A stretch of DNA of 64,000 nucleotides, taken from an uncultured Poribacteria bacterium (GTDB lineage Bacteria; Poribacteria; WGA-4E; WGA-3G). Shown in pieces: positions 1 through 64,000 of the stretch. The position numbers and the translations under genes are program-made. The stretch is from positions 3,962,506 through 4,026,505 of the forward strand of contig OX638316.1 in the NCBI GenBank assembly GCA_951812525.1, read 5' to 3'. The notes beneath the pieces were generated by a model, which saw only the letters and a program-made list of their open reading frames with translations, was not told the DNA's origin and ran no database searches. The first letter of the stretch is position 1; every line of letters begins with the position of its first letter.

Positions 1-800
1 TCGTTTCGTTTTTCAAGATCTTCACGAGCCAAATCTTCGCGTCCTGCTTTGAGGTTAATAACTGCGCGCTCTTGGCATCTTTCTGATTGTAGAGCAGCAC
101 CCTCATAAGCGTTCTGAAAAAGCTCTTCAACACCTACAGAGGCGTCAACCTTCTGGTGCGCCTCAGAAAGTCGGCTCGTCATCTCAGCAATCGTATTTTC
201 CAAAACCTTCTCTGGGTCTTTGATCTCGGCTTCCGATGGATCCTCCTCAGGAACCAATTTTACCACGACTGTTTCTGCTAACTTATCTCCCATACGCTGT
301 CGTTGCTTTCCAAATGTCCAGAGAGAATCCAATGGTTGAAAGATACTCGTAATACGGCGAATAAAAGAATCCTTAACGGTGCAAGGCTTGCCATCTTTCG
401 ATCGGAGTACCTGCAGCGATAGCAGCTTTTTGCCGGGTCCCTGTCCATCACTCAAGCCGTCCATGAAAAGAAGCGTGCCTACCCCTAACGATGTCCCACC
501 CCATAGTAAAGTATCAAAATCATAGTTTGCCCACGGTCCAAAAAGCGCAATTATGATCATTTGGGTGCCTTGTAATAGATCTTCGGATAGTTTAGTTCTG
601 GGACCTAATGTCCACAGTAATACGCTGAGCAATCCGATCCGAACAAGACTGGCACTAAAACCAGAACCCATCACATCAAAAAGAAGGACAAGAACCGATA
701 GAACCCCCGCTAAGAGCATTCCATCTATCAAGAATGCAAACAGACGCGCAAATCGGGAGCCTAATGTAAATTCTCTGCCTGCGATTTTGATGGACCTCAT
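1..800 (-). CDS. RDD-family membrane protein fused to a PspA/IM30-like region (partial)
   Basis: The reading frame is open from the ATG at 798-800 to the window edge, so the C-terminus is missing. A GGAGG ribosome site lies 9 bases before the ATG. The N-terminal ~165 residues look like an RDD domain: a conserved Arg near the first membrane helix (RFARLFAFLIDG), two or three hydrophobic segments, and the motif DGQGPGKKLLSLQVLR. After ~190 a charged helical region ends in ERAVINLKAGREDLARE, which resembles the PspA/IM30 coiled coil (phage-shock, membrane maintenance). PspA is normally a separate soluble protein, so a membrane-anchored fusion is unusual. A role in envelope stress or membrane remodelling is inference. 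Confidence 0.75.
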   Translation of the reverse strand, partial: MRSIKIAGREFTLGSRFARLFAFLIDGMLLAGVLSVLVLLFDVMGSGFSASLVRIGLLSVLLWTLGPRTKLSEDLLQGTQMIIIALFGPWANYDFDTLLWGGTSLGVGTLLFMDGLSDGQGPGKKLLSLQVLRSKDGKPCTVKDSFIRRITSIFQPLDSLWTFGKQRQRMGDKLAETVVVKLVPEEDPSEAEIKDPEKVLENTIAEMTSRLSEAHQKVDASVGVEELFQNAYEGAALQSERCQERAVINLKAGREDLAREDLEKRN

Positions 801-1022
801 CCTGAATAACCTCCGTATTTTTTGCGAAAACTGCTTAAGTGTTACATTGAAAGCGTAACTTTAACATTCTCTTCAAAGCAAGAGTTGCGATTAAATATCG
901 GCTTGCAAGCCTCAGCACACTGTCTCTCTATATCCTATAGATATAGAGTCAGTAAGGTTGAAAAAGGATAGTTAAACAGAGATTAAAAATGAGATGCGAG
1001 GCATGAAGCCTCGCTTACAAAA

Positions 1023-2081
1023 TTATAGGGTTGGTACGGTCACTGCGACTTCGCGTCCACCAGCGTTTGAGGAGTCAATAACGCCTTGAATGATAACGTT
1101 TGTGAGCATAACACCGTAAGGATCGATCGGTGCGGGTTTGCCTTCCCGAACAGCATCAACAAATGCAGTGTCTTCTGCGCGGAACACATCAACCGATTCA
1201 AATTCGGTGAACTCTTCATCATAGATTTCACCGTCTTTGTCGCCGTAGACGCGGACACCTTCCTCTGGTCCACGAACCTCGCCAATACCGAGGCGGAGTC
1301 CCGCTTTCTTACCGAGGAAAATTGTTCCACCCAGCGAATCCATGTTCATGCACCAACATGTCTTGAACACCATGCGTGCACCATTTTCAAAGACAACCCA
1401 ACCGACACCAAAATCTTCAACTTCGGTTTCACGGAGGGCAGGATTCCACGTGTTGTGTAAACTTAGGTAGTTAGAGGTGATACCAGAGACTGCGACGGGT
1501 TTAGGATGTCCCATCAGGTAGAGAGCAGTATCTAAGGCGTAAACGCCGATGTCAGCAGACGCGCCTAAACCTGCTGTTGCTTTTACAATAAAACTGCCAC
1601 CTGGATTTCCACGGCGGCGGTCGGCAACGGTTTCGACGTAGTAAATGTCGCCTAAAGTGCCGGCATCAACAATTTGTTTTGCTTTAACGACTTGTGCTGA
1701 GTATCGGAGTTTGAGTCCGATCATTAGGATTTTATCGTTTTCTTTTGCTGCGCGCCACATTGAGGCGGCGGCGTTTAACGTTGCCTCCATCGGCTTTTCG
1801 CAGAAGACATGTTTCCCTGCGTTCAGAGCGGCAACAGTAGGTGCGGCATGCACACCGGTAGGGGTACAGACGTAGACTGCCTCAATCTCGTCCATTTTGA
1901 GCATTTCGTTGTAGTCGGAGAATGTGCGCTTGATGCCCCAACGCTCTTGCGCACGCTCTAGGTTTGCTGGGACAAGATCCGCGGCGGCAACAATTTCGGC
2001 TCCCTCAATGTTAGCGAGCGTGCCGCAATGCGCCTGTGCGATGCCTCCTGCGCCAATCAAGCCTAATTTAACTGTTCTCAT
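1023..2081 (-). CDS. Gfo/Idh/MocA family oxidoreductase
   Basis: This 352-residue protein has normal family length and architecture. The N-terminal Rossmann fold carries GAGGIA at residues 11-16 for NAD(P). The catalytic Lys sits in the EKP motif (95-97). The active-site helix reads DIGVYALD (177-184), with Tyr where many members have His; this variant is common in glucose-fructose-oxidoreductase-like enzymes. Family members oxidise or reduce sugars, inositols or related polyols with NAD(P); the substrate here cannot be read from sequence. A GAGGAG ribosome site precedes the ATG. The gene is monocistronic, with a candidate promoter at 2115-2144. Confidence 0.93.
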   Translation of the reverse strand: MRTVKLGLIGAGGIAQAHCGTLANIEGAEIVAAADLVPANLERAQERWGIKRTFSDYNEMLKMDEIEAVYVCTPTGVHAAPTVAALNAGKHVFCEKPMEATLNAAASMWRAAKENDKILMIGLKLRYSAQVVKAKQIVDAGTLGDIYYVETVADRRRGNPGGSFIVKATAGLGASADIGVYALDTALYLMGHPKPVAVSGITSNYLSLHNTWNPALRETEVEDFGVGWVVFENGARMVFKTCWCMNMDSLGGTIFLGKKAGLRLGIGEVRGPEEGVRVYGDKDGEIYDEEFTEFESVDVFRAEDTAFVDAVREGKPAPIDPYGVMLTNVIIQGVIDSSNAGGREVAVTVPTL

Positions 2082-2114
2082 TTGTGTCTCCTCATTGGGT
2101 ATTATATCTCTTTG

Positions 2115-2144
2115 ATTTTAACGCATTTTTGATTTGGGAGTCAA
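2115..2144 (-). promoter_or_regulatory. Candidate sigma-70 promoter of the 2081 oxidoreductase
   Basis: On the minus strand TTGACT and TAAAAT are 18 bases apart, about 35 bases before the ATG at 2081. The boxes match 5 of 6 consensus bases each; the spacer is one base longer than ideal. Confidence 0.5.
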
Positions 2145-2338
2145 GAGAAAATTCGGTGTAACTAATTGGATAAAACACTTATGTATTGGGGGGTAGTAAA
2201 AAAAGGGGAGATTAGGAAACCACGCCAGCAGAAACGGAAGAGATTAATTGACGATTGTAAATCCCCCGAGAAAAATGTAGAATATAGTAGGTTATCTTAT
2301 GATGTCGCCTTTATTAAAAAAGGAAAAACTTGAGATTG

Positions 2339-2668
2339 CTAAATTGTGACGACGCGCTGATGTCCACCTGTGCTCTCAGAAGGCGTAATGCGAATCTCAA
2401 CGTTTCGATTCAGGCGATTCAAGAGTGTGAACAGGTGTTCAATGCTAAAATGTTCAAAGTCTCCATTTTTAATGTGGTCTACCTCTGATGGACTTAGACC
2501 CAGAAGTTCACCTGCTTTGGCAGAGGATAGTTTTCGTTCCTCAAGAAGATTGTAAACTTCAAAAGCTAAATCTGTCCTTAGCACTTCACGCTCAGCCTCT
2601 TCTTTAGAGAAACCAATGTCTAAAAACACATTGCCAGAACTCTTTTCAAATTTGATTGTGTTACTCAT
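2339..2668 (-). CDS. XRE-family helix-turn-helix protein (HigA-like antitoxin/regulator)
   Basis: Residues from the start MSNTIKFEKSSGNVF match the family of ~100-residue HTH proteins that usually sit beside a RelE/HigB toxin: a short acidic N-terminus, then a helix-turn-helix (LSSAKAGELLGLSPSEVDHIKNGD) and a closing helix (HLFTLLNRLNRNVEIRI). The frame is open upstream to an ATG at 2758, adding 30 residues not typical of the family; I prefer the internal start although its ribosome site is weak. No toxin gene is visible on either side, so it is either an orphan antitoxin or a free-standing regulator, possibly for the restriction-modification genes upstream. Confidence 0.75.
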   Translation of the reverse strand: MSNTIKFEKSSGNVFLDIGFSKEEAEREVLRTDLAFEVYNLLEERKLSSAKAGELLGLSPSEVDHIKNGDFEHFSIEHLFTLLNRLNRNVEIRITPSESTGGHQRVVTI

Positions 2669-3005
2669 ACCTTCATCTTTGGGAGAATCTGGTATTTGCT
2701 CGCGAGAGTACGTTATCCATACCATATCTTTTATAATCTTATTCATAATTCCACGCATGTAACATTACAACACATTTTTAGAATCCTTGCCATATTGAAA
2801 AAGACACTAGTAGGGTCATTTAGTTTTTAGAAGTTATTGGGTTTTCCGCCTTTTTTGACTGGACGAAGTTAGAAAACCTTCTACTGGGTTTGACGAAGAA
2901 AAAAGTACAAAAATATTCACGGATATAAAGTAAATATATAAATTAAATGCCCCTGCACAGCTCTGCTCTAACCGAGCAGGATTATCTGAACGGTGGAGTA
3001 AGAAT

Positions 3006-3677
3006 TTATTCGTTCAAGTTTGATAGATAATCTAATAGTGAACTTTCTAAATGTAGTCTTTTATGGTTTTTAAAGAAATTAATAATGGCATCTGGATTAT
3101 GCTTCCGTTTTTGGTCGTATGCTTTTCTAGCATAAGTAGCAAAACCAAATTCTTGGTCTGACATATGTTCTTCGTTAAACAATTCTGAACGTTCGAGTTC
3201 TTTATCGAAGAACCCTTTAAGGATTTCTCTATCTTTGTTATGTAATATGTCACATCCTCTAAAAAAGGTTATATCTCTTCTTCCATAAGATGCAAATATG
3301 TATAATCCATTATCTCTAGGTAAGCCGGAATTCCATACTGGCTTTGTAGCGTTGCTTTTAACGAATTTTAGTTCTAAACAAAAAATAAAACGTCTGCCAA
3401 ATATCAGAAAGTCTGGATATTGCTGTGAACCAAACGGTTGATCAATATAATGTTGTTCAAAAAAGGTTTCGTTTTCTATTATATCTTGATCATTTTCTAT
3501 AATAGATTTGAAATAATTCTTATAATTTACACCCACTGATTTAAAACTGGTTTTATCACATCCAAAATTTTCTAATTGACTAGCTATACAATTCTCAAAT
3601 TCTTTACCACTGCTACTTATTAGATATTTGGCTGGATTGGTATTTATATCAGAAAATAAGTTAAGAATCGTTTCCAT
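3006..3677 (-). CDS. Putative type II restriction endonuclease (PD-(D/E)XK)
   Basis: This 223-residue protein has a plausible nuclease core: P88-D89 (QYPDFLIF) followed 13 residues later by E102-L-K104 (CLELKFVKS), the spacing and beta-hairpin context of the PD-(D/E)XK fold. It starts 17 bases inside the end of the adjacent N6-adenine methyltransferase, so the two are co-transcribed and probably translationally coupled. That gene order, methyltransferase first, is typical of type II systems in which protection is made before cleavage. Recognition sequence unknown. Both genes are more AT-rich than most neighbours, a sign of horizontal transfer. Family assignment rests on the motif and context. 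Confidence 0.75.
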   Translation of the reverse strand: METILNLFSDINTNPAKYLISSSGKEFENCIASQLENFGCDKTSFKSVGVNYKNYFKSIIENDQDIIENETFFEQHYIDQPFGSQQYPDFLIFGRRFIFCLELKFVKSNATKPVWNSGLPRDNGLYIFASYGRRDITFFRGCDILHNKDREILKGFFDKELERSELFNEEHMSDQEFGFATYARKAYDQKRKHNPDAIINFFKNHKRLHLESSLLDYLSNLNE

Positions 3678-4524
3678 AAAGTTCAGAATACTCCCTTACT
3701 AAGTCACCTTTCCTGAAGCCAGGTATAGCAGTAGTATACTTATATGCTAATTTATCGTAATCTATGGACAACAGACGTGATAATACACAAGAATCCTTTG
3801 CTTTTAAAAGTATCCACTGCTTATGTTTTTCACACTTTGCAGCGTCTGTTTCTCTCCGTGAATAATCTTGCCAACCTTGAGAAGGTACAGCAAAGTCAAA
3901 ATTATTCTTGAATACTTTTAGGGCATCAGGAGTGTTATTGTATTGCCATATTTGAAAATCTTTATGGTAAATTGGCGGGCTTTCGTATTGTCTCATATCA
4001 TTATGCGGACAATACAAGCGAGTCCATATTTGGAATTCAGTATTTACCGAGTAAGTTTTTCCATTATCAAGTTCAAAAGCATCTCTTGGCAAATCTAGGC
4101 TGCTAATAAATTTCATACTAGAATCCAATTTTTTCTGTACCATAAACTTTCGGAAAATAACTGGAACAATGAAGGCAACAGTATCAGCTAAATATGCTGA
4201 ATGATTGAAAAATGCAATTGCTAAATTTGCCCTTTTTCCGAATGGTGGATTACCCACCACTATAGTATTTGTTGAGTCAAAATCAATCTCAACTGTTTTT
4301 AAAAAATCCTGTGATACTACTCCGTCACACTTGGGTTCTAAATCCATTCCTATGCGTCTTTTTGGTGGCATTAACTTGAAAAATGAGCCTGTACCAGCTG
4401 ATGGCTCTAAAAAGAAAAGGTGCTCCATTTTTTTGTGTAATGAAAGAAGAGTTTTAGTAAGGTGATCCCAACACATTCTTGCTATTTCTTGTTTTGTATA
4501 AAATTGATCTAAAGAAATTTTCAT
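3661..4524 (-). CDS. Adenine-specific DNA methyltransferase (type II R-M)
   Basis: A 287-residue SAM-dependent methyltransferase. Motif I is EPSAGTG (40-46, SAM binding). Motif IV is NPPF (92-95), the catalytic signature of N6-adenine (or N4-cytosine) DNA methylases of the gamma/TaqI-like order. The remaining C-terminal half (residues 120-287) probably recognises the target. It overlaps the endonuclease gene by 17 bases. A long perfect hairpin (4606-4640) lies about 80 bases upstream of its ATG. The low GC of this segment against the flanks suggests an acquired module. The enzyme would protect host DNA from the paired nuclease. Confidence 0.88.
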   Translation of the reverse strand: MKISLDQFYTKQEIARMCWDHLTKTLLSLHKKMEHLFFLEPSAGTGSFFKLMPPKRRIGMDLEPKCDGVVSQDFLKTVEIDFDSTNTIVVGNPPFGKRANLAIAFFNHSAYLADTVAFIVPVIFRKFMVQKKLDSSMKFISSLDLPRDAFELDNGKTYSVNTEFQIWTRLYCPHNDMRQYESPPIYHKDFQIWQYNNTPDALKVFKNNFDFAVPSQGWQDYSRRETDAAKCEKHKQWILLKAKDSCVLSRLLSIDYDKLAYKYTTAIPGFRKGDLVREYSELYGNDS

Positions 4525-4605
4525 GTAAAACCTCTTAGTTTCTATTTGTTAACTTAACATTTTGGAAATATCTCCAATTCATATTCTTATAAGTGTATAA
4601 TATCA

Positions 4606-4640
4606 CAACAGACAAAAAAAGCCAAGTTTTTTGTCTGTTG
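4606..4640. repeat. Perfect 14-bp-stem hairpin upstream of the R-M operon
   Basis: CAACAGACAAAAAA and its exact complement flank the 7-base loop AGCCAAG. It could end incoming transcription or act as an operator or attenuator for the methyltransferase gene. The T-run on either strand would let it work as a bidirectional terminator. Confidence 0.8.
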
Positions 4641-4993
4641 ATTCTGCTATGCAAGTTAGTAAATTCTAGCCTTATTCGGCAATAATTTTCAAAGTTTGGG
4701 ATAATGATATTTTGGTAATCAATAACAGAGAAAAGGGACTTAAGTCTATTTTCTTTATATCTTACCATTTACTATGATACAATCGTAAAACTCCGCCATG
4801 GTTAGGTGAATTTTAGGTAATACACTCTCAGGAACATGCGGCGTTCGTGTGAGAGACCTAGTTACTATGGATGAACTTAAGTGCTTTTTATCGATGTTTA
4901 ATTTTTTCATAGATTACCACTCAACCCAACCTACGAAAACAATTAGACTTTCATTTGGATCTCATATTATTCAGTAGCTTTAAGGGATTGATA
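4641..4993. other. Intergenic region without a supported gene
   Basis: AT-rich space between the R-M module and the alcohol dehydrogenase. A 77-codon minus-strand frame (4535-4768) runs through it but has no ribosome site and no recognisable protein features. I see nothing else. Confidence 0.5.
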
Positions 4994-5022
4994 TTGACAC
5001 GATTCCGAATTCATAGTATATT
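4994..5022 (+). promoter_or_regulatory. Sigma-70 promoter of the 5056 alcohol dehydrogenase
   Basis: TTGACA, 17 bases, TATATT: a perfect -35 box and a 5/6 -10 box at ideal spacing, ending 33 bases before the GTG start at 5056. Confidence 0.8.
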
Positions 5023-5055
5023 CCAAACAGACGACTATCTTTGGAGGAAGCTATT

Positions 5056-6087
5056 GTGAAAGCGGCACAATTTTACGGTGGAAAAGATATAAGGGTTGAA
5101 ACGGTACCAGATCCAACCCCTGAACAAGGACAGGTCTTAGTACAGGTTGAAGCGGCTGGGATCTGTGGTAGTGACCTACACGGATACCACCATCAACCCG
5201 AAAAACCTTCACCCCCGCGTATCGGCGGACATGAGTTGATGGGCGAAATTATCGATATAGGCAGGGATGTTACAGGCTATGGAAAAGGCGACCGCGTGGC
5301 AGTTGAGCCAATCACGCCGTGTAACGACTGTCCTGAGTGCTATAACGGATACTATAATATTTGCGTGAACCTGCGACACGGTGGTGGCGGTTTTGCGGAG
5401 TTTATGGCGGCAAAGATACCAAACGTCTATTCGCTTCCAGATAGCGTCTCTGCTGAGGGAGGCGCGTTGGCGGAAGTCTATGCAGTCGCAGTTCACGCTG
5501 TCAACAGAGCAATGGTATCTCCAGGCGATCGCGTCGCCATTATCGGCAGCGGTCCGGTAGGACTGACGATTGCACAGGTAGCAGATGTTGCAGGAGCAAC
5601 TTCTATTGCTATGCTTGGAAAACCCGATGGACCGATACAGATTGCTCACGAAGCAGTCGGTGCGCTACCTATTAACGTAGATAAGACGGATGCTGTCGAG
5701 GCTATTATGGACTGGAGCGATGGCAGAGGTGCAGATGTCGTCTTTGAAGCTGTCGGTGGCACGGCGAATACACTCGGACAGGCGACAGAGATCGCAGCAA
5801 AGCGCGGTAGAATCTGTATGGTAGGTGGACATCGTACGCCTCTGACCTTTTCAGAGCGGTTCGCACGAAGCCGAGAACTCACGGTAATATGGTCGTTCTG
5901 TTACGGCAGACGTGGTGGAAAAACAGAGTTCCAAGTTGCCATTGATCTGCTCGCAGCGGGTAAACTCGACCCGAATCCATTGGTTACACACAAATTCAAT
6001 TTAGACGATGTCAACGAAGCATTTGCCGTCGCCGCAGGACGTGATGAGCACGGGTCTGTTAAAGTTCTCGTGTTGCCTAACGATTAA
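5056..6087 (+). CDS. Zinc-dependent alcohol/polyol dehydrogenase (MDR family)
   Basis: A 343-residue medium-chain dehydrogenase. The catalytic zinc site is visible as C37 (ICGSD) and H59-E60 (GGHE); the structural zinc loop has four Cys at 89, 92, 95 and 103. The NAD-binding motif is GSGPVG (164-169). I chose GTG at 5056 because GGAGGA lies 7 bases before it; the in-frame TTG at 5041 has no ribosome site. The closest described groups are sorbitol/threonine/butanediol dehydrogenases; the substrate is not determined. A ThuA-domain gene follows after 46 bases, suggesting a two-gene sugar or polyol catabolic unit. Confidence 0.92.
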   Translation: MKAAQFYGGKDIRVETVPDPTPEQGQVLVQVEAAGICGSDLHGYHHQPEKPSPPRIGGHELMGEIIDIGRDVTGYGKGDRVAVEPITPCNDCPECYNGYYNICVNLRHGGGGFAEFMAAKIPNVYSLPDSVSAEGGALAEVYAVAVHAVNRAMVSPGDRVAIIGSGPVGLTIAQVADVAGATSIAMLGKPDGPIQIAHEAVGALPINVDKTDAVEAIMDWSDGRGADVVFEAVGGTANTLGQATEIAAKRGRICMVGGHRTPLTFSERFARSRELTVIWSFCYGRRGGKTEFQVAIDLLAAGKLDPNPLVTHKFNLDDVNEAFAVAAGRDEHGSVKVLVLPND

Positions 6088-6133
6088 CAAAAGGGAGTTT
6101 ACATAGCAAGTATGGCTTGCTGACTACACCGAA

Positions 6134-6769
6134 ATGGAAAATCTGAAATTACTTATATTTGTAGGGACAGAAGGTATTTACCACGATCATGCCGGGAACG
6201 GACAGTTCTTAACGCAAATGATCAACGATGGTGGCGAGATTCAGGCGGATTTCGCGCAAGACTACAATGTGCTTGCCGAGGGACTTAGCGGATATGATAC
6301 AGTCCTATTCTATACGGATGTTGGCGAACTGACTTCAGCACAAGAAGAGGGATTGCTCAACTACATCCGAACAGGTGGTGGATTTTACGGATTGCACACG
6401 GCTGCTGCTTCATTTAGAGAATCTGAAGGCTACCACGGTATGCTCAATGGGTTCTTTGATGGACATAGCCCGTATATGGACTTCAAGGTTAACGTGAGTG
6501 AGGGTGCACATCCGATCACTGAAGGATTAGCCGATTTTGAGGTGACGGATGAACTTTACTACCTAAAGCATAATCCGGCTACATCGCATCATTTGATGTC
6601 CGCTTATGACCACACGAAAGATGAGACGCACGTCATGGCGTTCCACCATACGTATGGAGAGGGTAGGGTTTTCTATTTTGCGCTCGGACACGACATGGCA
6701 GTGCTTGAGAATCCGAGTTTTCAGACGGTTATCCGCCGAGGCGCGCTGTGGGCAGCGAAACGGCTTTGA
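6134..6769 (+). CDS. ThuA domain protein (class I glutamine-amidotransferase-like)
   Basis: The 211 residues form a complete ThuA domain: the start strand LLIFVGTEGIYHDH, the loop YDTVLFYTDVGELT, the conserved GGGFYGLHTAA, then HPITEGL, and a C-terminal GEGRVFYFALGHD followed by the closing helix of a trimmed Rossmann-like fold. ThuA was named from a trehalose/disaccharide utilisation locus, and relatives occur with Gfo/Idh/MocA and sulfatase genes in polysaccharide-degrading bacteria. No signal peptide is visible, so it is probably cytoplasmic. It probably shares the promoter at 4994 with the dehydrogenase upstream. Exact activity is unknown for most members. Confidence 0.9.
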   Translation: MENLKLLIFVGTEGIYHDHAGNGQFLTQMINDGGEIQADFAQDYNVLAEGLSGYDTVLFYTDVGELTSAQEEGLLNYIRTGGGFYGLHTAAASFRESEGYHGMLNGFFDGHSPYMDFKVNVSEGAHPITEGLADFEVTDELYYLKHNPATSHHLMSAYDHTKDETHVMAFHHTYGEGRVFYFALGHDMAVLENPSFQTVIRRGALWAAKRL

Positions 6770-6835
6770 AAAAGCGGTGATAGGCGGATATGGTGATTTA
6801 TTTAACGTGAGTTCGACATATTGTGGCAAGTGTGT

Positions 6836-6908
6836 TGTACCACAAACTGTTAGTTTGTGACGTGCGAAGTAACCTCGGAAGCATCGCAAACTAACAGTTT
6901 ACGGTACA
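6836..6908. repeat. Inverted-repeat element with the AAACTGTTAGTTTG core
   Basis: Two ~27-base arms (6836-6862 and 6881-6908) are imperfect inverted copies, each holding AAACTGTTAGTTTG, itself partly palindromic. The same core occurs inside the 130-bp elements at 19691 and 48128. It lies between convergent genes, so it may also serve as a transcription end. A second small hairpin (TCAAGT/ACTTGA) lies at about 6940-6956. Confidence 0.75.
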
Positions 6909-7029
6909 AGTTCTCTTTATTGAACTGACGTAAATTATCAAGTTGGATTTCCACTTGATTCGATCCAAGCAGCAGTATAATTCTGGGAAGTTTCCTCACC
7001 TCGCCAGCGTTACTTAAGGGTTTATAGCA

Positions 7030-8361
7030 CTATATTATCATATCACGTGCCGGATAGTGTTTGTCACCCGGTGATATATCCGTTGGATCGTTTGATACAG
7101 CGGTGTCGGGCGGTTCCATAATCTGGTTTTCGCTTACCGGATCGTCTGTCTCAGCACGCCATTGATCTAAACGCTCCCGCATCTCGGCTAAAACGTCCAC
7201 ATAATCTGGATTTTCAGCGAGGTTGTGTGCCTCTGACGGATCGAACACGACATCATACAACCGTTCCGATTCAACGGGTTGGTCACCCCAACCGTGTTCC
7301 ATCATTAAGGTTTTACTAATGCTGTCGTCGCAATTGGGGAGTGCCCATTTTTCTGCGTTGTCATAGCGTCTGATATATTTCCACCGTTTGGTTCGGATGG
7401 CGCGCTGCGGTTCATAACAGCAGTGATAGTTGACTTCCGCAAAGATAGCGTCTCGAACATCTTCTGACTCGCCATTCACTAACGGGAGAAGCGAATTGCC
7501 TTGCAGCCATGCTGGTGCTTCAATGCCAGCCAATGCACAGATCGTTGGAAAGAGATCGATCTGACTGACCAACCCATCGATAACTTGCCCGCCACTAAAA
7601 CCGCCTGGACCGCGAACAATTAACATTATGCCAATACCGTGGTCAGTAAGGTGACATTTCATGTTAGGGAATGCAAGCCCGTGATCGGTCGTACAGATTA
7701 CGAGCGTGTTCTCAGCGATTCCATTTTCTTCCAGAGCGTCAAACACAACGCCCATTTTCCTATCCAAAGTCCGGGCTGCGTCTATGTATTCCGCCATATC
7801 TTGTCTTGTCACAGGTGTATCCGGGAATGGTGCAGGTGGTTTTACATAACGCGGATCGGTTTTCGATTCTCCCTCTGGCGGTGGATCAAATCCCTTTCCT
7901 CGGCGATGCGTTTCACCAAACCCGACATCTAAAAAGAACGGCGCGTCGTGGTTCTCAGCGATAAAGTTTCGTGCGCGTTCTTCTGCACCTGCGCGCACGC
8001 TGCCTTCGGATAGAAGATGTTGGTATCCCGTCTCCTTGAGATCTCGGACGACATGCTGAAATCCTGCCAAAGCGGTCGTGTAGCCAGCCTGATTTAAGGT
8101 GTAGGTTATGAGGTGTTCTGGCACCGGAAGACTCCACCCGCGATTTGCTAAACCACCCATGCCGCAGCTATGGGCGTATTGTCCAGTGAGCAATGCGGCG
8201 CGGGATGGCGAACAGGTTGGGTTGGCACAAAAGGAGTTTCGGAACACAACCCCCTCTTCGGCGAGTTTTTGTATGTTCGGTGTTGGAATCGCATGTCCAT
8301 AAGGTTGAACATATCGACCTGTGTCGTGTGAATGGATATAAACTATGTTTGGTTTGCTCAT
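7030..8361 (-). CDS. Sulfatase (alkaline-phosphatase superfamily, Cys-type)
   Basis: A 443-residue sulfatase, slightly short for the family. The modification motif C50-SPSR54 carries the Cys that is converted to formylglycine, followed by the conserved AALLTGQYAHSCGM. The N-terminus PNIVYIHSHDTG holds a metal ligand (D13), and a later TTDHG supplies a metal-binding Asp-His pair. No signal peptide is seen, so it appears cytoplasmic unless the start is upstream. It would hydrolyse sulfate esters of sugars or other organics. FGE-like proteins at 18809 and 50584 are candidate maturases, though both are distant. A weak AAAGG ribosome site precedes the ATG. Confidence 0.93.
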   Translation of the reverse strand: MSKPNIVYIHSHDTGRYVQPYGHAIPTPNIQKLAEEGVVFRNSFCANPTCSPSRAALLTGQYAHSCGMGGLANRGWSLPVPEHLITYTLNQAGYTTALAGFQHVVRDLKETGYQHLLSEGSVRAGAEERARNFIAENHDAPFFLDVGFGETHRRGKGFDPPPEGESKTDPRYVKPPAPFPDTPVTRQDMAEYIDAARTLDRKMGVVFDALEENGIAENTLVICTTDHGLAFPNMKCHLTDHGIGIMLIVRGPGGFSGGQVIDGLVSQIDLFPTICALAGIEAPAWLQGNSLLPLVNGESEDVRDAIFAEVNYHCCYEPQRAIRTKRWKYIRRYDNAEKWALPNCDDSISKTLMMEHGWGDQPVESERLYDVVFDPSEAHNLAENPDYVDVLAEMRERLDQWRAETDDPVSENQIMEPPDTAVSNDPTDISPGDKHYPARDMII

Positions 8362-8386
8362 ATAATATAGCCTTTGATATAAAGTA

Positions 8387-8407
8387 GGCGCGCTGCGTAA
8401 GCGCGCC
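8387..8407. repeat. GGCGCGCT/AGCGCGCC hairpin
   Basis: An 8-bp GC-rich stem sits between the small gene at 8461 and the sulfatase, both on the minus strand. A near-identical hairpin (TAGGCGCGCTT) with a T-run is found at 56639, so this is a dispersed hairpin family. Confidence 0.7.
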
Positions 8408-8460
8408 GATTCTGAGAAATACTGCTTTATTTACCAAGAACTCGTGTGTAAAGCCGGTAA

Positions 8461-8673
8461 CTACTCCGACTGGAGGTGGACCCAGGCATTATCTTCCTCT
8501 GAAAGATGCTGGTTCTGTGTGAACGCAGCTTCACTAAGCAAAGCGATTTCAGGGACTCGGAGTTCATCGCTGAAAATTGTCGCAAATTCTCGTCTGAGTT
8601 TCGGCAACCGGATCGGTCTAATCGATTCTACGTCTTTCTGTTTATCCATCGTCGCACCAACAATCTTAGACAT
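8461..8673 (-). CDS. Small hypothetical protein (70 aa)
   Basis: I do not recognise this protein. Support for a real gene is a strong ribosome site, GGAGG 6 bases before the ATG, and a coherent soluble composition: basic N-terminal half (LPKLRREFATIF) and acidic C-terminal half (LSEEDNAWVHLQSE). No signal or membrane segment and no cysteines. It lies 100 bases upstream of the sulfatase on the same strand, with a GC hairpin between. The size and charge pattern would suit an antitoxin-like or adaptor protein, but nothing specific supports that. Confidence 0.6.
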   Translation of the reverse strand: MSKIVGATMDKQKDVESIRPIRLPKLRREFATIFSDELRVPEIALLSEAAFTQNQHLSEEDNAWVHLQSE

Positions 8674-8812
8674 GGGACACCTCCTATAACTTATCGCTTC
8701 GTAGAATAGAGAACGAAGCGGAAAAACGCTCTAAATTTGGTTGATTTTGTATAACTTTAGTATGCATTAAACCCAAAAAAATGTCAAGAGATATTATGTG
8801 TCGAATTCGTTG

Positions 8813-8841
8813 TTGACTGTAAATTAAAGCTATCGTATCAT
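8813..8841 (+). promoter_or_regulatory. Sigma-70 promoter of the 8929 gene
   Basis: TTGACT, 17 bases, TATCAT: 5/6 matches at both boxes with ideal spacing, about 90 bases before the ATG at 8929. Confidence 0.65.
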
Positions 8842-8928
8842 ATCAACAAAGGTATTCCCATAATGGACTGGCTTCGCCTCTGGGAATAGACTGATACATT
8901 CCTTTCTCCCAACACAAGGAGAACACCA

Positions 8929-9867
8929 ATGACACAACAAGAAAACCTACCTTTCGTGGAATCGACTGGCAGTTTCGCGAACGCAAGATACCGCGGCACC
9001 CGCATGCCGCCACCCGAATGGGTTGAAGATCTCGACGAACGGAAAAGTATGTATGTAAGGGAGACAATCAAGGTCTACAACGGTCGTTTGCTAGATCCGC
9101 CACCAACACTTGAAGCGAACGGCTTTCAGTTGGTAGACGCAGGCACGCAGCTGAAAAATCTGCACGATCAGGATACCGTGACGACAGACTTCTATCAGGA
9201 GTGTTCTGATCTGATTACGGCACTTACAGGTTGCTGTGAAACAAGGATGCTGCAACATCAATACCGAAACGGGTATGGTGGACTCCCTGAAGGACATCCA
9301 CGCCGGAATAAACCGACGGCAAATGGGAGTGAAGGCACCTATGGCGGTATCCATTCGGATGTTAGCCCTTACTCCGAAGATGGGTTTGAAAAGATTGCCG
9401 ACGGCAAACATTTTCAGATGTATAACGTGTGGCGTAGCACCGACTTGGAGCGGGATATTTATGTCATGCCACTCGCTATATGTGATATGGCAACGGTTGC
9501 AGCAGAAGATATAATTGCCGCCGATGCCTGGTCACAGACTGAAACACCGAGGCGACTTGTCAGCTTACGACTCGTACATAGTCCGAACCAACGCTGGTAT
9601 TACTTCCCACGGATGACACCGCAAGAGACGCTGATTTTCAAGCAGTACGACACACGTCAAGAAAAGTCAAATATGCGTACAGCGTTCCACGGTGCAATAA
9701 ACGATCCGACGACACCGGAGGACGCACCACTCCGCGAGACTATTGAAGTGCGTCTACTTGCCCTGTTTGATGAAGACACCGACCGCGAGGCAAGGAAAGA
9801 GAGATTCAAAGCCGAGGTGCCTGAAACCCACACTGACGGCAATATCTCGGCTTGGTTAGAGAAGTAA
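8929..9867 (+). CDS. CmcJ/NvfI-like oxidoreductase (putative Fe(II)/2-oxoglutarate family)
   Basis: This 312-residue protein shows the signatures of the CmcJ/NvfI family (cephamycin 7-alpha-methoxylase component, fungal NvfI, gibberellin GA4 desaturase): an H142-x-D144 pair, a WRSTDLERDIYVMPLAICD block, HSPNQRWYYFPRMTPQETLIFKQYD (217 onward), and a late RETIEVRLLALF segment with the conserved Arg. Members oxidise small organic acids or secondary metabolites. AAGGAG precedes the ATG. It stands alone behind its own promoter and is convergent with the Gfo/Idh/MocA gene downstream. Substrate unknown; family call fairly firm. Confidence 0.8.
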   Translation: MTQQENLPFVESTGSFANARYRGTRMPPPEWVEDLDERKSMYVRETIKVYNGRLLDPPPTLEANGFQLVDAGTQLKNLHDQDTVTTDFYQECSDLITALTGCCETRMLQHQYRNGYGGLPEGHPRRNKPTANGSEGTYGGIHSDVSPYSEDGFEKIADGKHFQMYNVWRSTDLERDIYVMPLAICDMATVAAEDIIAADAWSQTETPRRLVSLRLVHSPNQRWYYFPRMTPQETLIFKQYDTRQEKSNMRTAFHGAINDPTTPEDAPLRETIEVRLLALFDEDTDREARKERFKAEVPETHTDGNISAWLEK

Positions 9868-9909
9868 TCAGCACGCTTGAGAGTTGCTAAACTGGTGTCT
9901 TATACCCTA

Positions 9910-10959
9910 CTACTCGCGTGATGCTTGCCGTGCCTTGTTGATTTCCGTCAACACGTTCATTGCGTGCAATGACTCTTCCTTGTCGTATTGTGGACATTGA
10001 CGTAAGCCTGCAGCCAAACAACGGTGGACGGCTTCGGCTTGGTAGAGAAAACCGTGTTGGTTAGGAGATGATCTCCCCATCGCCACTGACCCGGGTAGAG
10101 GATACTCGAAGTAATGCAGTGGTGCAGGCGCATTTCTTGTCCTGTATTGAGAAGGCACGCCGTTTGGCGGTGGAATCCGGATAGAGATACGCGTCGGGCA
10201 GTGCCCGGGTCGTTCAAGTGTGATGCGTCCCTCTGTGCCGACAAGCTCTGTTATTTCAGCAAACTCAGAGCTGCGGGGTGGAAATGTAAACACGGCGTAC
10301 TTGTCGTCCCCATAATCCACGATTGCGCCACCGGCGTTAGTACCAATAGCAGTAACTGCTTTAGGCACTGCCGACGCACCGAAGGCGAGGGGTGCTGCTT
10401 GGATGGTATAGATCGGGTCGATGAAGTCGGACTGTGTTAGGACTACCTCGCCGATAGTGCCTGTCTCAATGGCGGTCCGAGCATGCTCTACCGCTGGAAA
10501 AAAACGGGTCCACATGCCGTCCTGCATCATCACATCTTTCTCTTCGGCTGCGGCATACATCTCTTGTGCATCAGACAAGTTCACGGTGAGTGGTTTCTCG
10601 CAGAGTACATGCTTTCCTGCCTCAATTGCGAGAAGGGTGTGTTCTTTGTGGAGCGGGTTAATCGTGCCGATGTATACAATATCAACGTCGTCGGCTTCAA
10701 CCATTTCCCGATAGTCGCCATACGCAGTAGCGACCTCGTACTGCCTTGCGAATTCTTTTGCTCGATCAAGGTCTCGTGCCGCCACAGCACTCACGGTTGC
10801 CCCTTCGCAGGCGTGCAAAGCCCATACCCACTGCGCTGAAATATTGCCAGCACCGAGGATACCCCAACGTAAGGGAAAAGCGACATCTGCTGCGCTTGTA
10901 ATACCACGACGGATGTCGAGCGGTGTTGAGAGAGGCATATTGTTTTTATCAGAATTCAT
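9910..10959 (-). CDS. Gfo/Idh/MocA family protein, dihydrodiol-dehydrogenase-like, catalytic segment apparently missing
   Basis: 349 residues with a 30-residue N-terminal extension before the Rossmann motif GAGNIS (36-41) and the EKP catalytic motif. In relatives of the dimeric dihydrodiol dehydrogenase group, the middle of the protein reads roughly FDP...GGGALLD(I/V)G(I/V)YP. Here DFIDP passes directly to IYTIQAAPLAFGA, so about 20-25 residues including the GGGALLD and D-x-G-x-Y catalytic helix look deleted in frame. The C-terminal beta-sheet domain is otherwise complete. A strong ribosome site (AGGGAG) is kept. It may be a catalytically altered or decaying paralog. Its partner genes are the tandem dehydrogenases upstream on the same strand. 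Confidence 0.85.
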   Translation of the reverse strand: MNSDKNNMPLSTPLDIRRGITSAADVAFPLRWGILGAGNISAQWVWALHACEGATVSAVAARDLDRAKEFARQYEVATAYGDYREMVEADDVDIVYIGTINPLHKEHTLLAIEAGKHVLCEKPLTVNLSDAQEMYAAAEEKDVMMQDGMWTRFFPAVEHARTAIETGTIGEVVLTQSDFIDPIYTIQAAPLAFGASAVPKAVTAIGTNAGGAIVDYGDDKYAVFTFPPRSSEFAEITELVGTEGRITLERPGHCPTRISIRIPPPNGVPSQYRTRNAPAPLHYFEYPLPGSVAMGRSSPNQHGFLYQAEAVHRCLAAGLRQCPQYDKEESLHAMNVLTEINKARQASRE

Positions 10960-10996
10960 AAGAATCTCCCTTCGTCAAAGCAAATCCCCTTGATTT

Positions 10997-12010
10997 TCAC
11001 GCCCACGGATCGAGGACAACTTTTCCACAATTATTCGTACACTGCAACGCCCACGCTTCCTGAATCTGGTTCATCAGGAAGGTATGCGTGATGAATGTAT
11101 CCAGCTCCGCCTTCACTTGTGTAATCATACGCATCATAGCAGGTGTATCTGCGAGATTGTAATGCCGCGTCCCGTGTAATGTCAAACCTTTATTGATAAT
11201 ATCACCCGCCTGAATTGCCACCTCACGGATTCCACCAATTAATGAGATGTGTCCTTTAGAGCGTGTCGCGTCAATCAATAATTGGACAGCTGCGGAAGCT
11301 CCTGAGCATTCCACGCCTTTGTCAACTCCCCTACCGTCTGTCAGATCCCGAATCTGATCAACGGCATCCGCATCTTTCGGATTAACGACTGCAGCTGCGC
11401 CGAGTTTTTTCGCGAGAGCTGCGCGATACGGGTGGCTTTCAACAACGATGACGTGAGCATCTCTATACACAGCATTAATCACACCGCCAAGCCCAACGGG
11501 TCCCATCCCTGTGATGAGGACAGTATCAAAGGCGTTGACGTTCATCAACCGCATGGCATTAGATGTCGATCCCAGTCCACAGCATGCCATTGCAGCGTGA
11601 TGATAGGAAACTTCCTCAGGAATAGGCACCATCTGCCAGTCTCGTTTAAGGATGTATTGTGCATAAGTCGCTGTCACACCCGTCTGTTCGGGAACATTTG
11701 GGGGCTGATTGTCATTCTGACAGTGCGCATATTCGCCTACTAAGCAGAGCGGACACTTCCCACAAGGAAAGTGTGGCATCACGACAACGCGGTCGCCTAC
11801 CTTGACAGTGCCTTCCTGTGCGATTTCTACAACTTCTCCAGCGGCTTCGTGTCCGAAACTGTCACCTTTACCTTCGTTTTTGAAGCCTTTGTATTCTGTG
11901 CACATGGGTGCCGAATGGATTTTGACGACGACGAAGTCGCCTTTAGCAACCGGGTCTGGTTTGTCAATTAAGCCAGCACTTTCGGGTCCGAATTTTGCTA
12001 CAACTTTCAT
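10997..12010 (-). CDS. Zinc-dependent alcohol dehydrogenase, tandem copy 2
   Basis: 337 residues. Zinc ligands: C37 (in PMCTEY, not the usual CGSD), H54-E55, and four structural Cys at 83, 86, 89 and 97. NAD motif GMGPVG (168-173). It is a close duplicate of the next gene upstream, alike along its whole length and in long nucleotide stretches, with the most change at residues 98-110 and 255-275. CGGAGA precedes the ATG. The three genes 9910-13064 run in one direction with gaps of 37 bases, probably one operon. Substrate unknown; a sugar or polyol is likely from context. Confidence 0.92.
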   Translation of the reverse strand: MKVVAKFGPESAGLIDKPDPVAKGDFVVVKIHSAPMCTEYKGFKNEGKGDSFGHEAAGEVVEIAQEGTVKVGDRVVVMPHFPCGKCPLCLVGEYAHCQNDNQPPNVPEQTGVTATYAQYILKRDWQMVPIPEEVSYHHAAMACCGLGSTSNAMRLMNVNAFDTVLITGMGPVGLGGVINAVYRDAHVIVVESHPYRAALAKKLGAAAVVNPKDADAVDQIRDLTDGRGVDKGVECSGASAAVQLLIDATRSKGHISLIGGIREVAIQAGDIINKGLTLHGTRHYNLADTPAMMRMITQVKAELDTFITHTFLMNQIQEAWALQCTNNCGKVVLDPWA

Positions 12011-12047
12011 CTAAATCTCCGTTTTCATCTCAATTGGGTGTCCACAT

Positions 12048-13064
12048 TTACGCCCAGGCGTCAAGGGCAACTTTCCCACAATCATTGGTACACTGTAATG
12101 CCCACGCCTCCTGAATCTGGCTCATAGGGAAGGTATGCGTGATGAATGTATCCAACTGTTCTGGTATTTGTGCAATCATCTGCATCATCGCCGGTCCATC
12201 CGCAAGGTTATAGTGCCATGCCCCGTGCAGCGTCAATCCTTTACTGGTAATATCACCCCAGCCGTGGATTTTTACCTCGCCACTTGCGCCGACCAAGGCA
12301 ACCTGTCCTTTGCGTCGTGCTGCATCAATCAATAATCGCACTGCTGGAGAATCCGCTGAACATTCCACGCCTTTATCGGCACCCCTACCATCTGTCAGGT
12401 CGCGAACCTGATCGACGGCATCCGCATTTTGTGGGTTAACGACTGCAGCTGCGCCGAGTTTCTTGGCGAGTTCCGCGCGATATGGATGGCTTTCAACGGC
12501 GATAACGCGAGCACCTCTATACACTGCGTTAATCACACCACCGAGTCCAACAGGTCCCATCCCCGTGATGAGGACAGTATCAAAGGCGTTGACATTCATC
12601 AACCGCATGGCATTAAACGTTGGTCCCAGCCCACAGCATGCCATTCCAGCGTGATGGTAGGAGACGCTATCTGGTATAGGTAACAGCATCCAGTCCTGTT
12701 TGAGGATATACTGCGCATAAGTCGCCGACACACCCGTCTGTCCGGTGACGTGTTGGACATTCTGATTGCTCTCGCAGTGGATATATTCGCCTGCTAAGCA
12801 GAGATGGCACTTTCCACAGGGGTATTGCGGCATTACAGCAACGCGGTCGCCTACCTTAACGGTGCCTTCTTGGGCAACTTCAACAACTTCACCAGCTGCT
12901 TCATGTCCGAAACCGTCGTTTTTACGTTCGCTTTTGAAATCCTTATATTCTGTACACATGGGTACTGAATGAATTTTGACGACGACGAACTCGCCTGTGG
13001 CAACCGGATCGGGTTTATCGATTAAGCCCGCACTTTCGGGACCAAATTTTGCAACGACTTTCAT
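12048..13064 (-). CDS. Zinc-dependent alcohol dehydrogenase, tandem copy 1
   Basis: 338 residues with the same zinc and NAD motifs as its downstream copy, separated by 37 bases. First gene of the probable operon with the 10997 dehydrogenase and the 9910 Gfo/Idh/MocA protein. CGGAGA lies before the ATG, and a candidate promoter with a perfect TATAAT lies at 13096. The differences between the copies cluster in the substrate-domain loop and near residue 260, so the pair may have diverged in substrate while the NAD fold is held alike, perhaps by gene conversion. Confidence 0.92.
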   Translation of the reverse strand: MKVVAKFGPESAGLIDKPDPVATGEFVVVKIHSVPMCTEYKDFKSERKNDGFGHEAAGEVVEVAQEGTVKVGDRVAVMPQYPCGKCHLCLAGEYIHCESNQNVQHVTGQTGVSATYAQYILKQDWMLLPIPDSVSYHHAGMACCGLGPTFNAMRLMNVNAFDTVLITGMGPVGLGGVINAVYRGARVIAVESHPYRAELAKKLGAAAVVNPQNADAVDQVRDLTDGRGADKGVECSADSPAVRLLIDAARRKGQVALVGASGEVKIHGWGDITSKGLTLHGAWHYNLADGPAMMQMIAQIPEQLDTFITHTFPMSQIQEAWALQCTNDCGKVALDAWA

Positions 13065-13095
13065 TCACATCTCCGTTTCTCGAAAGGTATAAGGC

Positions 13096-13124
13096 ATTAT
13101 ACCCATTATGGGAGTTTAGATCAA
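13096..13124 (-). promoter_or_regulatory. Candidate promoter of the tandem dehydrogenase operon
   Basis: On the minus strand TTGATC, 17 bases, TATAAT: perfect -10 box, weaker -35 box, 32 bases before the ATG at 13064. Confidence 0.6.
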
Positions 13125-13371
13125 GCCATGCACCACATCATTAGCACTATTCAGTTTTCAGGTGTTGGTTTTCAATGGTTGGCAGTTTGCGGTTGGTAAT
13201 TGGCAATTAGCGGGAATCAACGCTGAATGCGCGTGTTGCCTCGCAGTGAGAGTCAGCGCTGTTGAGCGGCGACAACCCGTATCTCTCTCGTTTATAGAGA
13301 GAATATCTCTCTTCGATGACTCCTACGTATAGATAAATGTGGCGAAATCCAACGTTCCATAGAGACTTCCC
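13125..13371. other. Intergenic region with a short hairpin
   Basis: No coding frame is supported. A CTCTCT/AGAGAG hairpin occurs near 13283-13301 and could lie in the end of the sigma-LRR transcript region. Otherwise only TTGG-rich low-complexity sequence. Confidence 0.4.
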
Positions 13372-15471
13372 TCACTTATCACGCTGATATTTTGTGAGAT
13401 TCAATCCTTTGGATGGACTGCTATCTTTCGTCCAATTCCCTTTTATCCACAACTGGTGCAAAATTTTCAGCCCCGCAAGCGGATGGGTGTCCTTGATATG
13501 GTTGTTTACAACATGGAAAAAATTAGGTTTCTTCGGCTCCACAAGTCGACGGATACGAAAAATACCACTCTCATCCTGAGAAACCACTTCCAAGTTGATG
13601 AGATGTGTCGATGGGTAGGGGTCAATATTTGTAGAATTTTCAGGAATGTGCCAGAGATCTAGATCCTCCGTATGCATCAAATTCGCCAGCGGATACGAGT
13701 CTATTACCGGATTGGTTCCGAGGTGGTGTCCTCTAAGAGTTGTCTCAAACTCAAGGTCGCTCATGCTATTGATACCATTGTGAGTAGCGTCTTGCCTCTC
13801 TTGCGCTTGCATCTTCTTATTAATCGACGGAACACCGGATAGTAGTCCGAGATCACCCCGAACCGTTCTCCTAGACACAGCGTCAGACCTCCGCGTCCCA
13901 TGAACATGTGTTTGTCCTGTTGGTTCCAGAGCAACATCATATTTAATATCTGTGAGATTCAACCCTAAGAGCGGAATTACATTTCTTATGGGATTCTCCT
14001 TGATCCACAGCGTCCGCAAGTTTGTCAGACCTATAAGCGGACTGATGTCTTCGACGCGATTGTGTGTGAGGATCAGCTGGTTTAGGTTCTTTAAACCCGA
14101 CAACGGAGCAATGCTATCAACTTTGTTATCAAACAGGTCTAAGGTTTCTAAGCTGATCAGATTCGCGAGTGGACTTAGATCGCTTACGTGATTGTTAGCT
14201 AAATTCAGATGGATAAGGGACGTTAGTGAACGCAGCGGAGATAGGTCGGTTACCTGATTACCGCCTACATTGAGATCCATCAGGAAGGTGAGCGAAGCGA
14301 GCGGCGTTAAGTCGATGATATAATTACCCGCATTACCAAGATGTAAGTACACTAAGTTTTGGGCAAATTCCAGACCCTTTATATCAGTAATACCTTTCCC
14401 GCCGGTTTTTAGGTGTCGCAGCTCTTGCAGCGTATCCTTCGTCAATGGCATCGCTGCAGGCAGTGCGAGTTCCTTCCGAACTGCGACGCGCAATGCTGGA
14501 TCGGGCATCCATGTCTCAACATCAGCAGTCTCTGAAGACACCAGGGCATCGGATGTTGATACCATCTCAGAAACCTGTAAACCGGTACTGCTGGTTTTAC
14601 TAGTGCCAGCATCACGCCCAACCTGATTTCGCACCGCCGGTTTTACATTAGTCTGAAAAACGATAGGGGCGTCAACTATTTCGATAGTAGGTTCAGAGCG
14701 AGCTTCAAAACTATACGGTTGCTGGAACCGAGCTAGGTATTGCTTACTTGTGCCAAAAAGCAGAGCAATCAGAAGTACACTCGTGCCGAAAGCGAGCCAT
14801 GGGATGAAGGGTTTCGGTGTCGGGTGCGATGTGATTTTTATCTCTGCGATTTGTCGCATAATGTTCTCGGTGAGACCCGCCGGGAGCGGCACACCACCGA
14901 GCACTTCTTGAATTAGAAGCTCCTGAGCGTCTTGTAATCGCTTTCTCGCCCGATGGAGCCGACTCCTAATCGTGTTCACCGACACACCTAGGAATTTGCC
15001 AATCTCCATCGCTGTCATCTCACCGAGATAGTAGAGTGTCACCACCGTCCGCTCGCTCTCAGGCAATTTTTCAAGAAGCTTTTTGACGATCTCATGGCGA
15101 TGCTCATCCACTTCTGTCTCGCGCGCTTCCAACACGTAATTTGTGTAAGCTGATTTCTCCAGTTCCATCACAGGGGTGTTTTCCAACGACTGTATCGCTG
15201 GTTTTTTCTTTCGGATCCAATTCAGACAAAGCCGATTCGCAATAACATAGAGCCATCCAGCAAATTGGTTTGGATTCTTGAGCGTCGAGAGTTTCTTATA
15301 GGCTCGAAGGAAGGTGTCTTGGGTAATCTCTTCAGCATGATGAAAATCACCGATCTTCCGCCACGCAAGGGAATGAACACTTTTTTGGTACTTTTGGACC
15401 AAGGTGTTAAATGCTATGTCATCACCTGACAAAGTATCCTGAATCAACTGAACATCGTTTTCTCTTGCCAT
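13372..15471 (-). CDS. ECF sigma factor fused to a membrane segment and leucine-rich repeats
   Basis: 699 residues in three parts. Residues 1-180 form an ECF sigma-70 factor: region 2 (24-92, with the HHAEEITQDTFLRAYKK helix) and region 4 (about 139-175, a helix-turn-helix with MEIGKFLGVSVNTIRSRLHRARKR). A single hydrophobic segment follows (221-242), then a Pro/Thr-rich linker. From ~335 there are LxxLxxLxLxxNxxxDLxPLxxL repeats, about seven regular 22-residue units typical of internalin-like bacterial LRRs. The last ~170 residues hold degenerate repeats. Predicted topology: sigma domain in the cytoplasm, LRR outside. GGAGG precedes the ATG. A tethered sigma factor with its own sensor is the attractive reading; no separate anti-sigma gene is adjacent. 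Confidence 0.88.
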   Translation of the reverse strand: MARENDVQLIQDTLSGDDIAFNTLVQKYQKSVHSLAWRKIGDFHHAEEITQDTFLRAYKKLSTLKNPNQFAGWLYVIANRLCLNWIRKKKPAIQSLENTPVMELEKSAYTNYVLEARETEVDEHRHEIVKKLLEKLPESERTVVTLYYLGEMTAMEIGKFLGVSVNTIRSRLHRARKRLQDAQELLIQEVLGGVPLPAGLTENIMRQIAEIKITSHPTPKPFIPWLAFGTSVLLIALLFGTSKQYLARFQQPYSFEARSEPTIEIVDAPIVFQTNVKPAVRNQVGRDAGTSKTSSTGLQVSEMVSTSDALVSSETADVETWMPDPALRVAVRKELALPAAMPLTKDTLQELRHLKTGGKGITDIKGLEFAQNLVYLHLGNAGNYIIDLTPLASLTFLMDLNVGGNQVTDLSPLRSLTSLIHLNLANNHVSDLSPLANLISLETLDLFDNKVDSIAPLSGLKNLNQLILTHNRVEDISPLIGLTNLRTLWIKENPIRNVIPLLGLNLTDIKYDVALEPTGQTHVHGTRRSDAVSRRTVRGDLGLLSGVPSINKKMQAQERQDATHNGINSMSDLEFETTLRGHHLGTNPVIDSYPLANLMHTEDLDLWHIPENSTNIDPYPSTHLINLEVVSQDESGIFRIRRLVEPKKPNFFHVVNNHIKDTHPLAGLKILHQLWIKGNWTKDSSPSKGLNLTKYQRDK

Positions 15472-15569
15472 GAGGCTTCCTCCAATGAATAAATTGTGCT
15501 GTATTTACATTCACCAAAATGCCGAGTCTTGGACTTTGTGCAATACTACGCGGTATATAATCACTCCAT

Positions 15570-15611
15570 TTTAATATTAATGACACTTTTTTTAATATTA
15601 ATGACACTTTT
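15570..15611. repeat. Perfect tandem repeat, 2 x 21 bp
   Basis: Two identical AT-rich units ending in ATGACACTTTT abut each other, ~100 bases before the sigma-LRR start. The unit includes TTAATATTAA, a perfect palindrome. Position and symmetry suit a pair of regulator binding sites. Confidence 0.8.
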
Positions 15612-15970
15612 TTTCGTCGAATAGTTGCACAAAATAAAAAAATGTGATTTTTTGGGAAGTTATTCTTAGTGTGTCAGGTTTTGAAAGCAAGATAAGCCGA
15701 CGATTGCTAAGCGTAGCATGGGAGTTTTCATATATACGCTCTCGCTCAAAGACATTTTAGGCATCTGGAAAGTTTTCTCATTACCATATTCACGGGCAGA
15801 AAGCCTAATCCTGAAACAGATCAAAATCATCTGATGTTTCGTGTTGCGTCACAGATGTAGAGACTTTCGCTCACATCCTCTTGGTCGGTTTTAGGGTTCG
15901 GACCGTGAGTATCCTTTCCTTATACGAGTTATTTTAGCGTTTTATTATCTGAAAAACGGAGATTTAGAAT
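15612..15970. other. Divergent intergenic region
   Basis: Space between the divergent sigma-LRR gene and the dockerin protein. No gene, no strong sigma-70 boxes and no clear hairpin with a T-run. It must hold the promoter for the 15971 gene, possibly of an alternative sigma type. Confidence 0.4.
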
Positions 15971-16810
15971 ATGAAGTTTACCAAATTTGTGCCTTGTTTG
16001 AAGGCACTTTCGATATTAGTCCTTATTATATATTATTTTGGATTCACAGTTGCAGCAGCAAACTATTATCCGGCAGAAGTCGGTAATACTTGGGTCTACT
16101 TGAGTGACGATGGCAGTGAGAAGCGTACCTATACGCTTGAGGTCCCTGAGCACACCGATGTTGAAGGGCTTATCGCACTAAACATCACTAATGAGGCACT
16201 CGGTACAGACGTAAGCGTCACTGACACATATTTGATAACCGTTAAAAACGATGGGAGTCTTCTGTTACACCAGAGTGCAATTAATTATGGTGTGTTCGGC
16301 ATTGCAGAAGCGACCTTCGATCCACCGGTCACTTTCTTTCCAGCCGAGTTGCCACTTGGTCATACATGGCAGATCGTGATGGAAATAGTAGTCAAGATAG
16401 CAGGTCCAGTAACCAGCACCAGCTCTATAGAAGTTGTTGCTATTGAGGACGTTGAAACCGCAGCGGGTGTGTTTGAGGACTGTGTGAAGTTGGAGATTAG
16501 CCAAAAGGATGTCGGAGCCCTCGCAGTGGTCCGCCAGACTTACTACCAATGGCTGGCACCAGATATTGGTCTCGTTAAATATATTAACGAGCAAGATATT
16601 CTGTACGAATTGCAGAGTTACAACTTAGTTGAACCAAGTGATAGAACTGTCAAGACGGATAGACCCGCGGATCTCAATGGAGATGAGGTGGTAAATATCC
16701 TTGACTTGGTAATTCTCGCCAACGCCTTTGGCAAAGATTCACCAGATCTCAACGCCGATGGCGTTGTGAATATCCTTGATCTTGTTATCATCTCAAACGC
16801 TTTTGATTGA
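15971..16810 (+). CDS. Secreted protein with C-terminal dockerin-like repeats
   Basis: 279 residues. An N-terminal hydrophobic segment (12-30) ending in VAAA looks like a signal peptide. The middle (31-220) is a beta-rich domain I do not recognise, with no catalytic motif. The C-terminus (231-279) has two dockerin/EF-hand-like units, DLNGDEVVNILDLVILANAF and DLNADGVVNILDLVIISNAF, which bind Ca2+ in known dockerins and mediate protein assembly. Here the protein ends right after the second unit, with no sorting domain, unlike the large WD40 proteins of this window. A GGAG site precedes the ATG. Binding or structural role at the cell surface is inference. Confidence 0.8.
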   Translation: MKFTKFVPCLKALSILVLIIYYFGFTVAAANYYPAEVGNTWVYLSDDGSEKRTYTLEVPEHTDVEGLIALNITNEALGTDVSVTDTYLITVKNDGSLLLHQSAINYGVFGIAEATFDPPVTFFPAELPLGHTWQIVMEIVVKIAGPVTSTSSIEVVAIEDVETAAGVFEDCVKLEISQKDVGALAVVRQTYYQWLAPDIGLVKYINEQDILYELQSYNLVEPSDRTVKTDRPADLNGDEVVNILDLVILANAFGKDSPDLNADGVVNILDLVIISNAFD

Positions 16811-17066
16811 TAGCTGTCAGCAGATCATATTTATATCCAAAAGCAAATAAATAGATTGCTTCTGCGTCTATGAATGTCAGACTTCTTCTCAATTTTGCTT
16901 CGGCACCATCCACCCCCGTTTTGTCGTGTTCAACGAAAAGAGCGTCGGCAATTTCGGTGAGTGCACATCTGCCAAAGGTAGAATATTCAACGGAGTTACC
17001 TGCTTTATGATGTCAGAGGCAATCCCATTTTTTCTATATATCCGTCCACCGAATCCGCCCCCTGAG

Positions 17067-17140
17067 AGATTGATCGGATATCGCCCGAATATGTCAAATT
17101 TTACGCCGATGCCTATCGGGCGAAAATGCGATCGATCATT
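17067..17140. repeat. Imperfect inverted repeat upstream of the VOC gene
   Basis: Inner arms TCGCCCGA (17081-17088) and TCGGGCGA (17116-17123) are perfect; flanking GATTGATCGG and CGATCGATCAT extend the pairing. It ends about 18 bases before the ATG at 17158, so it may be a regulatory hairpin in the leader or a decayed mobile element. The rest of 16811-17066 shows nothing. Confidence 0.55.
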
Positions 17141-17157
17141 AACTGGAAGGCAAAACT

Positions 17158-17520
17158 ATGAACATACATCGTATCACCGCTATGGTTCCAATAACCGATT
17201 TGTCTCAAGCTATAACCTTTTACTCGCAAGGGCTAGGTCTTCAAGTCATCCAACGTAAAGACGAGTGGAACCATGCCCTGCTGGAAGGCGAACACGGTTG
17301 CCGAGTGATGATAGATCAATCAATACGCACGGAATCGAACGCCTCAACCGTCGTTTACTATTATACGTCCGATATTAAAGCGTTAAGAGACCGAGTGATT
17401 GCTGCTGGTTTTGAACCCGAGCCTATCGGTGTAACTTTCTACGGCATGACAGAATTCCGAGTTCATGATCCCGATGGAAATCAGGTCTGGATCGGTGAAG
17501 CTGAGGCACCACCCATCTAA
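17158..17520 (+). CDS. VOC family protein (glyoxalase/dioxygenase superfamily)
   Basis: 120 residues forming two beta-alpha-beta-beta-beta modules: IHRITAMVPITDLSQAITFY with the LGL turn, and a second half with SDIKALRDRVIAAGFE and FRVHDPDGNQVWIGE. The metal-ligand positions His (HRI) and Glu (WIGE) are present. Such small proteins include glyoxalases, bleomycin/fosfomycin resistance proteins and isomerases; the sequence does not decide which. A GGAAGG site lies before the ATG. It appears monocistronic. Confidence 0.88.
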   Translation: MNIHRITAMVPITDLSQAITFYSQGLGLQVIQRKDEWNHALLEGEHGCRVMIDQSIRTESNASTVVYYYTSDIKALRDRVIAAGFEPEPIGVTFYGMTEFRVHDPDGNQVWIGEAEAPPI

Positions 17521-17579
17521 CAGATTGCTATAGTTGACCACCGACTGCTCTCTACAATCGCATTCAGTGCAACAGCTAT

Positions 17580-17640
17580 CTACGGGACATGTGTAATATC
17601 AGCCGACCAGACTTGATTGAGATCTGTAACGAGGTAACCA
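17580..17640 (-). pseudogene. Remnant of an IS3-family transposase (DDE domain fragment)
   Basis: Read on the minus strand this short piece gives YLVTDLNQVWSADITHVP followed by a stop. NQVW(S/T)(A/T)DIT(Y/H)(I/V)P is the hallmark around the first catalytic Asp of IS3-family OrfB transposases. Stops lie on both sides, so only ~18 codons survive. It sits directly upstream of the base-hypermodification gene and marks past insertion. Confidence 0.6.
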
Positions 17641-17664
17641 CACTAAATAATTGAGAATTACATT

Positions 17665-18747
17665 ATGAATCAAGCGGGTTCAGGTAAGAAGAAAAAGCCC
17701 ATTACACGGGTCCATACTGATTCCAATCCAAGATGTGCTGCAGCCCCTTATGTCTTCAGCAAGCAGTGCCTGCCAAAGACGACGAAGGTTTACGACGCTT
17801 ATTGGGAGTTAGCAGCGGAGAGACAGGAGATTTTTTTCAAAAGGTTTAGAGGGGAAATAGCCCCATGGACGGATGATCATATTCTACGATTTAACAAATT
17901 CACAAATTCATACCGCGCATCAGATAGAGTAAGCCAATACCTCATAGCAAGAGTCATATATTCCGATGAATTCAGGGAAACGGATTTGTTTCTACGGATA
18001 TTGTTATTTAAACTTTTCAACAAAATAGAGACTTGGGAACTGTTAGAGAGGAACTTCGGGCGGATATCCGTTGACAATTTCTCTGTACCTACGTTCTCCC
18101 GCACACTTACACAGGCTATCTCTTTAGGAACTTCCATCTATTCTGCAGCATATATCATGCCATCGGGGAACATAAGAGGTCGTCATTACCGACAGAAGCA
18201 TCTAATGCATCTCCATCTTCTTGATAAAATGATAAAGGATCGCCTAGCGCAGAAACTGTCCAAGAATGGCACCTTGAGCGGAACATTTAAGCTGCTGCTT
18301 GAATACCCAACTATTGGTAGGTTTTTAGCATATCAATATGCTATTGACTTAAATTACAGTTCGCTCCTCAATGCGTCCGAGGGAGAATTCATCGTTCCTG
18401 GTCCTGGTGCGAGGGAGGGAATAAGGAAATGCTTTAGTGATCTACGTGGTTTGACAGAAGCTGATATTATAAGGTTCGTGACCGATCGACAGGAAATTGA
18501 GTTTGAACAACGAGGTATCTCGTTTAAATCCTTATGGGGTAGAAGACTTCAACTGATAGATTGCCAGAATCTATTCTGCGAAGTGGACAAATACGCGCGT
18601 GTTAAGTTTCCTGAATACAATGGACCACGTGGAAGACACAAAATCAAGCAACGATATCGAATCAACTCCGACCGCTTGGATTACTGGTATCCACCCAAGT
18701 GGGGTATTAATGAAAAAATCCATCGCCGAATAGAAAGCAGTGAATAA
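17665..18747 (+). CDS. Putative DNA base hypermodification protein (HMUDK_hel / aGPT-PPlase-like helical domain)
   Basis: 360 residues. The conserved blocks KFTNSYRASDRVSQYL (78-93), LFKLFNKIETWELLE (114-128), IYSAAYIMPSG (158-168), YPTIGRFLAYQYAIDLNYS (214-232), PGPGAREGIRKCF (245-257) and DCQNLFCEVDKYAR (299-312) match the helical family, related to HhH-GPD glycosylases, found in phage 5-hydroxymethyl-dU kinases and alpha-glutamyl/putrescinyl-thymine pyrophosphorylases. In phages these make hypermodified thymines. Here the domain is alone, with no P-loop kinase and no phage gene nearby. The N-terminal 35 residues are basic. Family call from memory of motifs; activity in this cell is unknown. 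An IS3 relic lies just upstream. Confidence 0.78.
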   Translation: MNQAGSGKKKKPITRVHTDSNPRCAAAPYVFSKQCLPKTTKVYDAYWELAAERQEIFFKRFRGEIAPWTDDHILRFNKFTNSYRASDRVSQYLIARVIYSDEFRETDLFLRILLFKLFNKIETWELLERNFGRISVDNFSVPTFSRTLTQAISLGTSIYSAAYIMPSGNIRGRHYRQKHLMHLHLLDKMIKDRLAQKLSKNGTLSGTFKLLLEYPTIGRFLAYQYAIDLNYSSLLNASEGEFIVPGPGAREGIRKCFSDLRGLTEADIIRFVTDRQEIEFEQRGISFKSLWGRRLQLIDCQNLFCEVDKYARVKFPEYNGPRGRHKIKQRYRINSDRLDYWYPPKWGINEKIHRRIESSE

Positions 18748-18808
18748 AGCGGTGCAGTAGCAGTTTAATGTATTCCGGCTAAACTGACCACTATGGTGCG
18801 TCTTGTTC

Positions 18809-19534
18809 CTACTGAGCAGTAGCCCCTGACGTTGACTGCGCACAACGAAAGCCGTAATCGTAGATTGTGTTTGTGGGTGAAAGCAATAAGCGATTGGTGA
18901 CGCAGATACCTTTTTGCGTGGCACTCCAACCGCCACCCCGTAACACCCTTATCGGTATCGTTTCAATGTCGGTGAAATTGGTTGTCAGCCAGCCTACCTC
19001 ATTCGTTCCGGCGCGCGGATTCTTGCGAGGCGTGGCGAAGAAAAAATCATCGTCGTACAGGTCAAGACACCATTCCCAAACGTTGCCAATTATATCATAC
19101 AAACCATAGCCGTTAGGTGGATACTGACCCACACGAGTAGTATCGCCTACATTTCTATCATAGTTCGCTTTGGTATTATCGCTCGTATCACCCCATGGAT
19201 AGTTCTGATTGGCAAGCCCCCCGCGTGCAGCGTATTCCCATTCAGCTTCTGTAGGGAGTCGTTTCCCTGCCCACAAAGCGTAAGCCACCGCCGCAAACCA
19301 ACTGACGTAGACAACAGGGTGATTCGCTTTTCCTGCGGGATAGTTATTGCCAGCCCAATGCTTTAGGTAGTCCCCGTCGTGAAACCTATCCTTAATATGC
19401 GATTTTTGCCACTGCCGGTTTTCAACCAGAAACTCCTGGTATTCAAGATTCGTCACAGGGTGCGTGTCAATATAAAATGTGCTGACGCTTCCGATCTCAA
19501 GGTTGCCAGCGGGTATTAACGCCATGTTTTTCAT
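18809..19534 (-). CDS. Formylglycine-generating-enzyme-like (SUMF1) protein
   Basis: 241 residues covering the whole SUMF1 fold: MALIPAGNLEIGS start, DTHPVTNLEYQEFL, HPVVYVSWFAAVAYALWAGKRLPTEAEWEYAARG, NVWEWC, RVLRGGGW, and the terminal YGFRCA. In true aerobic FGE two C-terminal Cys bind copper; the Cys in this protein's C-terminal part are in KGICVTNR and GFRCA, so an active enzyme is possible but unproven, since many relatives only bind ligands. Start chosen at the ATG (19534) with AAGGA 9 bases before; an upstream in-frame TTG was rejected. No signal peptide, so it could mature the cytoplasmic sulfatase at 7030. Confidence 0.85.
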   Translation of the reverse strand: MKNMALIPAGNLEIGSVSTFYIDTHPVTNLEYQEFLVENRQWQKSHIKDRFHDGDYLKHWAGNNYPAGKANHPVVYVSWFAAVAYALWAGKRLPTEAEWEYAARGGLANQNYPWGDTSDNTKANYDRNVGDTTRVGQYPPNGYGLYDIIGNVWEWCLDLYDDDFFFATPRKNPRAGTNEVGWLTTNFTDIETIPIRVLRGGGWSATQKGICVTNRLLLSPTNTIYDYGFRCAQSTSGATAQ

Positions 19535-19690
19535 GAAAAACAATCCTTATATTCAATTTTTATATTGTCTTTCGAGTTTTAGGTAGTTCTGAAAGCTGCC
19601 GCGAATAATACCAATGTCTATGAATACACTGTATAGAGTCTAACATACAACTGAGTTTTGTTCAATTGTTATGTTTCGGCAGCAGGTTCA

Positions 19691-19820
19691 TTTATGGTAA
19701 AACCTAGAAATAAATGGACATCTTTGTAGCATAAACTGTTAGTTTGCGCCTGTGTGAATGCTCATTAGTGGCATCCACACTCTTTAAGAATGTCCAATTA
19801 ATTCTAATATCTACCATAAA
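19691..19820. repeat. 130-bp MITE-like element, copy 1
   Basis: Ends are inverted copies, TTTATGGTA and TACCATAAA. Inside are nested inverted repeats: TGGACA/TGTCCA, AAACT/AGTTT, and GTGAATGC paired with GGCATCCAC. The second copy at 48128 is ~90% identical by eye, and an end fragment occurs at about 34658-34673. No coding capacity: a non-autonomous element that would fold into one long hairpin. The remaining intergenic sequence 19535-19690 and 19821-19978 is AT-rich and shows no gene. Confidence 0.85.
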
Positions 19821-19978
19821 TGACCCTAACAGATTGGCTCGATCCTATATTTGCAAAAAACTGAAATTTGTTGGATTAAAAGGCATAGCTATAATACTAT
19901 ATAATCTAAACTGTTACTTTACAATTATAAAAAATATAAATGATCTCGCGCTTACCTTAGGAGTTACACTGAACGGAA

Positions 19979-22900
19979 ATGAGAAGCAACAACCAACTGC
20001 CTCGCGCTAACGGTCCGACTATAGACCCCTTAGAACGCCTCATACAGCGTTGTCACCAACGGCATCAAAAACCACTGCGCCAGCGGCAAACAGTGGTAGC
20101 ACCTGCATTGGACAAGGGACGTGTTTTTCATTTCATGGTCCACTGTGCGCGGCAATATCCCGTCCGCCTCTATGAACTCCAGCAGGCGTGCATTTCCGCT
20201 ATGCCCATAGGTCGGGCACCCGATTTCGACGACGGTCCGAGGCGTTTCAGCGATGAACGCTTTCTCAGACGACATCTACTACACGGCTGGGCGGTGGAAC
20301 TTTGGGAAAGGTCATGGGGAATTCAAGTGTGTACCGGTACACCTTCAGAGCGCGATGGCGCGCAATGGCACGACCTCGATTTTAAGTATGAGGCTATCTG
20401 TGCCGCGCCAGACGCTGTGCTTATGTGTATCAAGTCCCTCGTCAATGCCGTCGTGAATCCGCTCTTGACGATGACAAAATCGGGAGGACTCCGTTTTTCT
20501 TGCAGAGTGCTGAATTATCTGCATCCCAATACAGATGAGGCGCAGGCGTATATCTACAAACATACACCGACCCATGAAGGTCCGCAGCACCGCGACGTGT
20601 ATCTCGAATTTCTTGGGGAATCCGGATATAGTCGTTGGGATGCACGCTACGAGATTTTGCTTGGAAATCTGCTGGATCCGCCTATCATTGCCAGAGAACT
20701 CCTCTTTGCCTCTATTGATCCACTCCGCGATATGCTCCACCAACCTGTCCCATTAAAAGAAAACGGATTGGAACCCACTTCACAGGTTACGACTGTTGCT
20801 CCACCATTCCTTGATTCGCATAACTTGAATCTCGCGAGTCAAGCATTTCTGAAACGCGGATTTACCTATCGCCAACAGGAAGCAGGTTTTCACCGTTGGT
20901 ATCTATCCGACACCAAAGTTGACAACGGACAGGTATCGCTCTGGGAGGACGCCGATGGTGTGTGGGTGCGTGCCTCTACGCCGAATACCGGTCTACCGAC
21001 GCAAGCCGCACTTATAACCGATGTCTGGGACGACTCCGGCATTCTGCCCTCGCTTCCATCTACTGGATTGCCTGTAACTGATAAAGTGCTCGCCGTGCGG
21101 GAAGGGAGCCTGAGTCCATTGGCGATAAAACGTCCGTCCGCGGTGGTACGTAAGTCGGAAACCGATAACACGGTTTACAGGACACTCGAAGAGAACGCCG
21201 CTGAGATACAGCGTGTTTTCAATGCCGATGCGCATATTCTTGGACTTACTGCCGAGACGGGGGCAGGCAAAAACTACGGCGCAGAATCCTATGTCCTCAA
21301 CGGCGGTGCGATCTGTTTAAACGCGAAACCTGTGTTAGCAGATGAATCAGAGCAGCGTTTTGAAAAACGAAACGTGCAATCTGTTACGCGCTGGAGACCT
21401 CGAAAATACCTCTGGGAAGAAGTGGAAAAAGTCCCCGTTGCCGAGCGGATGACGAACCCTTTTCAACGCGGTAATGTCTGTGAAGATGCAGCGCGCTGCG
21501 ATGCCTTAGAGGAAAAGGGTGGAAATCCCGATGAATGTATTTGTCCGCAGTGTCCTGTCTATGCAGAATGTCAGGAGCGTGGTTATTTATCGCAATCTAC
21601 CCCACTCGAACATAGCGCAGTCCAGATATTACAAAGACCTCAAGTGTTTGTCAATCCACGCTACGCAGAACTGCTAAAAAATATACTTACGCCTGTGAAC
21701 GGCAGAGATCGACTCTGTATCGTGGATGAAGTAGCACCAGAGGAACTATTTATTCCATGCGATATATCTAAAAAGACATTAGAAGCCTGGGCTGTGGACT
21801 GGCAAGGGAATATCTTAGGAAATTTTGCGAATGAACTCCTCAACGCTTTAGAAATCAGAGACGACCTTGATGATAATGTTGTTGGGCGGATTCGCGCAGT
21901 GATGCAGGCATTTGAGATACACGAAGAAACGCTCGTCGAGCAGATGTGTCAAGTCAATATATCCGGTAAGATAGTGCCACGAGATGTTGTTGATGCTGAG
22001 ACGGGACAAACGTTGATAGATTGGACGATTGAGTTTGAAGGTGGTATCTCAGGTTACATTCCGCTTGACGATGACGCAACAGAGAGACTAATGGCGGAAC
22101 AACAGCCCCACTTCTCGAACATAGAAGTAAACGTTCCGATGTCGATGACACAAGCGATCGAATTGGGCATCTTGGACACCACAACCTTAGGCAATATACA
22201 AGCATTTCCGACAGTCTATCAAGATCCGAACTGGACGCTTTGGCATCAGTTAAAACGCTTTTTTGCCTATTACAGACGGGATGCTGACGCACCGATATTG
22301 TGGTCTGATCCGATAATCGAGTTCTGGGTGCCACCGATATTGCACCCGAACGTCAAACGCCTTCTGTTCATGTCGTCGTCTTTCTCTGAGCGAGATCTCC
22401 ATAGGGCGTTCCCAGATAATGACATTGAGATAACCGACATCAAACCGACAGCGTGGGTTACAGGAAACCGAGTTTTTCAGATTCGCACAGATATCTGTTC
22501 AAGATATAGGCTTTTAAACTATGACACGGACTGGGACATTCTCGGTATGTCTCAAACCGGGCAACGCCTTTTCCTTGGCATCGCCGCAGAAATTGAGAGA
22601 GACTCGAGTGTTAAACACGCAATTATCACTACGACACCAATAACTAGACATCTACGACGGATCGCAGCTAAGGAAAACGTCTGTCTCGTGACAGATTTTA
22701 AAGCGGAATTGCCAGATACCGTTTATGAAGCAGCAGATGTGACTTGGATAGTGTCTACACCGCAATGGAGCCCAGGACTCTTTTGGAGACGATCGCAGAT
22801 TTTATTTGGAAACGAGGAAAAACCGCTTTGTTATGAGGGAGAGTCATCAGGAGAGATGCAACCCTCCAGCTACAAAGACGAACGTGTCCACAGTGTTTAT

Positions 22901-23404
22901 AAGCGGCATGTTTTCAACTTACTCACGCAGATTGTAGGTAAAGTCGGATTAGGTCGTTTGTCAAACAAGACAGTCGTACTGCTCACGGATATGATACCCC
23001 CGAACATCACCGATAGACCTGAGACAATGCTTTTTGATTGGGAAGATTTTGAAATCGCTGGCGGGCTTGAAAAACTTCCTGAAGTCATAGCCGAACGCGA
23101 GCATTTTGAGACGGAACGCGCAAATCTCACCGCTGCATCTGACAGGCACAAAGTCCAGCAAGTCTTGGGAATCTCCAAAACCCATGCGAATCGTCTGTTG
23201 ATGAAACTACGAGGTGGGAAAATCGAACGTGTTCCCTTCCATACACAGATCTACTCGCTTCTTTCGAACGGCGAGAAAACAACGGCGGAAATCGTTGCAG
23301 CCATTGATGGACATCCGAATGCTATAAAAAATGAACTCAAACGCCTTGTTGATAGTGGTGAAATTGTAAAAGTTCGACGCGCGGTCTATGCCATCCATAA
23401 GTAG
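19979..23404 (+). CDS. Large helicase-like P-loop protein with Cys cluster and C-terminal winged helix
   Basis: 1141 residues; no named family recognised. Residues 1-400 are of unknown fold. A P-loop-like motif GLTAETGAGKN (422-432) has Asn where Thr/Ser is usual. A six-Cys cluster follows (501, 507, 520, 522, 525, 531), then a Walker-B-like CIVDEV (583-584 Asp-Glu). Cys between motifs I and II is the layout of XPD/DinG Fe-S helicases. Around 796, LLFMSSSF resembles the later SAT-like helicase motif. The last ~90 residues look like one or two winged helices (GISKTHANRLLMKLRGG; ...NAIKNELKRLVDSGEIVKVR). Likely DNA-binding and ATP-dependent, perhaps replication or defence of a former plasmid or island. 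Alone between two repeats; start site uncertain. Confidence 0.75.
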   Translation: MRSNNQLPRANGPTIDPLERLIQRCHQRHQKPLRQRQTVVAPALDKGRVFHFMVHCARQYPVRLYELQQACISAMPIGRAPDFDDGPRRFSDERFLRRHLLHGWAVELWERSWGIQVCTGTPSERDGAQWHDLDFKYEAICAAPDAVLMCIKSLVNAVVNPLLTMTKSGGLRFSCRVLNYLHPNTDEAQAYIYKHTPTHEGPQHRDVYLEFLGESGYSRWDARYEILLGNLLDPPIIARELLFASIDPLRDMLHQPVPLKENGLEPTSQVTTVAPPFLDSHNLNLASQAFLKRGFTYRQQEAGFHRWYLSDTKVDNGQVSLWEDADGVWVRASTPNTGLPTQAALITDVWDDSGILPSLPSTGLPVTDKVLAVREGSLSPLAIKRPSAVVRKSETDNTVYRTLEENAAEIQRVFNADAHILGLTAETGAGKNYGAESYVLNGGAICLNAKPVLADESEQRFEKRNVQSVTRWRPRKYLWEEVEKVPVAERMTNPFQRGNVCEDAARCDALEEKGGNPDECICPQCPVYAECQERGYLSQSTPLEHSAVQILQRPQVFVNPRYAELLKNILTPVNGRDRLCIVDEVAPEELFIPCDISKKTLEAWAVDWQGNILGNFANELLNALEIRDDLDDNVVGRIRAVMQAFEIHEETLVEQMCQVNISGKIVPRDVVDAETGQTLIDWTIEFEGGISGYIPLDDDATERLMAEQQPHFSNIEVNVPMSMTQAIELGILDTTTLGNIQAFPTVYQDPNWTLWHQLKRFFAYYRRDADAPILWSDPIIEFWVPPILHPNVKRLLFMSSSFSERDLHRAFPDNDIEITDIKPTAWVTGNRVFQIRTDICSRYRLLNYDTDWDILGMSQTGQRLFLGIAAEIERDSSVKHAIITTTPITRHLRRIAAKENVCLVTDFKAELPDTVYEAADVTWIVSTPQWSPGLFWRRSQILFGNEEKPLCYEGESSGEMQPSSYKDERVHSVYKRHVFNLLTQIVGKVGLGRLSNKTVVLLTDMIPPNITDRPETMLFDWEDFEIAGGLEKLPEVIAEREHFETERANLTAASDRHKVQQVLGISKTHANRLLMKLRGGKIERVPFHTQIYSLLSNGEKTTAEIVAAIDGHPNAIKNELKRLVDSGEIVKVRRAVYAIHK

Positions 23405-23454
23405 TGCCTTGATCCCACTCCAATTCTCAGCCATCTGTCCTTTCTGATTTTTAA

Positions 23455-23808
23455 CATTCCCATGTTCACGCCCTCTCTTAATGCCACACGCCTTTAGGTG
23501 TTGTGAGTATCACACGATCCATAGTCTCTTACCAATACGCCCTACTATCGTCGGTGCAGATTCCTGTGTTAATCGGGATATCTTTCTTCCATACCGATAG
23601 CAATAGATGCTATCACAGGGCTGGGCGAAAACATATTTTGCGTGAAATTCCGAATATTTGGCAATGTCATTTTGACATAACCCTCAAAATGTGTTAATTA
23701 GCCGTATTAAACCATATATTTATAACTTTACTAAAAACATAAATTAATATAAAATATGGTTCGTTACGATTTATATAATAATTCTCGTTTATGGCGACTG
23801 CTATGGAA
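23455..23808. repeat. ~350-bp dispersed intergenic repeat, copy 1
   Basis: Very similar (roughly 80% by eye) to 33866-34217. Shared parts: CCTTTAGGTGTTGTGAG, the hairpin GATAGCA/TGCTATC, ACATATTTTGCGT, and an AT-rich stem bounded by AACCATAT and ATATGGTT just before TCGTTACGATTT. Frames differ between copies and carry stops in copy 2, so it is non-coding. It could be a large MITE or a conserved leader/RNA. Region 23809-24112 after it shows no gene. Confidence 0.8.
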
Positions 23809-24123
23809 AAGTTTACGAGTGTGACGGACATCACCTTTCGTCACGCTTATTGAAAAACATACCGTCAGAAACGCTCAAAGCAGGACTTGCATGACGAGAG
23901 AATCTTCCCGGCGGTCTCCCCACGTGATGACGAGACAACCGCGGAAATCGTCAAAATATCATAAACAGGATACCAATGCCCAAAAGGTGGAAACATACGC
24001 TACACCTCGCAGCGGTAAAGGTTTATGTGTCCCTGTGATTGACAAGAGTCTACTCAGCAAATCAAAGACCGGTTCAATAGCAGTTTTTCGCGATGCCTGC
24101 CATGTGGCAACTAAGGAGGATCC

Positions 24124-24240
24124 CATGGACTTGACTATTGTAGCAGTTTATACGATCTGTACTGTGACGACTTTTTAATCGCAAGAACAAGAGAAAAAAG
24201 ATGTCAATTATCAACCTCAACTTTCCTCATGGAGAAACAA
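24124..24240 (+). pseudogene. N-terminal remnant of a transposase
   Basis: A strong AAGGAGG site precedes an ATG that reads MDLTIVAVYTIC; a one-base frameshift then continues as DDFLIARTREKR and CQLST. This resembles the start of IS982/IS4-like transposases, from memory. Without the shift the frame stops after 17 codons. The remnant ends at the protease gene start. Confidence 0.45.
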
Positions 24241-24242
24241 AT

Positions 24243-27140
24243 ATGACAACAAGGATGCTAATAACAGTGGCATTGGCGGTATTGATCGCTGGTGCGTCGT
24301 TCGCGCAGGACGAACCAGCAGATGGGATAGACGCAAAGCAGAACCCGCCTGGCCTCAACTGGCGGCAGATTCAAACGGAGCGATTCAGGATCATTTTCCC
24401 AGAGGTGATCACTACCGAGGCCCAGCGCGTAGCCAATACACTTGAACACACCTACGGTTCGGTCTCCAAAACGCTGCGAGGGCCGGAAAAGCCGCTGGAA
24501 TTGGTGCTAGTCAACCAATCGACTAACAGCAACGGTTTTGTCGGATTGAGCCCGCGCCGGAGTGAGTGGCTCAGCACGCCATTTCAGCAGGCAGGGCTGG
24601 TCCCCGGCGAGTGGTATGGAGGTTTGGCACTCCACGAGATGCGACACATGGTCCAGCTTGACCGCATGAACAGGGGCCTTGTCCGCTTGTATCGGGAGCT
24701 GTTCGGCGACACTGGCCGAGCCTTGGGGAGTAATGTGTTGTTTCCAGAGTGGTTTCTGGAAGGGGATGCGGTCGGGATTGAGACTGCTCTGACCGAGACT
24801 GGGCGGGGTCGCATACCCCAGTTCGATTTGGACATCCGGGCCATGCTTCTTGCAGGATGGCGCTATTCCTACTACAAGGCCTACCACCGCTCGTATCGCG
24901 ACTGGTACCCTGACCACTATAAGCTGGGGTATTTTATGGCGACTTACGTCAGGCGTCGCTACGGTCCTGAGACGTGGGACAAAGTGATAGGGAGTGCCGC
25001 CAATTGGGCGTTCCATCCCTTCACCTTTAGCTTTGCACTCAGGAAACACACCGGTGCCAGTGTCCCCGAAACCTACGAACGGGCGATGGACGAGTTGACG
25101 GAGTTGTGGCAGGCACAGCAAAAAGACCTGCCAGTGACCCCGGCAGAGGTACTCGATGGGCAGAATCAGTCGGACGTATGGACGAACTACAAGTACCCGC
25201 ATCCCTTGCCAGACGGAAGCGTGCTGGCGACAAAGTCGGGCATGGCCGACCTATCGGCATTGGTGCGGCTGTACCCCGACGGCCGCGAGGAGCGCGTGTG
25301 CTATTACGCATCCCTTGTGGGCAGTATCCGCTCGGCCGGCGGCAAAGTCGTCTGGAACCGCAAGACCCCGGATCTGCGCTGGGGTAAGCGTGACTACTCC
25401 GACGTGGTGGTGCTCGACATCGATAGCGGTCAGAAGCACCAGCTTACCCATAAGGCGAAGTTATTTGCCCCCGTGCCTTCGCCCGATGGGACGCGCATTG
25501 CCGCTATTGAATTCGGATCCGACCGGCGCTGCCATTTGGTGCTGTTGGCAACCACGAGTGGCGCGGAGCAGGCACGTTTCTCTGCCCCCGCCGGCGTGTT
25601 GTGGCGCACACCTTCGTGGTCAGAAGACGGACGTTATATTGCTGTCTCGCGGCAGAATACACATGGCACCGCGCTCGAGCGCATTGACGCTGCCTCCGGT
25701 GAGGGACAGATCGTCCTGCCGTACACCCGTGCCGACATTGGTTGGCCAATCTTTTACGGTTCTTATCTGCTGTTCGACGCGCCCTATGGAGGTTTCGACA
25801 ATATCCACGCTGTCCACCTCTCGAGCGGGGCCCGTTACCAAGTGACCTCTCGACCCTTAGCGGCGATCCACGCAGCAGTGGCTAGCGATTCGCTCCTCTT
25901 CGAGGATTACACTGTTGATGGCTATCGTATAGCAAATATGCCCCTAGACCCGGCGACCTGGACACCGATCGAGCAGGTTGAGGATCGCAGCATGCGCTAT
26001 TACAAACCGATGATCGACGAGGAGCAGGGCGGCAGCGTGTTAGAGGACATCCCGCAGAAGATCTACCCAGTGAAGCACTACCGTCCGCTGGCCCATCTGT
26101 TGAAGATCCACAGCTGGTCTCCCTTGCCAAAAGGGTCGACCTACTCCCTCTCACTCAAGTCCGGTGATCTACTGAATCTCAGCAAGTTGAGCAGTGGGGT
26201 CGAATACAACAGCAACGAGAAGGCTTTCAGCGTCTTGGGTGATTTCCAATTGGCGGCGTGGTATCCCATTCTCAACGTGGGTGGACGCTGGGGTAAGCGG
26301 GCCGGAACTTACACGCTCGAAGAGGAAGATCGCAATGACAAAGACAAAGAGATAGTCACTGACAGGTGGACTGAAAAAAGTGTGCATGGTGGTATCGAAG
26401 TGCCTTTGAATTTTTCCCGCGGCATTTGGAATTCCTCAGCCAATTTGAGGGCAAAGGCGGCGTGGACCCATATCACTGGCAAGAACGATCCCAACCACCC
26501 CGATTTAAGTGGGGTGTTCGAGGAAAACCAGGACGGATACTATGTGCCGCTGACGTACCAGTTAACCTTGAATCGGTCGCGCAGCAAGGCAACACGCGAT
26601 CTCGCCTCAGCCTGGAAGCAGCGGCTGCAGCTCACCTACCGCCACACGCCGTTTGCAGGTGACTACGACGGCACCTTGCTGTCCGGTCAGCTCAGTCTGC
26701 GCTTTCCCGGTCTCTGGAAACACCACAGCCTGCTGCTAAAGGCTGCTTATGAGTGGCAGGATCCTGGCGCGGTTGATCCCGATGCCAATCCTTACCGATT
26801 TGCAAGCGAACACGTCTTTGTCCGAGGCTACGACTACCACTTCCACCGCCGCTTTACCCAGGGGGCGGTCAACTATGCCCTACCACTGTCCTACCCAGAC
26901 TGGAACTTGGGATCCCTGATATACTTCAAGCGCTTCAAGATGAACCTTTTTTACGACTACGGCCGCGGCGAGGACGGCACCTCAGTCACCACCTACCAAT
27001 CGGCAGGTGCCGAGCTGACATCCGATTTGTTCCTCTTTTCTATATCCCTCTTCCCAGTAGATTGGGGCGTACGCTACGCCTACCGTTTTGGCGAGAAAGA
27101 CTCACGCTTTGAATTCATGTTTGCCTCCGATTTACCTTAG
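24243..27140 (+). CDS. Zinc-protease / beta-propeller / outer-membrane barrel protein
   Basis: 965 residues. Signal peptide 1-21 (ending ASFAQ). A gluzincin-like domain (about 35-310) holds HEMRHM, matching HExxH, with a downstream FPEWFLEGDA segment that can supply the third zinc ligand. Residues ~330-610 form a TolB/WD40-like propeller (FAPVPSPDGTRIAAIEF, WRTPSWSEDGRYIAVSR). The C-terminal ~320 residues alternate beta strands and end in RFEFMFASDLP, suggesting an outer-membrane barrel. Known relatives in Bacteroidetes and others share this layout. Start at 24243 preferred (GGAGA upstream) over an in-frame upstream ATG lying in a transposase relic. Codon use is clearly richer in G+C than its neighbours, suggesting transfer. 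Confidence 0.82.
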   Translation: MTTRMLITVALAVLIAGASFAQDEPADGIDAKQNPPGLNWRQIQTERFRIIFPEVITTEAQRVANTLEHTYGSVSKTLRGPEKPLELVLVNQSTNSNGFVGLSPRRSEWLSTPFQQAGLVPGEWYGGLALHEMRHMVQLDRMNRGLVRLYRELFGDTGRALGSNVLFPEWFLEGDAVGIETALTETGRGRIPQFDLDIRAMLLAGWRYSYYKAYHRSYRDWYPDHYKLGYFMATYVRRRYGPETWDKVIGSAANWAFHPFTFSFALRKHTGASVPETYERAMDELTELWQAQQKDLPVTPAEVLDGQNQSDVWTNYKYPHPLPDGSVLATKSGMADLSALVRLYPDGREERVCYYASLVGSIRSAGGKVVWNRKTPDLRWGKRDYSDVVVLDIDSGQKHQLTHKAKLFAPVPSPDGTRIAAIEFGSDRRCHLVLLATTSGAEQARFSAPAGVLWRTPSWSEDGRYIAVSRQNTHGTALERIDAASGEGQIVLPYTRADIGWPIFYGSYLLFDAPYGGFDNIHAVHLSSGARYQVTSRPLAAIHAAVASDSLLFEDYTVDGYRIANMPLDPATWTPIEQVEDRSMRYYKPMIDEEQGGSVLEDIPQKIYPVKHYRPLAHLLKIHSWSPLPKGSTYSLSLKSGDLLNLSKLSSGVEYNSNEKAFSVLGDFQLAAWYPILNVGGRWGKRAGTYTLEEEDRNDKDKEIVTDRWTEKSVHGGIEVPLNFSRGIWNSSANLRAKAAWTHITGKNDPNHPDLSGVFEENQDGYYVPLTYQLTLNRSRSKATRDLASAWKQRLQLTYRHTPFAGDYDGTLLSGQLSLRFPGLWKHHSLLLKAAYEWQDPGAVDPDANPYRFASEHVFVRGYDYHFHRRFTQGAVNYALPLSYPDWNLGSLIYFKRFKMNLFYDYGRGEDGTSVTTYQSAGAELTSDLFLFSISLFPVDWGVRYAYRFGEKDSRFEFMFASDLP

Positions 27141-27181
27141 GGGTGTACTGCCATCGGAAATTTAGACCACTTTCTAAACCA

Positions 27182-27204
27182 AGATTGTGATATATTCACA
27201 ATCT
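27182..27204. terminator. Perfect hairpin after the protease gene
   Basis: AGATTGTGA and TCACAATCT pair around a TATAT loop, 42 bases after the stop codon. No long T-run follows, so it could be an operator instead of a terminator. Confidence 0.45.
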
Positions 27205-27346
27205 ACTTAATCTGAATTAACGGTGGCACTTCACTTTTTCAGAAAAGGGTTCTACTTTACGATAATTCAACGAACATGGAATAAGAGCGGTATGAGGGAC
27301 CTCTATCTCATCAATTTACCAAAAACCAAATGTAAGGAGTTTTCTC

Positions 27347-27739
27347 ATGTTGAACGGAAGTGTGAATGGAAAAATCATCGTTTTACTTATGATGGTATTA
27401 AACTTATTTCTTACCGCTTGCGGTGATGATATCGATTATATTGGGGATACCTATTTGCCTACCACCCATGTGGATGTTTACTTTTCAGAGGATGATGTAA
27501 CCGAAGACTATCAGAAAATGGGACATGCTACTGCAGAGGGAGGTGACGCAGAGGAGTTACAGAAAAGGTTAATAGAGAAAGCACGCGAGAACGGTGCTGA
27601 TGGAATTATTTTTGAAGGAATCGATCGGGTAAAGACCGGCGAAACAACCACAGTTGATGCCACAGGGACCGAACACACGCAAAGCACGAAAGTATTATCG
27701 GTTAAAGCGATTTTTATCAAGTATAAGAAGAATCTGTAA
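27347..27739 (+). CDS. Putative lipoprotein
   Basis: 130 residues. The N-terminus has a hydrophobic stretch and a lipobox LTAC with Cys at ~26, so it should be lipid-anchored. The mature part alternates a helix rich in Glu/Lys (EELQKRLIEKARENGADGIIFEG) with strands, similar in outline to small YbjQ-like or stress lipoproteins, but I do not recognise the family. AAGGAG lies 10 bases before the ATG. It is followed by a hairpin at 27740. Function unknown. Confidence 0.75.
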   Translation: MLNGSVNGKIIVLLMMVLNLFLTACGDDIDYIGDTYLPTTHVDVYFSEDDVTEDYQKMGHATAEGGDAEELQKRLIEKARENGADGIIFEGIDRVKTGETTTVDATGTEHTQSTKVLSVKAIFIKYKKNL

Positions 27740-27768
27740 GGGACTTTAAGGGGAAATACGTAAGTCCC
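27740..27768. terminator. GGGACTT/AAGTCCC hairpin, relic of a MITE end
   Basis: It begins within the stop region of the lipoprotein gene. Its right half, GGGGAAATACGTAAGTCCC, resembles the right end of the element at 40393-40482, so it is probably a decayed copy now placed as a terminator. Confidence 0.55.
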
Positions 27769-27797
27769 ACTCCTTTTGAAATCGAAAACCAAACATA

Positions 27798-27926
27798 ACG
27801 ACTTGTGCTAGATAATTTTGTTTTATAGCGTTTTGCTTATGCGCGAACAAGGTCTTTGAGTTTTATCAAGGAACGTTCCAAACACTGGTTCACAAAGGCA
27901 CCGTGAAAACAACTAGCACAAGTCGT
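27798..27926. mobile_element. 129-bp non-autonomous derivative of the IS at 30581
   Basis: Perfect 14-bp inverted ends, ACGACTTGTGCTAG and its complement. The interior matches the transposase 3' end of the full element (TCTTTGAGTTTTATCAA...CCAAACACTGGTTCA), so it is an internally deleted copy. It ends 18 bases before the ATG at 27945. Confidence 0.85.
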
Positions 27927-27944
27927 AAATATAAGGAATTTTCT

Positions 27945-28613
27945 ATGTTTCACGCAAGCATGAAAAAAAACATCGTGTTGATTCTAGTGATGATATTGTT
28001 GATTTATGGTGTACAAGGTATTAGTTACAGTCAGGTCACCTCCACTGTTACGGCTGGTGACGACGACACTGCACATAAGCACGATGGGTTTTTTCTTCGC
28101 TTTTCTACGGGGATCGGACGCACAATATCTGGCGAAAGAATTGAGAGAGAAGAGTTTACTCTTGACGGTTTTTCTGGTAACTCAACAATTGGGATCGGAT
28201 ATGCGATTACCGAGGAGATGATTCCTAATCTTGTTATCTTTGGCAGCACCGTGCAGGATCCGATAGTGAAAGTTGACGGGAAAGAGATTGGTGAAGCAGA
28301 TGCAGAAATTACAATCTCAAATATAGGAATTGGTACGACTCATTACTTTATGCCGAGCAATGTTTATGTTTCTACTTCATTTGCTCTTGCTAACGGGATT
28401 GTTAAAACCGAAGAAGAGGAACTAGAAACGGATATTGGTATGGGTATAAATCTATCGATTGGTAAGGAGTGGTGGGTGAGTGACAATTGGGGAATTGGTG
28501 TTGCGGCACAGTTATCTACTACTGTTATTCCTGACAAGAATCTAACAACTGGAGAGGAACTCGAGCTCAGGACACGCAGCATCGGAATCCTTTTCAGTGC
28601 AACGTTCAATTGA
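27945..28613 (+). CDS. Outer-membrane beta-barrel-like protein
   Basis: 222 residues with a signal peptide (hydrophobic 9-25, ending ISYSQ). The mature part has alternating strands rich in Gly and aromatics (GFFLRFSTGIGRTI, STIGIGYAI, GMGINLSIGKEWWV, IGILFSATFN) and ends in Phe-Asn, consistent with an 8-10-strand barrel. Start chosen at 27945 with AAGGA 7 bases upstream; an in-frame upstream GTG lies inside the mobile element. The element therefore supplies the 5' leader up to a few bases before the ribosome site and may affect expression. Role unknown, perhaps a pore or adhesion protein. Confidence 0.75.
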   Translation: MFHASMKKNIVLILVMILLIYGVQGISYSQVTSTVTAGDDDTAHKHDGFFLRFSTGIGRTISGERIEREEFTLDGFSGNSTIGIGYAITEEMIPNLVIFGSTVQDPIVKVDGKEIGEADAEITISNIGIGTTHYFMPSNVYVSTSFALANGIVKTEEEELETDIGMGINLSIGKEWWVSDNWGIGVAAQLSTTVIPDKNLTTGEELELRTRSIGILFSATFN

Positions 28614-28657
28614 CAGTTAAGTAACAGTTAAGGAGATTCATAGCAAAAGTTTTGTAA

Positions 28658-28861
28658 ATTTTTGACTGCTCTTTTAAAGGTTTCGTGGAAAACACCACCA
28701 ACGAAACTTTGAGGCAGGTCCGAGTTGAAGTCCATTTGTCAAACGGAGTAGAGCTTGGACCAACAACGCCAGGCGATCTCGCCCCTCGTGAACGAAGAGA
28801 CATTGAACTCGTCGCAACCCGCACAAACTTCACCGCTTGGACTGCACATCCCGAAGTTTGA
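28658..28861 (+). pseudogene. Fragment of an FxLYD-like domain protein
   Basis: The frame reads FKGFVENTTNETLRQVRVEV then HLSNGVELGPTTPGDLAP and ends with AWTAHPEV. This pattern (VxNTTxxTLxxVxVEVxLSNG) resembles the FxLYD beta-sandwich of secreted proteins. There is no ATG and no ribosome site, and a stop lies just upstream, so it is the 3' remnant of a lost gene or a very short gene with a GTG start at 28685. Confidence 0.55.
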
Positions 28862-28894
28862 CGAAGATATTGTCTAAAAGGAGAAATTTTGACG

Positions 28895-30532
28895 ATGCGC
28901 GAAGAAGGCAAACAACCACAATACATGAAAAAAAGAAAGTACAGGAAATTATTCGGTTTGGATATCTATCTGACACCTGTATTCGTAATTTCCAGTATCG
29001 CCATTGTCATTTTTATCATCGGGGCACTCGTCTTCCAAGAAGGTGCGACAAAATTCTTTGAAGATATCAAAGTCTGGCTTACTACGAACCTTAACTGGTT
29101 GTTCATGCTTACCGCCAACCTTGTCCTGCTTTTTTGTCTGTTTGTGGCATTTTCCCCACTCGGTAAGATACGCCTCGGAGGCGCAGATGCGAAACCCGAC
29201 TACTCCTACTTAACATGGCTTGCCATGCTCTTTGCAGCAGGCGTGGGCATTGGGTTTCTGTTCTTTGGCGTGTTGGAACCGGTTACCTACTTTCAGAGTC
29301 CACCGCTGGGAGTAGAAAAGGTCTACGACCCAGCAAAGGTCTACACCGCTGAAAATATCCCCGATGCCGGAGATTCCAAGGTTCAGGCGGTGAGTTCCTT
29401 GGGGATAGCCGCGACAGTCTTCCACTGGGGGCTGCAAGGGTGGGCAATCTTCGGTGTCGTTGGGCTTGCCCTCGCGTTTTTTGCTTACAACCGCGGCTTG
29501 CCGCTGCTTATCCGGTCAACTTTCTATCCCATATTCGGTGACAGGATATGGGGGTGGCCCGGACATATCATTGATACGCTTGCCATATTCTCAGGTATCT
29601 TTGGGTTGGCAACCTCCCTCGGCTTGGGAGTGCAACAGGTAACCTCCGGGCTTGACTATATGTTTGAAATTCCGGCAAACGCCTTCACCATGGTCCTACT
29701 GATTGTAGTGATTACGGCAATTGCGCTCATATCAGTGCTGACCGGTATTAATGTAGGTATCAAGCGTCTCAGCCAGTTTAACATAATTCTCGCGTTTTTG
29801 TTGTTGTTGGCTGTCATCGCCCTCGGTCCGACGCTCTACATTTTCCGCAATGTCTTCATTGGATTTGGCACCTATCTCATGAAGATTGTGCCACTTAGCA
29901 ACTGGATCGGGCGCGAGGACACCGACTTCCTGCGCGGCGGGACGACGTTCTCCTGGGCGTGGTGGATTGTCTGGTCCCCGTTCACCGGCATGTTCATTGC
30001 CCGTATTTCAAAGGGACGCACGATTCGCGAGTTCGTAATCTTCGTGCTTCTCCTGCCGACGCTACTGTGTTCGCTCTGGTTTAGTGCCTTTGGTAGCACT
30101 GCCATCCACCAATTCCTCACTGAGGGATACACCGGCGTAACTGAGATAGTTGAGACGAATAACGAAGAAAAAGAGTTTGAAGAGAAGCCAGAACTTGCCT
30201 TGTTTAAAATGTTTGAAAGACTGCCGTGGGCAACGCTGCTTTCCTGTATCGGTATGATACTGACAATTATCTTTTTCATTACCTCGTCGGACTCCGGTTC
30301 CCTGACCATTGACACCATAGCAGCAGGCGGCAAGGTTGATGCCCCGGTCCCGCAACGCGTATTCTGGTGTACTGCCGAGGGACTCGTCGCCATCGCACTA
30401 CTGCTTGGTGGAGGGTTGAAGTCGTTACAGGCAGCCACGCTCGCGATGGGCTTCCCGTTTGCGATTGTACTCTTAGGAACGGGAGCATGTGTCTGGATCG
30501 GGCTTAGAAGCGAAGCACGTCAATCGCCCTAA
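28895..30532 (+). CDS. BCCT family transporter (betaine/choline/carnitine-type)
   Basis: 545 residues with twelve hydrophobic segments. Family marks: the glycine-rich FAAGVGIGFLFFGVLEP in TM3, LQGWAIFGVVGL, the tryptophan-rich WAWWIVWSPFTGMFIARISKG of the substrate box, and TSSDSGSLTIDT near the end. BCCT carriers bring in quaternary amines such as glycine betaine with Na+ or H+, as osmolytes or nutrients. Length is usual; no long regulatory tail. AAAAGGAG lies before the ATG at 28895 (a TTG 6 bases earlier is possible). It follows an FxLYD fragment and is bounded by an IS downstream. Confidence 0.92.
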   Translation: MREEGKQPQYMKKRKYRKLFGLDIYLTPVFVISSIAIVIFIIGALVFQEGATKFFEDIKVWLTTNLNWLFMLTANLVLLFCLFVAFSPLGKIRLGGADAKPDYSYLTWLAMLFAAGVGIGFLFFGVLEPVTYFQSPPLGVEKVYDPAKVYTAENIPDAGDSKVQAVSSLGIAATVFHWGLQGWAIFGVVGLALAFFAYNRGLPLLIRSTFYPIFGDRIWGWPGHIIDTLAIFSGIFGLATSLGLGVQQVTSGLDYMFEIPANAFTMVLLIVVITAIALISVLTGINVGIKRLSQFNIILAFLLLLAVIALGPTLYIFRNVFIGFGTYLMKIVPLSNWIGREDTDFLRGGTTFSWAWWIVWSPFTGMFIARISKGRTIREFVIFVLLLPTLLCSLWFSAFGSTAIHQFLTEGYTGVTEIVETNNEEKEFEEKPELALFKMFERLPWATLLSCIGMILTIIFFITSSDSGSLTIDTIAAGGKVDAPVPQRVFWCTAEGLVAIALLLGGGLKSLQAATLAMGFPFAIVLLGTGACVWIGLRSEARQSP

Positions 30533-30580
30533 TACCACAATCCTCCGTTTTTGAGAAACAGAAATTAAATTCTTAACTTT

Positions 30581-31643
30581 ACGGCTTGTGCTAATTAGAT
30601 TTTATAGATTTCTGCTCATGCGAGGACAAGATCTTTGAGTTTCATCAAAGGTCGTCCCAAACACTGATTCAGGAAAGCACCGAGCAGACAGGCCCCAAAC
30701 TTATTGCTCATGCGGGTCGTAAATCCCCAATGCGTCCGCGCACGCACACGCCCGACAGAAAACTGTTGGGTCAGTTGAGAAAGCGTCGTCTCAATGCGTC
30801 TGCGTAATCGAACTTGGAGTTTGCGAAAGTCCGCTGGATATTGCTGCTTCTGATTGCTCCGGCGCGTCGCGAACAAACAGGTGTTTTCGGTTGCCAACAA
30901 CTCCCTGTGAAGTTGTTCCGAAACGTATCCTTTGTCTCCAAGAAGTATCGGATACCGGCCACCTTGAGAAAGCACGCGAAGCACGTCTCGGTCATCTATA
31001 TCGGTTTCCGAAGCGATCGCAAAATCAACAGGCACGCCTTGACGCGTTGTGATCAGATGCCCCCGAAATCCAAAGAAGGTTCCGAGACTTTTCGTCGCAG
31101 CGTGTCCATAAGTCGCAAATCGGGATCGGAAAAGAATCGACGAGAAACACATCTGTCTTGGGAAAGTAGACCGTCAATGCCCGACGCAAAACTTCACTCG
31201 CCGTCGAAAGATTGCGTCTGCGTCTATTGAAACGAGACCGCTCGGGTAAGCACGGGAAAAGCGTTCGCAGTTCGACTTTTAGACGCCGATACCCCGATTG
31301 TTCGCTGTCAGCACCGATGTATTCCAAAGGTTTCCATCCGATCGAGAGAATGTCGCTGTCGGGACACGCCGGATTCCGTCCGGGTCTGCGATCTTCAGCA
31401 TTTGGAAAGTGGGAAACCTCATAAAGCGTTTTCATGATTTTTTGAACCACACCCGCAACACCTAAGAGCGTGCGCGGGGTATTTTTGAGTTGCAAAACAT
31501 ATTCTCGTAAAGTATACTCTAAGTCCATCCTTATGTTTCCTTAGGTTAGGTGAACTTATAGGATAACATAAGGGTGGATACATTCACAGAAAAAGAAAGC
31601 CCATCTGCTCTCAAATCACTGAAAAACAATTAGCACAAGCCGT
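30581..31643. mobile_element. Complete insertion sequence, 1063 bp
   Basis: Bounded by perfect 16-bp inverted repeats ACGGCTTGTGCTAATT (30581-30596) and its complement (31628-31643). It holds one minus-strand transposase gene with a frameshift. No clear target-site duplication flanks it. The right flank joins directly to a WD40 gene lacking its 5' part, consistent with an IS-linked deletion. A short derivative lies at 27798. Confidence 0.88.
30616..31528 (-). pseudogene. DDE transposase, IS982/IS4-like, frameshifted
   Basis: Two overlapping frames together make one transposase of about 300 residues. The first (31528 to ~31130) contains VFLVDSFPIP with a catalytic Asp. The second continues with TKSLGTFFGFRGHLITTRQG, DDRDVL, and ILLGDKGYVS with the next Asp, ending with LGRPLMKLKDLVLA. 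Amino-acid similarity switches frames near 31128, in the DSFPIP region. This could be a disabling indel or programmed frameshifting; the intact inverted ends suggest the copy is young. Family named from the VDSFP motif and the size. Confidence 0.75.
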
Positions 31644-33792
31644 TTATCTTCAAAGTCTCTTAGCTGAGATAGAACTGTCGTCAAAATCTGTTGAGGTAGC
31701 AACAGGTCCACTCAAAGCAATCTTTGGAAAACACACAGATTATGTTTCGTCAATTACGTTCAGTCCAGATGGACAGATACTTGCCAGTGGGAGTTGGGAC
31801 GAGACGATCCGTTTGTGGGACCCACACTCAGGACAACTGAAAACAACACTTATAGGACATACATCTAACATCCACAGTGTTGCCTTTAGCCCGGATGGAC
31901 AGACGCTGGCAAGTGTGGGTAGAGACACAACAATACGATTATGGGATCCACGCACTGGAGAACTCAAAACGATGCCCACAGAAAACAAAGATTGGATCAC
32001 ATCTGTAGTGTTCAGCCCGGATGGACAAACACTTGCCAGTGGCGGTGCTGGCGGAAAGATTTTGTTGAGGAATACTAACACAGGACAACTGAAAGAAACG
32101 CTCACACAACACACTACTGTTATTGGGAAAGTTGTTGAGAGCGTAGCGTTCAGTCCAGATGGGCAAACACTTGCCAGCGGAAATCGGGACAAAATCATCC
32201 GATTATGGAATCCAAACAACGGAAAACTGAAAAGCACCCTTACGGAACATACGGATGCTGTTATGTCTATTGCCTTCAATCCGGATGGTAAAACGCTTGC
32301 CAGTGGGAGTCAGGATCGGACAATACGCTTGTGGAACCCACAAACTGGACAACTGAAAGAAACACTCACGGGTTATACAGATTGGATTAATCCTGTTGCG
32401 TTCAGTCCAGATGGACAGTATCTCGCTTGTGGAAGGTATAACACTATCCGCTTGTGGAACACGCAGACCGGTGAATACAAAAACATCTCTGAAGGGCATA
32501 CGGGGCATATTCTCTGTCTTGCTTTCAGCCCGGATGGAGAAACACTTGCCAGTGGAGGCGAGGATAATACAGTTCTGTTATGGGATTTCCAAACGCTACT
32601 TGAACAGATTCCCACCTTGGAAACGGGTCCAAACAAGATTACCGGACCTTGGCTGTGGATGATCGCTCCAACAAAAACGGGTCGAGGTGGTGCGAATTCC
32701 AATAATATCGATTCACTCGCTGTTACAACTAGTGGTGCTGTAACGGAGGCGGATATCGCGACAAACGGCACAGCCGAAGGTGATGCAGTTGGCAATTATG
32801 TATGGACCCTTGCTGAGATTGCTGAGACCGGTGGTGATAATGTCAATGAGCTGCTAAATAAAATCGATTTGGTCAGCGGCGATGTGGATGACCATTCGTC
32901 TTATGCCCTCATCACACTTGAATCCACCACGGCTCAGTCCGATGTGACAATGCGCGTTGGTAGCGACGATTCTATCAAGGTCTGGCTCAACGGTGAAGTG
33001 GTCCATAATAACCCGATCAATCGCGGCGCAAATGATTTTCAGGATATTTTTAAGGTTAACCTCGTTGCAGGTGATAATCTCCTGCTGGTAAAAGTCAGTG
33101 AGCGCGCTGGAGGTTGGAGTATGTTCGTCGGTATTGATGCCGACGTTAACGCTGTCTATAAACGTCCACCCGACCCAGTCGTGTCTGAAGATGTCAACGG
33201 CGATGGCATAGTAAACATCTTGGATTTGGTATCGGTCTCTTCAAACTTTGGAAAGACAGGAGAAAATATCGCTGATGTCAACGGCGATGGAATTGTCAAT
33301 ATCGTCGATCTCGTCAAAGTCGCTGGTGAGATGGGGGCTGGTGCAGCTGCGCCTGCAGCACACCCACAGACACTGGAGATACTCACCGCCGCAGATGTGC
33401 AGCACTGGCTCGCACAAGCACAACACGCAAACCTCACAGATGCAACTTCTCAACACGGCATCCTGATGCTTCAGCAGCTTCTCGCAGCACTCATCCCAAA
33501 AGAAACGTCGCTATTGCCAAACTATCCGAATCCGTTCAACCCTGAAACATGGATACCCTATCAGCTGGCAAAGTCTGCTGATGTTACGCTCAGTATCTAC
33601 GCAGTAGACGGCAGATTGATTCGGACATTGGCATTAGGGCATCAGCCTGCTGGAATGTATCATAGCAAAAGCCGATCAGTGTATTGGGATGGTAGAAATC
33701 AAGTAGGTGAACAGGTTGCGAGTGGCGTTTATTTTTATACGCTCACAGCAGGCGATTTCACCGTAACGCGAAAAATGTTGATTCGGAAGTAG
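31642..33792 (+). pseudogene. 5'-truncated WD40 / dockerin / sorting-domain protein
   Basis: The frame is open from inside the IS end and is homologous to the 3' half of the 35961 gene, beginning at the position equal to its VFLEYLLAEIALLSK segment. There is no start codon until ATG 31813, which is inside a propeller blade. Parts in order: seven or so WD40 blades (SPDGQTLASG...IRLWDP), a beta-sandwich with DDSIKVWLNGEVVHNN and GGWSMFVGIDADV, two dockerin-like units (DVNGDGIVNILDL and DVNGDGIVNIVDL), and a C-terminal sorting-type domain (LLPNYPNPFNPETWIPYQL ... SGVYFYTLTAGDFTVTRKM). The signal peptide, first propeller and protease are absent, so it is probably not exported. Confidence 0.85.
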
Positions 33793-33865
33793 GTTTCAGC
33801 GTCGTGATCACCCTGGATCGCGACTATAGGTGGCGCGTTTTCTAACCGTGCCACCTATATGGCAT
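33792..33865. repeat. TATAGGTGGC hairpin repeat, copy A
   Basis: After TTTCAGCG...GATC, the stem TATAGGTGGC / GCCACCTATA (33825-33859) surrounds a 15-base loop. Copies B (34432) and C (43284) share the stem and flanks. It follows a stop codon and likely ends transcription. Confidence 0.8.
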
Positions 33866-34217
33866 CATTCCCATGTTCACTCCCTCTCTTAATACCACAC
33901 GCCTTTAGGTGTTGTGAGTATCACACGATCCATAGTCTCTTACCAAGATACACTGCTATCGCCGGTGCAGATTCCTGTGCTAAATGGAATATCTTTCTTC
34001 CATACTAATAGCAATAAATGCTATCAAAGTGCTGTGTGAAAAACATATTTTGCGTAATACTTTGCATATTTTGCAATATTAATTAGACATAATACCTAAA
34101 ATGTGTATAATTAATCATATAGAACCATATTATATGTAGTTTATAATAATGAAAATTATAAACTTATATGGTTTGTTACGATTTAGGTGATAATTATCGC
34201 TTGTGGCTACTGCTAAT
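33866..34217. repeat. ~350-bp dispersed intergenic repeat, copy 2
   Basis: Partner of 23455-23808, with the same order of hairpins and the AACCATAT/ATATGGTT stem (about 34111-34172). Point differences are scattered without a codon pattern. It sits between hairpin copy A and a small lipoprotein gene. Confidence 0.8.
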
Positions 34218-34281
34218 GATTTACAAGACAATCCAAATCCGGTTTCGGCTCGAAGATACAACACTAATGAAAGGAATTTAT

Positions 34282-34485
34282 TTGAAACAAACACAATCAT
34301 ATATTGTATTGGCAACTTTCCTTTTGATAGCTTTAAGTTGTGGACAAACAGACAATCCCATAAGTGAGGTAAAAGAACTTGAAATTTCGGAGAATCCTTT
34401 GTCTGAGTCAGCCTATTTGGACCTTGGTCAAGGCTTCAGCGTTGCGATCACCCGGGATCGCGACTATAGGTGGCGCGTTTTCTAA
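34282..34485 (+). CDS. Small lipoprotein-like fragment ending in a repeat
   Basis: About 67 codons from a TTG with AAAGGA 6 bases upstream (an ATG at 34267 is the alternative). A hydrophobic stretch ends in IALSCGQTDN, an imperfect lipobox. The last ~18 residues (GFSVAITRDRDYRWRVF) are encoded by hairpin repeat B, so the repeat has replaced the original 3' end. It is likely a truncated surface lipoprotein, possibly non-functional. In other copies the same repeat lies after a stop codon and is non-coding. Confidence 0.45.
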   Translation: MKQTQSYIVLATFLLIALSCGQTDNPISEVKELEISENPLSESAYLDLGQGFSVAITRDRDYRWRVF

Positions 34486-34520
34486 CCGTGCCACCTATAT
34501 AACATCATTTTTTAACTACC
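34432..34520. repeat. TATAGGTGGC hairpin repeat, copy B
   Basis: Same repeat as at 33792 and 43284. The perfect 10-bp stem is at 34465-34499, followed by ATCATTTTTTAACTACC. Inserted in, or fused to, the lipoprotein frame. Confidence 0.8.
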
Positions 34521-34604
34521 TCGTGCGTTGAAAAACAAGGCATATATAGTGAATTATAATAATACATAGACATCTTCTTCCCATGACGGAGGACCTGCGC
34601 CTAC

Positions 34605-34640
34605 ACCTGTAGGAGGGGTTTCTAACCCCGGCACTCTACG
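34605..34640. repeat. GTAGGAGGGGTTTCTAACCCC hairpin and MITE end fragment nearby
   Basis: GGGGTT/AACCCC (34615-34629) preceded by CTGTAGGAG; a sister hairpin lies at 56537. About 20 bases on, TAATTCTAAAATCTACCATAAA (34652-34673) matches the right end of the 130-bp element and supplies the leader of the next gene. Confidence 0.6.
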
Positions 34641-34682
34641 ATGTCTAGGTAATTCTAAAATCTACCATAAAAGGAAAATCCA

Positions 34683-34955
34683 ATGCCAAGCGGTATTTTT
34701 ATCGTGAATAAAGAATATACGTTTCAAGAATCTGCGCGTCTCCTCGCGCGGTCCATCGCGTCAATCGCTGACGAAAGCGACGAGATAGCCTTCTCAATAG
34801 CCGATATATTATGTTTGCTCCGCAATGTTAACGAATTTGTTCCGGGTGAGTTTGAAATCCAACGAATACGTTCTCACTACTACAAGGTTGTTTACAAATC
34901 CGAAGACGAAGTGATTCAGAGTTTTAAAGAAAGGTGGGAAAACTTTATCCAATGA
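34683..34955 (+). CDS. Small protein of a tandem paralog pair (90 aa)
   Basis: Not a family I recognise. 90 residues, soluble, acidic, with the core ARLLARSIASIADESDE, a middle helix with ADILCLLRNV and the phrase VPGEFEIQRIRSHYYKVVYK. The first ~100 residues of the next gene repeat this pattern (ASLIADAAENINE, DDLLILLNKV, MPGEFEIRRFPSCYCQIIY), so the two arose by duplication. An AAAAGGAA site precedes the ATG. The stop overlaps the next start by four bases (ATGA), so the pair is translated together and may form a complex. Confidence 0.7.
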   Translation: MPSGIFIVNKEYTFQESARLLARSIASIADESDEIAFSIADILCLLRNVNEFVPGEFEIQRIRSHYYKVVYKSEDEVIQSFKERWENFIQ

Positions 34956-35581
34956 ACGACAAAATCTTTATAGAAGTCGGTAAGCAACTGGGTTTGGAGG
35001 AATACGTCCATGTTGCTGCGCAAACTGCGTCGTTAATCGCTGATGCCGCTGAAAACATTAACGAGATCAGTAGAGTCTTCTTTATAGATGACCTACTCAT
35101 CTTACTCAATAAGGTATGTGTACACATGCCAGGTGAGTTTGAAATTCGCCGATTCCCTAGTTGTTACTGCCAAATTATTTACAACCGCGACATTTTTAAT
35201 GCGGTAGCATTTGAGGAGACGGATATACCGAGCGACTTCGTAGAGATGGATGATAACGGACAGAATCGCATCTGGATTAGTGATAAAGTTGTTTATGCCT
35301 TCATAGATCGAAAACTCTATGGAGCTGCCACTGTGATCTATTTCTACCTCGGCTACCTAATGACGCAGGATAAAACGTTTGGATTATCACATAATATCTC
35401 TTTTGAAAAGATTCTGGAGAGTTGCGATCAGCTTCCAAAAGATTTCCCTGTGAAGCATCCGACGACCCTTATGCGTGCCCTTGCGGATCTCCAGGACGCT
35501 GGACTCGTCAAGTGGAACGCACAATCACGCACTTTTGAGTTGCTTCACATAACACCGTATGATCCCAATGAAAAGGTATAG
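34952..35581 (+). CDS. Paralog of the preceding protein with C-terminal winged-helix-like domain
   Basis: 209 residues from the ATG in the ATGA overlap. Residues 1-~85 are the paralogous domain shared with the upstream gene. The C-terminal half (about 110-200) has a winged-helix outline: DKVVYAFIDRKLYGAATVIYFYLGYL, then a helix-turn-helix (HPTTLMRALADLQDAGLVKWN) and a wing strand, as in replication-initiator or transcription-regulator domains. The pair could be a DNA-binding protein with its partner, or the remnant of a plasmid/phage regulator. No toxin motif is visible. Named by structure only. Confidence 0.7.
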   Translation: MNDKIFIEVGKQLGLEEYVHVAAQTASLIADAAENINEISRVFFIDDLLILLNKVCVHMPGEFEIRRFPSCYCQIIYNRDIFNAVAFEETDIPSDFVEMDDNGQNRIWISDKVVYAFIDRKLYGAATVIYFYLGYLMTQDKTFGLSHNISFEKILESCDQLPKDFPVKHPTTLMRALADLQDAGLVKWNAQSRTFELLHITPYDPNEKV

Positions 35582-35659
35582 CAAAGAATCTATTGTACAA
35601 CGACAAAGAACCCTCATTCGATTGCCATCAGCACCGATACAGCTGATTTATAACACAAT

Positions 35660-35846
35660 ATATCTATCCTAAAAGGACCAAGTCTTAGACTCGGAGACTT
35701 TACGAATTCTACCAGCTCCATACGCTGATTTAAGCAGTCTGTTGTGGAAGACGCTTTAGCATAATCGCTTTGTAGGTTGTGCGATAACACTGAAGGGACT
35801 ACCTTAACAATCCCACTGCTTTAACTGTGGGTCAGTCCCACGGAAC
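35660..35846. mobile_element. Possible right-end relic of an IS200/IS605-type element
   Basis: The stretch has several short hairpins (AAGTCT...AGACTT) and ends in CCCACTGCTTTAACTGTGGG, a foldback like the subterminal hairpins at right ends of IS200/IS605 elements, where TnpB omega-RNA is encoded. No tnpB frame remains. Low confidence; based on shape. The start of the gap (35582-35659) shows nothing. Confidence 0.3.
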
Positions 35847-35890
35847 CAGAAGATTTCACAGCAACACGGAAGATGTTGATTTTGAAGTAG
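35847..35890 (+). pseudogene. Orphan 3' end of a sorting-domain gene
   Basis: Thirteen codons read EDFTATRKMLILK and stop, the same ending as the large WD40 protein at 40331. All of the gene upstream is missing; it is a recombination scar showing that another member of the family once stood here. Confidence 0.7.
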
Positions 35891-35960
35891 CCTTCGCATC
35901 TATTCTTATTGAAGAGATGGATTTCTATATCCTTCAGTCTATCGGAAAAAGGAGTTTAAT

Positions 35961-38900
35961 ATGAAAAAGATACAATCTATTATTTTTACACTACTATGGG
36001 TTTCTATCTGCTTACTGCCCACACGAGTCGCAACCGCTCAACTCAAAGCGACACTCGAAGGACATACAGATAATGTCTGGAGCGTAGCATTTAGTCCAAA
36101 CGGTAATATGCTCGCGAGTGCGAGTTGGGACCAAACCGTCCGCCTCTGGAATGTTAACACTGGACGACTCCTGCACACCCTTACTGAACATACGAATGAA
36201 GTCCTGAGCGTAGCCTTCAGTCCAGATGGTAACACGCTTGCAAGTGCGAGTTGGGACGGAACAATCCACTTGTGGAATCCACGCAATGGAAACCTGAAAA
36301 GAACCCTCACTGGACACGCAGGAGGTGTCACATCCGTCGCCTTCAGTCCCGATGGACGGACACTCGCCAGTGGCAGTGCCGATCAGACAGTACGCTTGTG
36401 GAATCCAAACAATGGAAAACTCAAAACAACCCTTATCGGGCATACCAAAACAGTTGATGCTGTGGTGTTTTCTCCGGAGGGAGACATACTTGCCAGTGGG
36501 AGTCGAGACACAACGGTCCGCTTGTGGAATCCAGACGACGGAAAACACATTCAAACACTCAAAGGACATACAGATGAGGTCCTACGGATTGCGTTTTCCT
36601 CAGATGGAGACATACTTGCCAGTGGAAGTCGAGACACAACCATCCGTTTGTGGAATCCCAACACTGGACAACACATAAGCACTCTCGCTGGTCATACAGA
36701 TTGGGTAAATCCAGTAGCATTCAGTCCCGATGGTGCAACGCTTCTTATTGGAGGGCATGGGATTTCCATTTGGGATACACAGACGGGTCAAAACAAGAAG
36801 CCACTTTCTGGAGATATAAGAGGTGCGCTATCTGTCGTCTTCAGCCCAGATGGACAAATGGTTGCCAGTGGAAGTGCGGACAACAAGGTTCGGTTGTGGG
36901 AATTCACTGCTTCTGATTATGAGATTCCTTCAATCACTACAAATGGCATGATCCGATTAGTCTACTTCCTGCCTAACGATCGACCCAACCGACCAGAGAG
37001 AATACCAGCACTTCGGCAAATGATAAAAGATGTCCAGCACATTTTCGCTGACGAGATGGAACGCCACGGATATGGCAGAAAAACCTTTACGCTTGAAACC
37101 GATAAAGACGGTGAATCTGTAGTGCATCATATTGATGGAAAGTTCAAAGAGAATTATTATATTGAATCTCTCATGGATTTTAAAGTCTGGGAAGAACTTC
37201 TTGAACATTTTGATGACTTTCAGCATATTTATTTTGTTGTAGTAGATATAAGTGATGAAACCCATGGTGGCTCCGGTACCGTTAGTTTCTGGCCTACTGA
37301 TGGAAACATTAATCCTCCCTCAACAGGAAAAACTACACTCAGACATAGAAGCGAAACACAAGGGGAAGAAGTTCTTGGAGGTCTTGCCATAATTCCCGCG
37401 TCCGGTAGAGGTTTTGAAAGGCTTGGTCTGGCTCTCCACGAACTTGGACATGCGTTTGGCTTAGATCATGATTTTCGGCGGGCTCGTGACACCGACTATA
37501 TCATGGCTTACGGTAGCCAAAATCGATTGTCTAAGTGTTCTGCCGAGTGGTTATCTGTTAGCCGTTTCTTTAATACCAAGCCCATATCACCTAACACTCC
37601 AGCGGAAATACAACTTCTCTCCATGCAGGCTTATAGTGGCGACACAACAAGTTTCCGTTTTAAAGTAACAGATCCGGATGGACTTCATCAAGCGCAACTG
37701 TTAGTGCCAAGTATTACCCAAGACGGTGGCTGGGGACCCTACAGAATGTTCGATTGTAAACGCTTAAACGGCAAAACGAGCAGCGTTGAATCTGTTGTTA
37801 GAACAGCAGAACTCGCCGATAGAGTTACATTTCAAATTATTGATTTAACCGGTAACATCACCTGGGCAACACTTCCTATCGAGTTGGACACGGCACCGTT
37901 CGCCGAAAACCCCTTAGATATTAACAATGATGGCATTGTGGACATCTCGGATTTAACATCGGTTGCTTCACACTTTGGACAGCGTGGGAAAAATTTGGCG
38001 GATGTCAATGAAGATAAAGTTGTCAATACTGTCGATCTGCTCTTAGTCGCGGCAAGCCTGTCATCTATTCCTCAAAAGGCAGTTGAAACTATTTCTGCCG
38101 CAGATGTTCAGAAATGGCTAAACGATGCCAACCAACTTCGGGTTGAAAATGAGTATCAGCAAAAAGGAATCGTTTTTCTTGAATACCTCTTAGCAGAGAT
38201 AGCCCTACTGTCTAAACCTACACAGACAGTAACAGCTCCCCTTACAGCAATCTTTGATAAACACGCGGATTCAGTCAATTCCGTAGCGTTCAGTCCTGAT
38301 GGTCAAACCCTTGCCACTGCGAGTAGTGATAGAACCATTCGGTTGTGGGACACACGCTCCTCAGAACACAAAACGCTCCTTATAGGACATACAGATATTG
38401 TTAATAGGATCGCGTTCAGTCCCGATGGGCAGACGCTGGCGAGTGCGAGTCCAGATACAACCATACGATTATGGGATACACACACCGGTAAACACAAAAC
38501 ATCGCTCAGGGCACATTCGGGATTCGGATACATCGGTTTTTATTCCGTAGCGTTCAGTCCCGATGGCCAGACACTCGCCACTGGTGGTGATCACGCGAAT
38601 CCTGCCATTCGGTTGTGGAACTTACACAATGAAGAGAATATAAGAACCCTCAAAGGTCATACAGAACGAATCATGTCAGTAGCATTCAGTCCTGACGGCA
38701 GAATCCTTGCCAGTGGAAGCGCGGATAACACCGTCAAGTTGTGGAATCCAAACAACGGACAACTCAAAACAACCCTTACTGGACATACACGGGAGGTTGA
38801 GTCCGTTGCATTTAGCCCAGATGGACAGATACTTGCCAGTGGAAGTTGGGATCGTACAATTCGACTGTGGAATCCAGAAACTGGAAAACTCAAATCAACG

Positions 38901-40331
38901 CTCACAGGCTATACAGATTGGATTAATCCCTTAGCGTTCAGACCAGATGGAGAAATGCTTGCCAGTGGAAGTCAAAATCAGAGAATCCGCCTATGGGATG
39001 CACAGACCGGTGAATATAAAAACACCCTTCAGGAAGGTGCCGGTCATATTATATCTATTGTGTTCAGTCCAGATGGACAGCTGCTTGCGAGTGGCCGAGA
39101 GGATGGAACGGTGCGTCTATGGGAACTTCAGACGTTACTTGAGCAGGACTCTACCTTGACCTTGGGTACTAACAAAATTACCGGTCCGTGGCTCTGGATG
39201 ACCGCTCCAACAGAACCTGGTCGAGGTGGAGCAAATTCCAATAATGTCGATTCTCTTGCTGTTGCCAGTGGTGGTGGTATAACGGAGGCAGATGTCGCAA
39301 CAGACGGTGCCAGAGAAGGTGATGCAGTTGGCAATTATGCGTGGACGCTTGGAGAGATTGCTGAGACCGGTGGTGATAATGTCAATGTCCTGCTCAATCA
39401 CATAGGTATGGCACGAGGAGACGTGAACGACCATTCGTCTTACGCCCTCATCACACTCGAATCTGCCACAGCGCAGTCCGACGTGACCATGAGAGCTGGC
39501 AGCGACGACTCTATTAAAATCTGGCTCAATGGTGAAGTCGTCCATAACAACCCTATCAACCGAGGGGCAGCGGATTATCAGGATAAGTTCACAGTTGATT
39601 TGAAAGAAGGTGATAATCTCCTGCTGGTAAAAGTCAGTGAGCGCGCTGGAGGTTGGAGTATGTTCGTCGGTATTGATGCCGACGTTAACGCTGTCTATAA
39701 ACGTCCACCGGATCCAGTAGTGTCTGAAGATGTCAATAGCGACGGGATCGTGAACATCTTGGACTTGGTGTTCGTGTCATCGAATTTCGGAAAGACAGGA
39801 GAAAATATCGCGGATGTCAACGGCGATGGGATTGTTAATATCGTCGATCTCGTCAAAGTCGCTGGTGCGATGGGTGCGGGAGCGGCTGCGCCTTCAGCAT
39901 TGCCACAGACACTGGAGGGACTCACCGCAGCAGACGTGCGACACTGGCTCACACAAGCACAGCACTTCGGTCTAACCGATGCGACTTCTCAACGCGGTAT
40001 CCTGATGCTTCAGCAGCTTCTATCAGCTCTCGTTCCGAAAGAAACGTCTCTGCTACCGAATTATCCAAACCCATTCAACCCAGAGACGTGGATACCTTAT
40101 CAGCTGTCTGAACCCGCAGCGGTGACATTACACATCTATGCCGTAAACGGCAGATTGATTCGGACATTGGCGTTAGGGCATCAACCTGCGGGAATGTATC
40201 ACAGCAATAACCGTGCGGCGTATTGGGATGGGAGAAATGAAATTGGTGAATCCGTGGCGAGTGGTGTCTATTTCTACACGCTCATCGCAGACGACTTTAC
40301 TGCTACACGGAAGATGCTCATTTTGAAATAG
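35961..40331 (+). CDS. Large secreted protein: two WD40 propellers flanking a metzincin-like protease, dockerin pairs, sorting domain
   Basis: 1456 residues. Signal peptide 1-26. WD40 propeller 1 at ~30-325. A zinc protease domain at ~330-560 has HELGHAFGLDH from H493 (HExxHxxGxxH) and the Met-turn YIMAYG near 515. A beta domain follows, then dockerin-like units (652-702), propeller 2 (756-1067), a beta-sandwich with DDSIKIWLNGEVVHNN and GGWSMFVGIDADV (1069-1248), dockerin units (1255-1307), a short helical linker, and the C-terminal LLPNYPNPFNPETW sorting-type domain (1360-1456). AAGGAG precedes the ATG. Probably a surface or released protease complexed through propellers and Ca2+-binding dockerins. 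The 3' 1.9 kb closely matches 31642-33792, an example of recent duplication. Confidence 0.88.
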   Translation: MKKIQSIIFTLLWVSICLLPTRVATAQLKATLEGHTDNVWSVAFSPNGNMLASASWDQTVRLWNVNTGRLLHTLTEHTNEVLSVAFSPDGNTLASASWDGTIHLWNPRNGNLKRTLTGHAGGVTSVAFSPDGRTLASGSADQTVRLWNPNNGKLKTTLIGHTKTVDAVVFSPEGDILASGSRDTTVRLWNPDDGKHIQTLKGHTDEVLRIAFSSDGDILASGSRDTTIRLWNPNTGQHISTLAGHTDWVNPVAFSPDGATLLIGGHGISIWDTQTGQNKKPLSGDIRGALSVVFSPDGQMVASGSADNKVRLWEFTASDYEIPSITTNGMIRLVYFLPNDRPNRPERIPALRQMIKDVQHIFADEMERHGYGRKTFTLETDKDGESVVHHIDGKFKENYYIESLMDFKVWEELLEHFDDFQHIYFVVVDISDETHGGSGTVSFWPTDGNINPPSTGKTTLRHRSETQGEEVLGGLAIIPASGRGFERLGLALHELGHAFGLDHDFRRARDTDYIMAYGSQNRLSKCSAEWLSVSRFFNTKPISPNTPAEIQLLSMQAYSGDTTSFRFKVTDPDGLHQAQLLVPSITQDGGWGPYRMFDCKRLNGKTSSVESVVRTAELADRVTFQIIDLTGNITWATLPIELDTAPFAENPLDINNDGIVDISDLTSVASHFGQRGKNLADVNEDKVVNTVDLLLVAASLSSIPQKAVETISAADVQKWLNDANQLRVENEYQQKGIVFLEYLLAEIALLSKPTQTVTAPLTAIFDKHADSVNSVAFSPDGQTLATASSDRTIRLWDTRSSEHKTLLIGHTDIVNRIAFSPDGQTLASASPDTTIRLWDTHTGKHKTSLRAHSGFGYIGFYSVAFSPDGQTLATGGDHANPAIRLWNLHNEENIRTLKGHTERIMSVAFSPDGRILASGSADNTVKLWNPNNGQLKTTLTGHTREVESVAFSPDGQILASGSWDRTIRLWNPETGKLKSTLTGYTDWINPLAFRPDGEMLASGSQNQRIRLWDAQTGEYKNTLQEGAGHIISIVFSPDGQLLASGREDGTVRLWELQTLLEQDSTLTLGTNKITGPWLWMTAPTEPGRGGANSNNVDSLAVASGGGITEADVATDGAREGDAVGNYAWTLGEIAETGGDNVNVLLNHIGMARGDVNDHSSYALITLESATAQSDVTMRAGSDDSIKIWLNGEVVHNNPINRGAADYQDKFTVDLKEGDNLLLVKVSERAGGWSMFVGIDADVNAVYKRPPDPVVSEDVNSDGIVNILDLVFVSSNFGKTGENIADVNGDGIVNIVDLVKVAGAMGAGAAAPSALPQTLEGLTAADVRHWLTQAQHFGLTDATSQRGILMLQQLLSALVPKETSLLPNYPNPFNPETWIPYQLSEPAAVTLHIYAVNGRLIRTLALGHQPAGMYHSNNRAAYWDGRNEIGESVASGVYFYTLIADDFTATRKMLILK

Positions 40332-40392
40332 TAGATACAGATTTTCTGGACGCAATATTGCGGACGCTGTTATTAACTCTTGTAATAAGGAC

Positions 40393-40482
40393 AGGACTTA
40401 CGCAAAATCAGAGAATTAAGTCTATCATGACGCAATCGGTGCGGTTAGGAAACCGCACCTACCGGGGAAGTGCGTAAGTCCT
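40393..40482. mobile_element. 90-bp MITE with AGGACTTACGCA ends
   Basis: Perfect 12-bp inverted ends (40393-40404, 40471-40482) and a central hairpin GGTGCGGTT/AACCGCACC (40438-40459). No coding capacity. The ribosome site of the next gene begins 4 bases after its right end. Similar AGGACTTACGC ends are known on transposons elsewhere (from memory). Confidence 0.85.
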
Positions 40483-40499
40483 ATCAAGGAGACGATTCT

Positions 40500-43283
40500 A
40501 TGCGATTTAAACACTTATTTCTTACGATAACTCTCTTGTCAAATCTTTTACTCACCGGTTTCGCACAAGAGCCAATACTACTCGAACATGGCAGTGGGGT
40601 GCGAGCCGTCGCATTTTCCCCTGTGAATGATAATCTTCTCGCAAGTGCTGGCGAAAACAACACAATCAAATTATGGAATTTGCGCAGGGGGACTGCCAGA
40701 ACGCTGAAGGGTCATACCGATGTCGTCAACTCTATCGCATTCTCTCCCAATGGAAGATTACTTGCGAGTGTGAGCCACGACAGAACTATCAAATTATGGA
40801 ATGTTCACAACCAACAAAACATAGCAACACTTCGAGAGGGAACATTGTTTGGCTCCGTTGCCTTTTCTCCAGATGGGAAGCTTCTTGCCACAGCAGGCTG
40901 GATGCATGTAAAACTATGGGACGTAGGGCGTCGGGTAGTGGTAGCAACCCTTCTGCACGACGAGCAGGTGCAAACAGTAGCCTTCTCAGCAGATGGAGAG
41001 TTTCTCGCTGTTGGAGATAGTTCAAGAGAGGGTTCTGGCACCGTGAAAGTCTGGAATATTCAAGAACAGCAGGTTATCGCTACACTGGAGGACGATCTGG
41101 TGTTTGTCCGGTCTGTCACATTTTCGTCAGACGACCGATACTTAGCAAGCTCCCATTACAATGGCGAAGTCAAGGTGTGGAATGTCGCCGATTGGGAACT
41201 TCTGCGCACAATTCCAAGGGCAGGGGACTATGATATTGCGTTCTCTCCCAATGGGAAAATGATCGCTGGCACAGGTAACGGGTCCGTAAATATCTGGTGG
41301 GCTGAAGACGGAACAAACGTTGCCCAACTGACAGGACCCGATGGTTGGCAGCATCCTGTTGATTTTTCGCATGATGGGACCTCCCTTGCTGTGGGTGCTG
41401 AAGACGGAATAGTCCGAATCTGGCGTATTGATACCTCTTTTGCAGACGCTAAAGGTGATACAGTTCAAATTTTACATATTGACACTTACTTCCAAGAGTT
41501 GCCGAGAGCACACTCCGTCAACGGAGATAATATTCCTGAACCTACTCCGCCACCGGCTGTTATTCGTGCCTTTTATGAACTTGATCCGTATTACGAGCAA
41601 TGGATTAATGTTCGAGGACTCCCCGTTATAGCGCCAGCGAAGGTGAATCCTTATGCGGTAAAAGAGGCTGCTTGGCTCATCGAAAAGATGATTGGACACC
41701 GCCCGGATGTGCTGCGCGCCATGGTCAGCAACAAAGCTCGCTTTTCTGTGGTGGCGCACACTGATATAATAACAGAAATCCCTGAGTATCGCGACGTGGG
41801 AACTCCTGATTTTCTTGCGTTTTGGGCACGGGGTGCGGGCGGGAGCGAAGGGGCAACAGTTTCTTCCTCTGAGGAGAACATTCTTGCTTTTCCCGGCGAA
41901 GTACCCCAAGAATACAATGTTCAGATCCATGAATTTGCCCATGGTATACATATCCTCGGATTGAACACCCTTGACCCGACGTTTGAGGAGCGACTCCAGA
42001 TGACGTACGAGGCAGCAATGAAAAAAGGTTTGTGGCAAGGCACCTATGCTTCCTCTGATATACGAGAATACTGGGCTGAAAGCACGCAAGCTTGGTTTCA
42101 CCATAATACTCCTGGCAGTTTCAAGAACCTCGACCCTATCCGTCACACGACGCGGCAGGCATTGAAGCTGTATGACCCGGAGCTGGCGGCATTACTCGCT
42201 GAAGTCTATGGGGATCGTCAATGGCGATACACTCCTCTCGAAACTCGAACCCATCTACCGCATCTTCAAGGATTCAATCCACAGGATTCTCCCATCTTTG
42301 AAGGCTGGTCTGAGTTGGAAGACACCTATCGACAATTGAAGAACCCAAACAGTGATGGCAACGGCGCGTGGGCAAATTTGAAATTGTTTGATCCAAACCA
42401 ACTTTCGCATCTTACAAAATCAAGTGTTCTGGGAGACCAAACGACGTTTGTTTGTGTGAACCTTTCCCAAGCGGATGTCTTACTATATAGGGTATATCCC
42501 GATGGCACAGAAGAATACTGGACCCGCGTTCCTCCCGATACTCTTAGAGTCTCAGGACGCGTCGGAATCAATGAGGTATGGCTCATCAAAGATGCCAATG
42601 ATAGAAATCTCGCTTTATTTCAAACTGTAGAGAAGGCAGGACGCGCATTCATTGGCTCGCCACCTCGGAAGACTGTTGAGGATGTCAACAGCGATGGTAT
42701 CGTGAACATCTTGGACTTGGTATCGGTATCTGCAAACTTCGGACAGACTGGAGAAAATATCGCCGATGTCAACGGCGATGGCATCGTCAATATCGTCGAT
42801 CTCGTCAAAGTCGCTGGTGAGATGGGGACTGGTGCAGCTGCGCCTGCATCACACCCACAGACACTGGAGATACTCACCGCCGCAGATGTGCAACAATGGC
42901 TCACACAGGCACAGCACGCAGATCTCACAGATGCTATTTCTCAACGCGGCATCCTGATGCTTCAGCAGCTTCTGGCATCTCTCATTCCGAAAGAAACATC
43001 GCTACTGCCAAACTATCCAAACCCATTCAACCCAGAAACATGGATCCCATATCAGTTGTCTGAACCCGCAGCGGTGACATTACACATCTATGCCGTAAAC
43101 GGCAGATTGATTCGGACCCTGATGCTCGGACATCAACCTGCGGGAATGTATCAGAGCAAAAATCGAGCGGTATATTGGGATGGTAGAAATCAGGTAGGTG
43201 AACAGGTTGCGAGTGGCGTTTATTTTTATACGCTAACAGCAGGTGATTTCACCGCAACGCGAAAAATGTTGATTCGGAAGTAG
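40500..43283 (+). CDS. Secreted WD40 protein with gluzincin-like protease, dockerin pair, sorting domain
   Basis: 927 residues. Signal peptide 1-22 (ending LTGFAQ). WD40 propeller ~23-320. A second region (~360-600) holds H477-E-F-A-H (IHEFAHGIH) and, 42 residues later, EYWAE (523-527): HExxH plus a downstream Glu, a gluzincin plan resembling M34/anthrax-lethal-factor-like proteases. Next a beta domain (about 645-715), two dockerin-like units (DVNSDGIVNILDL, DVNGDGIVNIVDL) and the NYPNPFNPETW sorting-type domain. The protease type differs from that of the 35961 neighbour although the end modules are almost the same. True start is ATG 40500 with AAGGAG; an in-frame GTG at 40470 lies inside the mobile element. 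Confidence 0.85.
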   Translation: MRFKHLFLTITLLSNLLLTGFAQEPILLEHGSGVRAVAFSPVNDNLLASAGENNTIKLWNLRRGTARTLKGHTDVVNSIAFSPNGRLLASVSHDRTIKLWNVHNQQNIATLREGTLFGSVAFSPDGKLLATAGWMHVKLWDVGRRVVVATLLHDEQVQTVAFSADGEFLAVGDSSREGSGTVKVWNIQEQQVIATLEDDLVFVRSVTFSSDDRYLASSHYNGEVKVWNVADWELLRTIPRAGDYDIAFSPNGKMIAGTGNGSVNIWWAEDGTNVAQLTGPDGWQHPVDFSHDGTSLAVGAEDGIVRIWRIDTSFADAKGDTVQILHIDTYFQELPRAHSVNGDNIPEPTPPPAVIRAFYELDPYYEQWINVRGLPVIAPAKVNPYAVKEAAWLIEKMIGHRPDVLRAMVSNKARFSVVAHTDIITEIPEYRDVGTPDFLAFWARGAGGSEGATVSSSEENILAFPGEVPQEYNVQIHEFAHGIHILGLNTLDPTFEERLQMTYEAAMKKGLWQGTYASSDIREYWAESTQAWFHHNTPGSFKNLDPIRHTTRQALKLYDPELAALLAEVYGDRQWRYTPLETRTHLPHLQGFNPQDSPIFEGWSELEDTYRQLKNPNSDGNGAWANLKLFDPNQLSHLTKSSVLGDQTTFVCVNLSQADVLLYRVYPDGTEEYWTRVPPDTLRVSGRVGINEVWLIKDANDRNLALFQTVEKAGRAFIGSPPRKTVEDVNSDGIVNILDLVSVSANFGQTGENIADVNGDGIVNIVDLVKVAGEMGTGAAAPASHPQTLEILTAADVQQWLTQAQHADLTDAISQRGILMLQQLLASLIPKETSLLPNYPNPFNPETWIPYQLSEPAAVTLHIYAVNGRLIRTLMLGHQPAGMYQSKNRAVYWDGRNQVGEQVASGVYFYTLTAGDFTATRKMLIRK

Positions 43284-43372
43284 GGCTTCAGCGTTGCGAT
43301 CGCCCGGGATCGCAACTATGGGTGGCGCGTTTTCTAACCGTGCCACCTATATAGCATCATTTTTTAACTACC
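43284..43372. repeat. TATAGGTGGC-type hairpin repeat, copy C
   Basis: Begins right after the stop codon. Stem at 43317-43351 (one mismatch), followed by ATCATTTTTTAACTACC as in copy B. Terminator-like placement. Confidence 0.8.
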
Positions 43373-43650
43373 TTTTTAGCCATGACGACTCTATCATAGC
43401 ATCGTCTAAAAATAAATATTCAAAGAAAAGGAGCAGACATTTCACCGTTCCTTTTTGTAGCGGACCGGTGTCCGAAAAGTAATCCCATGCAACTCCGAAG
43501 GTCAGAGCTACTTGTGTAATGAAAAATAACTGCCTTGATATAAAGGTTCTTTGCAGTATAGTCCATACGGTTTCAAGCGGATATGAAAAACGGCTCAAAC
43601 CAAGTTATTACTGAATTCAAGCCGATTTAGAAAATGTATGATATTTGTGC
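43373..43650. other. Intergenic region without a supported gene
   Basis: A minus-strand frame crosses it without a ribosome site. No repeat matched elsewhere in the window. Confidence 0.4.
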
Positions 43651-44346
43651 TTATCGGATGTTTTTGATGCGTCCCCATGTGGTTGTGAGCTTGGCTTTAG
43701 GATCTACGGGAAAACTATCATCGCCGAAGAACTCAATTTCGCCAATTTGAAAATACGCCCCAGCCGGGTTCGATGCGGTGTCAAAAGTCACATGTCGAAA
43801 AAACCGATACCCAGTTTTTTGAACGTCGTAATCTTCCCCTGCCTCAAAAAGGACGACTTGCAGTCGCTGATCCCAAAAACTCTTCCCGTCGTGAGAAAAG
43901 ATGGTCGTAAAATCATCGCCGTCGTTCGACCCCTGAACCTCCCACACTGTAGGATCCCTAGGTGGAACATCGTTCGCTGAAGATACGGTGAAATGGGTCA
44001 ACGCGTACTGCTCCTCAAACTCAGCTGTCACGTGTAGACCTTCTTTCGGAATGCCGCCGCCACGTCCGCAGCACCATTTGTCATTGCTGGGACCAAGGCG
44101 GTTATCAAAGACATTATACGCAAATTCGCCGCCCGCGAATCCGGGTTCATCGTTGGCTGAGAAAATGGCGTTGTAACCGTCATCTGATTCAGGTTCACCA
44201 TCGTCTTCTGGGTCGGTTAGGTCTCCGCCTAGCAGTGATTCCGTTCCTGTTCCCAAGACCTCCTCCGCCTGTGCCATGTCGCTCGTGCTGATAACAAAAC
44301 AGGCTATCATTAACACAATTCCTACTAATACCAACATAATTTTCAT
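43651..44346 (-). CDS. Secreted discoidin-like (F5/8 type C) protein with LTTTWxxIK tail
   Basis: 231 residues. Signal peptide with hydrophobic stretch ending near DMAQAEE. The middle is a discoidin-like beta-sandwich: NVFDNRLGPSNDKWCC, VTAEFEEQYALTHFTVSSAND, PTVWEVQGSNDGDDFTTI, YRFFRHVTF and FQIGEIEFFGD. Such domains bind sugars or lipids. The last residues are KLTTTWGRIKNIR, a tail shared with the LamG protein at 48575, where it is RLTTTWANIKSQ; the tail follows a short linker and may be a sorting signal. ATG at 44346 chosen (AGGAG 10 bases upstream) over a TTG three codons earlier that overlaps the ribosome site. Confidence 0.83.
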   Translation of the reverse strand: MKIMLVLVGIVLMIACFVISTSDMAQAEEVLGTGTESLLGGDLTDPEDDGEPESDDGYNAIFSANDEPGFAGGEFAYNVFDNRLGPSNDKWCCGRGGGIPKEGLHVTAEFEEQYALTHFTVSSANDVPPRDPTVWEVQGSNDGDDFTTIFSHDGKSFWDQRLQVVLFEAGEDYDVQKTGYRFFRHVTFDTASNPAGAYFQIGEIEFFGDDSFPVDPKAKLTTTWGRIKNIR

Positions 44347-44502
44347 GCTGTTCAATCTCCTAAAAAAATGAATCTCACTTTTATGTGAGTTTCCATTTCT
44401 TCTATAACTTTAAAATAGACATATAGAATAACACATACACAACCGCGTTTTCAAGGAAATGAACAGAATCTTTCAAGGCATCGCACACCAAACCCCATTC
44501 AG

Positions 44503-46329
44503 TCACTTCCCGACTACATCCATATTGCCCAGCCACAACCCTTGCATCTCCTCACATGTTTCCAAAAGCACTTCTAACGTTCCTACGGCTTCTATTCTTC
44601 CGTCCTTGAGGACGACAATATTATCGGCGTGTCGTAAGGCAATAGGGCGATGTGACACGACAATGTACGTGCTTGTGGCTAAACTATTTGAATTCGTCTC
44701 CCGTCCTTCAAATACCCGACGCCATAACTTTTGCTCTGTTTCCACATCAAGAGCACTCGAAAGATCGTCAAACACCAATAATTCAGGCGCGCGCACCAAC
44801 ATGCGCGCCGCTGCTGTTCGCTGTCGTTGTCCACCGGAGAGTCTAACACCTCTCGGACCAATCACCGTATCCAGTCCACTTTCAAATGTTTTCAGATCGT
44901 CCTCCATCACTGCTGCCCGGATGGCTGCCTGAAGATCGACATCATCTTCCGGTAGCCCCATCAGGATATTCTCTCGAAGGGTATCGCTGAAAAGTCGTGG
45001 GACTTGCGGAGTGTATGCACAGCGTGGTGGTACGAGGAACGATGCAGCATCCACGATGGGTTTACCATTCCAGTAAATGTTTCCCGTGTCTCGAGGTAGG
45101 TGCCCCAATAGTACCTCCAAAAGCGTCGTTTTACCCGAACCGACGCGTCCGGTGATGACAGTAACTGTCCCGGCTGCTAGGCTGAGGTTGATATTTTCAA
45201 TCCCACGTCCCGTATCTGGGTGATGATAGGTTAACCCTTCGACTTCAAGACGACTTAGATGATGACTTCTGTTTTTGACGATGAAGGGAACGCTGGGAAA
45301 ATTACCGCGTAGGTATACCGGTCCAAGTCTGAGTAGTTTCCCTTGTGTATCATCGGCTGTCAGTTCAGAGAGTCGTTTCAGAGAAACATCAGCCTGCTTG
45401 AATGCTGCCAACAAACGTCCCAGCCAATTGGCAAACCCTAATACCGAAACCTGTCCGAGTGCGATGTAATTAACAAACAGTGCGAAATCACCTACGGTAA
45501 AAACACCGCCTCTCATCATCTCGCCAGCCAATATCAAAATCACACCCATCGCTAAGTTGATTGTTGTCGAATTCATCGAAGTTAGCAATTGGTTGAAAAG
45601 GTTCTCTTTGACCACAGCCTTGCGTCTTACCTCGCTGAGTTCATCAAAGTGATGAACAGCATTCGCCTCGGTGTTTGCCACCTTAATCGCCTGTGCTGCA
45701 CCGAAAAGTTCGCCGAGAAAGCCAGTGACACGACCTGTGGCTTCGCGGTTTATACGTCGATAAGTCTGAATGCGCTGACCCAACCCGTTTGTCAGGACTA
45801 CAATTGCTATCATCGGTAGAAAGGCGAAAAGTGTGATGAACGCATTGACACGCAATAGCACAACCAACGCAATAAGAGCAGATAGCGCGTGCCCACTCAA
45901 TTCAATAATTATTGTGATAGGAGCTACTGCACCTTGTGTATCATCATCAAAACGATTGATGATCTCGCCGGGATTTTCTACAGAATGAATCTCTGCGTCT
46001 TGCAAGAATGATTTGAATAAATTCCTGCGAATTAGTGTTTGAAGTTTACCTTCAAAATAGGCATAGGTTGCAGCGTAGCTCTGTTCAAATATTTGGATAG
46101 TCAGCCGCGTGCCCAAGAAGAGAATCACTAGGGTCCACAGATCGAAACCGACCGGTGTTTCACCCGTCAAGGCGTTAAAGAACTCGCGTATGATTAACCC
46201 AATCAGAAGTGGCAGACCATAATAAGCCAAGGAAAAAATGAAACTGAGACCATACAACATCGGGCTAAAATGTATCAGCCGCCAGAAATAGTGTCCTTTC
46301 TTTTCTGTGTTGAGCGGTAGTGTTTTCAC
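44503..46329 (-). CDS. ABC exporter half, heterodimer partner with degenerate Walker B
   Basis: 608 residues: six membrane helices (20-310) then an ATP-binding domain. Walker [10 protein letters not shown], signature LSGGQ, Walker B LLVFDD with Asp in place of the catalytic Glu, H-loop SHR. The GTG start overlaps the stop of the upstream partner gene by four bases (GTGA), so the two halves are made together. With the partner's weak signature (LSAGE), one composite ATP site is degenerate and the other canonical, as in known heterodimeric exporters such as TM287/288 and BmrCD. Substrate may be a lipid, peptide or drug. Confidence 0.92.
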
Positions 46330-48071
46330 GCCAGAAACTCCTCTAACCCCGTTCGCAAGAGACCGAAAAGAATGGAATTGGGATTCGCTGCCAAATTTTC
46401 ATATTCCCCATATTCTCTGATTCGCCCTTCTTCGAGAATCATAATTTCATCTGCCCGATGCACAGTCGAAAGCCGATGTGCAATTATAATCGCAGTCCGA
46501 TTTTGGAGAAGTGTATCTATTGCCCGTTCAAGGAGTCTTTCAGTGGCAGGATCCAGACGGGATGAGGCTTCGTCCAAGATTATCAATCCCGGATCCCTGA
46601 GGAAAACTCGCGTAAATGCTAACAGCTGCGCTTCACCAGCAGAAAGTCCACCGCCACCTGGAGGCAGTTCTGTATCAAGTCCGTCAGGTAGCGTATCGTA
46701 CCAACTACTCAATTCCAAGGCTCGGAGCCCCGCAAGGACTTGCTCATCCTCAATTGTTCGATCGAACAAGGTTAAGTTATCTCGAACAGATGCCTGAAAG
46801 AGTTGGACTTCTTGTGTGACGATGCCAATGTGCCGACGTAGGTCAGACAATTGTAGGTTCTTTATGTCTGTGTCGCCTAAGTAAATCGTGCCATGGCTGG
46901 TGTCGTAGAGACGAAATAAAAGGCGAGAAAGCGTGGTCTTCCCACTTCCCGTGCGTCCGAGCAGCCCTAACACTTTACCAGGGCTGAGATGAAATGACAG
47001 GTTCTTCAGAATGGGTTGTTCCGACTGGTAGGAAAAGGAAATGTCTTGACATTCAACTGACCATGCGCCAGGAGCCAGAATCGCTCCTGGACCATCTTGG
47101 ATTTTAGGTTCGGTTTGCAAAAGTTCCCGAACACGCCTTATGCTAACCTTAACCATTTGGAAGTCCTCTATCTGGCGTTGAATCCTGTTCAGGGGTGCAT
47201 GCAACATCTGGAGATAATGGAGAACGAGATAGACTGTCCCGATAGTAATAGCATCTGCTTGGAAAAGGTATGCGCTAAGCCCCATCACAGTCGCGAAACC
47301 GACAGCAAATACAATGTTCGATATAGTCCACCCGACATCGGTGATAACGTCGGCTTTGAACTTTGATAGGACTGCTCGTCTCATTACCTCATGAAAACGC
47401 AGCATCACATAAGCAATTGCGCCATTCGCCCGAATGTCTCGGAGTCCAGAAAGACGTTCCTCAAGAAAACTCGACAGATCAGCACTCGTCTGTCTCTCAA
47501 CGTCCCAGTAAGGCTCAGCGATGAGCTGTGAGCGAATATGAACCATCAAATAGACCGTTACAAGGACTCCGAGGATCGCACTCAGTCGCCAGTCTTCGTA
47601 AAAGAGGACAATCAATGTGCCGACTGACAACAGAATGCCGCCCAATATCTCCATCACAAATTGCGAGAAAAAATTGGCAAGCCTATCCACATCGCCATCA
47701 ACGCGTTCAATCAATTCGCCGGGTGTGTGGGTGCTATGGAAGGAAATATCCAATCCCAAGATATGAAGGGTCAAATCTGCCCGTAGACGGTTGGTTGTCC
47801 GCCAACTCACATCACTGCTGACATATACCGAAAAGGCAGATACAGCCTGATGAATCAATCCCACACCAATGAAAAGCAGCCCGGCTTGAATCAACTTCTG
47901 TAGTGCCTCGGTGGATCTCGCAGTATCAATGAAATGACGCACAATTAATGGGTTGATGAGTTGTAGACCGATACTGCTAAACAGGAGCAGCGTCATCAGC
48001 AAAACCCTTGGCAACTGTGGCTTGAGGTAGTCAATAAGTAAGCCCCAATATTGACTGTGTGGTATTTTCAT
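46326..48071 (-). CDS. ABC exporter half with canonical Walker B
   Basis: 581 residues. Six membrane helices, then Walker [10 protein letters not shown], altered signature LSAGE (usual LSGGQ), Walker B LIILDE with the catalytic Glu, and H-loop AHR. First gene of the pair: no clear ribosome site before the ATG. Its Walker B together with the partner's LSGGQ makes the active ATP site; its LSAGE pairs with the partner's Asp in the degenerate site. This matching pattern of defects, one in each gene, supports an obligate heterodimer. The 130-bp MITE copy 2 lies 57 bases upstream and may affect transcription. Confidence 0.92.
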
Positions 48072-48127
48072 ATACTATAGTTTTCTAATAAAACAGTAAC
48101 CTGTCCTGAAAAATAAATTACTTTCAA

Positions 48128-48256
48128 TTATGGTAAAACCTACAAATAAATGGACATCTTTGTAGCATAAACTGTTAGTTTGTGCCATTGTGAATGCTCA
48201 TTAGCGGCATTCACACTGTTTAAGGGTGTCCAATTAATTCTAATATCTACCATAAA
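48128..48256. repeat. 130-bp MITE-like element, copy 2
   Basis: Inverted ends TTATGGTA/TACCATAA; internal pair GTGAATGC/GCATTCAC is perfect here, and TGGACA/TGTCCA is kept. Same layout as 19691-19820. The following 48257-48463 shows nothing. Confidence 0.85.
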
Positions 48257-48463
48257 TCAACCGAAATTTGGAAGACTAGACTCAAAAATATACACAAGTT
48301 TCGTATATAGAGCATGATATTATTATTTATAACCTTAATTTTGGTGTTTAATTCGGCTAAATATGTAATGTCCTTCTTCACGCCGAAAAAAGGGTAATCT
48401 ATGTTACGCCTCTTCGGGGAAGGTTATCAGCTCTTTAAGCGTATGGACCCCAGAAAAATATAC

Positions 48464-48492
48464 TTGACGATGCGCGATGCTTATGCTAAATT
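48464..48492 (+). promoter_or_regulatory. Candidate promoter of the LamG gene
   Basis: TTGACG, 17 bases, TAAATT; good -35 and spacing, weaker -10. About 80 bases before the ATG at 48575. Confidence 0.4.
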
Positions 48493-48574
48493 AGTTATGT
48501 CTGTTCAGTACAGGCACTAACGGAAAAATGTGTTCAGCTAATTCACACAAATCCTACACAGGAGACTTGTAAAG

Positions 48575-49381
48575 ATGATAAAGAATTGGAAAATGCTACT
48601 CGTACTAACAGTGCTGGGGGCTGTGTTAATCCCGCTCCACAGTTATGCTGTGGTTGACAGCGCGACGGCTATCGGTGTTTGGCTTTTCGACGACGGCGAT
48701 GTTAGCGATTCCAGTGGCAACGGAAATGACGGTGAACTGATAAACGGCGCAGAAGTCACCGATGGCGGTAAATGGGGAATGGCACTCAGCCTCGATGGTG
48801 ACGATGACTATGCCAATGTGGGCAGTTCTGACACCTTAGATAGCACCGCTGAAGAATTCACCGGTGTCGCATGGGTGAAACTCGAAAGAAAAGGCGACCC
48901 ACACGGTGCGTGCTGTGCCGACGACCACATGGTTATTGCCTTTACGACACAATGGAATAATATTTTGAACGTCTTTGGCCCCGGTAGAGGTGGGAATCAA
49001 GGGAAAGTCGAAGTGGGTAGCCGTGAGCTTAATCCGCGTTGGCTCTTTGGACCTACGGCTGTCAATGATGACCAGTGGCATCATCTTGCCTTCACCTACG
49101 ATGGTGCAAAGAAAGTCCTCTACATTGACGGTGAAGTTGACATTGATCAGGATACCACCGGTGCCTTCGGTGTGGTAGGTGTTGATGTTCATTTAGGTGG
49201 AACGCCAACTGAGAGACAGGCACAGGGATTGATGGACGAGATGGCGATTTTCAATGTCCCGCTTGAACAAGCCGATATCCAAAACATAATGAATGATGGT
49301 CTCGGTTCTGTGCTTGGTTTAACACCTGTCAGCCCACTTGACCGTCTAACAACGACGTGGGCTAACATTAAGTCCCAATAA
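48575..49381 (+). CDS. Secreted LamG/concanavalin-A-like protein with LTTTWxxIK tail
   Basis: 268 residues. Signal peptide 1-25 (ending HSYAV). A LamG-like fold follows: GVWLFDDGDVSDSSGNGNDG, ALSLDGDDDYANV, FTGVAWVKLE, a DDQWHHLAFTYDG block, VLYIDGE, VHLGGTPTER and LMDEMAIFNVPLEQADIQNI. These domains commonly bind carbohydrates. The tail is DRLTTTWANIKSQ, matching the discoidin protein at 43651. AGGAGA precedes the ATG. Likely a surface or secreted sugar-binding protein; the shared tail suggests a common export or anchoring path. Confidence 0.85.
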   Translation: MIKNWKMLLVLTVLGAVLIPLHSYAVVDSATAIGVWLFDDGDVSDSSGNGNDGELINGAEVTDGGKWGMALSLDGDDDYANVGSSDTLDSTAEEFTGVAWVKLERKGDPHGACCADDHMVIAFTTQWNNILNVFGPGRGGNQGKVEVGSRELNPRWLFGPTAVNDDQWHHLAFTYDGAKKVLYIDGEVDIDQDTTGAFGVVGVDVHLGGTPTERQAQGLMDEMAIFNVPLEQADIQNIMNDGLGSVLGLTPVSPLDRLTTTWANIKSQ

Positions 49382-49445
49382 TTATTACGCCACCTCTAAC
49401 AGTATCGGGCGGAGTTAAACTTCGCCCTCCTCACATCATTGCCCT

Positions 49446-50612
49446 ATGCCCATGACACCCTTCAAATGCCTACTCTCGCTCCTCATATTGTTACAAGCTT
49501 CGCTAATATTTGCGGCACCGAGATACAACCCCGAAGCTGTGCGGTTGTATGATGTAGGTTTACGTGCCCTTACGCACGGAGAACAGCAGAAAGCACAAGC
49601 TGCTTTAGAGGAAGCAGTTACGTTGGATGCGTCATTATCGGATGCGTATTGTGTCTTGGGGCTGATTTATAACGGATTCGAGAAATTTCGTGATGCAGCT
49701 GAGGCATTTCAGCGCGCCACCTTGGCTGATGAAACTTATATTGAGGCATACTGTGAACTCGGCGATGTCTTGCTGATTCAGTTAGGGGAATTAGCAAAGG
49801 CAAAAGTGGCTTTACAGAAAGCACTAACCATGGATGCCGATCATGCCCGTGCACGTACTTTGTTAGGTATAGCCTATTTCCGTGAAAATCAGATTGACGC
49901 TGCAATCCGTGAACTCCAACGTGCTGTTCAGTTGAATCCTACTTCACAGATTGCGCGCTATACGCTTGGAACTGCCTTCCTACAAAAAGAGGCATGGACC
50001 CCCGCTATTGACACGCTAAAGGGACTCATCGAAATCGATCCTTTTCATGCCAAAGCGCATTTTGGTTTAGGAACCGCCTATCGGCGTACAGGAGAAATAG
50101 AAGCTGCGCGCGAAAATTTACGACGCTTTGAAATCCTCTCCGTTGAGGAAGAACAATTAACACACCTTAAACGGTTTGTGCGGCAAGCACCTACGAATGC
50201 AGAGGCGTGGTATCGACTCGGTAGACTTCAACTCAAGCGTCAACTATGGCATGAGGCAACGGAATCACTGGAACGTTACGTCGCGCTTGCACCCCAAGAC
50301 ACCCGAGGATACGAAACACTCGGCTACGCTCACTTTCAACAACAGAACTACATGCAAGCCGTGGCAATGTACCAGAAAGCAACGCAACAGAAACCGAACG
50401 TCGCAACGTATCGCAACAGTTTAGCGGGTGCTTATTTGATGTTAGAACAGTATCCCGAAGCGATTCAGCAATACCAGACTGCTATCCGTTTAAAGCCTTC
50501 GGAACCCCGTTTTTATTTGAACCTATCTAAAGCTTATGAACTTTCCGGTGCCCAGACAGAAGCCGAGAAAATCTATCAAGAATATGAACGACTCGCATCA
50601 GAATCGAAGTAA
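49446..50612 (+). CDS. Secreted TPR protein
   Basis: 388 residues. Signal peptide 1-20 (SLLILLQASLIFA). About nine 34-residue tetratricopeptide repeats, e.g. DAYCVLGLIYNGFEKFRDAAEAF, AKAHFGLGTAYRRTGEIEAA, AEAWYRLGRLQLKRQLWHEA, AWTPAIDTL. TPRs are protein scaffolds. It is the first gene of a tight four-gene run with the FGE-like, ASPIC/ankyrin and polytopic genes; it overlaps the FGE-like gene by 29 bases. Periplasmic or surface scaffold for that set is inference. No strong ribosome site before the ATG. Confidence 0.88.
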   Translation: MPMTPFKCLLSLLILLQASLIFAAPRYNPEAVRLYDVGLRALTHGEQQKAQAALEEAVTLDASLSDAYCVLGLIYNGFEKFRDAAEAFQRATLADETYIEAYCELGDVLLIQLGELAKAKVALQKALTMDADHARARTLLGIAYFRENQIDAAIRELQRAVQLNPTSQIARYTLGTAFLQKEAWTPAIDTLKGLIEIDPFHAKAHFGLGTAYRRTGEIEAARENLRRFEILSVEEEQLTHLKRFVRQAPTNAEAWYRLGRLQLKRQLWHEATESLERYVALAPQDTRGYETLGYAHFQQQNYMQAVAMYQKATQQKPNVATYRNSLAGAYLMLEQYPEAIQQYQTAIRLKPSEPRFYLNLSKAYELSGAQTEAEKIYQEYERLASESK

Positions 50613-51417
50613 ACCCACTTTATCTGTATTATTTCTGCTGCTTTACGTCCTTTTAGGGAACACCCCTTGCGTATTAGCAGCATCTGACCTCTGCCTGATT
50701 CCCGCTGGCATCTTTACCATGGGAAGTGATAAAGAATTACCTAACGAAGCACCCGCACATACAATCTATCTGGATGCCTATTATATCGGTAAGACGGAGG
50801 TAACCAACGCCGAATATTACCAATTTTGGCTTGAAAACGGAGGTGTGGGTAGCGAGCATACACCTATCAGTTATGGGGATGCGTTAGGTACATGGCCCGA
50901 TCTTGCAAAATCAAAGCCAGACCATCCAGTTGTAGGTGTTTCATGGCGTTCTGCTGCCGCTTATGCAGCGTGGAGGGGTATGCGGCTCCCGACTGAAGCA
51001 GAATGGGAGAAAGCCGCACGCGGCACGAATGGTCAGTTGTGGCCCTGGGGGAATACCTTTAGACAGCGTATCAAGGGTAAAACGAATCACGCAAACGTAT
51101 GGAAACAATCAGGTGGGCATTTGCAACCGGTTGCATCCTATCCGACAGGTGAAAGCCCGTACGGTGCCCAAGATATGGCAGGTAATGTCTGGGAGTGGGT
51201 AGCCGATTGGTACGCCGAAACATTCTACCACCACAGCCCAGATCGCAATCCGAAAGGACCTGTGGTTGGCAGTCGGCGTGTTGTGAAGGGTGGTTCATGG
51301 CTGAACGGCGAGAAGCTGGCGAGATGTTCAACCCGAATCGGTCAATATCCAGAAATCGGCACCAGTTTTATCGGATTCCGCCTCGCAAAAGATGCTACGC
51401 CTCAAAATGAAAAATAA
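50584..51417 (+). CDS. Secreted formylglycine-generating-enzyme-like protein
   Basis: 277 residues with a signal peptide (~1-32, VLLGNTPCVLAAS). Full SUMF1 fold: LIPAGIFTMGS, KTEVTNAEYYQF, HPVVGVSWRSAAAYAAWRGMRLPTEAEWEKAARG, LWPWGN, GNVWEWVADWY, RVVKGGSW and IGFRLAK. Cys occurs at CSTRIG near the end, but the second active-site Cys is not evident (GFRLAK versus GFRCA), so catalysis is doubtful and a binding role is possible. ATG at 50584 chosen; upstream codons lie inside the TPR gene. Its stop overlaps the next start by 11 bases: coupled translation. Confidence 0.85.
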   Translation: MNDSHQNRSKPTLSVLFLLLYVLLGNTPCVLAASDLCLIPAGIFTMGSDKELPNEAPAHTIYLDAYYIGKTEVTNAEYYQFWLENGGVGSEHTPISYGDALGTWPDLAKSKPDHPVVGVSWRSAAAYAAWRGMRLPTEAEWEKAARGTNGQLWPWGNTFRQRIKGKTNHANVWKQSGGHLQPVASYPTGESPYGAQDMAGNVWEWVADWYAETFYHHSPDRNPKGPVVGSRRVVKGGSWLNGEKLARCSTRIGQYPEIGTSFIGFRLAKDATPQNEK

Positions 51418-53539
51418 GAACAGATCCATCCTCATAATGCTCCTCGTATGCACCGTCTCGTTGTCATCATTTGCAGCAGTTCAATTCGTTGATGTGACTG
51501 CGGAAGCAGGCATTAATTTTCAGCATATCAACGGTGCTGAAGGTGCGTACCATCTGCCTGAGACCCTCGGTGCTGGCGGCGCGTTTTTCGATGCGGACAA
51601 CGACGGTTACCTTGACATCTATCTCGTCAACAGCGGGTATTGGGATACATCGTCTTCAGTGAAACAGGCACTCAGTGCATTGTATCATAACGATGGCGAC
51701 GGGACATTCACTGACATCACAGCAACGGCAAGGGTTGGTAACCGAGGCAACTATGGACAGGGCGCAGCTTGCGCTGACTACAACAACGACGGCAACGTTG
51801 ACCTCTATGTAACCAATTTCGGCACTAATGTTCTCTATCGTAACAACGGCGACGGCACGTTTACGGATGTCACACGCACGGCGGGTGTTGGTGATCCGGG
51901 CTGGAGTAGCAGCGCAACTTTTCTCGATTACAACCGTGATGGACATTTAGATCTGTTTGTTGTCAACTACCTGGTATATTCGATTGATGTTCCGTATCTG
52001 CCATGCGGGGAAGGCGAAACACAAACCTATTGCCATCCTTCCCTCTTTGAGGGTGCTCCTGATAGGCTCTATCGTAATAACGGTGATGGCACTTTCACAG
52101 ATGTCAGCCAAGAAACCGGTGTAGGTGGTATCGGTGGTATGTTTCACGGAAAAGGATTGGGTGTTGTCTCAGCGGATTTCAACAATGATGGCACCTCTGA
52201 TCTCTATGTCGCAAATGATGACACCCGAAACGATTTTTTCTATAATAACGGTGATGGGACGTTCAGCGAAATTTCGCTGCTTGCAGGATGTGCTTACAGT
52301 TTTGACGGCATCGCACAGGCAGGTATGGGTGTTGCCGCTGACGATTACAACGGCGATGGATGGCTTGATATTTTTGTCACCAACTTGTCTTATGAAACCA
52401 ATGCTCTCTATCGTAATAACGGTGATGGCACGTTTACCGATGTTATTTATGAGTCGCATCTCGGTAAAGAGAGTTTTCACTTTGTCGGATTCGGCACGGG
52501 TTTCTTTGATGCTGATAACGACGGCTGGCGGGACATCTTCATTGCGAACGGGCATATCATCGACAATATCGAAGACACACACGATGTTCTGACCTATCGC
52601 CAACCGAATCAGCTTTTCCGCAACAGAGGAGACAATACTTTCCAAGAGATCTCCGAGGATGTGGGTGACTATTTTCAGCAGGCTGCGGTGAGCCGGGGCG
52701 CACTCTTCGGCGATTATGACAACGACGGAGATGTGGATCTGCTTGTTACACAGTCGAACGGTCCTGTAACTTTATTGCGAAACGAGGGCACTACACAACA
52801 CAATTGGATACGTATTAAAACGGTGGGTATTATCAGCAGTCGAGACGGCATCGGAACGCGCGTTATTTTAACTGCTGGGGGACACACACAGATACAAGAG
52901 GTTAATCCCGGCGCGAGTTATCTGTCCAGTCATGATGCGCGTCTCCATTTTGGATTAGGGAGATACGATACGGCTAATAGACTTGAGGTGCGGTGGCAGA
53001 GCGGTGTTGTACAGGTTTTTGAAAATTTGCCTGTCAATCAGGAACACGTTATTGCTGAGTTTTCGGATACGCCAGAAGAGACACTTTTCAGAGCCGTGTG
53101 GACAGACGATATTGCATCGCTCCGTAACTCGAATATAGATGTGAATATCAGAGATGGTCGTGGTAGAACTCCCCTGCACATCGCTGTTGAGAACGGATAC
53201 GTCGATGTGGCGATGTTTCTGGTTGAAAACGGAGCAGAAGTAAATATAGTCGATGCCAACGGCAATACGCCTCTAATCTTAATCATTCACAAAACGGGGA
53301 ATACGGAACTTACCAGACGGTTGCTTGAAAAAGGGGCAGGCGTAAACACACAAAACCGCACCGGCGAAACAGCTTTAATGTATGCAGCGTGGCGAGGGCA
53401 TTCGGATATAGTTCAACTACTGCTTGAGAATCGTGCCGATGTTACCCTGAAAAATAGACAGGGCGACACAGCGTTGGGACTTGCAGAATCAAAGGAACAC
53501 TTGGGAATTGTACAGATGCTCCGATCAGCAACTAAATAG
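51407..53539 (+). CDS. FG-GAP/VCBS propeller, ASPIC/UnbV domain and ankyrin repeats
   Basis: 710 residues. Signal peptide 1-24. Six or seven FG-GAP/VCBS repeats (~30-470) with Ca2+-binding loops such as DADNDGYLDIYLVN and DYNGDGWLDIFVTN and the NNGDGTFTD phrase. Then an ASPIC/UnbV domain (~470-560: GIGTRVILTAGG, NPGASYLSSHDARLHFGLG). The last ~150 residues are three or four ankyrin repeats (RGRTPLHIAVENGYVDVAMFLVENGAEVN, TGETALMYAAWRGHSDIVQLLLEN). The ASPIC family alone is common; the ankyrin tail is uncommon. Overlaps the FGE-like gene by 11 bases. Likely a surface adhesin or scaffold. Confidence 0.87.
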   Translation: MKNKNRSILIMLLVCTVSLSSFAAVQFVDVTAEAGINFQHINGAEGAYHLPETLGAGGAFFDADNDGYLDIYLVNSGYWDTSSSVKQALSALYHNDGDGTFTDITATARVGNRGNYGQGAACADYNNDGNVDLYVTNFGTNVLYRNNGDGTFTDVTRTAGVGDPGWSSSATFLDYNRDGHLDLFVVNYLVYSIDVPYLPCGEGETQTYCHPSLFEGAPDRLYRNNGDGTFTDVSQETGVGGIGGMFHGKGLGVVSADFNNDGTSDLYVANDDTRNDFFYNNGDGTFSEISLLAGCAYSFDGIAQAGMGVAADDYNGDGWLDIFVTNLSYETNALYRNNGDGTFTDVIYESHLGKESFHFVGFGTGFFDADNDGWRDIFIANGHIIDNIEDTHDVLTYRQPNQLFRNRGDNTFQEISEDVGDYFQQAAVSRGALFGDYDNDGDVDLLVTQSNGPVTLLRNEGTTQHNWIRIKTVGIISSRDGIGTRVILTAGGHTQIQEVNPGASYLSSHDARLHFGLGRYDTANRLEVRWQSGVVQVFENLPVNQEHVIAEFSDTPEETLFRAVWTDDIASLRNSNIDVNIRDGRGRTPLHIAVENGYVDVAMFLVENGAEVNIVDANGNTPLILIIHKTGNTELTRRLLEKGAGVNTQNRTGETALMYAAWRGHSDIVQLLLENRADVTLKNRQGDTALGLAESKEHLGIVQMLRSATK

Positions 53540-53576
53540 AGGGGTATAATATCAAGGAAACTTACCGGAGAACGAC

Positions 53577-55487
53577 ATGCCTACTGCTTTAACCCGCGGT
53601 GTCACCCTAAAATCTGTCATAATATCGCTCATCCTTATCCCTGTCAACTGCTATTGGATTATGTATACGGAAATGGTCTGGTGGGGACTTTTTCCGACAA
53701 CAATGTCCCTGTTTTTCAATGCCGTTTTCTTTCTGTTCGTGATTACCCTCCTAAACCTAATCGTCCGTCGCATAAACCAGCAGTGGGCACTCACACACGG
53801 CGAATTGCTCGTCATCTATGTGATGCTTTGTATGGCGAGTGCTATAGCGTCCCACGACCATACACAAGTGCTCATCCCAATGATCGGACATGTTTTCTGG
53901 TACGATTCCCCTGAAAACGAATGGCGAGAACTTCTCCACCGATATATGCCAACATGGGGCACGGTACAAGATAAGGCTATATTAGAAGGATTCTACGAAG
54001 GACAAACAACACTTTATCGCGCAGAGGTGCTACAAGCGTGGCTCGGTCCAGCGTTGTGGTGGACGAGTTTCATTGTCGTACTAGTCTTCGTGATGCTGTG
54101 CATCAACGTTGTCTTGCGAAAGCAGTGGACTGAACGCGAGAAGCTTGCCTATCCGATTATCCAACTGCCCTTAGAAATGACGCGGGACAGTGGCGCGAAC
54201 TTCTATCGCGGTAAGGTGTTTTGGACAGCCTTTATTCTCGTTTCGCTTATCAATCTTGTCAACGGCTTTAGTTACCTCTTTCCGACGATCCCAATCGTTG
54301 GTGTTCGGTTTCGGAATATTAGCAACTTTTTCACTGATAAACCGTGGAACGCGATCGGTTGGACACCCTTTTCTATCTATCCATTCGTCATCGGACTTGG
54401 CTTCTTTATGCCTCTGGATCTGTCTTTTTCTTGCTGGTTCTTCTATCTATTTCGCAAGATGCAAAGGGTTGCCGGCGCAATCATTGGAGTTCGTGGATTG
54501 CCCGGTTTTCCGTATGACCGGCAGCAGTCATTGGGTGCGTATCTTGGACTGGCGATTTTCGCGATATGGGCAAGCCGAAAATACCTCGCTGAGGTTTTCA
54601 AACAGATCTTCACTGGACACTCCAGCCTTGATGAATCGGTTGAACCGATGCGATACCGTACTGCTATAATAGGCATAGTTTTAGGATGCGTTTATCTTAT
54701 CGCGTTTTCCGTGAAGATAGGGATCAGCATTTCACTCGGTATTGCCTTTTTCGCAATGTATTTCGCGCTGTCGACGGGTATAACACGGATGCGCGTGGAA
54801 TCAGGGGCACCAGCACATGATCTACATTATATGGGACCTGACTACGCCTTACCTACGATTCTTGGCTCACGTGGGATGGGCGGTTCCAATCTTACGGCAC
54901 TTTCCTTTCTATTTTTCTTTAATCGTGCGCACCGTAGCCATCCAATGCCGCATCAGTTGGAAGGATTTCAACTCGCCTCACGGGCACGGTTTAACCCTAA
55001 ACCGTTGGTTTGGGCGATGCTTTTGGCTGTAGTCGTGGGTTCAATCGGCTCATTCTGGGCATATTTGCACGATGTGTATCACTTTGGAGCGACGGGAGGG
55101 TTTGCGCGACACCCATTTGAGCGACTCCAAAAACAGCTGAATTTCCCAATGGGACCGAATATCCCAGAAGTGACATCTATGGGTATCGGCATGGGGTTCA
55201 CGTTCCTGCTGATGTTTCTACGGATGCGTTTCTTTTGGTGGCCCTTCCATGCGGTCGGGTATGCTGTCTCAGGTGCAGCGGATTGGTGTATGAACTGGCT
55301 CTGGATATCGCTTGTAATTAGCACTCTTGCAAAATGGATAATTATTAAACAGGGTGGGTTGCAGTTGCATCGGAAAGCGGTACCCTTCTTCTTCGGATTA
55401 ATTCTGGGTGAGTTTGTGGCGGGAAGTCTATGGAGCTTTTACGGGATGATGACAGAAACACGGATATTTCCATTTAAGGACTGGTAG
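53577..55487 (+). CDS. Polytopic membrane protein, DUF6785/DUF6784-like
   Basis: 636 residues with about 12-14 hydrophobic segments and little soluble sequence. Conserved phrases such as ALTHGELLVIYVMLCMAS, EREKLAYPIIQLPLEM and RMRVESGAPAHDLHYMG fit the DUF6785/6784 family, distantly like oligopeptide transporters (OPT), from memory. It follows the ASPIC/ankyrin gene by 37 bases with GGAG before the ATG, so it belongs to the same transcript. A transporter or membrane partner for the secreted proteins upstream is inference. Confidence 0.78.
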   Translation: MPTALTRGVTLKSVIISLILIPVNCYWIMYTEMVWWGLFPTTMSLFFNAVFFLFVITLLNLIVRRINQQWALTHGELLVIYVMLCMASAIASHDHTQVLIPMIGHVFWYDSPENEWRELLHRYMPTWGTVQDKAILEGFYEGQTTLYRAEVLQAWLGPALWWTSFIVVLVFVMLCINVVLRKQWTEREKLAYPIIQLPLEMTRDSGANFYRGKVFWTAFILVSLINLVNGFSYLFPTIPIVGVRFRNISNFFTDKPWNAIGWTPFSIYPFVIGLGFFMPLDLSFSCWFFYLFRKMQRVAGAIIGVRGLPGFPYDRQQSLGAYLGLAIFAIWASRKYLAEVFKQIFTGHSSLDESVEPMRYRTAIIGIVLGCVYLIAFSVKIGISISLGIAFFAMYFALSTGITRMRVESGAPAHDLHYMGPDYALPTILGSRGMGGSNLTALSFLFFFNRAHRSHPMPHQLEGFQLASRARFNPKPLVWAMLLAVVVGSIGSFWAYLHDVYHFGATGGFARHPFERLQKQLNFPMGPNIPEVTSMGIGMGFTFLLMFLRMRFFWWPFHAVGYAVSGAADWCMNWLWISLVISTLAKWIIIKQGGLQLHRKAVPFFFGLILGEFVAGSLWSFYGMMTETRIFPFKDW

Positions 55488-55529
55488 TTCACCTTTATCG
55501 GATATGGAGCGATTCAAAGGAATTTTAAA

Positions 55530-55583
55530 TGATAATGAGACCCAATATCGTAAAAATTACTGATAATGAAACTCAATATCGTA
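55530..55583. repeat. 23-bp direct repeat, two units
   Basis: Units at 55530-55552 and 55561-55583 begin with TGATAATGA and end with CAATATCGTA, three or fewer mismatches. It lies just after the polytopic gene. The rest of 55584-55952 has no gene; a CCCGAAT/ATTCGGG hairpin is at about 55909-55925. Confidence 0.6.
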
Positions 55584-55952
55584 TATTTCACTCTTTTCCT
55601 TTGCCTAAGTAATGATAAAATTGCTATAAAGCCAGATGGCGACTGGGTTCGTGGGCTTAATATCCGAGATTTTGAAGGCATTCCAGCAAAATGTTGAGTT
55701 TCACTACAGATAGCACTTGGAAATTGGTGATTGGCGATTAGCAGGTCGTCTGAATTGTAACTTATTACGTCCTATCACACAAAAAACGCCATTAAATACT
55801 ACCTTTACCAGGACTTTTACAGTACTTTTATCTATACTTCCACCCTCTTTCACTGTTACTTTAATTTATATCCGGACGCCTGAACTTGTTCGGGACAATG
55901 CACGTAACCCGAATAAATTCGGGGGGCCATCAACTGGATCCTTTAGACAAAC

Positions 55953-55981
55953 TTGATTTATCTTACACTTCGTGGTAAAAT
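55953..55981 (+). promoter_or_regulatory. Candidate promoter of the 56018 gene
   Basis: TTGATT, 17 bases, TAAAAT, ending 36 bases before the ATG. Confidence 0.55.
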
Positions 55982-56017
55982 GAGATTCCTGATTTGGATA
56001 CTATAGGAGGGTGAAAA

Positions 56018-56488
56018 ATGTTAGCCGTTAAAGAACTTGGACATGTGGGTCTTTACTGCACCGATGTAGAGAAATCCTTGGACTTCTATACCCGTATTCT
56101 CGGTCTTACCGTCACCGATGCTCACCCAGAAGGACACATTATCTTCCTGAGTGCGCAGCCAGAATCGGAGCACCACGAACTGGCGTTGTGCCCCGGTAGA
56201 GATGCTCCACGCGGAGCAAAGGTCGTCCAACAGGTCTCTTTTATTGTTGAGAATCTCTCGGATCTAAAGCAGTTCCACACGCTACTGAAGTCGGAAGAGG
56301 TAAGGATTCGGAGTGTGGTGAACCACGGCATTTCTCTTGCGATCTACTTCTATGATCCCGATGAGAATATCGTTGAGGTATACGCTAAGACGCCGTACAA
56401 GGTGCCACAGCCGTATTCAGAGGACGTCAACCTTGATCTGGACGATGAGGAGCTGATGCGGATCGCTGAGACTGGATATTCAGCATGA
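56018..56488 (+). CDS. VOC family protein (glyoxalase / extradiol-dioxygenase-like)
   Basis: 156 residues. First module: ELGHVGLYCTDVEKSLDFYTRILGL with His-9 as probable metal ligand; second: VVQQVSFIVENLSDLKQF, NHGISLAIYFYDPDENIVEVY with the Glu ligand; HHELAL supplies another His. The metal set (His, His, Glu) resembles active dioxygenases or glyoxalases better than the 17158 protein does. The last ~25 residues are acidic and unusual (DVNLDLDDEELMRIAE). AGGAGG precedes the ATG. Confidence 0.88.
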   Translation: MLAVKELGHVGLYCTDVEKSLDFYTRILGLTVTDAHPEGHIIFLSAQPESEHHELALCPGRDAPRGAKVVQQVSFIVENLSDLKQFHTLLKSEEVRIRSVVNHGISLAIYFYDPDENIVEVYAKTPYKVPQPYSEDVNLDLDDEELMRIAETGYSA

Positions 56489-56536
56489 ATTCTAGCTATG
56501 ATGAATTATGAAAATACATATACATTTCAGGGTTCT

Positions 56537-56663
56537 TCTGTAGGAGGGATTTCCGAATCCCGATGTATACGCGCAGATCCTGCTGGTAAGTCTCTCGATA
56601 CAAGGTTTTGATCGGTGTTAGATTAAAGAGGTAGGAGATAGGCGCGCTTTGTAAGCGCGCCTA
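56537..56663 (+). terminator. Two hairpins, the second a likely terminator of the VOC gene
   Basis: GGGATT/AATCCC (56546-56561) is a sister of the hairpin at 34615. The second, TAGGCGCGCTT/AAGCGCGCCTA (56639-56663), is followed by TTTTTAT and lies just before the convergent DUF1552 stop; it suits the plus strand and resembles 8387-8407. Confidence 0.75.
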
Positions 56664-56673
56664 TTTTTATCAT

Positions 56674-58023
56674 TTAAGAGAGACCTTGTAAACTGCCAGT
56701 GCTATCGCCTAAACGTTCCAGATCAACGTCCATGCGATTGAGCATTGACAGCCATAGGTTGTTAAGCGGCGTCTCTTTTGGATAGCGGATGTGCCGACCG
56801 CTTTGGATTGTGCCAGAGCCACCGCCCGCGAGTAGGATTGGGAGATCGTGGTGGCTATGCCGGTTACCATCTGCGTTTCCGCTACCGTATAGAATCATCG
56901 AATGATCCAGTAGGGAACCGTCGCCTTCAGCAGTAGTGTCAAGTTTTTCCAAGAAGTATGCTAATTGCTCGCTATGGTAGATATCAATCCGGCGAATTTT
57001 TTCTATCTTCTCTTCATCTCCGCCGTGGTGCGATAAATAGTGGTGTCCATCAGTAACATTAACGGATGGATACTTCTTGTTGCTCCCTTCATTTGCCAAA
57101 ACAAAGGTCGTAATACGGGTTACATCCGCCTGAAATGCGAGTACAATCAGGTCCATCATGAGCCGTAAATGCTCCTGATAATCCGCAGGGACTTCCTCAG
57201 GAACAACATAGTCTGGTGTTTGAACGGGTGGATGTTTCTCAGCCGCATCGATTCTCAGCTCAATATCCCGAATAGCCGAGAAATACTCGTCGAGTTTGCG
57301 AACATCGTTTCCACTGACCTGCCGAATTAAATCCTTTGAATCCTGCCTCACAAAATCGAGAATACTTTTTCGCTGCTGATCCCGTTCTGCTCGTTCTGCG
57401 TCTGGCAGTGAGGAGAACAGCCGTTCAAAAGCAGCTTTTGGATTGACCTCATTAGGAAGTGGCTGTGTAGCAGAACGCCATGAGAGAGATGACGAATAGA
57501 CACAACTATAGCCAGAATCGCAATTGCCGGATCTTCTTCCCGGATCGATACCGAGTTCTAAGGAGGGCAGTCGGGTTTGGTTTCCGATATGCATAGCAGC
57601 TGCCTGATCAACTGAAATGCCTGCCTCAATGTTGGCACCATCAGTTTTACGGGGTTGTGCACCAGTAAGGAACGCCGACATTGCCCGTGCGTGATCACCA
57701 CCACCATCGCCGTTATGGCGTGCTTTATCGGCTGTTAGACCGCTTAACACCAACATTTTGTCCTTTAGGTGCTCTAACGGTTTAAGGATTTCTGGGAGTT
57801 CATAACCAGCCCCTAACTGCTTCGGTACCCAGTCCTCCATGATCTTTCCGTTCGGCACATAAAGAAATGCCATCCGATTCGGAACTGTCTGCTGTGCTAA
57901 TCCAGTCGCAGGGGTATTTGCCCACGATGTAACGGGTCCCATTACCTCCAGCCACGGTAGGGCAATACTGACCCCCAGACCTCGTAAGAATGTTCGACGT
58001 GAAAGTTGCTTAGAAGTATTCAT
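56674..58023 (-). CDS. Tat-exported DUF1552 protein
   Basis: 449 residues. Twin-arginine leader SRRTFLRGLGVSIALPWLE (9-26) directs a folded protein across the membrane. The mature part matches the DUF1552 pattern (RMAFLYVPNGKIMEDW, GLTADKARHNGDGGGDHARAMSAFLTGAQP, a late NEGSNKKYPSVNVTDGHHYLSHHGGD, SMILYGSGNADGNRHSHHDLP), a Planctomycetes/Poribacteria family often beside DUF1592 genes. Role unknown, with a sulfatase/phosphatase-like fold suggested for relatives. AAGGAG precedes the ATG. Last gene of the 61659-56674 cluster. Confidence 0.88.
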   Translation of the reverse strand: MNTSKQLSRRTFLRGLGVSIALPWLEVMGPVTSWANTPATGLAQQTVPNRMAFLYVPNGKIMEDWVPKQLGAGYELPEILKPLEHLKDKMLVLSGLTADKARHNGDGGGDHARAMSAFLTGAQPRKTDGANIEAGISVDQAAAMHIGNQTRLPSLELGIDPGRRSGNCDSGYSCVYSSSLSWRSATQPLPNEVNPKAAFERLFSSLPDAERAERDQQRKSILDFVRQDSKDLIRQVSGNDVRKLDEYFSAIRDIELRIDAAEKHPPVQTPDYVVPEEVPADYQEHLRLMMDLIVLAFQADVTRITTFVLANEGSNKKYPSVNVTDGHHYLSHHGGDEEKIEKIRRIDIYHSEQLAYFLEKLDTTAEGDGSLLDHSMILYGSGNADGNRHSHHDLPILLAGGGSGTIQSGRHIRYPKETPLNNLWLSMLNRMDVDLERLGDSTGSLQGLS

Positions 58024-58088
58024 AACTACTCCTTTTTGACATACTCTCTAATTAAAACGAAAGGATTTCATCCTTGATAGTATCTAAG

Positions 58089-59144
58089 TTAAAAGTACGG
58101 TACACCCTGTGCTTCCACATAAACTGAGTAAAGAGATTGACTGCCTGCCATAAAGAGTCTGTTTCGTTTCACTCCGCCGAAACAGATGTTTGCACAAATT
58201 TCTGGAAGATGAATTTTACCGATAAGCGTTCCGTCGGGTGCGAAGATATGGACACCGTCGTAGCCTTCGCCAACCCAGCCTGTACCTGCCCACAAATTCC
58301 CGTCGATATCGCATCGAAGACCGTCAGCTGCACCTGGTGCCATATCAGCGAATACCTGTTTGTTATTCAACCGTTCACCGTTGACCACATCATAGACAAC
58401 GATATTTTTCGGTGAACCGGTATCAGCAATATAGAGTTTATCGTAATTCGGTGAGAAACAGAGACCGTTTGGTCTCTCGATTTCTTCTGTCGCAACGGTT
58501 GCCTCACCCGTGTCCGGGTTCAGGCGATAAACGGAAGTTGGCAGTTCAAATTCTGCTTTATGCCCTTCATAATTTTTGAGAATGCCATATCCGGGATCGG
58601 TAAACCAGATATGATTGTCAGGATGGACGACAGCATCGTTCGGTGCGTTAAATCGTTTTCCACCAAAGTTGTCTATGAGGACAGTAACGGTGCCGTCATA
58701 TTCGGTGCGTGTGACGCGTCGTGTGCCGTGTTCACAACTGATGAGCCTACCTTGTCGGTCGCGTGTGTGACCGTTAGTATAGTTAGCGGGTTTTCGGTAT
58801 ACGCTCACCAGACCAGTGGCTTCCTGCCATTTCAGAATACAATTATTTGGAATATCACTCCAGAGCAGGTAGCCGCCATCACCGAACCAGACGGGTCCCT
58901 CTGCCCAACGCGATCCTGTCCACAACCGTTCCACAACAGCATTTCCAATCTTGTATTGCTCGAAACGCCGGTCAATGACTTCAACTGCTGGATCGGGATA
59001 ACGGGTAATCGTTTTCTCGGACATGGCGGGATGTGCCCAAGCCGTAAGAGAGCTGACCGTTTCCAACCACGGTAACGCAGCACCGACCCCTAAACCGCGT
59101 AAAAATGTTCGACGTGAAAACTGTTTTGAACTCTGATTTGCCAT
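58089..59144 (-). CDS. Tat-exported SMP-30/gluconolactonase-like protein
   Basis: 351 residues. Tat leader SRRTFLRGLGVGAALPWLE (9-27), almost the same as that of the DUF1552 neighbour. A six-blade propeller follows: AEGPVWFGDGGYLLWSDIPN with the metal-ligand Glu, NGHTRDRQGRLISCEHGTRR, NAPNDAVVHPDNHIWFTDPGYG with the ligand Asn, RPNGLCFSPNYDKLYIADTG and DGLRCDIDGNLWAGTG. Family members hydrolyse aldonolactones with a divalent metal. Start at ATG 59144 (AAGGAA upstream); codons before it lack a ribosome site. In the middle of the DUF1592/SMP-30/DUF1552 cluster. Confidence 0.9.
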   Translation of the reverse strand: MANQSSKQFSRRTFLRGLGVGAALPWLETVSSLTAWAHPAMSEKTITRYPDPAVEVIDRRFEQYKIGNAVVERLWTGSRWAEGPVWFGDGGYLLWSDIPNNCILKWQEATGLVSVYRKPANYTNGHTRDRQGRLISCEHGTRRVTRTEYDGTVTVLIDNFGGKRFNAPNDAVVHPDNHIWFTDPGYGILKNYEGHKAEFELPTSVYRLNPDTGEATVATEEIERPNGLCFSPNYDKLYIADTGSPKNIVVYDVVNGERLNNKQVFADMAPGAADGLRCDIDGNLWAGTGWVGEGYDGVHIFAPDGTLIGKIHLPEICANICFGGVKRNRLFMAGSQSLYSVYVEAQGVPYF

Positions 59145-59229
59145 AACTATTCCTTCAACAACGTAGCAATGCGTATATTCCCTCAACATGCTGTTTCATC
59201 AGCGATGTTGCTTCGCCCTTGGCGTTAGT

Positions 59230-61659
59230 TTAAAAACCGCGTCGTAAACGGAACGGATCACTTTTGACGATTTCTGTAATCAGTACAGAGCTTTTATAGC
59301 CTCTGGATTCAAGTTGTGCGACAATATGTTCAACGGTCGGTCGGTCATAGTATTCCAATCCCCTACCTAAAGCATAAGTCAACATTTTTTCTGTCAAACA
59401 GCGTACAAACTGTTCCTTTTTATCTATGATAACCTTCTTCAGATCTGCTATACCGTGAACTATTGTACCGTCTGGTAATTCAGCACTTGTATCAATCTTC
59501 GACCCCCCAGACTCAGTGTGAAATGCCCCGATTGGATTATAATTTTCCAGCGCAAATCCGATAGGATCCATCTTGGCATGGCAGTTGGCGCAAGCCGGAT
59601 CTGCTCGGTGTTGCTCAAGCCGTTCACGCAGTGTACTTCCGCTGACAACTTCGCCTGCCTCTTCTATTTCTGGTACATCTGGTGGTGGCGGAGGAGGAGG
59701 AGTCCCGAGCACCTGCTCCAGCACCCAGCGTCCCCTTTTCACAGGCGAAGTGCGTTTTGGATTAGAAGTCACCGTCAAGACGCTTGCATGGGTAAGTATA
59801 CCACCACGTATGGAACTTTGCAAATTAACTCGTCGAAATTCCCAACCCTTAATATCTTCGCCACCGGGGACATTTTTTTTGCCACCCAGCCAGTTTCCTT
59901 GTGTATCAGCGATACCGTAATGATTCGCTAAACGGAAATTGAGAAAAGTATAGTCGGCATCAATCAACTCAAGTAGACTCCGATCTTCACGAAAAATTGA
60001 ATCGACAAAAAGCTCTGTCTCCTTTAACATCGCGGAACGTAAAGCACCAGCGAATGATGGAAATTGCTCAAGATCAGGTTCAGTCGTTTCCAGTCGTTGA
60101 ATTTGTAACCACTGAGTTCCAAAGTTGCTTCCCAATGTTGTTGCTTTCGGGTCCGCCAACATTCGCTTAACCTGCGCCTCAAGATTCACAGTCAGTTGGT
60201 TCTTCTCAGCGAGTTCAAGAAGTTCGTCGTCCGGCATGCTGCTCCACAGGAAGTAAGAGAGCCGCGAGGCGAGTTGAAATTCGTCAATCGGGTACGGTTC
60301 AGCTGTGTGTGGACGGTCGTCTAACTCCAATCGAAACAGGAATTTCGGTGAACAAAGAACCACTTTAATTGCCTGTTGAATACCTGCTTCCCACTCCACG
60401 CCGTCGGCTTGGACTGTTTCCACAAACTGGGCGAGTTGCTCGACTTCATCTTCAGTAGGTGGACGACGATATGCCCGGCGAAGTAAGCGATTCAAGACTT
60501 CACGTGTCTGTTCTGCCCGAGGAATGCCAGGTGTGCATTCCAAGATTTTGAAGTGAGAATCGGGTCTGGTCTCCAATGGACCTTCTGACCACAGCGAGCG
60601 AATTTGGAGTTTTGCTTGCGGTTCACCTTCTGCGGGTTTAAGCATCGCAATCCCGACTCGTTCAATGTTAGCAATACCGGTTACAAAGGTTTGAATTCTC
60701 TGCGTTTTTTCGGGATCACGTGCGGTAATCTCAAAGGCTTTCAAAACCTTAATTTTGTTGTCTGATGTCGGATCTACACCCACTAACCTCTCTAATTCAG
60801 CGGGTGTGGAGAGATACTCCAATTCTTCACCCTGAATGAATAAAGCAATTCTCACAGGTTCTTCACTGTCGGTCTCTGCGTAAAGCGTTGCGCGGAAGAT
60901 CATTTCATTATCGTGGAACATCCTCAAATGCGCTGCGCTTGCTGTAAAGGGACCCGTTTTCCACGCCTCAGTGGCAGTTGGATCAAGGAGACGGAAACGT
61001 TCATCTGGAACATCGTCGTGGCGCGGTTCAAAGTAGGGACCCGTTTGGTAGTGCTTGGATGGTGGCAGTGGATCCAGCACGATTACACGTGTAGCGATGG
61101 CTTCTGCGGCTCCGAGGTAGCGTTCCATCAAAAGCGGTGATACAGTAAGCACATCACCGATGTTATCAAATCCGTGTCCTACATCGTCTGCGGGAAAATT
61201 TTCAGTAGGGTTAAAATCTGCACCGAGCAGGTCTCTGACTGTGTTTTTGTACTCAACTCTATTGAGTCTGCGCACCGTGATGCGTCCAGGATCCGGTTTT
61301 GCTGTGAGATCTGCGTGTTCAAAGATTGCTTCAATGTGTGCGACAAACGACTCTGAGGCTTCCATCGACGGCTGTTCACCCTCTGATGGTGGCATCTGTC
61401 CTGTCGTTACCATGTCCAGCACCCGTTCCCATATATCACGATTCTTGATTAAGGAATGATTATCTGTAAATGAATCCAAAGAGAGGTCGGCAGCGGGTTG
61501 GTCACCGGCGTGACAGCTGAAACAGTACTGTTCCAGGAATGGTGCGCCATTTTGCGAAAAGTCAGAAGTATTCTTTTCACCCGGGTTAGCGGAAAGTGTA
61601 ACGAGTACCAACATCAAAATCAGGGAAAGGCACCGTAGGACATAATTGGGCGAAATCAT
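59230..61659 (-). CDS. DUF1592-type protein with c-heme motifs (PSD family)
   Basis: 809 residues. Signal peptide 1-24. A cytochrome-c-like domain has C46-FS-C49-H50 (YCFSCHAG). Next come the DUF1587, DUF1595, DUF1592, DUF1588 and DUF1585 blocks usual for this Planctomycetes/Poribacteria family (e.g. VRRLNRVEYKNTVRDLLG; FPADDVGHGFDNIG; SRLSYFLWSSMPDDELLEL; GGILTHASVLTVTSNP). A second CxxCH (CANCHAKMDPIGF) lies near 680. Likely a periplasmic or outer-surface heme protein linked to extracellular catabolism; function not established. First gene of the cluster with SMP-30 and DUF1552. Confidence 0.9.
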   Translation of the reverse strand: MISPNYVLRCLSLILMLVLVTLSANPGEKNTSDFSQNGAPFLEQYCFSCHAGDQPAADLSLDSFTDNHSLIKNRDIWERVLDMVTTGQMPPSEGEQPSMEASESFVAHIEAIFEHADLTAKPDPGRITVRRLNRVEYKNTVRDLLGADFNPTENFPADDVGHGFDNIGDVLTVSPLLMERYLGAAEAIATRVIVLDPLPPSKHYQTGPYFEPRHDDVPDERFRLLDPTATEAWKTGPFTASAAHLRMFHDNEMIFRATLYAETDSEEPVRIALFIQGEELEYLSTPAELERLVGVDPTSDNKIKVLKAFEITARDPEKTQRIQTFVTGIANIERVGIAMLKPAEGEPQAKLQIRSLWSEGPLETRPDSHFKILECTPGIPRAEQTREVLNRLLRRAYRRPPTEDEVEQLAQFVETVQADGVEWEAGIQQAIKVVLCSPKFLFRLELDDRPHTAEPYPIDEFQLASRLSYFLWSSMPDDELLELAEKNQLTVNLEAQVKRMLADPKATTLGSNFGTQWLQIQRLETTEPDLEQFPSFAGALRSAMLKETELFVDSIFREDRSLLELIDADYTFLNFRLANHYGIADTQGNWLGGKKNVPGGEDIKGWEFRRVNLQSSIRGGILTHASVLTVTSNPKRTSPVKRGRWVLEQVLGTPPPPPPPDVPEIEEAGEVVSGSTLRERLEQHRADPACANCHAKMDPIGFALENYNPIGAFHTESGGSKIDTSAELPDGTIVHGIADLKKVIIDKKEQFVRCLTEKMLTYALGRGLEYYDRPTVEHIVAQLESRGYKSSVLITEIVKSDPFRLRRGF

Positions 61660-61718
61660 CGATCTGCTCCCTATGCTGAAAGGGTTGGATCTTTACTTTT
61701 TATAGACAAATTTGTGCT

Positions 61719-61748
61719 TTGACTATTACAAGCGTTTTCTGATATATA
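61719..61748 (+). promoter_or_regulatory. Candidate promoter of the Ldh-type gene
   Basis: TTGACT, 17-18 bases, (A)TATATA; about 150 bases before the ATG at 61897. Weak -10. Confidence 0.35.
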
Positions 61749-61896
61749 GTATGATACCGTAACGTATTGCGCAAAGTCAAGTAAAAGCCACCAAATGTAG
61801 GTTGTTTAGTTTTCTGAACATAATTTGCCTTTTAGGTCGAGTTTTGCTAAAATAGCGACACCAAACGAAATTAGAATGTGTAGGAGTGTACTTACC

Positions 61897-62958
61897 ATGA
61901 ATCAACATGAACAAGAAGTCATTGTGAACGCGTCGGCATTGCAAACCGTCTGTAGCCAGCTTTATCAAACAGTAGGCGTTGCCCAATCGGATGCAGATAC
62001 CGTCGCGGAGATGCAAGTCCTGATGGATTTGCGAGGTGTGCATTCTCACGCAACACGCGCCGTCCCGCGCTATGTTCGCGGTATCATAAACGGCGATATA
62101 AACCCTACGCCGGATCTCAAAATACTTGAAGACAATCCCGCTTCTGCGCTGTTGGATGGTGATCGGGGATTAGGACATCTTGTTGGTGTCCGTGCCATGA
62201 ACATCGCTATTGAGAAGGCGAAGTCTGCTTCGATTGGTGTTGCCATCGTCCGGAATAGTAATCACTTTGGGGCTGCCTCGAGCCATGCGATGCGAGCCGC
62301 GGAACACGATATGATCGGTTTCGCAACAACGAATGGACTCGGTGTAAATGTCGCTGTTTTCGGTTCAAGGAGCATTTCGATTGGAAACAATGCCTTCTCG
62401 TATGCCATTCCAGCGGGTGAAGAGCCACCACTGGTGTTAGATATGGCGTGTGGTGCTGCCGCCGCTGGACGCATCGGTACAGCTAGGCTGTATCAGGAAA
62501 AAATACCCTTAGGCTGGGGATTAGACGCTGACGGCAATGAAACCGAGGATCCAAGCAAGGTCGCCGCTATCCTACCCGCTGCAGGTCCCAAAGGCTCGGC
62601 ACTTGCGATGGTGATGGATGTTTTATGCGGTCCGTTAAGCGGTGGACTGATGGGTATCAATAAGCACTTCCAGCCTGGAGATACGCCGCCAGAGAAACGC
62701 CAATCATCACACTTTTTCTTCGCGATTAACATCGCTAGTTTCACCGCTGTTGGAGAATTTAAGGCTGAAATCGACCGACAGATTCGGATGACACGTCAAG
62801 CTACACCGCGCAGTGGCTTTACGCGCGTTACGCTTCCCGGTGAGATTGAGTGGGAGTTGACCCAAGAACGTCGCGCAAATGGGATTCCACTGCATCGCGA
62901 ACCTGTGCAGGAGCTTGAAGGGCTTGCCGAGGAATTGGGGATCGAAATTCCGTGGTGA
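61897..62958 (+). CDS. Ldh family oxidoreductase (malate/L-lactate dehydrogenase type 2)
   Basis: 353 residues of the YlbC/MdhL/DpkA-type NAD(P) dehydrogenase family, not related to classical LDH. Marks: DLRGVHSHATRAVPRYVRG with the catalytic His, DGDRGLGHLVG, VAIVRNSNHFGAASSHAM, ISIGNNAFSYAIP and LVLDMACGAAAAGRI, then KGSALAMVMDVLCGPLSGG. Substrates in the family include malate, ureidoglycolate, sulfolactate, diketogulonate and pyrroline-carboxylate; this one is not determined. TAGGAG precedes the ATG at 61897; the in-frame ATG at 61825 lacks one. Single gene. Confidence 0.92.
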   Translation: MNQHEQEVIVNASALQTVCSQLYQTVGVAQSDADTVAEMQVLMDLRGVHSHATRAVPRYVRGIINGDINPTPDLKILEDNPASALLDGDRGLGHLVGVRAMNIAIEKAKSASIGVAIVRNSNHFGAASSHAMRAAEHDMIGFATTNGLGVNVAVFGSRSISIGNNAFSYAIPAGEEPPLVLDMACGAAAAGRIGTARLYQEKIPLGWGLDADGNETEDPSKVAAILPAAGPKGSALAMVMDVLCGPLSGGLMGINKHFQPGDTPPEKRQSSHFFFAINIASFTAVGEFKAEIDRQIRMTRQATPRSGFTRVTLPGEIEWELTQERRANGIPLHREPVQELEGLAEELGIEIPW

Positions 62959-62992
62959 CGACCGGGACATCGATTCCAACATACAGAAACAT

Positions 62993-63021
62993 TTGACATT
63001 TAATTGGAAGTTGTGTATAAT
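62993..63021 (+). promoter_or_regulatory. Consensus sigma-70 promoter of the carbamoyltransferase gene
   Basis: TTGACA, 17 bases, TATAAT: perfect at both boxes. It starts 35 bases after the Ldh gene stop and lies ~98 bases before the ATG at 63119. The leader contains a GTAGG/CCTAC foldback (63086-63105). Confidence 0.85.
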
Positions 63022-63118
63022 TAAAGTTTCCTAAATTTTTAACACCGGTAGCGGTCATCCGGTTCGCTGAAAACAGAGATCGCGTGTAGGTTTTTATGAC
63101 CCTACCGTGGAGGTAATT

Positions 63119-64000
63119 ATGCACCTAATTACACTGAAACCTTGGTCAGACACTGATATTCTTGAAACGGTTGAGAACAGCCTGAATATTAAGAACCATC
63201 CCGAAAAATATAGACACGCTGTAGGTGGGAAAAGCCTCTGTCTGCTTTTCCAAAAAACCTCCACACGAACGCGATGTGCGGGTGAAATCGGCATCACACA
63301 ACTCGGTGGACATGCCCACTATCTTGATTGGCGGACTACAAACTTTGCGTTAGCCGATCTTGGCGACGAAATGCGCGTCCTCTCGGCGTATGTTGACATT
63401 ATATTAGCCCGTTTCCTAAAACACTCCGAACTCGTTGAGGCTGCAGCAGCGGCAACTGTACCCGTTATCAACGGATGTTGTGATAGATACCACCCGACAC
63501 AAGCTCTCGGCGACCTGATGACGATACAGGAGCATCTCGGCAGACTGGAAGGCGTTAAGTTGTGTTTCATCGGTGTGCATAATAATGTCTGCAATTCACT
63601 GATTGCTGCTGGTATGAAAGTAGGTGTTGAAGTCACTGTTGTCGCACCAGAGGTGAATCCTGCCGCTGTTGATAAGGAGTTATGGGATCAGGCTTCTCGG
63701 CAAGGTCTCTATAAGCAGATTGACACCGATACCACGAGTCTTGAGAGTTCGCTGGAGAAAGTCATCGCCGAAAGCGATATTGTCTACACCGATACATGGG
63801 TTGATATGGAGTTCTTTACGGATCCGGCTTTTGACAAAGAACGGAAACGTCGATTGGAAAAGATGATGCCGTATCAATTGAATGCTGAACTCTTAAAGGA
63901 ACACGAGTGTCGGATTATGCACTGCCTCCCCGCACATCACGGATATGAGATTTCGGGTGAACTCGTTAACGATGGGCGTTCAATTATATTTGACCAGTCC
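63119..64000 (+). CDS. argF: Ornithine carbamoyltransferase (partial, 3' end outside)
   Basis: 294 codons to the window edge, nearly full length (family ~310). Carbamoyl-phosphate motif STRTR (48-52), the HPTQ motif (RYHPTQALGD), ornithine-side HCLPAHHGYE with the conserved Cys. The sequence after STRTR is CAGEIG, not the common VSFE, so the substrate amine could differ; still the best match is anabolic OTC, which makes citrulline in arginine synthesis. ATG at 63119 is set by GGAGG 5 bases before. Expressed from the consensus promoter at 62993. No other arg gene is in the window. Confidence 0.88.
   Translation, partial: MHLITLKPWSDTDILETVENSLNIKNHPEKYRHAVGGKSLCLLFQKTSTRTRCAGEIGITQLGGHAHYLDWRTTNFALADLGDEMRVLSAYVDIILARFLKHSELVEAAAAATVPVINGCCDRYHPTQALGDLMTIQEHLGRLEGVKLCFIGVHNNVCNSLIAAGMKVGVEVTVVAPEVNPAAVDKELWDQASRQGLYKQIDTDTTSLESSLEKVIAESDIVYTDTWVDMEFFTDPAFDKERKRRLEKMMPYQLNAELLKEHECRIMHCLPAHHGYEISGELVNDGRSIIFDQS

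Follow-up and report, generated by a model that had tools for sequence, protein, structure and literature searches.

The C-terminal tail shared by two proteins in this stretch of Poribacteria DNA, 64,000 nucleotides long and here called the window, is carried by more than 100 unrelated exported proteins of this genome, by all 85 Poribacteria genomes searched and by a few viruses, and because of this distribution it is, judging from sequence, very probably a label that addresses proteins to the cell envelope or surface. We estimate a probability of about 0.85 that it acts as a sorting or localisation tag recognised in trans. No model of the tag was seen in Pfam or NCBIfam when tagged proteins were scanned, and a solved-structure relative was rejected since the best matches were partial, with E values of 0.2 or worse. 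Our literature search, which reached few subscription papers, returned no description of the motif, nor any of LamG proteins or C-terminal sorting signals in Poribacteria. With no library model, solved structure or paper found, we regard the tail as previously unrecorded.

The tail and the two window proteins that carry it

The two proteins, one discoidin-like and one LamG (Table 1), end in ...FPVDPKAKLTTTWGRIKNIR and ...TPVSPLDRLTTTWANIKSQ, respectively. The initial annotation had noticed a common LTTTW-containing end on these two genes and had called the proteins otherwise unrelated; we verified both tails in the sequence, and outside them the proteins belong to different Pfam families, with a strong Laminin_G_3 match for one and a weak F5_F8_type_C match (5.7e-5, under the curated cut-off) for the other. 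The only significant similarity between them is the tail itself (10/17 identical, E 4e-4), which rules out plain homology. The common segment is longer than LTTTW, starting about 8 residues earlier at P-V-x-P. Homologues of the discoidin-like protein in a named Poribacteria MAG (84-86% identical) are also tagged; the most probable start of its gene is the ATG at 44346, not the TTG at 44355.

Table 1. Locations of the tagged proteins, their tags and related features (window positions, or locus and position)
Feature	Location	Strand	Basis
F5/8 type C (discoidin)-like tagged exported protein, 231 aa with signal peptide	43651-44346	-	ORF
Tag of discoidin-like protein, PVDPKAKLTTTWGRIKNIR	43654-43710	-	hmmsearch E 3e-6 on called genes
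ABC exporter gene pair between the two tagged genes	44503-48071	-	
LamG (Laminin_G_3) tagged exported protein, 268 aa with signal peptide	48575-49381	+	Pfam 1.8e-19
Tag of LamG protein, PVSPLDRLTTTWANIKSQ	49325-49378	+	Pattern and tail HMM
T9SS type A sorting domain ending WD40 protein 35961-40331 (contrast)	40059-40331	+	TIGR04183 32.7 bits, cut-off 23
T9SS type A sorting domain ending WD40 protein 40470-43283 (contrast)	43011-43283	+	TIGR04183 32.5 bits
Third T9SS type A-like sorting domain in the window	33520-33792		
LamG gene broken by in-frame TGA, downstream part retaining the terminal tag	L053:1986-2168	-	
PorU-like C25 peptidase, 1701 aa	L312:7066-12171	+	
PorU-like C25 peptidase, 2131 aa	L319:4109-10504	+	
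Viral tagged LamG protein	L336:12770-13696	+	
Viral tagged LamG protein	L339:5498-6421	+	
Viral tagged LamG protein	L341:9983-10906	+	
Viral tagged LamG protein	L338:6457-6501	-	
Putative esterase on a 40 kb contig classed as viral; signal peptide, tag-like end VGARGKLPTTWGEMKRQ	L344:1422-2513	-	

The consensus of both tails is V-x-[P/A]-x-[G/D]-K-L-[T/A]-T-T-W-[G/A]-x-[L/I]-K, with 1-13 further residues behind it. Numbered from the motif leucine (L0), the conserved positions in LamG tails are V-6, P/A-4, K-1, L0, T2, T3, W4, G/A5, L/I7 and K8, while -3, 6 and everything from 9 onwards are free; unbiased conservation is greatest at V-6, K-1, L0, T2, W4, G/A5 and K8. The lysine at -1 is present in about 90% of tags and that at +8 in nearly all. 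The number of residues beyond K8 varies from tag to tag, so the determinant is not the free carboxyl terminus. A divergent family (f7) tolerates changes at L0 and T2-T3 and keeps the V-x-P, the K and the W-[GA]-x-[LI]-K frame. Third codon positions within the motif vary freely, which indicates that the protein sequence is conserved and rules out a DNA-level repeat or mobile element.

AlphaFold2 modelled the LamG protein of the window, together with 46 relatives, as a confident ConA-like lectin fold (mean pLDDT 82) whose best solved match is domain 4 of the arabinanase AbnA. In this model the tail is a detached helix after a linker (residues 258-267), at the low confidence of pLDDT ~54, and the periodicity of conservation in the tag is ambiguous as to a helix. 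A detached terminal helix would suit a peptide that takes up its fold on binding a partner, and is not proof of one. The model of the discoidin-like protein, built from three sequences, was uninformative (pLDDT 34).

Abundance, cargo and spread of the tag

We searched the 5.06 Mb genome for L[AT]T[TSR]WxxhK with a degenerate pattern written in codons (YTNRCNACNWSNTGGNNNNNNNTNAAR), using the reversed pattern as a control, and obtained 67 matches versus 0, a difference that excludes chance. All 67 are in frame at the ends of ORFs, with the motif leucine 10-21 residues before the stop codon. For an unbiased sample, 711 genes were called in 857 kb of the genome by a simple codon-usage caller and searched with the tail HMM; 30 of the 711 were tagged, all at the C terminus with 1-5 residues between the tag and the stop. 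E values were below 1 for 26 of them and 1.5-4.3 for the other four. The remaining hits in this sample were weaker and not C-terminal, and the best E value among reversed proteins was 2.3. Extrapolated from the sample, the genome holds ~180 tagged genes, roughly 4% of the total.

A census independent of the motif was taken from the Pfam LamG places in the genome, reading the C terminus wherever possible. Among 97 such places, 91 had a readable end and 88 of these were tagged (37 strict, 49 looser, and two displaced or behind an in-frame stop). One of the untagged ORFs has a T9SS type A domain in that place, and the remaining two, both long proteins, show neither ending.

The initial annotation proposed testing whether the tag recurs on other secreted proteins and is enriched among those bearing signal peptides, and many other secreted proteins do carry it: by a simple rule based on hydrophobicity rather than a trained predictor, 28 of the 30 tagged proteins in the sample have a signal peptide, against 147 counted as soluble and exported among all 711 genes (Fisher p 2e-18). 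Inspected by eye, the other two also look exported. Lipobox-like sequences occur in just 2/30, and no hydrophobic 19-mer follows residue 35 in any of the 30. Tagged proteins are small (median ~260 aa) and include LamG, F5/8C, 3-keto-disaccharide hydrolase, PD40/TolB-like propeller, Kelch propeller and lamin tail families as well as some proteins without any family match; LamG is the largest class, at 23 of the 57 tagged proteins scanned. The tail is nearly identical across proteins that are 23-34% identical overall, and the proposed conservation of a short C-terminal tag over different secreted folds is upheld. The tail shows the generic hallmark of a C-terminal sorting tag, a short conserved end on many unrelated exported proteins that other proteins lack.

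A profile built from 48 tails (threshold E<=1e-4) matched 85/85 Poribacteria genomes, with at least 6278 matches and 6 to >100 copies per genome, the number scored being capped near 102 in each. The strict pattern gave 3495 matches in these genomes versus 3 when reversed; the apparent absence of the tag from two of them (G009 and G011) was an artefact of that pattern, the profile finding 6 and 16 copies in a variant form. When genome contigs were scanned with the pattern, Candidatus Poribacteria accounted for 110 of 113 stretches among the matches listed, the other 3 being one contig each from MAGs that bear the labels Pseudomonadota, Planctomycetota and Deltaproteobacteria. The Planctomycetota contig is probably contamination, because its tagged protein shares 77% identity with one from Poribacteria. 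Besides this MAG, two of 246 Planctomycetota genomes gave a single pattern match, one of them containing a stop codon, and the profile matched 0/58 Planctomycetota genomes, this probably contaminated MAG set aside. The Pseudomonadota MAG (RHO2_bin_21, G085, 1.9 Mb) has tags on L138, L217, L232 and L238 and may carry a wrong label, be contaminated or represent a second lineage that uses the tag. On the 3.8 kb contig of the Deltaproteobacteria-labelled MAG (L186), which is probably a misplaced Poribacteria contig, a short frame has the end SVHPRGKLATTWGEIKGSR.

In IMG/VR the strict pattern found four contigs, one of them through a chance 29-residue frame. A LamG protein whose end reads VEPKLKLTTTWGEVKK, IKSKLKLTTTWGEVKK or IEPKNKLVTTWGEMKKWK is encoded on the other three and on a related contig of 67 kb; one contig shows only its last 35 residues. 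These proteins are predicted envelope proteins, N-terminally anchored or secreted. Where replication genes are present on the contigs, they include a T4-like polymerase, UvsX and a DnaB-like helicase, and the polymerase is ~50% identical to cyanophage enzymes. The viral LamG proteins are merely 63-73% identical and yet retain the tag, which argues that it is kept by selection in the virus. The tagged T4-like viruses are candidates for infecting Poribacteria or another tag-using host.

Relation to T9SS domains and other C-terminal signals

The NYPNPFNPETW domain that ends the WD40 proteins of the window scores above the curated TIGR04183 cut-off and is a T9SS type A sorting domain; both large WD40 proteins also bear dockerin-like DVNxDGxVNxxDL repeats. 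The type A domain occurs in the same genome and window as the tag and resembles it in being C-terminal, on exported proteins and present in tens of copies per genome. It differs in being a folded domain of ~90 residues on large proteins (median ~900 aa), unrelated in sequence or profile and not found alongside the tag. In the sample, 11 genes have the NPFNP domain, in each case precisely 87 residues from the C terminus, and 0/11 are tagged; conversely, none of the tagged proteins scanned matched TIGR04183. With hhalign, the tag showed no profile similarity to the local T9SS domains (probability 0.3%). The tag is therefore distinct from that domain, as originally proposed, and this comparison rules out a T9SS domain remnant.

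PEP-CTERM, MYXO-CTERM and GlyGly-CTERM signals have a transmembrane helix with a basic tail, and an enzyme embedded in the membrane cleaves them (exosortase, myxosortase and rhombosortase, respectively). Like the tag, they are short C-terminal homology regions on unrelated exported proteins, but the tag lacks a membrane helix, and exosortase is missing in 82/85 genomes. These classes were found by the same reasoning as the tag (PMC1569441, PMC3237569, PMC11980579), and MYXO-CTERM is described as tripartite (PMC11980579). The LPXTG/sortase signal is likewise C-terminal, with a threonine in the motif and a basic tail; in contrast to it, the tag has no hydrophobic stretch, and sortase (PF04203) was found in 0/85 Poribacteria genomes. 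Encapsulin and microcompartment cargo peptides are short docking peptides behind a flexible linker, portable between cargo proteins. Their cargo is cytosolic, whereas the tagged proteins have signal peptides.

Exosortase (PF09721) was detected in three Poribacteria genomes, G017 (L334), G015 (L335) and G003, and not in this one. PorU-like C25 peptidases are present in 84/85, usually in 2-3 copies, and two in this genome match models of the T9SS sortase PorU just under the curated cut-off. No recurrent family neighbours the tagged genes, the largest cluster being 9/168, which means that a reader, if there is one, acts in trans. A co-occurring processing enzyme had been suggested at the outset; among neighbours, sortases and exosortases we found none that was dedicated or co-localised. 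Of the initial description of the tail as a sorting, anchoring or processing signal, sorting or anchoring is for this reason the better supported part by sequence, and processing the less supported.

Proposed mechanism, alternatives and significance

Our best explanation as a whole is a portable C-terminal sorting tag docked on a common envelope receptor, a picture to which we give even odds. Tagged proteins would be exported by Sec through their N-terminal signal peptides. Once the cargo has folded, a flexible linker would expose the 16-19 residue tail V-x-P-x-x-K-L-[TA]-T-T-W-[GA]-x-[LI]-K, and a shared receptor in the envelope, its gene lying elsewhere in the genome, would bind it as a short helix, presumably without cleavage. 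The receptor would fix the protein at, or route it to, a single site, most probably the outer envelope or the cell surface, and the tag might then be the small-protein counterpart of the T9SS C-terminal domain on large surface proteins of the same cells. We prefer docking because the tail is short and free of membrane segments, does not depend on the carboxyl end and has no dedicated protease that we could find. Taken by itself, non-covalent docking falls just short of an even chance: the conserved T-T and its two flanking lysines could equally form a cleavage or modification site, and with as many as three PorU-like C25 peptidases in a genome there is room for a role in processing.

Those peptidases are also the starting point of an unlikely alternative, that the tag is a second type of T9SS signal, a minimal tail that sends small proteins across the outer membrane to be cleaved or attached by a PorU-like C25 enzyme. 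The near-universal C25 family with its two PorU-model matches here, the coexistence of type A domains that were not seen on one protein with the tag, and the conserved lysines on either side of the LTTTWGxL core would all suit it. It sits badly with the 0.3% hhalign probability, with a length below 20 residues where known folded T9SS signals have ~70-100, and with a C25 copy number that stays nearly constant while tag number runs from 6 to >100. In another alternative, a lysine-specific protease or transpeptidase would cut at K-L...L-K and the product would be attached or released. The two frequent lysines and the variable stretch beyond K8 could be read so, but with sortase absent, exosortase rare, no membrane helix and no linked protease family, we think this improbable.

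Somewhat less doubtful, though still not favoured over a T9SS signal, is self-association, in which bundling of the tails would bring small lectin-like domains together as multivalent assemblies on the surface, without a separate receptor. L0, W4 and L/I7 are hydrophobic, the cargo consists mostly of small and often glycan-binding-like beta domains, and each genome has many paralogues; against this, T-T, K-1, K8 and V-x-P are conserved beyond the needs of a simple amphipathic bundle, and the tail is far below coiled-coil length. That paralogous LamG proteins simply retain a common end without function is very improbable. LamG is the biggest cargo class, both in genome matches and among the tagged proteins scanned, but ordinary inheritance is contradicted by the several unrelated cargo folds, by near-identical tails on otherwise divergent proteins, and by the viral and divergent-family members that keep the tail.

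For the sorting tag read in trans, we tentatively propose, at a little under even odds, that a dedicated and undescribed Poribacteria pathway reads this tag without a membrane helix on ~4% of genes, and that T4-like viruses of these uncultured bacteria borrow the tag to put a lectin-like protein into the envelope of their host. The tag poses the question of which receptor reads it. As a nearly phylum-specific marker, it can spot Poribacteria contigs in mixed assemblies and propose hosts for viral contigs. It predicts a localisation class for about one in five soluble exported proteins throughout this phylum of largely sponge-associated bacteria; most of that cargo consists of glycan-binding-like domains, which may touch the host matrix.
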